From Chloroflexota bacterium (GTDB lineage Bacteria > Chloroflexota > Limnocylindria > Limnocylindrales > CSP1-4), in NCBI GenBank assembly GCA_003141955.1, contig PLOC01000123.1, forward strand, positions 1 through 35,498: 35,498 nt of DNA, in the 5' to 3' direction. Position numbers and translations under genes: made by a program. Within the stretch, counting starts at the first letter, position 1, and each line of letters begins with the position of its first letter. Positions 1-35,498 of the stretch are shown here, piece after piece. Below the pieces are notes generated by a model that saw only the letters and a program-made list of their open reading frames with translations, searched no databases and was not told the origin of the DNA.

Positions 1-18
1 TTTAGACAGCGACGCCGG

Positions 19-288
19 TCAGGCCTGAGCGGCGACAGAAGCTGCCGCTTGCCTGGCGTGCTTCGGCCGACGGCTCGTCATACGCGCGAGTTCCAGGCCC
101 AGAAGACTCACAGTTCCAACCAGGATGGTCGCCAGGCTAATCCCGCTTCCCATGATGGACGAGATCACCAGATCGCCACTGGCGGAACTCTGGAATCCGT
201 CCATGGTGACGATGCCCAGAACGATGCCCACGAGGCCCATCGCGATCATCGATCCGACGGCTAGACGGTGGCTTCCCTTGACGCTCAT
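19..288 (-). CDS. small two-helix membrane protein, function unknown
   Basis: I do not recognise a family. From the ATG at 288 the protein is 89 residues, with two hydrophobic stretches at about residues 10-28 and 40-65 and a basic, Ala-rich C-terminus, so it should be a small inner-membrane protein. I chose this start because GGAGA lies 4 bases upstream. An ATG at 363 in the same frame would add 25 residues with a Gly-rich, less convincing N-terminus. It is divergent from the diguanylate cyclase at 660, with a 371-base region between them that contains an inverted repeat. No function can be inferred. Confidence 0.55.
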   Translation of the reverse strand: MSVKGSHRLAVGSMIAMGLVGIVLGIVTMDGFQSSASGDLVISSIMGSGISLATILVGTVSLLGLELARMTSRRPKHARQAAASVAAQA

Positions 289-398
289 TTGGTCTCCGAC
301 GGCGAGGCAGGCATCCGGGGAAGCGGGGAAACCAAGTCCACCGCCGAGAGAGATACCGGCCATAGCTGTAAGGGCAGTGGACCACGGGGGGGCGTTGG

Positions 399-433
399 TG
401 TCTATAGTAGTTATGATGTCCTACTGTAAGACA
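399..433. promoter_or_regulatory. AT-rich imperfect inverted repeat, possible operator
   Basis: TGTCT (399-403) and AGTAG (406-410) face CTACT (421-425) and AGACA (429-433) around a 10-base spacer. The two arms are reverse complements apart from a mismatch and one extra base. It is a local low-GC island between divergent genes, the usual place for a regulator site. No regulator is identified. Confidence 0.35.
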
Positions 434-647
434 TTCGGCTGGCTCCGTCCCCTCGGAGATCAGGCTGAGGCAGGCGCGCGATGTGCGCGAGCTGTCGGGC
501 TGTCGACGCGGCGGGCGCGGGCGGCATCTCCGCGGCGTATCTGAGCAGGCTCAAGAAGGACGCGGTCAAGCGCCGGCCAGTCCTCGCCCGGTACTTACGG
601 CCCAGTCAGCAGACTTCCAGTCCGATGCCCGAGCACACGGCGCCCCC

Positions 648-653
648 TACGCT
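648..653 (+). promoter_or_regulatory. -10-like hexamer for a leaderless start
   Basis: TACGCT fits the TANNNT -10 pattern and ends 6 bases before the ATG at 660. There is no Shine-Dalgarno in the gap, so transcription would begin at or next to the start codon. The same arrangement occurs at 14922 and 17292. No good -35 is visible. Confidence 0.35.
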
Positions 654-659
654 GACCCC

Positions 660-2381
660 ATGCGTCACGGGATTTCGCGCAGCAACCGGTTTCTGGGCGC
701 GATTGCGGGCATGACGGCGCTTGCGATCCTTCTCGTTGGGTTCACCTATGCCTTCACGGAGTCTGAGCGACTCGACATCCAGCGAGACAGCAGCCAGGCG
801 AGTGACCTGTGGGCCGCGGCCGACCGACTCGCCAGCGACGTAAATGCTCAGGAGTCGGCCATCGACGACTACCTCTTCTCGGCTGATCCACAAGCGGTGA
901 GCCGGTTCGAGGCCGCGGCCGCGGACGAGACTTCCGTTGCAGCCCAGATGCAAGCCGGGGCGGTCAACCTGCCGGGCCTGGACAGCGCGATCACCGAGAC
1001 CGAGAATGCGACGGCGACGTGGCGCTCCTCGTTCGCCCGGCCGGCGATTGCCGCAGTCGAGGCCGGGGGAGGGACGTCGCTGGCGCCGTTCACCCGGGGG
1101 TCCTCCCCGGACGAAGAGCCCGTCAGCGCGGCGTTCGCCGAACTCACCGTCCAGCTCAACGTCGTGGAAAGCGACCTCAGGCTCCGAGATGATGCCCTGT
1201 CAGCCACCCGGACCGCGGCGACCGCGTTCGGCCTTGGCGTCCTCGTCCTCTCCGCGGTGCTCAGCCTGTGGCTTGTCCGCCGGTTCGGCCGCACGCTCGA
1301 GAAGGACGCCCTGCGCAGCGGGATCCTCAATCAGTTCACCGAAGCGATCTCGTTCGCAGCCGACGACACCGCGGTTGCGAAGGCGAACCTCGAGGCGCTC
1401 GCGCTGCTCGTTCATCCCGACGCCGGAGTTACCCATGTCCTGAACCATTCGCAGGATCGAGCGGTCCCCGCGGCGATCGTGGGCGGAGCGGTCGCCGAAG
1501 TCCTCTCGCTCCAGACGCTCTCGACGTGCGCGGGGATGATTCGAGGTTCGATGTACGTCTCCTCGGATCTCGCCGCCCCACTGAGCGTCCACTGCCCGAT
1601 CTACCCCGCCGAGCGCGGCACCCTCGCATGCGTTCCCCTCGTGAGCGGCGAGGCGATCGGCGCGATTCACCTTTACTGGGAGCGCCCCCGCGCGCTGCCA
1701 GTAGAGATCCGCCGGAGCGTGGCCCAGTTCGTCGCGCACGCCGCGCTCGCGATCGGCAACCGCCGTCTCCTCGGCGCGCTGCGGGGCCAGGCGTGCACGG
1801 ATGCTCGGACGGGCCTCGCCAACAGCCGCACCTTCGATCGCGCCCTTGAGAATGCACTCGCGTCGCGGACCGCCGATGAGCCGATCGCGGTCCTGATGCT
1901 CGATCTCGACCACTTCAAGGACTTCAACGACCGCCACGGCCATCCGTCGGGCGACGAGGCCCTCCGGACGTTCGCCGAGGTCCTGCGCTCGTGCATGCGC
2001 GACGGTGACCTTGCCGCCCGCTATGGAGGCGAGGAGTTCGCGGTCCTGCTCCCAAGGGTCGATCCGGCGGCCGCAGTCACGATCGCCCAGCGGATCCGTG
2101 CGCGGACCGAGTCGACGATCGTGTCTTTGGCTCCTGGGATCACCGACCGGATCACGGTCTCGATCGGCGTCGCCGCGGCGCCCATCCAGGCGCTGGAGCG
2201 GATCAGCCTCCTGCGGATCGCCGACGAGGCGCTCTACCAGGCCAAAGCGGACGGTCGCAACCGCGTCGTCTACCTCGGCGAGGCGGCCCCGGGACTCGAC
2301 CAGACGGCCGCAGAAGCGGAGATCTCGCCGCCGGCCACCGACAGGGCCGGTCCGAGCCTGGTCCAGGGCCGGGGTGAATAG
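660..2381 (+). CDS. membrane GAF-GGDEF diguanylate cyclase
   Basis: This should make cyclic di-GMP from two GTP in response to an extracytoplasmic or membrane signal. The 573-residue protein has a TM helix at about residues 10-32, a roughly 150-residue helical extracytoplasmic region, a second TM helix near 185-205, a GAF-like domain (about 225-375) and a GGDEF domain (about 385-550). The active-site motif is GGEEF at 456-460. An RxxD inhibitory-site motif (RDGD, 447-450) sits at the canonical spacing before it, so product feedback is expected. There is no EAL domain. The frame is open back to 483, but that extension is Arg/Gly-rich and unlike protein. The ATG at 660 follows a -10-like TACGCT by 6 bases and begins just before the first helix. 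The GTP-binding DxLTGLxNR region is slightly altered (DARTGLANSRTF). The enzymatic assignment is strong; the input signal is unknown. Confidence 0.88.
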   Translation: MRHGISRSNRFLGAIAGMTALAILLVGFTYAFTESERLDIQRDSSQASDLWAAADRLASDVNAQESAIDDYLFSADPQAVSRFEAAAADETSVAAQMQAGAVNLPGLDSAITETENATATWRSSFARPAIAAVEAGGGTSLAPFTRGSSPDEEPVSAAFAELTVQLNVVESDLRLRDDALSATRTAATAFGLGVLVLSAVLSLWLVRRFGRTLEKDALRSGILNQFTEAISFAADDTAVAKANLEALALLVHPDAGVTHVLNHSQDRAVPAAIVGGAVAEVLSLQTLSTCAGMIRGSMYVSSDLAAPLSVHCPIYPAERGTLACVPLVSGEAIGAIHLYWERPRALPVEIRRSVAQFVAHAALAIGNRRLLGALRGQACTDARTGLANSRTFDRALENALASRTADEPIAVLMLDLDHFKDFNDRHGHPSGDEALRTFAEVLRSCMRDGDLAARYGGEEFAVLLPRVDPAAAVTIAQRIRARTESTIVSLAPGITDRITVSIGVAAAPIQALERISLLRIADEALYQAKADGRNRVVYLGEAAPGLDQTAAEAEISPPATDRAGPSLVQGRGE

Positions 2382-2447
2382 GCGCAGGACGACCCATCGG
2401 CTGCCGTCACCACCCCAACGCGCAACGGCGACGATGCCCACCAGCAA

Positions 2448-2462
2448 CCGGGGCAGCCCCGG
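2448..2462. terminator. short GC hairpin between convergent genes
   Basis: CCGGGG (2448-2453) and CCCCGG (2457-2462) form a perfect 6-bp stem with a 3-base loop, 66 bases after the diguanylate cyclase stop. There is no U tract, so termination is only suggested. Confidence 0.3.
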
Positions 2463-2556
2463 CCACGCAGCCGTCAATCGGTTCCGCATGACCACCCCTT
2501 AGCGCGCACCAGAGTTGGCAGGACGTAGAGGCACGCAGGGTCGTTCATTGCGCTCG

Positions 2557-2575
2557 GACCGCCCGCCTGGCGGTC
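2557..2575 (-). terminator. GC hairpin downstream of the acyl-CoA dehydrogenase
   Basis: GACCGCC (2557-2563) and GGCGGTC (2569-2575) form a perfect 7-bp stem with a 5-base loop, about 20 bases beyond the end of the etfB-etfA-acyl-CoA dehydrogenase operon on the minus strand. No clear U run follows. Confidence 0.4.
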
Positions 2576-2597
2576 ACGTGACTGCGTGCGACGCAAG

Positions 2598-4319
2598 CTA
2601 TCCCAGCAGCGCGGAGATCGCCTCGAGGGGGACGGGGTTCGCGGCGGTGACGATCTCGCCCGAGGCGCGCAGGCGCGGCGCAACCGAGGCGATGTACGCG
2701 CGGGCAACCGGCTTCTTGGCGTCGAGGACGTTTGTGTCGCGCAGGACCAGCCACGAGCAGACCAGCCACACGGCCATGTCGACCAGGTCGCAGGCGTAGT
2801 AGTCGACGCGGTCGCGGTCCGACTGGGCCTTAAGCGCATCGACGGCCCTCTGGTAGACGGCCGTCAGCTCGACCAGGATCGCCTTCTCGGCGGCCATGTC
2901 GGCCGGGTACTCGGCGGCCTGCCACTCGGCGAGGAGCGGATCCAGTGTCCGGTTCAGCAGCTTGCCGATGGCCGCCACGACCTGCAGCTGGCTCGTGCCT
3001 TCGTAGATGTTCGTGATTCGAACGTCGCGGAAGAGGCGCTCGATGTTGAACTCGCGCATGTAGCCGACGCCGCCGTGGACCTGCATCGACTGGTAGCAGA
3101 CGCGGTTTCCCATTTCGGTGGAGCAGTACTTCACCATCGGAGTGAGCGTCTCGGCCAGAGCCTGGCACTGCTTGTGGCGGGCACGGGCGGCCGGATCGGC
3201 CTCGGCCCCGCCTTCACCGATCGCCTTCTCGTAGACCTTCCAGAGGTCCACCCAGCGGGCGGTTTCGGCCAGGAGAGCGCGGGTGGCTTCCGTGTCAACT
3301 CTCATCGAGAGCAGCAGCCGCCCGACCGCCGGCAGGGCCCGGATCGGCTTGCCGAACTGGATCCGTTCCTTCGAGTAGCGGTCGGCCTCGCGGTAGGCGG
3401 CCTCGGCGATGCCCATGGCCTGGGCCGCGACCGCCAGACGCGCGCCGTTCATGAGGTTCATGGAGTAGCGCATCAGGCCGAAGCGGCGCTTGCCGATAAG
3501 GATTGCCGGCGTGTTGTTGTACTGGATCTCGCAGGTGGGCGAGGAGTGGATGCCCATCTTGTTTTCGATGCGGCGGATCTTGACCGTCTCGTCCTTCTCC
3601 ACCAGGAACATCGAAAGGCCGCGGGCGTCGCTCGAGCCTTCCTCGCTGCGGGCCAGGACGACCGAGACGTCGGCCAGGCCATTGGTGATGAAGCGTTTGA
3701 CGCCGTTGAGGTGCCACTGGCCGGTCGCCTCATCGAGGGTCGCGCGCGTCGCCACGGCTCCCAGGTCCGACCCTGCGTCGGCCTCGGTCAGGACCATCGC
3801 CCCGGAGACCTCGCCGCGCGAGAACTTCGGCAGGACGCGGGCCTTGGTCTCGGGATCGCCGTACTCGTCGATCATCGAGGCGATTTCCTGGAGGCCGAAG
3901 ACGGTCATCAGGCCGCTCTCGGCGCGGGCGACGATCTCCACCATCATCTGGTAGATGGATTCGGGCAGGTTCAGGCCGCCGAACTCGCGCGGCAGCATCG
4001 CCCCGAACAGTTCGGCCTGCTTGAGCGCCGCGATCGCGTCCAGCGTAGGCGCGGCATAGGTGACGACGCCATTCTCGAAGTGGGCGCCCTCTTCGTCCGC
4101 CTCGGCGGCGCGAGGCGCGACGCGCTCGGCGCAGAGCTCGCCCAGGACCTCGAGAACGATCTTGTAGTCGTCCATGGCGTCGGCGTAGTTGCGCGGCGCC
4201 GCGGTGTACTTGCCGGCCTCCGAGTAGCCCTTTTCCTTGAGCTCGAGGACTTCCCGAAGGTCGAGCTGCGCCAGCCGGAACTGGAGATCCTCGTTGTCGA
4301 AATAGAAGCTGTCACTCAC
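2598..4319 (-). CDS. acyl-CoA dehydrogenase, long form with C-terminal extension
   Basis: FAD enzyme that oxidises an acyl-CoA to the 2-enoyl-CoA and passes electrons to ETF. The 573 residues contain the acyl-CoA dehydrogenase N-terminal helical domain (about 55-170), middle beta domain (about 172-275, with [11 protein letters not shown]) and C-terminal helical domain (about 285-450). E440 in IYEGTSQLQ is the expected catalytic base of the medium/short-chain type. A further 120 residues or so follow, as in the long FadE-like class, against about 380 for a minimal family member. An extra N-terminal 50 residues are also present. It is the last gene of the etfB-etfA-acyl-CoA dehydrogenase operon, and its start overlaps the etfA stop by 8 bases, which argues for coupling to its own electron acceptor. 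Chain length or substrate (fatty, branched-chain or aromatic acyl-CoA) cannot be read from the sequence. Confidence 0.93.
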
Positions 4320-5358
4320 CGTCGGTGCTCCCGTCGCTCATGGAGCGTTCTCGCAGGGCCTTGATGATCATCGGAAGCACTTCCGCGACATCCCCCACGA
4401 TCTTGTAGTGGGCGATCTGGAACATCGGCGCGTTGGGGTCGGTGTTGATGGCGATGATCTTGGAGGACTGGTCCATGCCGGCCCGATGCTGGATGGCGCC
4501 CGAGATCCCGGCCGCGATGTATAGGCGTGGCCGGACCGTAGTGCCGGTCTGGCCGACCTGGTGCGGCCGCGCGATCATGCCGGCGTCCACTGCCGCGCGG
4601 GAGGCGCCCACCTCGCCGCCGAGCAGGTTGGCCAGATCGCGCAGGAGTGCAAAGTCCTCGGCGCTGCCGATGCCGGCGCCGCCCGACACCACGACCGGGG
4701 CCTCCTTGAGCTGGACGGTCGAGTGGCGCACCTGGCGGCTGAGGACCTCCAGGGCGAAGTCGCCCGGCTCGAACGCGGGGACGACCTTCTCGATCGTGCC
4801 CGTGCGGCCCGGCTGGGCGGCCGGCATGCGCATCACGCCTTCTCGCACGGTGGCCATCTGGGGGCGTGTCTTGGGGTTGACGATCGTGGCGATCAGGTTG
4901 CCGCCGAAGGCGGGCCGGATCTGGTAGAGCAGGTTGGGGTAGGTCTTGTTCTCTTTCCTGATCGTGTACTCGCCGATCTGCAGGTCGGTGCAGTCCGCCG
5001 TGAGGCCGCAGCGCAGGGCGCTGGCAACGCGCGGGGCGAGGTCGCGGCCGTTGGGCGAGCCGCCGATCAGGAAGATCTCAGGCTTGCGGGCCCTCGCCTC
5101 GGCGATCGCCACGCGGGCGTACGGGAGGGTGCGGTAGACGGCGAGTTCGGGGTGGTCCGCCAGCAGCACTCGATCGGCGCCGCGCTCGATCACCTGCTGC
5201 GCCAGCGGCTCGACGTCGTGCCCGAAGACGAGGCCGACGACGTCGTAACCCAGCTGATCGGCCAGCTCGCGGGCCTTGCCCGTCAGCTCGAGGCTGACGT
5301 CCGCGATCTTGCCGTCGGTCTGCTCGATGAAGACCCAGATGCTGTTCTGCCCTGTCAT
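4312..5358 (-). CDS. etfA: electron transfer flavoprotein alpha subunit
   Basis: Alpha subunit of ETF, which binds FAD and carries electrons from the acyl-CoA dehydrogenase to the quinone pool or another acceptor. The 348-residue protein has the ETF N-terminal nucleotide-binding-like domain and the C-terminal FAD-binding domain. In the latter I see [29 protein letters not shown] and the ETF-alpha signature [20 protein letters not shown] followed by INTDPNAP. I chose the ATG at 5358, which begins [13 protein letters not shown]. The frame is open further upstream only as the shadow of etfB. It lies 8 bases after etfB and overlaps the acyl-CoA dehydrogenase start. Whether this ETF is a simple carrier or an electron-bifurcating one is not settled by the residues I can see. 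Confidence 0.95.
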
Positions 5359-5366
5359 CGTTCGCC

Positions 5367-6272
5367 CTACCCGACGATGTATTCGTGGACCAGTTCCTGG
5401 ACCATCGCCGCGATGCCTTCGGGCGTGGCCGGAATGGTCTTGCTCTCGGTGCTCTCCAGGACCACGAAGTTGATCTTGTGGACCTGCGTGGGAGAGCCCG
5501 CCAGTCCGACCTGCTCCTCGGATGCGCCGATATCCTCGGCGGTCCAGACCGCGATCTTCAGGCCGTGAGCGGTGAGATACGTCTCCAGCTGCGCGTCCGA
5601 CTCGAACTCGGGCCACGCGGCGCGGATGGCGGCGTACTCGCCCGGGGCGGCGGCCAGCTTGCGCTCGATGCGGCGACGGACCGAGGCCGGGCGAGGCGTG
5701 TTGGCGGAGCCGACGACGGTGAGTAGTGCCGGGAGCTTGCAGCGAACGATCTCCGAACCGGAGTCGAGCACACGCTCGGCGACGATCTGGTCGCCTGAGA
5801 TCTCGACGATCGTCTCGGCGTAGGTGATCTGCGGGATGCCGAGCTTCTCGGCCAGCTGCGGCCCGACCTGGGCCGTGTCGCCGTCGATGGCCTGGCGGCC
5901 GCAGAACAGGAGGTCGAACGGACCGGCCTTCTCCACGGCGCACTTCAGGACGTACGAGGTGGCCAGCGTGTCCGCGCCGGCGAACTTGCGGTCCGTCAGC
6001 AGAATGACCCGATCCGCGCCTCGGAAGAGCGCGTCGCGCAGGACGTTGGCCGCCTTGGGCGGCCCCATGGTGATCACGGTCACGGTTCCGCCGCGGCGTT
6101 CCCGGATCTGCAGCGCCATCTCCAGGGCGTTGAGGTCTTCCGGGTTGAAGATCGCCGGCAGCGCGTTCCGGTTCATGGTGCCGTCTTTCGTCATCACCTC
6201 ACCGGTGATGTTGTGAGTGTCCGGCACCTGCTTCACCAGCACAGCCGAGTGAATTGGTTTCTGGTCCGTCAT
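5367..6272 (-). CDS. etfB: electron transfer flavoprotein beta subunit
   Basis: Beta subunit of ETF and first gene of the operon. The start at 6272 (MTDQKPIHSAVLVKQVPDT) has a good GGAGA Shine-Dalgarno about 5 bases upstream. Family features seen are LVKQVPDT at the N-terminus, NPEDLNALEMALQIRE, the FCGRQAIDGDTAQVGPQLAE nucleotide-binding segment and GSPTQV near the C-terminus. At 301 residues it is longer than the usual 250 or so. The extra length lies mainly in a segment after residue 220 (EYAAIRAAWPEFESDAQLET) and in the C-terminal tail. Longer beta subunits occur in the FixA-like and bifurcating groups, so that possibility should stay open. The frame is open far upstream, but that part is Arg/Pro-rich and not protein-like. 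Confidence 0.95.
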   Translation of the reverse strand: MTDQKPIHSAVLVKQVPDTHNITGEVMTKDGTMNRNALPAIFNPEDLNALEMALQIRERRGGTVTVITMGPPKAANVLRDALFRGADRVILLTDRKFAGADTLATSYVLKCAVEKAGPFDLLFCGRQAIDGDTAQVGPQLAEKLGIPQITYAETIVEISGDQIVAERVLDSGSEIVRCKLPALLTVVGSANTPRPASVRRRIERKLAAAPGEYAAIRAAWPEFESDAQLETYLTAHGLKIAVWTAEDIGASEEQVGLAGSPTQVHKINFVVLESTESKTIPATPEGIAAMVQELVHEYIVG

Positions 6273-6481
6273 CCTGTCTCCGGGAGCCGACCGGTCACGC
6301 CGGGGCGGGGGATTCGCGAAAGGCTTTCCCGGGTTCGAGCGCCTCCCGGGTGGCGCGAAACCGGCAAGCGATCTCTCACGCCCGCAGGTCCGGCGCGAAC
6401 TATAACCCGCCACGGGGCACGGTCGTCGGGTCGCCGCGGCGCCAGGCAGGTGGGGGAGTGGCGCGGCGCCCGGCCGGCCGC

Positions 6482-6520
6482 CGGTCCGTGACGCCGGCCG
6501 TCGGTCCGTGACGCCGGCCG
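6482..6520. repeat. two tandem copies of a 19-base repeat
   Basis: The 19-base sequence CGGTCCGTGACGCCGGCCG occurs at 6482-6500 and again at 6502-6520, one base apart, in the 284-base region between divergent etfB and the HAD phosphatase. It could be a paired protein-binding site or simple slippage. Nothing else in this intergenic region is recognised. Confidence 0.55.
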
Positions 6521-6556
6521 CCGGCAGCGGCGCCGCTGCTGTGCGACGATCCATCG

Positions 6557-7513
6557 GTGACTGCGACCGCTCGCCATGGCGCCGCTCAATCGGCCGCCGG
6601 CACTGCCCACCTACGAGCAGCGCTGGCCGGCGTCCGGGCGCTCCTCCTCGACATGGACGGCGTGTTGGTCCTTCGCGGCCAGCTGATCCCGGGTGCGGCG
6701 GAGGCGCTGGCGGCGCTCGACGCCCGCCGCGTCCCCTACTTGCTCGCCACCAACACCTCTCTCGTGAGCCGGGCGACCCTGGCGCGGGAGCTCGGTCGGG
6801 CCGGCGTTTCGGTGGCCGCCGACCGGATCGTGACCGCGGCGTCCGCGGCGGCGGCGCACGTACGGCGGCGCTTCGGCGACGAACCCATGTACGTGATGGT
6901 CGCGCCGGACGCACGCGTCGAGTTCGAGGGCCTGCGGCTGCTCTCTCACGTCGAGGCGGCCGCGCCAGGCGCTCGTGCTGCGGCGGTGGTCGTCGGCGAC
7001 GCCGCCGACGAGTTCACGCCCCGGAACCTGCAGTCGGCCTTCACGCTGCTGCGGGGCGGCGCCAGGTTCGTGGCGATGCACAAGAACCGCTGGTGGCTCA
7101 CGCCGGACGGGGCCATGCTCGACGCCGGGGCCTACGTGGCGGGCCTGGAGTACGTGACGCAGCGGCGGGCACTGATCACCGGCAAGCCCTCGCGCACGTT
7201 CTTCGCCGAGGGCGTGCGGCGCCTCGACGAACTGGCCGACGAGGCGGACGGAGCGAACGGACGAGACGGACGAGACGGGCGAGGCGGGGCCGCCGGACGC
7301 GCGCGGCTCGCCGCCGGCGAGGTCGCGATGGTCGGCGATGACCTCTGGAACGACGTTCTCGGAGCCCAGAAGGCGGGCCTGCGCGGCGTCTTCGTCCGGT
7401 CGGGCAAGCACGGCGACGCCGAACTGGAGCGCGTCGCCGCCGAGCGCGGCGGGCGGCCGCCGGACGCCGTGGCGCCGTCGATCGCCGAAGTCGTGGCGGC
7501 GCTAGGAGCCTGA
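6557..7513 (+). CDS. HAD-IIA family phosphatase (NagD-like)
   Basis: Cytoplasmic haloacid-dehalogenase-superfamily phosphatase of the NagD/p-nitrophenylphosphatase type. Visible motifs are DMDGVL at about residues 32-37 (nucleophile and acid/base Asp), TNTS at about 65 (motif II), GKPS (motif III Lys) and MVGDDLWNDVLGAQKAGL (motif IV Mg-binding Asp pair). The cap domain lies between motifs II and III, as in subclass IIA. Length is 318 residues with a GTG start at 6557. No clear Shine-Dalgarno is seen and the start could be slightly downstream. A low-complexity GRDGRDGRGG insert encoded by a 9-base tandem repeat sits just before motif IV. The stop is one base from the stop of the convergent lipoprotein gene. 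The substrate is unknown. Confidence 0.87.
   Translation: MTATARHGAAQSAAGTAHLRAALAGVRALLLDMDGVLVLRGQLIPGAAEALAALDARRVPYLLATNTSLVSRATLARELGRAGVSVAADRIVTAASAAAAHVRRRFGDEPMYVMVAPDARVEFEGLRLLSHVEAAAPGARAAAVVVGDAADEFTPRNLQSAFTLLRGGARFVAMHKNRWWLTPDGAMLDAGAYVAGLEYVTQRRALITGKPSRTFFAEGVRRLDELADEADGANGRDGRDGRGGAAGRARLAAGEVAMVGDDLWNDVLGAQKAGLRGVFVRSGKHGDAELERVAAERGGRPPDAVAPSIAEVVAALGA
7258..7284 (+). repeat. 9-base tandem repeat inside the HAD gene
   Basis: Three units of CGGACGAGA (the third is CGGGCGAGG) read in frame as Gly-Arg-Asp repeats. This is a likely slippage tract in a surface loop before motif IV and may vary in length between strains. Confidence 0.6.
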
Positions 7514-7514
7514 A

Positions 7515-8429
7515 CTATGAACCCGCCGCGATGTCGCTCGCGGCCGGGGCGGTGATGGTGACCGGCTCGTCGAAGTTGGTCAGGGTCATGGTGAAACTGA
7601 GGTTTCCGACCGCTGACGACGCGCCGGCAATCTGGACCTGGGCGAGCTGGTAGCTGTCCTCGTAGATCCAGATGCCGGCGGAGGCCGAGTCGATCTTCAT
7701 CTGGCCCAGGAAGCTCGCGCCGGCCGTAGGCGCCGCGGCGGATATGTCCGCATTGATCTTGTCGAGGGGCACGGCCAGGGCGATGTGATAGGCGTCCCTG
7801 CCACTGATCTCGTCGATGCCCACTACCGTGGGCGTGACGCCTGATGCCTCCAGCGTCTGGCGCAGAGTCGACACGTCATTGGCGATGCCGACAAGGGAAG
7901 ATCCGCCTGGCGTTGGGACCGCGACCTTGAGACCGACGTCGCTGCTGAGCGTGCCCAGCTTGACCTTGTGGAACTTGGGCCCCGACGAGCTCAACTTGAG
8001 ATACATGATCGGGTCCAGGACGATCGCCTCGCCGGTGATCGCGGCGCCTGTAGCGGCCGTGGCCGGTATCGACACGATCAGGTCGCACGCCAGGTCGACG
8101 GGATCCATGTCGCCTTCGATCGTGGTGCCGTCGAGGCTGACGTCGTTCTTGAGGTTCCTCCAGCTGGGGTTGCCGGTGGCCTTCAGAGCGGAAGCCGTGA
8201 TCGTGCCGTTCAGCGCGATCTTGAGGTGGAACGATTTCCAGGCCGGCCCATCTGCGATGGCCAGATTGAACAGCGCGTCTGGATCGGCCGGGGTGGGCGT
8301 GGCGACAGCGGCGACCTGGCTCGCGCCCGCGGACGCGGCCGGCGAGGCCGCACTGCCGTTGGAACAGCCGCCCACAACGAGGGCCAGCCCGGCCGCTGCG
8401 GCCAGCACAGACTTGCCTATGCGCCTCAC
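7515..8429 (-). CDS. LppX/LprG-like lipoprotein
   Basis: Exported lipoprotein. The N-terminus has a basic pair, a hydrophobic stretch and a lipobox ending VGGC at about residue 22, followed by a Ser/Ala/Pro-rich linker. The rest (about residues 50-300) has the alternating beta pattern, the late DAYHIALAVPLDKI segment and IWIYEDSYQLAQVQI strand typical of the LppX/LprA/LprF/LprG fold, which binds lipids in a hydrophobic cavity in mycobacteria. That family assignment is by pattern and is moderate. The start is GTG at 8429 with a strong AGGAGG 7 bases upstream. It stands alone, convergent with the HAD phosphatase and divergent from the aldehyde dehydrogenase. A role in carrying lipid or glycolipid at the cell envelope is inferred from the family only. 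Confidence 0.75.
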   Translation of the reverse strand: MRRIGKSVLAAAAGLALVVGGCSNGSAASPAASAGASQVAAVATPTPADPDALFNLAIADGPAWKSFHLKIALNGTITASALKATGNPSWRNLKNDVSLDGTTIEGDMDPVDLACDLIVSIPATAATGAAITGEAIVLDPIMYLKLSSSGPKFHKVKLGTLSSDVGLKVAVPTPGGSSLVGIANDVSTLRQTLEASGVTPTVVGIDEISGRDAYHIALAVPLDKINADISAAAPTAGASFLGQMKIDSASAGIWIYEDSYQLAQVQIAGASSAVGNLSFTMTLTNFDEPVTITAPAASDIAAGS

Positions 8430-8776
8430 ACCAACACCTCCTCGCGTTGTCAGCCCCCCACGAGATCATGCCCCTCCGTTGCCTTCAATCCTACACGCAC
8501 GGCCCGCTCGCCCCCTGAAAGAGGAGGTTGATCGGCGGTGGCCGTTTCGTCGCGCGGAGATCATGTGCGTCATTGGGTGGGAGCCCGTATCCGCCGTGCT
8601 CGTCGCTGCCTTCGCCTGCGCTCGTCCGCCCGTGTTCCTGCGGCTCTTGAGTCATGGATCCGGGCTTTGTCACACCGCGCGGTAAACTGGCGCCAGATGG
8701 CTGCGCCCTGCTGCGGGCGCGCGGCTCGAGGCGGCGCAGCCAGGTTCCAGGTGCCCGGCACCAGGAGGGCGTTCGG
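8430..8776. other. intergenic region between divergent lipoprotein and aldehyde dehydrogenase genes
   Basis: Holds the lipoprotein Shine-Dalgarno, an AGGAGG at 8525-8530 with no convincing gene after it, a -10-like TAAACT at 8683, a possible 27-codon upstream reading frame at 8697 and the AGGAGG of the aldehyde dehydrogenase at 8763-8768. A GTG-started frame from 8538 to 8780 follows that first AGGAGG, but its product is Arg-rich and unlike a folded protein. Confidence 0.5.
8683..8688 (+). promoter_or_regulatory. -10-like hexamer upstream of the aldehyde dehydrogenase
   Basis: TAAACT, the same hexamer as before the CoA-transferase at 17305, lies 94 bases before the aldehyde dehydrogenase start and 8 bases before the ATG of a short upstream frame. 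No clear -35 is seen. Confidence 0.35.
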
Positions 8777-8780
8777 ATGA
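8697..8780 (+). CDS. possible 27-codon upstream reading frame
   Basis: An ATG 8 bases after a -10-like hexamer opens a 27-codon frame rich in Ala, Arg and Gly, with a Cys pair at residues 5-6. Its TGA overlaps the aldehyde dehydrogenase ATG as ATGA. If the transcript is leaderless here, ribosomes finishing this frame would end exactly at the downstream start, and the downstream Shine-Dalgarno lies within it. This may be a translated leader or chance. The protein has no recognisable features. Confidence 0.25.
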   Translation: MAAPCCGRAARGGAARFQVPGTRRAFG

Positions 8781-10351
8781 CCGCGACGTCTGAGCCCCGG
8801 CTCAAGATCACCTACGCCACGATGCGAAACGACAACGAGCAGCTGCACGCTTCCTACGACGCCGGTCTCCTGACCGCTCGCAAGGAGCTCGGCGGCACCC
8901 ACGGCATCTACATCAACGGGGAGTGGCGCCCGGCCAAAGAGACCTTCGAGAAGCGGTCTCCGATCGACGGCGCGCTCGTCGGCCACTTCGCGAAGGGCAC
9001 GCGCGCGGACGTCCGGGAGGCCATCGCGGCCGCCCGTGCCGCCGCACCGGGCTGGGCCCATACGCCGTGGCTCGAGCGCATCGCGGTCATGCGCCGCATG
9101 GCGGATCTGATCAGCGAGCGCCAGATGGAGTTCGCGGCCCTGATGGCGATCGAGGTCGGCAAGAACCGCCTGGAGGCACTCGGCGACGTCGAGGAGACGG
9201 CCGATCTGATCCGCTACTACTGCGACCAGTTCGAGGCCAACGACGGCTTCGACCACCCCATGGGCAACCTCGGCGATCCGACCGTTCACACCCGCTCGGT
9301 CCTCAAGCCACACGGCGTCTGGGCCGTGATCAGCCCGTTCAACTTCCCCATGGCACTCTCCGGCGGGCCCGCAGGTGGCGCGCTCGTGGCCGGCAACGCG
9401 GTCGTCTACAAGCCCTCGAGCGATGCTCCGTTGTGCGGCGTCAAGCTGGCCGAGGTCGCGGACCTGGCCGGTCTCCCGCGCGGCGTCTTCAACATGGTCA
9501 CCGGCCCGGGCGGCACGGTCGGCGCGGAGCTGCAGGAGAACGAGGGAATCGACGGGCTGCTCTTCACCGGCTCGTTCGATATCGGCTTCAACTCGATCTT
9601 CAAGACGTTCAGCAAGCGCTGGCCCAAGCCGGTCGTGGTCGAGATGGGCGGCAAGAACCCGGCCATCGTCAGCGCCCGGGCGGATCTGGAAGAGGCGGCC
9701 GAAGGGATCGTCCGGTCTGCCTTCGGTTTCGCCGGCCAGAAATGCTCGGCCTGCAGCCGCGTCTACGTCGAGGCGCCCGTCTACGCCGCCCTGCTGGAGC
9801 AGCTGGCGGCAAAGACAAAGGCACTCGCCATCGGCGACCCCACGGACCGCAAGATCTGGCTCGGCCCGCTGGTCAATTCCACCGCCGTGGCCACGTACGT
9901 GGCTGCGGTTGCCGAGGCAAAGCGCGACGGCCGGGTCGTCTTTGGTGGTGAGCGGCTCGCCGGGATGCCGAGCGATCTCTTCGTCGCCCCCACGATCGTC
10001 GCCGACCTGCCGTTCGAGCACCGAATCTGGCGCGACGAGCTGTTCGTGCCGCTGGTCCCGGTCGGCCAGGTCAAGTCGCTGGACGAGGCCTTCGATCGCG
10101 CCAACGACACGATTTACGGCCTGACGGCCGGCTTCTTCAGTGAGGATCGCGAAGAGGTCGAGCGCTTCAAGGAGGCGGTCGAGGCCGGCGTCATCTACAT
10201 CAATCGACGAGCCGGCGCGACCACCGGCGCCTGGCCGGGCATCCAGCCCTTCGGCGGCTGGAAGGGCTCCGGCACCACCGGCAAGGCCTCCGGCGGCCTG
10301 TACTACGTCCAGCAGTTCATGCGCGAGCAATCGCAGACGCTGGTCGACTGA
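8777..10351 (+). CDS. NAD(P)-dependent aldehyde dehydrogenase
   Basis: Oxidises an aldehyde to the carboxylate with NAD(P). In the 524-residue protein C323 (in GQKCSACSRVY) is the catalytic thiol and E289 (in VVVEMGGKNPA) the general base. WAVISPFNFPMAL and GNAVVYKPSSDAP form the cofactor-binding part, and DELFVPLVPV and PFGGWKGSGTTGKASGG mark the C-terminal half. The N-terminal 40 residues and the C-terminal motif remind me of 1-pyrroline-5-carboxylate/glutamate-semialdehyde dehydrogenases, but I cannot fix the substrate. The start at 8777 has AGGAGG 8 bases upstream. It is followed by a class III aminotransferase, the usual pairing for removal of the amino group from omega-amino acids (GABA, ornithine, lysine products) and oxidation of the resulting semialdehyde. 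Confidence 0.93.
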   Translation: MTATSEPRLKITYATMRNDNEQLHASYDAGLLTARKELGGTHGIYINGEWRPAKETFEKRSPIDGALVGHFAKGTRADVREAIAAARAAAPGWAHTPWLERIAVMRRMADLISERQMEFAALMAIEVGKNRLEALGDVEETADLIRYYCDQFEANDGFDHPMGNLGDPTVHTRSVLKPHGVWAVISPFNFPMALSGGPAGGALVAGNAVVYKPSSDAPLCGVKLAEVADLAGLPRGVFNMVTGPGGTVGAELQENEGIDGLLFTGSFDIGFNSIFKTFSKRWPKPVVVEMGGKNPAIVSARADLEEAAEGIVRSAFGFAGQKCSACSRVYVEAPVYAALLEQLAAKTKALAIGDPTDRKIWLGPLVNSTAVATYVAAVAEAKRDGRVVFGGERLAGMPSDLFVAPTIVADLPFEHRIWRDELFVPLVPVGQVKSLDEAFDRANDTIYGLTAGFFSEDREEVERFKEAVEAGVIYINRRAGATTGAWPGIQPFGGWKGSGTTGKASGGLYYVQQFMREQSQTLVD

Positions 10352-10422
10352 GGCGGGTTCCGACCGCGTGCTCAGCTGCCGTTCTTCGGCGCCGCGGGTT
10401 CGGCCTCCATCGGCCGCTCGGC

Positions 10423-10439
10423 TATACTGAAGCCAGTAT
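10423..10439 (+). promoter_or_regulatory. -10-like TATACT with overlapping perfect inverted repeat
   Basis: TATACT (10423-10428) is a near-consensus -10 about 90 bases before the aminotransferase start. It overlaps a perfect inverted repeat, ATACTG (10424-10429) and CAGTAT (10434-10439), around AAGC. A regulator bound there would block the promoter. As RNA it would be a short, weak hairpin. Confidence 0.4.
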
Positions 10440-10518
10440 CCAGCCTGCATAAAGGCTATCCGTTCCTGAGGCCGCTGTGCCCTTCGGGCGGCGGCGACAA
10501 ACTCTGTCGAGGTGCACC

Positions 10519-11820
10519 GTGACCCAGGCTCCCGGCAAGCTCGCCCAGGCTCCCGCCGTTCCCCACATCGTCACCGAGCTGCCCGGTCCGAAGGCACGCG
10601 CCCACCTCGAGTTCGACCGCCAGTGGACCTCGCCGAGCGTGCCGCGGGCCTACCCGGTCGTGCCCGTGCGCGGCCAGGGCTGCGTCATCGAGGACATCGA
10701 CGGCAACCTCTTGCTCGACTTCAACGCCGGCATTGCCGTGACCTCGACGGGCCACTGCCATCCCGACGTGGTCCGCGCCATCCAGGACCAGGCGGGCAAG
10801 CTGCTCCACTACAGCGCCGACTTCTACCTGCCGATCTACGCCGAGATGTGCGCCGAGCTGGCCCGCATCGCGCCGATGAAGGAGAAGTGCCGGGTCTTCC
10901 TCGGCAACTCCGGGACCGAGGCGGTCGAGGGCTCGATCAAGCTCGCCCGCTTCGCCACCCGGCGCCAGTACATCGTCGCGTTCCTCGGCGCATTCCACGG
11001 CCGGTCATACGGCTCCGTGTCGCTGACCGCCTCGAAGGCGAAGTACCACACCGGCTTCGGGCCGATGCTCCCGGGCGTCTTCCACGCCCCGTTCGGGCAC
11101 GTCGCGGACCTGCGGTGGTTCGACGACGTGCTCTTCGACAAACTGGTCTCGCCCGAAGAGGTTGCGGCGATCATCCTCGAGCCGATCCAGGGCGAGGGCG
11201 GCTACGTCGTCCCCGAAGACGGCTTCATCCAGGGTCTGCGCAAGATCTGCTACAAGCACGGCATCCTGCTGATCGCCGACGAGGTTCAGTCGGGCGCCGG
11301 GCGGACCGGCAAGATGTGGGCCATCCAGAACTGGGACGTCGAGCCGGACATCGTCGCCACGGCCAAGGGGATCGCCAGCGGGATGCCCCTCGGCGCGTTC
11401 ATCGCCCGCGACTCCCTCATGACGAAGTGGGGACCCGGCGCCCATGGCACCACGTACGGCGGCAACCCGGTCGCCTGCGCCGCCTCGCTCGCGACGATCA
11501 AGCTGCTCGAAGGTGGCCTGATGGCCAACGCGAAGGCGCGCGGCGATGAGCTGCTGCCCGGGCTTCGCGCCCTCCAGGCTCGGTTCCCGTCCGTGATCCG
11601 CGACGTGCGCGGCATCGGCCTCATGATCGGGGTGGAGTTCGACAGCCACGAGCGTGCGGCGGCCGTCGAGTGGGGCTCGTTCCAGCGCGGGTTGCTCGTG
11701 CTGGAAGCCGGCCACACGGTGGTCCGCATCTCGCCGCCGCTCGTCATCACGGCCGAAGAGGCGGCCGTCGGGTTGAATCTCTTCGGCGAGGCCGTAGCCG
11801 AGGCCGCGGGTCGGGCGTAG
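10519..11820 (+). CDS. class III PLP aminotransferase (4-aminobutyrate type)
   Basis: Pyridoxal-phosphate transaminase of fold type I, class III (GABA/ornithine/acetylornithine group). The 433 residues include LGNSGTEAVEGSIKLAR and AFHGRSYGSVSLTASK (PLP phosphate pocket), LEPIQGEGGY, IADEVQSGAGRTGKMW (Asp to the pyridine nitrogen) and K283 in ATAKGIASGMPLGA as the Schiff-base lysine. AHGTTYGGNPVACAAS is also characteristic. The likely start is GTG at 10519, with a GAGGTG-like ribosome site 5 bases upstream. The frame is open to 10477 without support. It lies between an aldehyde dehydrogenase and a CoA-transferase, so amino acid catabolism is likely. GABA is the simplest guess for the substrate and is unproven. 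Confidence 0.92.
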   Translation: MTQAPGKLAQAPAVPHIVTELPGPKARAHLEFDRQWTSPSVPRAYPVVPVRGQGCVIEDIDGNLLLDFNAGIAVTSTGHCHPDVVRAIQDQAGKLLHYSADFYLPIYAEMCAELARIAPMKEKCRVFLGNSGTEAVEGSIKLARFATRRQYIVAFLGAFHGRSYGSVSLTASKAKYHTGFGPMLPGVFHAPFGHVADLRWFDDVLFDKLVSPEEVAAIILEPIQGEGGYVVPEDGFIQGLRKICYKHGILLIADEVQSGAGRTGKMWAIQNWDVEPDIVATAKGIASGMPLGAFIARDSLMTKWGPGAHGTTYGGNPVACAASLATIKLLEGGLMANAKARGDELLPGLRALQARFPSVIRDVRGIGLMIGVEFDSHERAAAVEWGSFQRGLLVLEAGHTVVRISPPLVITAEEAAVGLNLFGEAVAEAAGRA

Positions 11821-11866
11821 CCTGGCCATGGCGTCCAGTGGGCCGGCGAATGACGAAGGCCGGCGC

Positions 11867-11926
11867 CAGGTGAGCGCCGATGAATCCCACATAAGCCGCA
11901 AGTAAGCCGCAGGTGAGCGCCGATGA
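11867..11926 (+). repeat. duplicated ribosome-binding-site and start-codon segment
   Basis: The 17-base sequence CAGGTGAGCGCCGATGA is present at 11867-11883 and again at 11910-11926. The second copy supplies the Shine-Dalgarno and ATG of the CoA-transferase A gene. The first copy would start a four-codon frame (ATG AAT CCC ACA TAA, 11880-11894). A second short duplication, TAAGCCGCA, occurs between them (11892 and 11903). This is a local duplication at a translation start. Confidence 0.7.
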
Positions 11927-12840
11927 GTAAGGTCATGTCGATGCGCGACGCCGTCGCCGCGAACGTCCATGACGGCGACGTCGTCGCCATCGAAGGCTTC
12001 ACGCACCTGATCTGCTTCGCGGCGGGTCACGAGATCATTCGCCAGCGCAAGCGGGACCTTACGCTGGCGCGCCTCACGCCGGACCTGATCTACGACCAGA
12101 TGGTGGCGGCCGGGACGGCGCGCAAGCTCGTGTTCAGCTGGCTCGGAAACCCCGGCGTCGGCGGGCTGCACGCGATCCGCCGCCGGGTCGAGGACGCCGA
12201 TCCGTCGCCGCTCGAGCTGGAGGAGTACAGCCACTTCGGCATGGTCGGTCGGTACACGGCCGGCGCCTCGAACCTGCCGTTCTTCCCGCTGCGCTCGTAC
12301 TTCGAGACGGACCTGCCGAAGGCGAACCCGCTGATCCGGCCGATCCGCTCGCCCTACGGCGAGGAGACGGTCTACGCCGTCCCTCCGCTCAAGCCGGACG
12401 TCACAGTCGTCCACGCCCAGCGGGCCGACGCCGAGGGCAACACTCAGATGTGGGGCCTGCTCGGCTGCCAGAAGGAGGCCGCCTTCGCCGCGGAGCGGGT
12501 CATCGTCGTGGTCGAGGAGCTGGTCGAAGAGGCGGTGATCCGCGCCGACCCGAACCGTACCGTCATACCCGGCCTGATCGTGGACGCGGTCGTGGTGGAA
12601 CCGTTCGGCGCCCACCCCTCGTATGTCCAGGGTTCGTACGACCGCGACAACCGCTTCTATCGCGACTGGGACGCGATCGCCCGCGAGGCCGCCACGACCC
12701 AGGCCTGGCTCGACGAGTGGGTCTACGGCGTCAGCGGTCGGGCGGAGTACGTCGAGAAGCTCGGCACCGAAAGGGTGGCAAGCCTGAGGCCATCGGGCGC
12801 TGCGCCATCCGGCTCGGTTGACTACGGGGTATACCGATGA
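11923..12840 (+). CDS. CoA-transferase family I, subunit A (glutaconate CoA-transferase/IpdA-like)
   Basis: Alpha subunit of a heteromeric family I CoA-transferase or related ring-cleaving hydrolase. The 305 residues contain the N-terminal MSMRDAVAANVHDGDVVAIEGF segment, RLTPDLIYDQMVAAG, FSWLGNPGVGGLHAIRRRVE and VVHAQRADAEGNTQMWGLLG. These resemble GctA and mycobacterial IpdA more than 3-oxoacid CoA-transferase. The start codon lies in the second copy of a 17-base repeat that includes its ribosome site. Its stop overlaps the subunit B start by ATGA. The partner lacks nothing obvious, so a working A2B2-type enzyme is expected. Glutaconyl/dicarboxylic acid activation or steroid-type CoA-ring hydrolysis are both compatible. 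The neighbouring aminotransferase favours a short amino-acid-derived acid. Confidence 0.88.
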   Translation: MSKVMSMRDAVAANVHDGDVVAIEGFTHLICFAAGHEIIRQRKRDLTLARLTPDLIYDQMVAAGTARKLVFSWLGNPGVGGLHAIRRRVEDADPSPLELEEYSHFGMVGRYTAGASNLPFFPLRSYFETDLPKANPLIRPIRSPYGEETVYAVPPLKPDVTVVHAQRADAEGNTQMWGLLGCQKEAAFAAERVIVVVEELVEEAVIRADPNRTVIPGLIVDAVVVEPFGAHPSYVQGSYDRDNRFYRDWDAIAREAATTQAWLDEWVYGVSGRAEYVEKLGTERVASLRPSGAAPSGSVDYGVYR

Positions 12841-13673
12841 GCGAGCCGCGCGCCGCCGGTCCAGGCGGGGGCTCGGCCGCCGGCGTCCCCGGTGCCCCTG
12901 CCTCCGCCTTCTCCAAGTCCGAGATGATGATCGTGGCCGCCGCGCGCGAGCTGGCCGGCCAGCGCGTCTGCTTCGTCGGCGTCGGGCTGCCGAACATCGC
13001 CGTCAACCTGGCCCGCCTCACGGTCGCCCCCACGCTCGAGCTCGTCTACGAGTCGGGCGCGTTCGGCGCAGTGCCGGCACGTCTGCCCCTCTCGATCGGC
13101 GACCCGACCATCGTCACCGGCGCAACGGCCGTCGTCTCGATGTTCGAGCTGTTCAGCTTCTACCTGCAGGGCGGGCTGGTCGACGTCGGCTTTCTCGGCG
13201 CCGCCCAGATCGACCGCTTCGGCAACATCAACAGCACGGTGATCGGCGACTACGATCACCCTAAGACCAGATTGCCCGGCTCGGGCGGGGCGTGCGAGAT
13301 CGCCATCAACGCCCGCCAGGTGTTCGTGATCATGCGCCAGTCGAAGCGCTCGTTCGTCGACCGGATCGACTTCCGAACGTCGCCCGGCAACCTCGGCGGG
13401 GCGGAGGCGGCGGCCCGAATCCGGCGCGAGGAGGGCTGGCTCGGGCGCGGGCCGTCGGTCGTCGTGACGGACCTGGGCATCTACCACTTCGATGACTCGG
13501 GCGAGATGCGCCTGGACTCGATCCACCCCGGTGCCACGCTGGACCAGATCCGCGACACGATCGGCTGGGACCCCAAGGTGGCCGAGCCGCTGGCGACGAC
13601 CCACGCTCCCACCCCCGAGGAGCTGCGCCTCATCCGCGAGGAGCTGGACCCAGAAGGTGCCTACACGAAGTAG
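12837..13673 (+). CDS. CoA-transferase family I, subunit B (glutaconate CoA-transferase/IpdB-like)
   Basis: Beta subunit paired with the preceding gene (4-base ATGA overlap). In the 278 residues I see FVGVGLPNIAVNLARL, then LVYESGAFG, whose E72 is in the position of the family I catalytic glutamate. DVGFLGAAQIDRFGNINSTV, LPGSGGACEIA and VVVTDLGIYHFD, all typical of the beta subunit, follow. The first 25 residues are Gly/Ala/Pro-rich and probably flexible. E72 being in place argues for CoA-transfer chemistry, but IpdB-like ring hydrolases belong to the same family. The gene converges on the universal stress protein with 49 bases between stops. Confidence 0.88.
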   Translation: MSEPRAAGPGGGSAAGVPGAPASAFSKSEMMIVAAARELAGQRVCFVGVGLPNIAVNLARLTVAPTLELVYESGAFGAVPARLPLSIGDPTIVTGATAVVSMFELFSFYLQGGLVDVGFLGAAQIDRFGNINSTVIGDYDHPKTRLPGSGGACEIAINARQVFVIMRQSKRSFVDRIDFRTSPGNLGGAEAAARIRREEGWLGRGPSVVVTDLGIYHFDDSGEMRLDSIHPGATLDQIRDTIGWDPKVAEPLATTHAPTPEELRLIREELDPEGAYTK

Positions 13674-13676
13674 GGC

Positions 13677-13708
13677 AGCGGGCGGGCAACGCGGGGTGCG
13701 AGCCCGCT
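13677..13708. terminator. weak hairpin between convergent genes
   Basis: AGCGGGC (13677-13683) and GCCCGCT (13702-13708) form a 7-bp stem with an 18-base loop in the 49-base gap between the CoA-transferase B and universal stress protein stops. No U tract. Confidence 0.3.
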
Positions 13709-13722
13709 GAGCGGCTGCGCGC

Positions 13723-14205
13723 CTACCGCCGGACGGCTTCGGGCCTGCCCCGAACGACCATCACCGGGCAGTGCGCATGCCGCACCACGAAGTCGGAGAC
13801 GCTGCCGATGAAGAAGCGGCTGACGCCGCTGCGGCCGTGTGAGCCCACGACGATCAGATCGGCGCACTCTGAGTCCGCCGCCGCCACGATCGCATCGCCG
13901 GCGTCGCCTTCCCAGACCAGGTACGTAGCGTTGGCTCCGGCGGCTCGGGCCCGCTGCACGATGCCCTGGGCTCGGGCCGCCATCGAATCGCGCGAGTCGG
14001 CGTCGTGCGGCTCGGCGCTGGGGGCTCCGTCGGCGGAGGCTCCGTGGGCGGCCGCGGCCTCGGACGGCTGGCGCGCAGAAGCCAGGACGCTTACGACCAG
14101 CAGTCGCGCCTGCATCTGAACGGCGAGGTCGATGGCCTGTTCGCTGGCCGGCTCCGATGCGGCCGAGCCGTCGGTGGCGAGCAGAATCGTTTCGAGTCGG
14201 GGCAT
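13723..14205 (-). CDS. universal stress protein (UspA family)
   Basis: Single-domain Usp of 160 residues from the ATG at 14205 (MPRLETILLATDGS). ILLATDGSAAS at the N-terminus and VVGSHGRSGVSRFFIGSVSD near the C-terminus match the ATP-binding Usp type (G-x2-G-x9-G-S pattern), so nucleotide binding is likely. A variable Ala/Ser/Asp-rich stretch lies at about residues 55-85. The frame is open much farther upstream, but that extension has Arg/Pro-rich composition and crosses a tRNA-like sequence, so I reject it. The gene is divergent from the thioesterase. Usp proteins with this motif are often part of hypoxia regulons together with DosS/DosR-like pairs, and such a pair starts 0.7 kb away. Confidence 0.9.
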   Translation of the reverse strand: MPRLETILLATDGSAASEPASEQAIDLAVQMQARLLVVSVLASARQPSEAAAAHGASADGAPSAEPHDADSRDSMAARAQGIVQRARAAGANATYLVWEGDAGDAIVAAADSECADLIVVGSHGRSGVSRFFIGSVSDFVVRHAHCPVMVVRGRPEAVRR

Positions 14206-14315
14206 CACGCTCAATCCGGCGCCATGCGAGGCGCGCCGGTCCGTCTCGATGGTGGGCGCGTCCCGGTCGGAGGGCCAAGGTACATGCGGCCCGTTCCTGC
14301 TGGCGCTATGGCATC

Positions 14316-14370
14316 TGGTCGGGGCGAGAGCATTTGAACCCGCGACTCCCACCACTGGGATCGTGGTGCC
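14316..14370 (-). pseudogene. tRNA-like 3' half, probable remnant
   Basis: Read on the minus strand, this has a 5-bp anticodon-type stem (ACCAC/GTGGT) with a 7-base loop, a GGTTCAAAT T-loop-like element, GCCCCG as a 3' acceptor strand and ACCA at the end. The T-stem does not pair well, position 33 is not T, and I find no matching CGGGGC 5' half upstream. It therefore looks like a decayed or chance tRNA end rather than a working tRNA gene. Confidence 0.3.
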
Positions 14371-14447
14371 GGCGTGGATCGCGGATGCGCTCAGTCGAGT
14401 AGCGCCGGGGCTTGACGCCACCCGGGGAAATGGGTCAGGGTGGCGCC

Positions 14448-14834
14448 ATGCCGCCACAGCCCCTGCCCATCCCCGGACCGGAGTCTCGTCTCGGCCGCCT
14501 CGTCCAGCCAGCCGACGCCAACGAGCACGGCACTCTCTTCGGCGGAGAGGCAATGCGCTTCATGGATGAGGCCGCGGCCGTTGCCGCCATCCGCTACGCC
14601 CGCGGCTCGGTGCTCACCGCCCACGTCGACGCGATCGACTTCCGGGCCCCGGTCCCCATCGGCGCCTTCATCGAGGCGATCGCCCGGGTCGTGGCCGTCG
14701 GCCGCACATCGATGACCGTGGAGGTGGTCCTCGAGGCCGAGGACCGGCACACGGCGGCTCGAATGGTGACCACGACCGGGCGCTTCGTCCTGGTGGCAGT
14801 CGACGCGGAGGGACGCCCGCGCGAGGTTCGGTGA
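14448..14834 (+). CDS. hotdog-fold acyl-CoA thioesterase (YciA-like)
   Basis: Hydrolyses acyl-CoA to the free acid and CoA. The 128-residue protein has the hotdog pattern of the YciA/BACH acyl-CoA hydrolase group: DANEHGTLFGGEAMRFMDEA (with the Asn-x-x-Gly and active-site acidic region), then SVLTAHVDAIDFRAPVPIGAFIEAIARV. The ATG at 14448 is 7 bases after an AGGGTGG ribosome-site-like sequence. A TTG at 14412 would add 12 unlikely residues. It could release acids made by the neighbouring CoA-transferase and acyl-CoA dehydrogenase pathways or protect the CoA pool. Chain-length preference is not visible. Confidence 0.87.
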   Translation: MPPQPLPIPGPESRLGRLVQPADANEHGTLFGGEAMRFMDEAAAVAAIRYARGSVLTAHVDAIDFRAPVPIGAFIEAIARVVAVGRTSMTVEVVLEAEDRHTAARMVTTTGRFVLVAVDAEGRPREVR

Positions 14835-14921
14835 GGCAGGCGCCGCGGCGACCGACCCGCCGCGCGTTTCGTGCCGCAAGCAGGCATGGCCGGCCGACCC
14901 ACGTTCGAACCGACGGCCTGC

Positions 14922-14927
14922 TAGGCT
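14922..14927 (+). promoter_or_regulatory. -10-like hexamer for a leaderless start
   Basis: TAGGCT fits TANNNT and ends 7 bases before the ATG at 14935, with no Shine-Dalgarno between. This is the same layout as at 648 and 17292. Confidence 0.4.
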
Positions 14928-14934
14928 GCCGGTG

Positions 14935-16503
14935 ATGACCGCATCCGACTCGGCCTCGAAGGTTCGCCAGGATTCCACGGGCCTGCTCGGCCTGCGCGAC
15001 GTGGCCGCGGCCCTGGAGGTCTGGCGGCGCGACCCGAACGCCGCCACTCACGGTCGCCTGGCCGAGGCTTTCGGGCTGGTCGTGACCGGCTCGGGGCTCG
15101 GCGGCGCCCACCTCCACCTCCACGCGCCGCCTCTCGCCGAGGCCGAAATTCGCTCCGGGAGCCTGCTCGACGAGAGGGTCGAGACGGCCGGCCTGCGGAC
15201 CTACGAGCTCCGCTTCGGCGACCGGACCCTGGCGACGCTCCGGCTTGACGCCCCGCCGGCGGCGCTCTTCTCCGTGGACGAGTGCGCCCGTGGCCTGGAG
15301 ATCGTCATCGGAGCGGCGTGGTCGGAGGCGCGAGCCGGCCAGGCCACCGACGAGCTGGCCGCGCTCGACGCCGCCACTCGGGGCATCGCCGGCGTGCTGG
15401 ATCTGGATCGGGTCCTGCAGCTGATCACGGACCGCGTCCGCGAGCTGGCCCACGCCCAGTACGCCGCCCTCGGGATCGTCGACCAGGAAGGCGGCATCGA
15501 GCGCTTCATTACGAGCGGCATCGGTCGCACCGAGCGCGAGAGGATCGGCGCGCCGCCGCACGGCCACGGCCTGCTCGGCGTCATCGTCGCCGCCAATCAT
15601 CCGCTGCGCGTCCACGACATCGACACGGACCCGCGCCGCTACGGGTTCCCTGCTAATCACCCGCCGATGCATTCACTGCTGGGCATTCCCATCGGGGCGA
15701 AGGGCCGATCCATCGGGCGGCTGTACCTGACCAACAAGCTGCCTTCCGGCGACTTCACCGAGGACGACGAGCGGCTGGTCGAGATGTTCGCCCTGCATGC
15801 CGGCATCGCCATCGAGAACGCCCGCCTCCACGAGCAGGTCCAGCGCCTGGCGATCGTCGAAGAGCGAGAGCGGATCGGCCGCGATCTCCACGACGGCATC
15901 ATCCAGAGCATCTACGCCGTGGGTCTCTCGCTCGAGGATGTCCCGGATCTGATGGAGGACGAGCCTGAAGTCGCCCGCGCCAGAGTCGAGCGCGCCATCG
16001 ATTCGCTCGACCAGTCGATCCGCGACATCCGCAACTTCATCTTCGGTCTTCGCCCCGAACTGCTCGAGCAGGCCGGCCTGGTCGGCGGCCTGGCGGCCCT
16101 GGCAGATGAGTTCCGGGTCAACAGCATGGTGGACGTCGACGTCGAAACCTACGGCGTCGAGGACGTGGACCTCTCGCCCGATCAGACCGGTCAGCTGCTC
16201 TCGATCGCCCGAGAGGCCCTGAGCAACATCGCCCGTCACTCCAAGGCCACCCGAGGAACCGTCAGCGTGGAGGCCCACAATGGCAGGATCAGGCTGACGG
16301 TGAGCGATAACGGCGTCGGCTTCGACCCCGATCAGCAGCGTGGCCCGAGCCATCAGGGCCTGATCAACATGCGCGCCCGGGCCGTCGCGGTAGGTGGACA
16401 TCTGGTGCTCGAAAGCACGCCCGGTGGCGGCACGCGTATCATCGTGGAGGTGGCGCGGCGCGAGACGCTTGGCTCCGGCGCCAGCCAGCTAGGAGACGAA
16501 TGA
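14935..16503 (+). CDS. GAF sensor histidine kinase, DosS/DevS-like
   Basis: Cytoplasmic kinase of the HisKA_3 (NarL-partner) class, 522 residues. An N-terminal region of about 140 residues has weak GAF-like character. A clear GAF domain spans about 155-305, followed by the dimerisation/phosphoacceptor segment with H319 in RERIGRDLHDGIIQSIYAVG and a HATPase_c domain (about 410-510; REALSNIARHSKA as N-box, DNGVGFDPD, GLINMRARA). No TM helix is seen. In the GAF domain HPPM (H242) and LYLTNK (Y264) are 22 residues apart, exactly the spacing of the haem ligand His149 and distal Tyr171 in mycobacterial DosS, so haem-based gas or redox sensing is possible. Start: GTG at 14932 or ATG at 14935. A -10-like TAGGCT lies 7 bases before the ATG. 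Overlaps the regulator gene by ATGA. Confidence 0.92.
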   Translation: MTASDSASKVRQDSTGLLGLRDVAAALEVWRRDPNAATHGRLAEAFGLVVTGSGLGGAHLHLHAPPLAEAEIRSGSLLDERVETAGLRTYELRFGDRTLATLRLDAPPAALFSVDECARGLEIVIGAAWSEARAGQATDELAALDAATRGIAGVLDLDRVLQLITDRVRELAHAQYAALGIVDQEGGIERFITSGIGRTERERIGAPPHGHGLLGVIVAANHPLRVHDIDTDPRRYGFPANHPPMHSLLGIPIGAKGRSIGRLYLTNKLPSGDFTEDDERLVEMFALHAGIAIENARLHEQVQRLAIVEERERIGRDLHDGIIQSIYAVGLSLEDVPDLMEDEPEVARARVERAIDSLDQSIRDIRNFIFGLRPELLEQAGLVGGLAALADEFRVNSMVDVDVETYGVEDVDLSPDQTGQLLSIAREALSNIARHSKATRGTVSVEAHNGRIRLTVSDNGVGFDPDQQRGPSHQGLINMRARAVAVGGHLVLESTPGGGTRIIVEVARRETLGSGASQLGDE

Positions 16504-17171
16504 GCGACCAGATCGATGCACGCCCGCTGCGGCTGCTCGTGGTCGATGATCACGAGGTCGTACGCCAGGGCCTCGTCTCGCTGCTCGACCGGCGCGAGCA
16601 CTTCCAGGTCGTGGCCGAGGCCGGGACTGCGGCCGAGGCCGTGGAGATGGCGCGCAAGTTCGAGCCCGACCTCGTCGTCATGGACGTGCGCCTGCCGGAC
16701 GGCTCCGGGATCGAGGCCTGCCGCGAGATTCGGGCCGAGTTTCCGGCCACTCGGGTCGTGATCCTGACGAGCTACCCGGACGAGGAAGCGGTTCTGTCGG
16801 CGATCATTGCCGGCGCCTCGGGCTATCTGCTCAAGCAGATCCGCAGCCGCGACCTGGTCAGCGCTCTCGAATCCGTCGGCCGCGGCGAGTCGCTGCTCGA
16901 CCCCGCCGTCACCGAGAAAGTGCTCGACCGCGTCCGCCGCATCGCCACCGGAACGTACACGGACGAGATGGCGCAGCTGACCCAGCAGGAGCAGAAGATC
17001 CTGCTGCTGGTGGCCGAAGGGAAGACCAACAAGGAGATCGCCGCGGAGGTCTTCCTGTCGGACAAGACGGTCAAGAACTACGTCAGCTCCATCCTCTCGA
17101 AGCTGAACCTGGAGCGCCGCGCCCAGGCGGCCGCATTCGTCGCCCGCCACAGGCTCAAGGGCGGGGCGTAA
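16500..17171 (+). CDS. NarL/LuxR response regulator, DosR/DevR-like
   Basis: Partner of the preceding kinase (ATGA overlap). The 223 residues comprise a receiver domain with D16/D17, phospho-acceptor D62 in VVMDVRLPDG and the LTS and YLLKQ switch residues. A linker follows, then a LuxR-type helix-turn-helix at about 155-215 (LTQQEQKILLLVAEGKTNKE, FLSDKTVKNYVSSILSKL, RRAQAAAF). That C-terminal wording is very close to mycobacterial DosR, the hypoxia/NO/CO regulator. Regulation of the nearby stress protein, oxidoreductases and hydrogenase maturation genes is a natural guess without direct support. I did not find a clear DosR box. Confidence 0.95.
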   Translation: MSDQIDARPLRLLVVDDHEVVRQGLVSLLDRREHFQVVAEAGTAAEAVEMARKFEPDLVVMDVRLPDGSGIEACREIRAEFPATRVVILTSYPDEEAVLSAIIAGASGYLLKQIRSRDLVSALESVGRGESLLDPAVTEKVLDRVRRIATGTYTDEMAQLTQQEQKILLLVAEGKTNKEIAAEVFLSDKTVKNYVSSILSKLNLERRAQAAAFVARHRLKGGA

Positions 17172-17291
17172 GCCAGCTCGCCGGACGCCGAGCGGGCCTT
17201 GGCTCAGGCGGGCGATCTCTGCTCTGCCCCTCCGGGCCGCCCGGCATCTCCGCCCGTTGCCTTCGGCCCTCACGCAGATTGGCGCGGCCTC

Positions 17292-17297
17292 TAAACT
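17292..17297 (+). promoter_or_regulatory. -10-like hexamer for a leaderless start
   Basis: TAAACT ends 7 bases before the ATG at 17305 and no Shine-Dalgarno is present, so a leaderless transcript is likely. No good -35 element is seen. Confidence 0.4.
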
Positions 17298-17304
17298 CCG
17301 CCTC

Positions 17305-18576
17305 ATGCGTATCGTCAGCGCCGATGAGGCCGTTTCTGTCATCCAGTCAGGTCAGCAGATCTTCATGCACGGCTCCGCTGCGACGCCGTCCGTGCTCCTC
17401 GACGCGCTGTGCAGGCGCGCCCCTCAGCTCCAGGACGTCAAGATCGTTCACATGCACTGCGAGGGCCCACACCCTCACCTCGCGCCGGAGATGGAGGGCC
17501 ACCTCCTCCATCGAGCCGTTTTCATCGGCCCGAACGCGCGCCAGGCGATCAATGAAGGCCGGGCCGAGTTCATCCCCGTCTTCCTGTCGGACATCCCGCG
17601 CCTGATCGAGTCCGGGATCCTGCCATTGGACGCAGTGTTTCTCAACATGACCCCGCCCGACGAGCACGGCTTCTGCTCGCTCGGCACTGCGGTCGACACG
17701 ATGCTTACCGCCGCCCGGTGTGCGAGGATCGTCATCGCCCAGTTCAACAAGAGCATGCCCCGCACCCTGGGCGACAGCTTCGTCCACGTCAGTCAGATCG
17801 ACTTCGGCGTGGAAGTGGACCAGCCGCCCTACACGTATTCGGGTGGCGCCATCGGCGACATCGAGTTGAAGATCGGCGGGTTCGTGGCCGATCTCGTGCC
17901 AGACGAGGCGACCCTGCAGATGGGCATCGGCGCGATCCCCAACGCCGTCGGCCCGGGCTTGTACAGCAAGAAGCACCTCGGAGTTCACACGGAGATGTTC
18001 ACCGACGTGCTGGTCGACCTGGTCGAGCGCGGAGTGGTGACCTGCGACCGTAAGGAGATCAACTGCGGCAAGATCGTTACCACATTCATGATGGGTACCC
18101 AGCGGCTCTACGACTTCGTCGACAACAATCCCATGGTCGAGATGCGGCCGGTCGACTACACGAACGACACCGCCGTCATCCGGCGCTTCAAGCGGATGAC
18201 GGCCATCAACTCGGCGATCGAGGTGGATCTCACCGGCCAGGTGTGCGCGGACTCGATCGGACACCGCATGTACAGCGGCGTCGGCGGCCAGATGGACTTC
18301 ATGCGCGGCGCGGCCCTGGCCGATGAAGGGCGGGCCATCATCGCGTTGCCCTCCACCGGTGCCGAGGGCAAGTTCTCCCGTATCACGGCCAGCCTGAAAG
18401 AAGGAGCCGGCGTGACGACGACCCGTTCCCACGTTCGAACGGTCGTGACTGAGTTCGGTGTCGCCGAGCTCTTCGGGCAGAGCTTCCGTGAGCGGGCCAA
18501 GCGCTTGATCGCCATCGCCCACCCCGACTTCCGCGACGAGCTCACGACGTACGCAAAGAAGTACCACGAGCTGTAG
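17305..18576 (+). CDS. acetyl-CoA hydrolase/4-hydroxybutyrate CoA-transferase family protein
   Basis: Single-chain family I CoA-transferase of the Cat/AbfT type, which moves CoA from acetyl-CoA or another donor to 4-hydroxybutyrate, butyrate or a similar acid. The 423 residues show NMTPPDEHGFCSLGTAVDTM, a QMGIGAIPNAV segment, E230 in GVHTEMFTDVLVDLVERG at the catalytic-glutamate position and YSGVGGQMDFMRGA near the C-terminal CoA-binding part. The ATG at 17305 has no Shine-Dalgarno but a -10-like TAAACT 7 bases upstream. It follows the DosS/DosR-like pair but has its own promoter-like sequence. It is distinct from the two-subunit enzyme at 11923-13673, so the window holds two different CoA-transferase types. 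4-hydroxybutyrate would link with GABA transamination 6 kb upstream; this is inference. Confidence 0.9.
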   Translation: MRIVSADEAVSVIQSGQQIFMHGSAATPSVLLDALCRRAPQLQDVKIVHMHCEGPHPHLAPEMEGHLLHRAVFIGPNARQAINEGRAEFIPVFLSDIPRLIESGILPLDAVFLNMTPPDEHGFCSLGTAVDTMLTAARCARIVIAQFNKSMPRTLGDSFVHVSQIDFGVEVDQPPYTYSGGAIGDIELKIGGFVADLVPDEATLQMGIGAIPNAVGPGLYSKKHLGVHTEMFTDVLVDLVERGVVTCDRKEINCGKIVTTFMMGTQRLYDFVDNNPMVEMRPVDYTNDTAVIRRFKRMTAINSAIEVDLTGQVCADSIGHRMYSGVGGQMDFMRGAALADEGRAIIALPSTGAEGKFSRITASLKEGAGVTTTRSHVRTVVTEFGVAELFGQSFRERAKRLIAIAHPDFRDELTTYAKKYHEL

Positions 18577-18660
18577 CGCGGGGCCCCGCAGGGCCCGAAC
18601 CGCCGGAAGGCGCGGGCCGCCAGGACGGCCACGCACTCCAGCCCGCCTGCTGACTCGCGC

Positions 18661-18701
18661 AAAAAAAGGACGAACGCCGGGCGTCCCCTCCGGCGTTCGT
18701 C
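18661..18701 (-). terminator. intrinsic terminator on the minus strand
   Basis: Read on the minus strand, GACGAACGCCGG and CCGGCGTTCGTC form a perfect 12-bp stem (18690-18701 with 18669-18680) with a 9-base loop, followed one base later by seven T (18661-18667 read in reverse). This is the best canonical terminator in the window. It lies 141 bases after the glycosyltransferase-like gene that ends at 18843. It would also form a hairpin in plus-strand transcripts, without a U tract. Confidence 0.8.
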
Positions 18702-18716
18702 ACGGGAGGAAGTCTG

Positions 18717-18732
18717 GGGTCGGCGCCGACCC
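18717..18732. repeat. perfect 16-base palindrome in a possibly repetitive segment
   Basis: GGGTCGGCGCCGACCC is a perfect palindrome. About 115 bases away, GAAATGGGGTCAGAC (near 18834) has the TGGGGTC core also seen at 18715. Such TGGGGTCAGACCC-type sequences recall dispersed palindromic repeats of other bacteria. The second copy even supplies the stop codon of the minus-strand gene at 18843. No gene is seen in 18577-18842. Confidence 0.4.
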
Positions 18733-18842
18733 ATGCGCAGTGCCGAACGGCCCCCCCGCGGCGGGCAACAAAGACCTCCGGCTCGTGGCGGAGGGCGCGG
18801 CCCAGCCCAATCCGCGCGCCATACTCCCTCGGAGAAATGGGG

Positions 18843-20189
18843 TCAGACGGGGGCTGCGCCACGCGCTCCGCGCAGGCGCGGGAGGCGGAGGGCCGCTCCC
18901 GCCGGTCCCGCGAGCACGCAGAAGAGCGGGACGAAGTATGCGTGGTACCTTGGCTCGATCTCGAGGAACGTGTGGACTGCAGCCACTGATGCAACTGCTA
19001 CTACGATCGCGAGAACGACCACCGGTGGCGACCGCCGCATCAGCCACAGGCCCACAGCCGCCAGAGCTGTGATCGCGAGGTAGGTCACCTGGGAGACCGC
19101 CAGCAATCCTTGCCCGACGTCCTGGTTTGACCCGGGTGAGGTGCCGAACGTGTAGTACTCGCCGTAGTTCTCCAGGCCCCACATGCGCGGGAACTTGCGC
19201 ACGGCGAGCGCGACGAATTGGATCGGATGCGCCCTGAGCCGATCGATGGCAATCTGCAAGGCCCGCTTGTCGAAGTCAGGGCTGGTGTTGGGGACCCCAA
19301 CCACCTTTAGGAGATCGGCGTCGTACGAGCCACCGTGCGCCGGGTCGGTTCCGACCAGCAGGCTCCACCCGCCGAAGTCGGAGGGCGAGATCGACAGCTC
19401 GCCCTTCGTCTGTTCGTTCCAGACGATGACCGGGGCTTGCATGACCAGGAATCCGCCGACGAGCAGGGCGGCCCAAAACGCGGCCCTCTGGAAGGGAACG
19501 GCACCCAGGAAAGGCACCAGGGCAAAGGCGGGAATGATTGCCGGCGTCGTGACCCGCACGTAGTTGGAGGCACCGAGCAAACCGGCGATCGCCACCGCGA
19601 CCGCGAGGCGTCTCCATCCGAAACGCACGGCCAGCCAGAAGCTGAGCATCAAGAGCAGGCAATAGGGAGCCTCGGAACCGAGAACGGAGGTCATCAAGAT
19701 CTGCGAGGGCGCGAGGGCGAACAGCCAGATGGCCCAGACAGCGGCGCGCCTGTCCCAAAGCCGCTGCGTGATGTCGAAGACCAGCGTGGCAATCGCGACC
19801 GCGATGGCGCAGTTGAGCAGCTGGGCGACGACCACCTGAGGTCCGAACAATGCGTAGACGACGCCGAGTGCCATCGGATAGCCGGTCGGGATCGAGCTCA
19901 GCATCGGGCCGTGCTGAGAGATCTCGACGCCGAGGTTGTGATACGAGAGGAAGTCGGACTGCAAAGGTGCCGGGACGAGCGCCACGGTGATCAGACGGGA
20001 CGCCGCTACGAAGACCAGCGCCGATGCCAGTGGGTGAGTCCGCAGCGGTCCCCGGTTGGAGAGGGCGACTGCCCACAGCGCCAGCGCGAGGACCACTGAT
20101 GCCACGGCCCAGGCGATCCAGGGAGGCCCGAGTGCCGCTAATCCGGCGTGAGCTGTGAGGCCCAAGCTCCAGTAACGAGGAGCCCGCAA
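18843..20189 (-). CDS. GT-C fold glycosyltransferase-like polytopic membrane protein (ArnT/PMT-like)
   Basis: Membrane protein of 448 residues with about ten hydrophobic segments. After two predicted helices comes the loop PLQSDFLSYHNLGVEISQHG, the place and style of the acidic catalytic loop of GT-C glycosyltransferases such as ArnT and PMT. Then follow GYPMALGVVYALFGP, helices to about residue 255, a non-membrane segment of about 90 residues (WNEQTKGELSISPSDFGGWS onward) and three final helices ending EPRYHAYFVPLFCVL. It would use a polyprenyl-phosphate sugar to modify lipid, glycan or protein at the outer face. The only start in this frame is TTG at 20189. The frame next to it, upstream to about 20289, encodes a plausible start and an extra helix (see findings), so the gene may be frameshifted at its 5' end. 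An intrinsic terminator lies downstream. Confidence 0.75.
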   Translation of the reverse strand: MRAPRYWSLGLTAHAGLAALGPPWIAWAVASVVLALALWAVALSNRGPLRTHPLASALVFVAASRLITVALVPAPLQSDFLSYHNLGVEISQHGPMLSSIPTGYPMALGVVYALFGPQVVVAQLLNCAIAVAIATLVFDITQRLWDRRAAVWAIWLFALAPSQILMTSVLGSEAPYCLLLMLSFWLAVRFGWRRLAVAVAIAGLLGASNYVRVTTPAIIPAFALVPFLGAVPFQRAAFWAALLVGGFLVMQAPVIVWNEQTKGELSISPSDFGGWSLLVGTDPAHGGSYDADLLKVVGVPNTSPDFDKRALQIAIDRLRAHPIQFVALAVRKFPRMWGLENYGEYYTFGTSPGSNQDVGQGLLAVSQVTYLAITALAAVGLWLMRRSPPVVVLAIVVAVASVAAVHTFLEIEPRYHAYFVPLFCVLAGPAGAALRLPRLRGARGAAPV

Positions 20190-20711
20190 TCGCTGCCAGC
20201 AGAGCTATACCGGCCCAGCAGATCAACCTTGTGGCATACCCGATCGGGCGGCTTGAGCTTCTGCCAGCAGCCGGCGCCGGAATCTCCATCCAGATCCCTC
20301 TCGACGAGTTGAGAATGCTGGCCAGAATGGCAGTCAGGGCCACGTCCGAAACCTGAGCGGGCATTATAGGGCCGGGTGCGGCCGGAGGGCGACCGCCCGC
20401 TTCCGACGAGGCACACCTGGGCCGGGCAGATGTCAGGTTTGGGGCGCGTTCTTTCTCGTGCTGCGGCGGGGCACTCTGCAGCTGGACCAGGGCCCGCCAG
20501 GTGCCGTGCCCAGGACTCGCCAGAGGCCGCCAAAGGCCACTCGGACAGTGGCCAGGTAGGCAGTCTGGATCACAGCATCAGCGAGGCGCTGGCGTCGGAA
20601 CTCGACGCGGTCCCCACAGGGTAGAAGACGCCAAAGTCTTGTCCCAGGGCGAGAGGAGGACACCCGTTCGGGCAGGCCGCTCCCATCCCGGCCCGTCCCC
20701 GTGCGGGCCAT
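20190..20711. other. 522-base region without an assigned gene
   Basis: The part up to about 20289 may be the true 5' end of the minus-strand glycosyltransferase-like gene in another frame. The rest holds no gene I recognise. On the minus strand a frame reading LADAVIQTAYLATVRVAFGG (around 20500-20590) looks somewhat helix-like but has no start or family support. The promoter of the plus-strand oxidoreductase operon must lie here, but no convincing -10/-35 pair is evident. Confidence 0.4.
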
Positions 20712-23120
20712 ATGGCCCCCGGCATTAGGGAGCCCTGTCGCTACGGGTGGAGAGGCCACAGCGCGCACGCTATGCGCATGCTCGCCGATACCAATCTGCC
20801 TTTGCGTCGACTGCTCATCGTCAGTCAGCACCGCGCGGCAACCGAGGCGCTCTGCGATCACCTCTCGCGTCACGGCTTCGCGATCGTCGCCCAGGCGACT
20901 TCCGCCGAGTCCGCGGCGCGTGATTGCGCTGCCTCGAACCCGGACGTGGTGCTGCTCGATGCGGACGTGCCAGGCGGTTGGCGGCCAGTTGTGGCGGCAC
21001 TGCGCGACTGCATCCCCGCGGAGCGGATCGCCGTGCTCGCCTCCTACTGGCATGCGGACGAGCAGCGCGAGGCGGTCGCCAGCGGGATTGGCGGCACCCT
21101 GCTCAAGCACTTGGACGGAAGCGCACTGGCCCGCCAGTTGCGCGCATTGGGTGAACCGACCATCGTGACGAATTCGCCGACACCCGAGTTTCCAGGCATC
21201 CCGGCCATCATCGACGGCTCGGAGGCCATCGCCCACGTCGAGTCGCGGATCAGCGACGGCGCATGCGCCTACCCGATCACGCCCTCGACAACCATGGCCG
21301 CGGTCTACCAGGTCGCCGTGGCCAATGGCACCCCGAACATCTGGGGCACCACGCTGAAGTTCATCGAGCCCGAGTCGGAGCATTCCTCCGCTTCTGCCGC
21401 CGAGGGCTTTGCTCTCGCCGGTGGCCGGGTCACGAACTTCACGGCCGGACAGGGACTCATCCTGATGAAGGAAGTCCTGTATGTCATTGCCGGCAAGCGC
21501 CTGCCCGTGGTCTTCCACGTGGGTGCCCGCGCGCTGACCAGCCAGAGCCTGAACATCCACGCCGGCCACGACGACCTGATGGGCGTCGCGGACTGCGGCT
21601 GGGGCATGTTCTTCTCGCGCAACTGCCAGGAGGCGGCGGACCTGACCGCCATCGCCCGACGCGTTGCCGAGGACGGCGAGACGCCGTGGTTCGTGGCCCA
21701 GGATGGGTTCCTGACGACCCACACGATCGAGAACGTCCGGCTGCCCGAGGACGAGCTCCTGAAGCGCTTCGTGGGCGACCCCCGCGTGACGGTCCGCGAT
21801 CTGTTCGACACCAAGGACGGTCTCATGTCCGGCGTCGTCCAGAATCAGGACTCATACATGAAGGGCCGCATCGCCCAGCGCGCCTGGTACGACAGGCTCG
21901 TCGAGATCACCGAGCGTGCCATGGCCGAATGGGCTGCCCTCACGGGGCGCCCGTACGGCCTGATCCAGACGTACAAGACCGAAGACGCCGACTATGTCAT
22001 GGTTTCGATGGGGACCATGGCGGACACGGCTCTGGCGGTCGTCGACCACCTCCGCGCCGCCGGCCGCAAGGTCGGTTGCATCACGGTCACCTGCTTCCGC
22101 CCCTTCCCGGCGAAGCAGCTGGCGAAGGCCCTGGCCAACGCCAAGGTCGTGGCCGTCGTGGAGCGCACGGACGAGCCTGCGGCCGCGGACAATCCGCTGA
22201 CCCGCGAGCTCAAGTCGGCCCTCGCCGATGCGGCGATGGACGGGGCCCGCCTGCCGCGTGTTGTGTCGGCCTCGGCCGGCCTCGGCTCGCGCGACATCCA
22301 GCCCGGCGACCTCGCGGCCGTCTTCGACTGGATTGCCGACGAGAAGGCCGTCAAGGAGCGCAAGCACGCTGTGCTCGGCATCCGCCACCCGCTCGCACTC
22401 AAGAAGAGTGACGTCAACATTCGCCCCCGCGGCGCCTACAGCCTGCGCGGCCACTCGGTCGGCGGCTTCGGCTCGGTCACCACGAACAAGCTCGTGGCGA
22501 CCACCGTTGGCGAGCTCTTCAATCTGTACGTTCAGGCCTACCCGCGCTACGGCTCGGAGAAGAAGGGCCTGCCCACTACGTACTTCCTGACCATTGCCGA
22601 GGAGCCGATCCGGCTCCACAACGAGCTGACCGAAGTCGACTTCGTGCCGCTCTTCGACACCAACTCCTTCAAGCAGGGCGATCCGCTCGCCGGTCTCGTG
22701 AACGGTGGCACGGTCTTCGTGCCGACGCCGCTGACCGACCCGGACGAGATCTGGGCCGCTCTACCGCCGGCGACCCGGGCCGAGATCCTGGCTCGCAAGA
22801 TTCGGCTTCTCGCCCTGGACACGGCGGCACTCGCCATGAAGTACGCGCCTCGAGCGGACCTCGAGATCCGAATGCAGGGCGTCGCCCTGGTGGGCGTCTT
22901 CCTCAAGGTCTCACCGTTCGCCGAGCGGGCCGGCCTCGACCGACCCGCGCTGATGGAGGCCGTGCGAGCCAATCTCACTCGCTTCTTCGGGAAGCGCGGC
23001 ACCTCGGTCGTCGATGCCAACCTGGCCGTTATCCAGGGCGCCTACGACGGCGTGATCGACGTCACGGCGGCGATCACTGCCGGCGGCGCCCACGCGGCGG
23101 CCGCCCAGGCGACGCGATGA
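20712..23120 (+). CDS. pyruvate:ferredoxin oxidoreductase alpha/gamma chain with N-terminal receiver-like domain
   Basis: First half of a NifJ-type oxoacid oxidoreductase, 802 residues. Residues 31-148 look like a response-regulator receiver: LLIVSQHRAATEALCDHL, then D83 in PDVVLLDADVPGG at the phospho-site and K132 in GTLLKH. The two Mg-binding acids are replaced by S38/Q39, so it is probably a pseudo-receiver. From about 164 comes the alpha (pyruvate-binding) part: CAYPITPSTTMAAVYQ, EPESEHSSASAAEGFALAGG and VVFHVGARALTSQSLNIHAG (with the substrate Arg). Then follow a transketolase C-like part and, from about 570, the gamma domain (YSLRGHSVGGFGSVTTNK). The frame runs without interruption. 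Start uncertain: ATG 20712, 20772 or 20778, none with a good Shine-Dalgarno, but all keep the receiver-like domain. It overlaps the CBS gene by ATGA. The reaction is oxidative decarboxylation of pyruvate (or a close 2-oxoacid) to acyl-CoA with ferredoxin reduction. Confidence 0.9.
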   Translation: MAPGIREPCRYGWRGHSAHAMRMLADTNLPLRRLLIVSQHRAATEALCDHLSRHGFAIVAQATSAESAARDCAASNPDVVLLDADVPGGWRPVVAALRDCIPAERIAVLASYWHADEQREAVASGIGGTLLKHLDGSALARQLRALGEPTIVTNSPTPEFPGIPAIIDGSEAIAHVESRISDGACAYPITPSTTMAAVYQVAVANGTPNIWGTTLKFIEPESEHSSASAAEGFALAGGRVTNFTAGQGLILMKEVLYVIAGKRLPVVFHVGARALTSQSLNIHAGHDDLMGVADCGWGMFFSRNCQEAADLTAIARRVAEDGETPWFVAQDGFLTTHTIENVRLPEDELLKRFVGDPRVTVRDLFDTKDGLMSGVVQNQDSYMKGRIAQRAWYDRLVEITERAMAEWAALTGRPYGLIQTYKTEDADYVMVSMGTMADTALAVVDHLRAAGRKVGCITVTCFRPFPAKQLAKALANAKVVAVVERTDEPAAADNPLTRELKSALADAAMDGARLPRVVSASAGLGSRDIQPGDLAAVFDWIADEKAVKERKHAVLGIRHPLALKKSDVNIRPRGAYSLRGHSVGGFGSVTTNKLVATTVGELFNLYVQAYPRYGSEKKGLPTTYFLTIAEEPIRLHNELTEVDFVPLFDTNSFKQGDPLAGLVNGGTVFVPTPLTDPDEIWAALPPATRAEILARKIRLLALDTAALAMKYAPRADLEIRMQGVALVGVFLKVSPFAERAGLDRPALMEAVRANLTRFFGKRGTSVVDANLAVIQGAYDGVIDVTAAITAGGAHAAAAQATR

Positions 23121-23512
23121 CCGAAACTCGCAAGGTTGGGGATGTCATGACCCCCAACCCGGTCTCGATCTCGGAGTCGGCCTCCCTCGCGGAAGCCGCC
23201 GCCCTGCTTGGCAGCAAGGAGATCTCCGGCCTGCCCGTTGTCGATGCGAGCGGGTCCCTGGTCGGAGTCCTGAGTCAGACCGACCTCATCAAGGCGCAGG
23301 CGAACCCCGGGCTTTCTGCGAACTGGCGGGGCCTGCCCGTGGGAGAAATCATGACAAAACCGGCGCTGACCATCCCCTCGACCGCGGGCCTCGACGAGGC
23401 CGCGCGGCTGATGGGTGAGCGTCGAGTCCACCGCCTCGTCGTCACGGACGCGGCGGCCACCCCGATCGGAATCATCTCGGCCAGCGACCTCGTGCGGTCG
23501 TGGCTGCGATAG
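23117..23512 (+). CDS. two-CBS-domain protein
   Basis: The 131-residue protein is nothing but a Bateman pair. CBS1 covers about 5-60 (VGDVMTPNPVSISESASLAE, ISGLPVVDASGSLVGVLSQT with following D). CBS2 covers about 72-128 (VGEIMTKPALTIPSTAGLDE, RRVHRLVVTD, PIGIISASDLV). Such pairs bind AMP, ATP, SAM or similar adenosyl ligands and act as energy or nucleotide sensors for a partner. Its start overlaps the stop of the oxidoreductase alpha/gamma gene (ATGA), and the beta gene starts 21 bases after it, so it is made together with both subunits. A regulatory subunit or regulator of the oxidoreductase is the natural inference. No DNA-binding or catalytic domain is present. Confidence 0.93.
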   Translation: MTETRKVGDVMTPNPVSISESASLAEAAALLGSKEISGLPVVDASGSLVGVLSQTDLIKAQANPGLSANWRGLPVGEIMTKPALTIPSTAGLDEAARLMGERRVHRLVVTDAAATPIGIISASDLVRSWLR

Positions 23513-23533
23513 GACCCGAAGACTGAGCGAGCG

Positions 23534-25231
23534 ATGACAGAGACAATTGCTACCGAGAAGAACGGAAAGGGCCAGCTCCCAGGCATGCTGGCCAACCTTC
23601 CCGCGGGTCCGGGGCGCATTGCGCCGCAGACCTTGGACATCCGCGCCTACATCAAAGACTTCAACACCACGGTCATAGACGCGTATCGCAGCGGCGTCGC
23701 CGATGTCGAGCTGCCCGCCGACATGGGCGTCGGGCGCAGCCTGATCGCACCGGCAACGGCCGCAACCCGCGATTTCAGCAGCCTCTCGCCGCTGATCCCG
23801 CAGTTCGTGGCCGAACAGTGCGTGGGCTGCATGGCCTGCGTCAGCGCCTGCCCCGACAGCGCCATCGTCGCCACGGCCCAGCCAAAGGCCGCCCTGGCCG
23901 CCGCGATCGAGACGTTCGCGGCCAGCCAGCCGAACCCGGCGCTGGCCGCCGAGACGGCGAAGCAGCACTTCGTCCACACCACCAAGTACGCCGACGTGCC
24001 CGCCAAGCGCGGCCTCGAGCCGGCGGACTTCGGGCTCTTCATCGATCCTCTGCACTGCAAGGGCTGCGCCGAGTGCGTCGACGTCTGCCTGGCCCAGGGC
24101 CACACCGCTCTCGTCATGGCGGAGAAGTGCGACTGCGAGCCGAGCGGCGAGTGCACGCTCGATCGCTACCGCCGCGACATCGCCTTCTACAGGAGCCTGC
24201 CCACGACCCCCGTCGCGTACCGCAACGAGAAGGCCCTGGCCGACATCATGCTCGGCGAGCACGCCTTCGGCTTCGTCGGCGGCGGCGGTTCCTGTTCGGG
24301 CTGCGGCGAAGGCACGGTCGTCCGGATGGTGATGGCCGCCACTCTGCAGGTCTACGGCCCGCAGAGCATGGGCATCGTCGCCGAGACTGGCTGCAATACC
24401 GTGTTCGCCAGCACTTACCCGTACAACCCGTTCACGGTTCCGTGGACCAACTCGCTCTTCGAGAACGGCCCGGCCGATGCGCTTGGCATCCGGCTGCGCT
24501 GGGATCAGGCGGGTCACGCGGATCGGCGGCTGTGGGTCTTCGGGGGCGACGGCGCCATGTACGACATCGGCTTCCAGTCGCTGTCGCGCCTGGTCGCCTC
24601 GGGCCACGACATCAAGGTCCTGGTCCTGGACACCGGCGTTTACTCGAACACCGGCGGCCAGACCTCCACCGCTTCCTTCACAGCCCAGGTCTCCAAGCTC
24701 TCCGCCTACGGCAAGGCCGAGCACGGCAAGCAGGAGAAGCGCAAGGAGCTGGGCCGGATCATGATGGCCCATGGCGACGCCTACGTCGCTCAGGTCGCGG
24801 CCTGCAACATCAACCATCTCTACAAGGCAGTGATGGAGGCCAACGCCTATGCGGGCCCGGCCGTCATCATCGCCTACACGCCGTGCATGCCGGAGCACGG
24901 CATCGCCGACGATGCCGCTAACCGCCAGGCCAAGCTCGCCGTGGAGTCGCGGGCCTTCCCGCTCTTCACGTACGACCCGCGCCGCGGCGACTCGCTCGCC
25001 GAGCGGCTCTCGCTCCAGGGCAACCCGGCGGTCAAGGAAGACTGGTCGAAGAACCCCGACGGGACCACCTTCGACTTCATCTCCTTCGCCCGCACGGAAG
25101 GTCGCTTCCGCCAGCACTTCGACGCGGAGGGCAGCCCCTCCCACGAGCTGCAGGCCTCGCAGGAGGACCGCCTCCACGACTGGCGAATCCTCCAGGAGAT
25201 GGCCGGCGTCCTGCGCGCGGCAGGCCACTAG
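23534..25231 (+). CDS. pyruvate:ferredoxin oxidoreductase beta chain with ferredoxin domain
   Basis: Second half of the NifJ-type enzyme, 565 residues, equal to the C-terminal part of a one-chain NifJ. Residues about 30-90 correspond to the linker before the ferredoxin domain. Two [4Fe-4S] motifs follow, CVGCMACVSACP and CKGCAECVDVC, the second ending in Leu instead of the usual Pro. The TPP domain (about 240-480) has GGDGAMYDIG and VYSNTGGQTSTAS for thiamine diphosphate and Mg binding. C254 and C257 (CSGCGE), C287 (TGCNT) and C451 (YTPCMPEHG) match the four ligands of the proximal cluster. All residues needed for electron transfer from TPP through three clusters to ferredoxin are present. 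The start ATG at 23534 is MTETIATEKN. It ends 20 bases before a strong bidirectional terminator shared with the convergent kor-type operon. Confidence 0.94.
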   Translation: MTETIATEKNGKGQLPGMLANLPAGPGRIAPQTLDIRAYIKDFNTTVIDAYRSGVADVELPADMGVGRSLIAPATAATRDFSSLSPLIPQFVAEQCVGCMACVSACPDSAIVATAQPKAALAAAIETFAASQPNPALAAETAKQHFVHTTKYADVPAKRGLEPADFGLFIDPLHCKGCAECVDVCLAQGHTALVMAEKCDCEPSGECTLDRYRRDIAFYRSLPTTPVAYRNEKALADIMLGEHAFGFVGGGGSCSGCGEGTVVRMVMAATLQVYGPQSMGIVAETGCNTVFASTYPYNPFTVPWTNSLFENGPADALGIRLRWDQAGHADRRLWVFGGDGAMYDIGFQSLSRLVASGHDIKVLVLDTGVYSNTGGQTSTASFTAQVSKLSAYGKAEHGKQEKRKELGRIMMAHGDAYVAQVAACNINHLYKAVMEANAYAGPAVIIAYTPCMPEHGIADDAANRQAKLAVESRAFPLFTYDPRRGDSLAERLSLQGNPAVKEDWSKNPDGTTFDFISFARTEGRFRQHFDAEGSPSHELQASQEDRLHDWRILQEMAGVLRAAGH

Positions 25232-25250
25232 CCAATCCCCCGCCGTCACC

Positions 25251-25284
25251 GAGAACCGGGGCCTCGCGAGGGGCCCCGGTTCTC
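25251..25284. terminator. bidirectional terminator between two oxidoreductase operons
   Basis: GAGAACCGGGGCC (25251-25263) and GGCCCCGGTTCTC (25272-25284) make a perfect 13-bp stem with an 8-base loop, in the 67-base gap between convergent stops at 25231 and 25299. The U tract is poor on both strands, but stem and position are convincing. Confidence 0.75.
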
Positions 25285-25298
25285 GATTCGGTGGGACC

Positions 25299-25853
25299 CT
25301 ACGCGGCCACTCCGATCCGGCCGGCTTCCATGCCGGCGGCGAAGACGCCCAGGTCCGCCTCGATGATCTCCGGCCGCTTCCGGGCGGAGATCTCGCGCAG
25401 CGCGGCCTGAACCGAATCTGGGGTCACCCAGCCCAGCCGCGCCACGAGGGCGCCAAGGGCCACGACGCTGACGAGCTTGTCATCGCCGCCTTTGGCCGCG
25501 AGGTCCGTGCACGGAAGCCGCAGCTCGTCGATGTCGGCCCGGGCGGAGGTCTGCGAGGTGACCAGCGAGGCGTTCACGATCAGCAGCCCGCCAGGAGCCA
25601 CGCTCGGGCCGTACTTGCGCAGCGACGGCAGGTTCATCGCGACCGCGGCGTCGAACTGGTCGACGACCGGGGAGCCGATCGGATGATCCGCCACGATGAC
25701 CGTGCAGGAGGCCGTGCCACCCCGCATCTCCGGGCCGTATGAGGGGATCCAGAAGACCTCCAGGCCATCCTTGATAGCGGCGCGGGCGAGAACCTGGCCG
25801 GTGAAGAGGAGACCCTGGCCGCCGAAGCCGGAGAAGACGACGGAACGTTCCAT
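25299..25853 (-). CDS. 2-oxoacid:ferredoxin oxidoreductase gamma subunit
   Basis: Gamma subunit (KorC/VorC/PorG type), 184 residues and last gene of the operon. SGFGGQGLLFTGQVLARAAI at the N-terminus, IPSYGPEMRGGTASCTVIV and ADHPIGSPVVDQFDAAVAMN are the family hallmarks. The C-terminal KRPEIIEADLGVFAAG segment is also typical. It starts 1 base after the beta subunit stop. The domain equals the gamma region of the NifJ-type enzyme on the facing operon, so the window has two full 2-oxoacid oxidoreductases. Whether this one works on 2-oxoglutarate or branched 2-oxoacids is not decided by the gamma subunit. Confidence 0.93.
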   Translation of the reverse strand: MERSVVFSGFGGQGLLFTGQVLARAAIKDGLEVFWIPSYGPEMRGGTASCTVIVADHPIGSPVVDQFDAAVAMNLPSLRKYGPSVAPGGLLIVNASLVTSQTSARADIDELRLPCTDLAAKGGDDKLVSVVALGALVARLGWVTPDSVQAALREISARKRPEIIEADLGVFAAGMEAGRIGVAA

Positions 25854-25854
25854 C

Positions 25855-26684
<830 letters not shown>

Positions 26685-26688
<4 letters not shown>

Positions 26689-27959
26689 CGCTCGCCTCCG
26701 TCGCGAACGCTCGCGTGGGCGTCGGCCTCGGCCCGGTGGGTCCGTTCCGGCGGACCGGTGACCGCGGCCCGGCCGTGCGCGGACTGCCCCTCGGCGCGCC
26801 CGGCGTGCCGCTTCTGCTGCTGCTTACGCTCTCGCTCGCGCGTCCGCTCGACCTTGCCGTGCAGCGCCTTCAGAGCGCCGACGACTTCGTCCGGGGTCGG
26901 CACCAGGCCGCCCATTCGACCGTGGAAGCCGACCGGACATCGACCTTCGACCGCCAGGCGGACGTCTTCGACCATCTGGCCCGACGAAAGCTCGACCGTG
27001 AGGATGGCGTGGGCGTGCCGGGCGACCCGAGCCAGCTCCCGGCTCGGGAACGGCCAGAGCGTGATCGGGCGGAAAAGGCCGGCCTTGATGCCCCGGGCGC
27101 GGGCCTTCTCGATGGCGCTCCGCGCCACGCGGGCCGCCGTGCCGTAGGCGACCAGGACGTACTCGGCGTCGTCCATCAACTCGGTGGCCCAGCGGGTTTC
27201 CTGGCGCGAGATCTCCGCGTACTTGCGCTGGAGGGCGATGTTGCGCTTCTCGAGGATCTCTGGCACCAGGTCGATCGACTTGATGATCCGCGCCGGACGC
27301 CCGGCGGCCCCGGTCAGGGCCCAGTCGAAGGCGTGACGTTCCGGGTTGCGGAAGCGCAGCTCCACCGGCTCCATGGCCTGGCCCAGGATTCCGTCCACGA
27401 CGACCATGACCGGCGTGCGGTATCGCTCCGCCAGCTCGAAGGCCGTCGCCATCAGCTCCATCGCCTCGCCGATCGAGGCAGGGGCCAGCACCGGGACCCG
27501 GTAGTCGCCGTGGCCGTGGCCCTTCGTCGCCTGAAAGTAGTCGCTCTGCGACGGCCCGATGCCGCCCAGGCCGGGCCCGGCGCGCATGACGTTGACCAGC
27601 ACCATCGGCGTCCCTGAGCCGGCCATGTAGCTCATGCCCTCGGCCATGAGGCTGATCCCCGGGCTCGAGGACGAGACCAGGACCCGGGCGCCCGTGGCGG
27701 CCGCGCCGAGGGCCATGTTGATTGCGCCGAGCTCGCTCTCGGCCTGGACGAAAGCGCGACCCAGTTCGGGCATCCGGCGGGCCATCCATTCCAGCAGCTC
27801 GGCCTGGGGCGTGATGGGATAGCCGAAGTACGCGTCGCAGCCGGCCTGGATTGCCGCCTCGGCGATCGCCTCGTTGCCCTTCATTAGGACACGGGAGCGG
27901 CGGCCGGAGTCCTTATCGGACGATCGCGGGCGGATGCCGGTTTCGAGCGGTTCGGTCAT
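26685..27959 (-). CDS. 2-oxoacid:ferredoxin oxidoreductase alpha subunit (VorB/KorA-like)
   Basis: Substrate-binding subunit, 424 residues. RVLMKGNEAIAEAAIQAGCD and YFGYPITPQAELLEWMARRM begin the pyrimidine-type domain. QAESELGAINMALGAAATGA and SSSSPGISLMAEGMSYMAGS follow, then PGLGGIGPSQSDYFQATKGH. This wording is that of subunits often annotated as 3-methyl-2-oxobutanoate oxidoreductase VorB, so branched-chain oxoacid oxidation is a good candidate, with 2-oxoglutarate the alternative. From residue about 365 the chain continues past the expected end with some 60 residues rich in Arg, Glu, Gln, His and Ala, an unusual charged tail. Its start ATG at 27959 overlaps the ferredoxin gene stop (ATGA). 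An upstream extension of the frame is the ferredoxin gene shadow. Confidence 0.92.
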
Positions 27960-28243
27960 CGGGCACGCTCCTCTCGCGGCATCCGCGGCGCGGCCCAGAC
28001 CGTGAAGACTGTGTCCGGGCAGATGCGGGCGCAGAAGGCGCAGCTGGTGCAGGCCGAAGCGTCGGTCAGCGCGATGGGGTGGTAGCCGAGGATGTTGACC
28101 CGGCCTCGGTCCAGGGCGAGGACGGACTTGGGGCATGCAGCCACGCACAGCTCGCAGCCCTTGCAGCGTTCCTCGGCGATGACGAGAGGTGTCCACGGCA
28201 CGGGAGGTCGAGGCAACCGCATCGCAACTGGACTGATCGCCAT
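27956..28243 (-). CDS. 2-oxoacid:ferredoxin oxidoreductase delta subunit (ferredoxin-like)
   Basis: Small electron-transfer subunit of 95 residues, first gene of the delta-alpha-beta-gamma operon. Two classical [4Fe-4S] motifs are present: CKGCELCVAACPKSV (about residues 27-41) and CTSCAFCARICPDTV (about 64-78). Internal electrons from the TPP subunit would pass through these to external ferredoxin. The start ATG at 28243 has no strong Shine-Dalgarno; a second Met lies at residue 8. It is divergent from the radical SAM gene with a 286-base spacer. Confidence 0.93.
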   Translation of the reverse strand: MAISPVAMRLPRPPVPWTPLVIAEERCKGCELCVAACPKSVLALDRGRVNILGYHPIALTDASACTSCAFCARICPDTVFTVWAAPRMPREERAR

Positions 28244-28529
28244 CTGTATTCACTTTCTGTTGCGGAGCCCGTCGCCGAACAGGCCGCCGGCCACCGGGCC
28301 TGCGGCAGTCCCGCAACCGGGACTTGTTGCTCGTAGCCTCCCGCGGGCCCCTTCCAGAGGCAAGGGCCGAACGACCCATCGGCCGAGCGGGAAGTACGAC
28401 GTCCCGTTACTCGGCCGGGTAGGCCCGCCAGGCCGTCACGGCCGCTGCGATGGCATACTGCAGATGGATCGGGTCGGAACCATTGGCCCTGTTCACGAGG
28501 GACGGCCAGACCGCACTCTGAGGGCCTTC

Positions 28530-29753
28530 ATGAGAGACGACACGCGCTCACCGGACAGGCACGAGACGTTCACCAGGGCGCCAGCCGTCCCGTTCGATCC
28601 CGATGCCAGGCCACCGGCGCCGGTTCGGGCTGCCTTCCCGGGCGAGGAGCCGCCGCAGGGTCTGCGCCCCGGGGACCTCGGTCCGGCGGACGAAACCGTG
28701 CCGAACATCCGGCTGGCCGTGCTGGGCCAGCCGTTCGACGATCCAGTCGCGCCCGGGAGCGTTCGCTGCGTCGCGTGCGCCCATCGCTGCGTCCTGAGAC
28801 CGAGCCGGATCGGCATCTGCGGTGTTCGCCAGAACCGGGGTGGCAGCCTCTACACCCTGGTCTACGGCCAGGCCGTCGTCTCTCAAGCCGAGCCGATAGA
28901 GAAGAAGCCGCTCTTCCACTTCCTGCCCGGCAGCTACGCCTACTCGGTTGCGACGCAGGGCTGCAACTTCCACTGCGCGTACTGCCAGAACTGGCAGATA
29001 TCTCAGGCCCACCGCGAGGGGCGGGTGCCGGAGAGCCGGTACCTCGCCCCGGAGACGGCGGTCGAGGAGGCGGTCGCCGCAGGCGTTCGGAGCATCGCCT
29101 ACACATACGTCGAACCGACGGTGTTCCTCGAGTACGCCCTGGACACGATGACCCGGGCGCGGGCCGCCGGCCTGCGCAACATCTTCGTCACCAACGGCTA
29201 CGAGAGCCCCGAGGCGCTCGATCTGCTGGTTCCGAACCTGGACGCGGCCAACGTCGACCTCAAGGCCGCCAGCGACGACTTCTACCGCCACGTCTGTGGG
29301 GCGCTGCGGGAGCCCGTGCGGGAAACGATCGTGGCGATGCGCGAGCGCGGCATATGGGTCGAGCTGACGACGTTGATCATCCCCGGCCTCAATGATGATC
29401 GCCGCGATCTCCGGGCCATGGCCGAATGGATTGCCACGGCGGTCGGTCCCGAGACGCCCTGGCACCTGACGCGCTTCCAGCCGGCCTATCGGTTCTCGGG
29501 GCTGGCCGAGACGCCGGCCGCCACGCTCGTGGACGCGGCCCAGATCGCCCGTGAGGTTGGCCTGCGCCACGTCTACGTCGGCAACGCGCCAGAAGTGGAG
29601 GCCTCCACCACGATTTGCTCGCGGTGCGGTGAGCGGCTGATCGGCCGCTCCGACTTCGCGGTCACGGAGTGGCATCTGATCGAGGGTCGCTGCCCCCGCT
29701 GCAAGCACTCTCTGGCGGGCGTCGGGCTGGAGGACGCCCCGGTCGTCGCCTGA
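28530..29753 (+). CDS. amrS: AmrS-type radical SAM protein (AmmeMemoRadiSam system)
   Basis: Radical SAM enzyme of 407 residues from the ATG at 28530, which has a GAGG ribosome site 6 bases upstream. Another ATG at 28464 would add 22 residues. The N-terminal CVACAHRCVLRPSRIGICGV is the Cys-rich segment typical of the pyruvate-formate-lyase-activase-like AmrS family. The radical SAM motif is CNFHCAYC in a TQGCNFHCAYCQNWQIS context, followed by the TIM-barrel part (SIAYTYVEPTVFLEYALDTM, FVTNGYESPEAL, ANVDLKAASDDFYR). A C-terminal zinc-like CSRCGE...CPRCKH ends the chain. Activity in this family is unsettled; its usual neighbours AMMECR1 and Memo are absent here. It lies between the kor-type operon and the hyp genes and may be cotranscribed with neither. 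Confidence 0.85.
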   Translation: MRDDTRSPDRHETFTRAPAVPFDPDARPPAPVRAAFPGEEPPQGLRPGDLGPADETVPNIRLAVLGQPFDDPVAPGSVRCVACAHRCVLRPSRIGICGVRQNRGGSLYTLVYGQAVVSQAEPIEKKPLFHFLPGSYAYSVATQGCNFHCAYCQNWQISQAHREGRVPESRYLAPETAVEEAVAAGVRSIAYTYVEPTVFLEYALDTMTRARAAGLRNIFVTNGYESPEALDLLVPNLDAANVDLKAASDDFYRHVCGALREPVRETIVAMRERGIWVELTTLIIPGLNDDRRDLRAMAEWIATAVGPETPWHLTRFQPAYRFSGLAETPAATLVDAAQIAREVGLRHVYVGNAPEVEASTTICSRCGERLIGRSDFAVTEWHLIEGRCPRCKHSLAGVGLEDAPVVA

Positions 29754-29810
29754 GGCGCCCGGTCGCCGCCGAGTGGTGCGGTCCTGTGGCGCCGCTTGCG
29801 GCCCAGCCCT

Positions 29811-29825
29811 CACCCCGCCCGGGTG
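29811..29825. terminator. weak GC hairpin after the radical SAM gene
   Basis: CACCC (29811-29815) and GGGTG (29821-29825) pair around a 5-base loop, 58 bases after the radical SAM stop. An alternative CCCC/GGGG pairing exists nearby. No U tract. Confidence 0.25.
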
Positions 29826-29912
29826 GGGCGTACTTGGGACCTTCGGCCTCAGGTGCAGGCCGCTCGGCAGGCGGAAACCGGAGCGGTCGGGTGTGAGATA
29901 GCTGCGGGCGGT

Positions 29913-29918
29913 TACGCT
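29913..29918 (+). promoter_or_regulatory. -10-like hexamer before the hyp cluster
   Basis: TACGCT, identical to the hexamer before the diguanylate cyclase, lies 48 bases before the hypA ATG. No clear -35 is seen, so this is only a candidate promoter for hypAFCDE. Confidence 0.25.
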
Positions 29919-29966
29919 TTGCGCACGCCCCGGCGCGTGGACCGGGTCCAGCGGAGGTTCGATCGG

Positions 29967-30305
29967 ATGCACGAGGCAGGTCTGGCACGAAACGTGGCGA
30001 AGACCCTCAAGAGCCGCGGACTGACGCTGGCCCAGGTGCGCCTCCGCGTACGTGGCGGCCATCGCGATCCTGCCGAGTTCGAGGCGGATCTACGGGCCCA
30101 TCTCATAGAGGCGATGCCAGACCAGGCGAGGGCGGTTCCTGGGCTGGAGATCCAGCGTGCCCCGTTTGGCCATCTCTGCCCGGGCTGCGGCAACGAGTTC
30201 GACTCGCCGCAGATCGCCGCGTCATGCCCACGCTGCCACGCCGAGTCGCTGCCCGAGCTGACCGACGAGGAGATCGACATCGAACGGCTGGAGCGCTATC
30301 CGTGA
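29967..30305 (+). CDS. hypA: hydrogenase nickel-insertion protein HypA
   Basis: Zinc and nickel metallochaperone for [NiFe] hydrogenase maturation, 112 residues, the usual length. It starts MHEAGLARNV: the N-terminal His2 (and Glu3) are the nickel ligands. The zinc site is CPGCGNEFDS followed by SCPRCH near residue 90. The ATG at 29967 has GGAGG about 9 bases upstream. It overlaps hypF by GTGA. HypA normally works with the GTPase HypB, for which there is no gene in this window. The middle part is divergent from well-known HypA, so a hybF-like variant is equally possible. Confidence 0.9.
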   Translation: MHEAGLARNVAKTLKSRGLTLAQVRLRVRGGHRDPAEFEADLRAHLIEAMPDQARAVPGLEIQRAPFGHLCPGCGNEFDSPQIAASCPRCHAESLPELTDEEIDIERLERYP

Positions 30306-32728
30306 CCTCGGTCAGGCCGGGGGAGCGGGTCGCCTGCGCGCTCGAGGTTCGAGGCGTGGTTCAGGGCGTCGGCTTCCGGCCGTTCGTGTGGCGGCTCGCC
30401 ACGGAGATCGGCCTCGACGGCACGGTCATCAATCGCGCCGGCCGGGTCGAGATCGCGGTCGCCGGTTCCGCTGAGGCGGTTGAGGCGTTCGCGGGTCGGA
30501 TTCGAACCGACGCGCCTCCGCGCGCCCGGGTCGAGGAGGTCATCGTTCGGCCGATCGAGCGTGCGCCGGCGCCAGGTTCCGGTTTCACGATCGAGGAGAG
30601 TGAGGCCGTCGCGTCGACGGAGCGTCTCTTCCCGCCCGACATCGCCACCTGCGACGACTGCCTGCGCGAGCTGTTCGACCCGAACGATCGGCGGTACCGC
30701 TACCCGTTCACCAACTGCACCAACTGCGGTCCGCGGGCCACGATCATCGACGAGCTTCCCTACGACCGCGCCCGGACGTCGATGGGCGAGTTCCGACTGT
30801 GTGCCGCGTGCGAGGCCGAGTACCGCGACCCGGCGAATCGCCGCTTCCACGCCGAGCCGGTCGCGTGCCCCGACTGCGGGCCGCAGCTCTCGTACCGGCG
30901 TCTCGGCGACGCTGCCCCGGCGGCGCACCGGGAAGCGGCGCTGGCCGCCGCGCTGGCGGATCTCCGCGCCGGGCGGATCGTGGCGGTCAAGGGCCTCGGC
31001 GGCTACCACCTCGCCTGCGACGCGACCGATCCCGTGGCGGTGGCCCGTCTGCGCGACCGTAAGCATCGTTGGGCGAAGCCGTTCGCGGTGATGGTCCGCG
31101 ATCTGGAGACGGCGCGTGTCCAGGCCGCCATGTCGGCCGAGGAGGAGGCACTGCTGGTCTCGCCGGCGCGGCCGATCGTGCTGGTGGAGCGGCGCCGCGG
31201 CGGGCCGGGCGACGGCCCGGGCGACGGGCGCCGCGACGTGGAGCCGCCGCTCGCCGACGGAGTGGTCACGGCGGAGCCCGAGCGGGCTGCCGCGCTGAAC
31301 CGCCGCGTGGGGCTCTTCCTGCCGTACACGCCGCTGCACCACCTGCTGCTGGAGGGGCTGGGCCGGCCGATCGTGCTGACCAGCGGCAACCTGTCCGACG
31401 AGCCGCTGGCCACGGATGACGCCGAGGCGCTGGAGCGGCTGGCCGGCATCGCCGACGCGTTCCTGGCCCACAACCGCGAGATCCGGGCCCGCTACGACGA
31501 CTCGGTGACGCGGGTGGTGGATGGGCGCGAGAGCCTGATCCGGCGGGCGCGCGGCTACGCGCCGGAGCCGCTGGCACTGCCCATCGCCACCCCGGAGCCC
31601 GTTCTGGCGGTCGGCGCCGAGCTGAAGCACACTTTCGCGCTGGCGCGCGGCGGGCGCGCGCACGTCGCCCCACACACGGGCGATCTCGAAGATCTGCTGA
31701 CGTATCGAGCCTTCGAGACGAACCTGGCGCATCTGAAGCGGCTGCTCGACTTCGAGCCGGCCTACGTCGCCCACGACCTGCACCCGGGCTACCTGTCGAC
31801 CCAGTACGCCATGCGCGCCTTCCCGGAGAACCGGCGCATCGGCGTCCAGCATCACCACGCTCACGTGGCGTCGGCCGCGGCCGAGGCGGGGCTGTCGGGC
31901 GAGTTCATCGGCGTCGCGTTCGACGGCCTCGGGATGGGCGACGATGGCACGTTCTGGGGCGGCGAAGTCCTCGTGGCCACGCTCGCCACTTACCGGCGGG
32001 TGGCGCGGTTCGGGCACGCCAGGATGCCGGGCGGGGCCCTGGCGGTGAAGAAGCCGTACCGGATGGCGCTCGGCTACCTGCTGTCCGCCGAGGCGTTCGG
32101 GCCCGAAGGCGCCGCGGGCGAAGGCGCCGTGGCCGATTGGATCGACCCGGAACTCAGCCGCGCCTTCCTCGACCACCTGGATCCGCGCGAGGTCGAGGTC
32201 GTTCGAGTTCAGCTGGCCCGCGGGCTGAACGCTCCCGTCGCCTCCTCGGCCGGTCGCCTGTTCGATGCCGCGGCGAGCCTCCTCGGCATCCGCGACGTGG
32301 CCGAGTACGAGGCCCAGGCCGCCGTCGAGCTGGAGCTGCTGGCGGAGGAGAGGAGCGTCCGTCCGCTCCCGTACGAGATCGTCCGGCGGGGAGATCTGCT
32401 CGTCTACGACCCGAGGCCGACGTTGCGGGCGCTGCTGGAGGGCCGCGCCAACGGCGCCACCCCCGAACATCTCGCGGCGCGCTTCCAGGAGACCGTGGCC
32501 GCCGTCACCCGCCAGCTGTGTGGCGACGTTCGTGTTTCCACGGGCCTCTCGACCGTCGCCCTTTCGGGCGGCGTCTTCCAGAATCAGTGGCTGGCCACGA
32601 CCCTCGTCCGGCGCCTCGGCGCCGACGGCTTCGCGGTCCACACCAACCAGCGCGTCCCGGCGAACGACGGCGGGATCAGCTACGGTCAGGCGGCGGTCGC
32701 GGCCGCGCGCCTGGCCGGCGCGTCCTAG
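30302..32728 (+). CDS. hypF: carbamoyltransferase HypF
   Basis: Makes the thiocarbamate used for the cyanide ligands of the [NiFe] centre, from carbamoyl phosphate and ATP. The 808 residues hold an acylphosphatase domain (about 5-95, VVQGVGFRPFVWRLA). Two zinc-finger units follow (CDDCLRELF...CTNCG and CAACEAEYR...CPDCG), then a YrdC-like domain (about 205-390, AVKGLGGYHLACDAT, KPFAVMVRD) and a Kae1/TobZ-like C-terminal domain (about 425 onward, with HHHAHVASAAAEAG and LSGGVFQN). The start is GTG at 30302 in the GTGA overlap with hypA. A Gly/Asp-rich insert, GGPGDGPGDG, encoded by a short repeat lies in the YrdC part. All domains are complete. Confidence 0.95.
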   Translation: MTSVRPGERVACALEVRGVVQGVGFRPFVWRLATEIGLDGTVINRAGRVEIAVAGSAEAVEAFAGRIRTDAPPRARVEEVIVRPIERAPAPGSGFTIEESEAVASTERLFPPDIATCDDCLRELFDPNDRRYRYPFTNCTNCGPRATIIDELPYDRARTSMGEFRLCAACEAEYRDPANRRFHAEPVACPDCGPQLSYRRLGDAAPAAHREAALAAALADLRAGRIVAVKGLGGYHLACDATDPVAVARLRDRKHRWAKPFAVMVRDLETARVQAAMSAEEEALLVSPARPIVLVERRRGGPGDGPGDGRRDVEPPLADGVVTAEPERAAALNRRVGLFLPYTPLHHLLLEGLGRPIVLTSGNLSDEPLATDDAEALERLAGIADAFLAHNREIRARYDDSVTRVVDGRESLIRRARGYAPEPLALPIATPEPVLAVGAELKHTFALARGGRAHVAPHTGDLEDLLTYRAFETNLAHLKRLLDFEPAYVAHDLHPGYLSTQYAMRAFPENRRIGVQHHHAHVASAAAEAGLSGEFIGVAFDGLGMGDDGTFWGGEVLVATLATYRRVARFGHARMPGGALAVKKPYRMALGYLLSAEAFGPEGAAGEGAVADWIDPELSRAFLDHLDPREVEVVRVQLARGLNAPVASSAGRLFDAAASLLGIRDVAEYEAQAAVELELLAEERSVRPLPYEIVRRGDLLVYDPRPTLRALLEGRANGATPEHLAARFQETVAAVTRQLCGDVRVSTGLSTVALSGGVFQNQWLATTLVRRLGADGFAVHTNQRVPANDGGISYGQAAVAAARLAGAS

Positions 32729-32756
32729 CGGCCGCTCGCGGCAAGGAGATCGTCAA

Positions 32757-33088
32757 ATGTGCCTCGGCATCCCCGGCAAGGTCGTGGAGATCAACGACGA
32801 CGGCCCCTTGCGGATGGCCCGCGTCGACTTCGGCGGGGTGCGCAAGGAGGCCTGCCTGGCGTACGTGCCCGAGGTCGTTCTCGGCGACTACGTGATCGTC
32901 CACGTCGGCTTCGCCATCAGCCAGCTCGACGAGGAGGAGGCGATGAAGACCCTCGAGATGCTGCGCGCCATCGACGCCGAGGGCGTGGCGATGGAGCTCG
33001 GCTCGATGGCGGACGAGGCGGCGGACTCGAGTTCGGCCGCGCCGTCTGCCGGGTTGCCGGCGGCGCCCCCCGCCGCGGGGGCCTCTGC

Positions 33089-33092
<4 letters not shown>
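32757..33092 (+). CDS. hypC: hydrogenase maturation chaperone HypC
   Basis: Small chaperone that carries the Fe(CN)2CO unit with HypD. The 111-residue product begins [12 protein letters not shown]; Cys2 after Met removal is the essential iron-binding cysteine. [20 protein letters not shown] and [19 protein letters not shown] are family hallmarks. A normal HypC ends at about residue 80. Here there is an extra Ala/Pro/Ser-rich tail of about 30 residues. AAGGAG precedes the ATG by about 9 bases. The stop overlaps the hypD start (ATGA). Confidence 0.95.
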
Positions 33093-34221
<1,129 letters not shown>

Positions 34222-34225
<4 letters not shown>

Positions 34226-35358
34226 GCACCGACCGGCGGCCGACGGCCGATCCCTTCGCCTCGCCGGCGGGTGTGCCGGCGGCCAGGGCGGGGGAGCCCA
34301 CCGCCGCGCCCGACCCCGCGAACCTCGTGTGCCCGGCGCCGATCCCCGAGCGAGCGCGCGTCCTGCTGGGCCACGGCTCCGGCGGCCAGCTCTCGGCGGC
34401 GCTGATGCGCGAGGTCATCGGGCCGGCGCTGGCGGCGGCGGCGCCGGGCGGTCCGCTCAACGACGCCGCAGTGGTGGAAGTCGCCGGCCAGCGGCTGGCC
34501 TTCACGACCGATTCCTTCGTGGTCAGCCCGCTCGAGTTCCCCGGTGGCGATATCGGTGAGCTTGCCGTGAACGGCACCGTCAACGACCTGGCGATGATGG
34601 GCGCCCAGCCGGTCGCGCTCTCGCTGGCCTACGTCATCGAGGAAGGCCTGCCGATCGAGGACCTGCGTCGCGTGACCGAATCGGTCGCCCGGGCAGCCGG
34701 CCGGGCAGGCGTCCGGATCGTAACCGGCGACACGAAGGTGGTCGGTCGGGGAGCGGCGGACGGTCTGTTCGTCAACACCGCCGGCATCGGGCTGGTCGCG
34801 GACGGAGTTTCCGTGGGCGCCGATCGAGCGGAAGCCGGCGACGCTGTGATCCTGTCCGGGCCGATCGGCCTCCACGGCATCGCCATCATGAGCGTCCGCG
34901 AGGGCCTGGACTTCGAGGTCGAGATTGCCTCCGATACCCAGCCGCTCAACGGCCTGGTCGCCGCGATCGTCGCCGCGTGCCCCGACGTGCACGTTCTGCG
35001 CGACCCGACGCGGGGCGGCCTGGCATCGGCGCTGAACGAGATCGCCGCCGCCTCCGGCGCCGGCATCGAGTTGGCCGAGGAGACGATCCCGATCCCCGGC
35101 CCCGTGCGCGCCGCGTGCGAGATGCTCGGCCTGGACCCCCTCCACGTCGCCAACGAGGGCAAGCTCGTGGCGATCGTGCCCGCCGCCTCAGCCGGGGCGG
35201 TGCTGGCGGCCATGCGCGCCGTCCCCACGGGAGCGGACGCCGTCGAGATCGGCCGCGTGGTCGGCGATCACCCGGCCATGGTCACGATGCGCACCATCGT
35301 CGGCTCGCAGCGCATCGTAGACATGCTTGTCGGGGAGCAGCTGCCTCGCATCTGCTAG
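34222..35358 (+). CDS. hypE: hydrogenase maturation protein HypE
   Basis: Dehydrates the HypF-made thiocarbamate on its C-terminal cysteine to thiocyanate and delivers cyanide to HypD. The PurM-like fold of 378 residues has [39 protein letters not shown] and [31 protein letters not shown] follows, then [16 protein letters not shown] in the second half. The chain ends PRIC, so the essential C-terminal Cys (residue 378) is present. A roughly 40-residue N-terminal Ala/Pro-rich extension precedes the conserved part. It is the last gene visible in the hypAFCDE cluster. Confidence 0.97.
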
Positions 35359-35498
35359 GCGGACCTGGGTTGTTCGTGGCTGCCGGCCGGACGGGTAGGT
35401 CACCGAGCCATTCAGGAGGCTTCGCCCCGGTGAGTACGCCCTGATCCTCATAGGGCGGATACGTACCACTCAGGCAACTAGTGTTGCCTTGCGGAAGT
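35359..35498. other. trailing region with two small hairpins
   Basis: No gene is visible in the final 140 bases. CGCCCT (35437-35442) pairs with AGGGCG (35452-35457) around a 9-base loop, and AGGCAAC (35472-35478) pairs with GTTGCCT (35483-35489) around TAGT. The sequence around them is less GC-rich than its surroundings. It could be a terminator of the hyp cluster or the regulatory region of the next gene, which lies outside the window. Confidence 0.4.

Follow-up and report, generated by a model that had tools for sequence, protein, structure and literature searches.

What a receiver domain does at the front of a pyruvate:ferredoxin oxidoreductase (POR) is the question raised by one open reading frame of the window, the 35,498 nt stretch of Chloroflexota DNA analyzed here. 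ORF 20712-23120 (802 aa) continues without a stop from a receiver-like part into POR, as an earlier note on this DNA had described, and the residues quoted in that note (S38/Q39, D83 and K132) are correct, lying at 20823-20828, 20958-20960 and 21105-21107. Counted from the ATG at 20778 they are S16, Q17, D61 and K110 of the domain, which is referred to below as psR (pseudo-receiver). Translation likely begins at this ATG or the one at 20772; a start at 20712 was rejected because alignments of all the genus relatives begin at MLA(D/T/E), and in several of them the few codons upstream contain a stop or offer no Met. The features of the locus are collected in Table 1.

Table 1. Features of the psR-POR locus, in window coordinates.
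Feature	Position	Strand	Details
DevS-like histidine kinase (GAF, HisKA_3, HATPase_c)	14932..16503	+	Pfam domains
DevR-like (NarL family) response regulator	16500..17171	+	PF00072 + GerE; receiver is sister of psR (95/75)
Acetyl/butyryl-CoA transferase family enzyme (CoAT)	17257..18576 (start approximate)	+	PF13336, PF02550
GGGCCATATGGCCC palindrome, predicted DevR/OsdR-type box	20705..20718	+	59 nt before ATG 20778; invariant in the genus loci read
psR, pseudo-receiver domain	20778..21158	+	127 aa; ATG 20778 (alternative ATG 20772); PF00072 32.4 bits; AlphaFold pLDDT 87; VIA Z 18.7; 40 genomes, one copy each
Fusion junction/linker TIVTNSPTPEFPG	21159..21197	+	GTG at 21165-21167 invariant in all fused genes, close to where POR formerly began
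POR alpha-gamma chain (POR_N, PFOR_II, POR)	21165..23120	+	PF01855 2.9e-55, PF17147 4e-21, PF01558 1.1e-26
CBS-pair protein	23117..23512	+	Overlaps POR by ATGA; PF00571 1.9e-32; same place in most split-POR loci
POR delta-beta chain (4Fe-4S + TPP-binding C-terminal part)	23534..25231	+	PF02775, Fer4; TIGR02176 positions 954-1139

Three checks that the note had proposed (an HMM search, a fold prediction and a search for conserved fusions) all bore out the receiver. The isolated domain scored 32.4 bits against Pfam PF00072 (Response_reg; cut-off 30.2), compared with 28.2 bits in the full protein, where psR is followed by the POR_N, PFOR_II and POR domains. AlphaFold, run on 25 psR sequences, returned a (beta-alpha)5 fold with a pLDDT of 87, and the best PDB matches of this model, among those listed, were receivers or receiver-like (Z 17.2-18.7), with rmsd values against solved receivers of 1.5-2.4 Å, mostly 1.5-2 Å. 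By sequence, DevR is the closest natural protein with a solved structure. The model of the full-length fusion (10 sequences) was poor (pLDDT 52, pTM 0.44), and the placement of psR on POR was not taken from it. The same in-frame fusion is present in one genome of a second genus and in about 17 further genomes of the window's own genus, with psR sequences 72-98% identical, and dN/dS of psR is about 0.05-0.29, a range that includes two species (G017 and G015) without this POR. The receiver fold, the same-frame recurrence in relatives and the low dN/dS together confirm the observation and exclude chance.

Across the 177 genomes of the class, psR is found once per genome in 40, all of them from six genera of a single family, and none was detected in the class beyond these genera. 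The carriers are uncultured Chloroflexi MAGs, many recovered from fens (peat/soil), one of them named as Limnocylindrales. A search for the fusion outside the family covered 400 genomes of the phylum Chloroflexi, 135 of which had a POR-like match, and the match reached the start of psR only in the two genera already known, with the proviso that a fusion to a very different receiver could be missed by this search. Frame breaks occur in the POR alpha-gamma gene of G012 (L079 10324-10486) and the POR delta-beta gene of G020 (L080 ~12990), and may be MAG errors or real decay.

The arrangement of psR differs between the six genera. It is fused in frame to POR alpha-gamma in the window's genus (g1) and in g22. 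In g20 the two are separate genes, with psR lying just upstream of POR alpha-gamma, and in g19 psR shares an ATGA overlap with a one-piece NifJ from another lineage, whose identity to the window's POR is about 32%. In g7 and g23 there is no POR nearby, and POR lies elsewhere in the genome. Thus, psR is a separate gene in four genera, and POR is adjacent to it (or fused) in four of the six. Within g1, this POR has been lost from two species, G017 and G015, in which psR ends directly at a stop. A tree built on the kinase, the CoA-transferase and a second oxidoreductase places both among the fused species (100/98 as a pair, 95/98 with G020 and G007), and their psR is of the shorter form typical of that subclade. 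The simplest course of events would be a separate psR that became fused, followed by loss of POR with psR kept. A stop or a separate gene in related genomes had been named in the earlier note as evidence against the fusion: the frame is open in the fused members of g1 and g22, a stop is present in G017 and G015, and the gene is separate in four genera. The separate gene and the retention of psR without this POR do not support, as it stands, the note's view of the domain as chiefly an input to POR. Since psR is still under purifying selection in the two species without this POR, it appears to be more than an extension of POR, with a job of its own; it may nevertheless also control POR directly.

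The active site of psR is that of a degenerate receiver. Among the 25 sequences, the phospho-acceptor D61, K110 and W68 are invariant, while the first acidic position (DD1) is S or G, its acidic residue gone in 25/25, the Thr/Ser position is A in 19, S in five and E in one (Thr/Ser lost in 20/25), and the switch aromatic is replaced by T or V throughout. At the second acidic position (DD2), the one that binds the metal directly (PMC12632262), all sequences of the fused lineage (g1 and g22) have Q and all the rest have D, so that the acidic pair lost its remaining ligand in the same lineage in which the fusion is found. With PF00072 recognizable and active-site residues missing, psR is a pseudo-receiver as defined in PMC12632262, and lacks the complete set of a canonical phosphorylated receiver (acidic pair, Asp, Thr/Ser and Lys). 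No conserved Cys, and no four-Cys Fe-S motif of the Caulobacter FixT kind, was found in the psR alignment. The missing acids had been read in the earlier note as a sign of phosphorylation-independent control or protein docking, and with DD1 lost in all sequences and DD2 changed in the fused lineage, docking without phosphorylation is indeed probable. Some residual phosphorylation may be possible outside the fused lineage, as D61 and K110 are strictly kept and DD2 is retained there.

The genes around psR point to a signaling system. The order kinase, regulator, CoAT, psR is found in every psR locus with full context, with or without POR. In a tree that took in about 30 receivers of the window's genome (and in which the row of G015 labelled locRR is its psR), the psR sequences form one clade (100/100) whose sister is the receivers of the locus regulators (95/75). 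The GAF domain of the kinase matches the heme GAF (GAF-A) of M. tuberculosis DevS/DosT at ~1e-30, and the histidine of its conserved HPPM motif, presumably the counterpart of DevS His149, is taken to be the proximal heme ligand. Judged by its sequence, the kinase has the domain set of DevS/DosS: a heme-type GAF with proximal His, HisKA_3 and HATPase_c. The role of DevS His149 has been described (PMC4082495). In genera without psR the regulator often directly precedes a split POR (G133, G037 and G030), so genomes that lack psR can also connect this two-component system with POR. The CoA-transferase gene is present as a tandem pair in G016 (L084 6440-9116), with a partial extra copy in G020. Between CoAT and psR, a strong hairpin occurs once in loci of g7, g19 and g23 (L070 6220-6258, L068 8764-8802 and L081 5025-5063); its loop is invariant (GCGTCCCCTGCG core), stem changes compensate between genera, and the 15-mer core is present once per genome in the three such genomes tested (3/3). 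It has no Rfam match and was not found at this place in g1.

Upstream of psR lies a predicted DevR/OsdR-type box, and most psR loci of other genera have GGGCCGAAT/CGGCCC at a distance of 57-60 nt from the psR ATG, on its upstream side. A similar GGGCC-N4-GGCCC box also precedes most unfused POR genes. The pattern agrees with the OsdR consensus, AGGGCCGATCGGCCCT, itself in keeping with the DevR consensus (PMC5069765). Sites with at least 13 of the 14 pattern positions were found within 250 nt of 23/25 psR loci and 14/15 unfused POR genes, whereas only 5.7% of 250-nt stretches taken at random had one, counts in which loci of one genus are not independent. At three psR loci (L108, L096 and L100) the best site is elsewhere and the one near -58 is weaker, and two loci of g7 have a degenerate box ahead of psR. 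The exact box is not enriched genome-wide (10 hits vs 11 in the reversed control), so assignment to a regulon rests on its position and its conservation between genera, and from these we infer that the psR and POR genes share DevR/OsdR-type control. In the window's genome an exact box also occurs 42 nt before a gene for a single-domain Crp/Fnr-like cNMP-binding protein, named by eye (L143, G000 contig C5, box near 34750), which is a candidate second member of the regulon.

The enzyme itself appears, from its sequence, to be a POR in two pieces. The alpha-gamma chain was aligned to the solved PFORs 7plm and 1b0p at 1e-80, with equivalents of T31, E64 and R114, which we take to be the catalytic Thr31, Glu64 and Arg114 of the D. 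africanus enzyme, and the beta part retains YSNTGGQ. The domains and catalytic residues of PFOR/NifJ are therefore present in the sequence. The score against TIGR02176 is 375.9 bits (cut-off 911.35), because POR is split into two chains where that family has a single chain of ~1170-1230 aa; the term NifJ-type used in the earlier note holds for domains and residues but not for the one-piece form. The POR halves are separated by a CBS-pair gene here, as they are at most loci of the family that have a split POR, a position that suggests nucleotide control of POR. Convergent to the POR operon, on the minus strand, are the gamma, beta and alpha genes of a second 2-oxoacid:ferredoxin oxidoreductase (25299-28379), with a box-like site, GGGCCGAACGACCC, at 28364-28377.

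Given a separate psR gene in four genera and its retention after the loss of POR, the constant partner of psR would be the kinase, the regulator or CoAT. By analogy with FixT, the most likely job of psR itself is to dock, independently of phosphorylation, on the kinase or the regulator. The DevS-like kinase would sense low oxygen or redox state, and the regulator would bind the box at 20705 and induce the operon of psR-POR, CBS and POR delta-beta; psR, no longer accepting a phosphoryl group, would dock on one of these two partners encoded at its own locus and feed back on signaling, a task that the standalone psR would perform in other genera. Fused to POR, psR would give a feedback signal that scales with the amount of POR made, and could bring POR to the signaling complex. 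This FixT-like feedback, linked to POR by the fusion, is our preferred explanation, and is put forward tentatively. The further idea that the fused psR physically ties POR to the oxygen/redox-sensing kinase or regulator, with direct mutual control between POR abundance or activity and DevS-like signaling and without phosphotransfer, is doubtful.

Alternatively, psR may act on an enzyme, by docking or allosterically, to couple POR to CoAT (the maker of acetyl-CoA to its user) or to gate the assembly or activity of POR. With POR adjacent to psR in four of six genera, by fusion in two of them and by the ATGA overlap with a one-piece NifJ in g19, a POR-directed role fits as well, and since CoAT adjoins psR in all genera, as its constant neighbor, docking on a metabolic enzyme keeps a place among the explanations. 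However, POR is elsewhere in the genome in g7 and g23, and two species kept psR after losing this POR; overall, we consider an enzyme-directed psR possible, if on the unlikely side.

The fusion might also be incidental, the psR stop having been lost and POR having given up its own promoter, with an internal GTG still making ordinary POR and the fused form adding little. The junction joins the end of psR to the start of POR, unfused POR genes starting about 10-20 codons before FPGIPA, which in the fusion is close to V130. This residue is encoded by GTG (21165-21167) in every fused gene, and when the first 520 codons are compared, codons 123-131 hold the seven-codon window with the strongest synonymous conservation (a majority-codon fraction of 0.983 on average, vs 0.768 overall). 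In view of this synonymous constraint around an invariant GTG, a retained start at V130 may yield some free POR, although no clear Shine-Dalgarno sequence precedes the GTG at 21165 (nor is one clear before psR). Moreover, neither of the two genera has closed the frame, despite the ease with which a stop would be gained, except in the two species without this POR. That the fusion is of little consequence thus seems rather improbable.

A phosphorylation-driven input, in which the kinase phosphorylates D61 and so switches POR on or off, would suit the invariant D61 and K110, but was dropped as very unlikely because the fused lineage has S and Q at the acidic positions, A at the Thr/Ser position and T at the switch aromatic. 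An assembly artefact or chance open frame might be suspected in high-GC MAG data with POR frame breaks in some relatives, but its probability is negligible, the frame, junction and residues being identical in about 19 assemblies from two genera, with a receiver fold and dN/dS well under 1.

FixT is a FixLJ-induced single-domain receiver that inhibits the autophosphorylation of FixL, and its four-Cys motif is specific to Caulobacter (PMC7078487). Like FixT, psR is a receiver-only protein in four genera and two g1 species, is encoded with an oxygen/redox kinase and a NarL/FixJ-type regulator, is apparently induced by that system, and probably acts without phosphorylation. It differs in being related to DevR-like receivers, in having no conserved Cys motif and in its fusion to POR in one lineage, and a FixT-like inhibition here is an analogy. 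The kinase and regulator resemble DevS/DevR (DosS/DosR) and OsdK/OsdR in the GAF kinase, NarL-type regulator and GGGCC-N4-GGCCC box, but the Chloroflexi version is tied to POR, CoAT and psR. A laboratory-made M. tuberculosis fusion, DevRN-Kan (DevR receiver and the unrelated enzyme AphI), competed in vitro for the phosphosignal of DevS, and DevR signaling was blocked (PMC2829086). Pseudo-receivers (PsR/ARR), which share with psR a receiver fold missing several of the five active-site residues, are common, and their control has been described as a mystery (PMC12632262); psR is distinct in its attachment to a central metabolic enzyme and its invariant D and K. Fusions of receivers to metabolic enzymes such as thioredoxin reductase and pyruvate phosphate dikinase are a known kind, also on standard enzymes and of narrow distribution (PMC5847659), whereas psR is joined to another enzyme, is degenerate and has the neighboring regulator as its nearest kin. 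The POR has domains I-III and the catalytic residues of NifJ/PFOR and is TIGR02176-like, but is split into two chains with the CBS gene between and has the extra N-terminal psR. Neither a REC-POR fusion nor a DevR-related pseudo-receiver on POR was found in a literature search conducted largely without subscription journals.

What psR provides is a natural series, from separate gene through NifJ overlap and POR fusion to POR loss with psR kept, beside a DevS/DevR-like system, with which one can test whether the target of a dead receiver is its kinase or a metabolic enzyme. The psR-POR protein suggests a link from oxygen signaling to acetyl-CoA and ferredoxin flow, and that low-oxygen signaling and central carbon metabolism are physically coupled in this group of peat-soil Chloroflexi. 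If true, a central fermentative enzyme would here be connected to a two-component system with no phosphotransfer involved.
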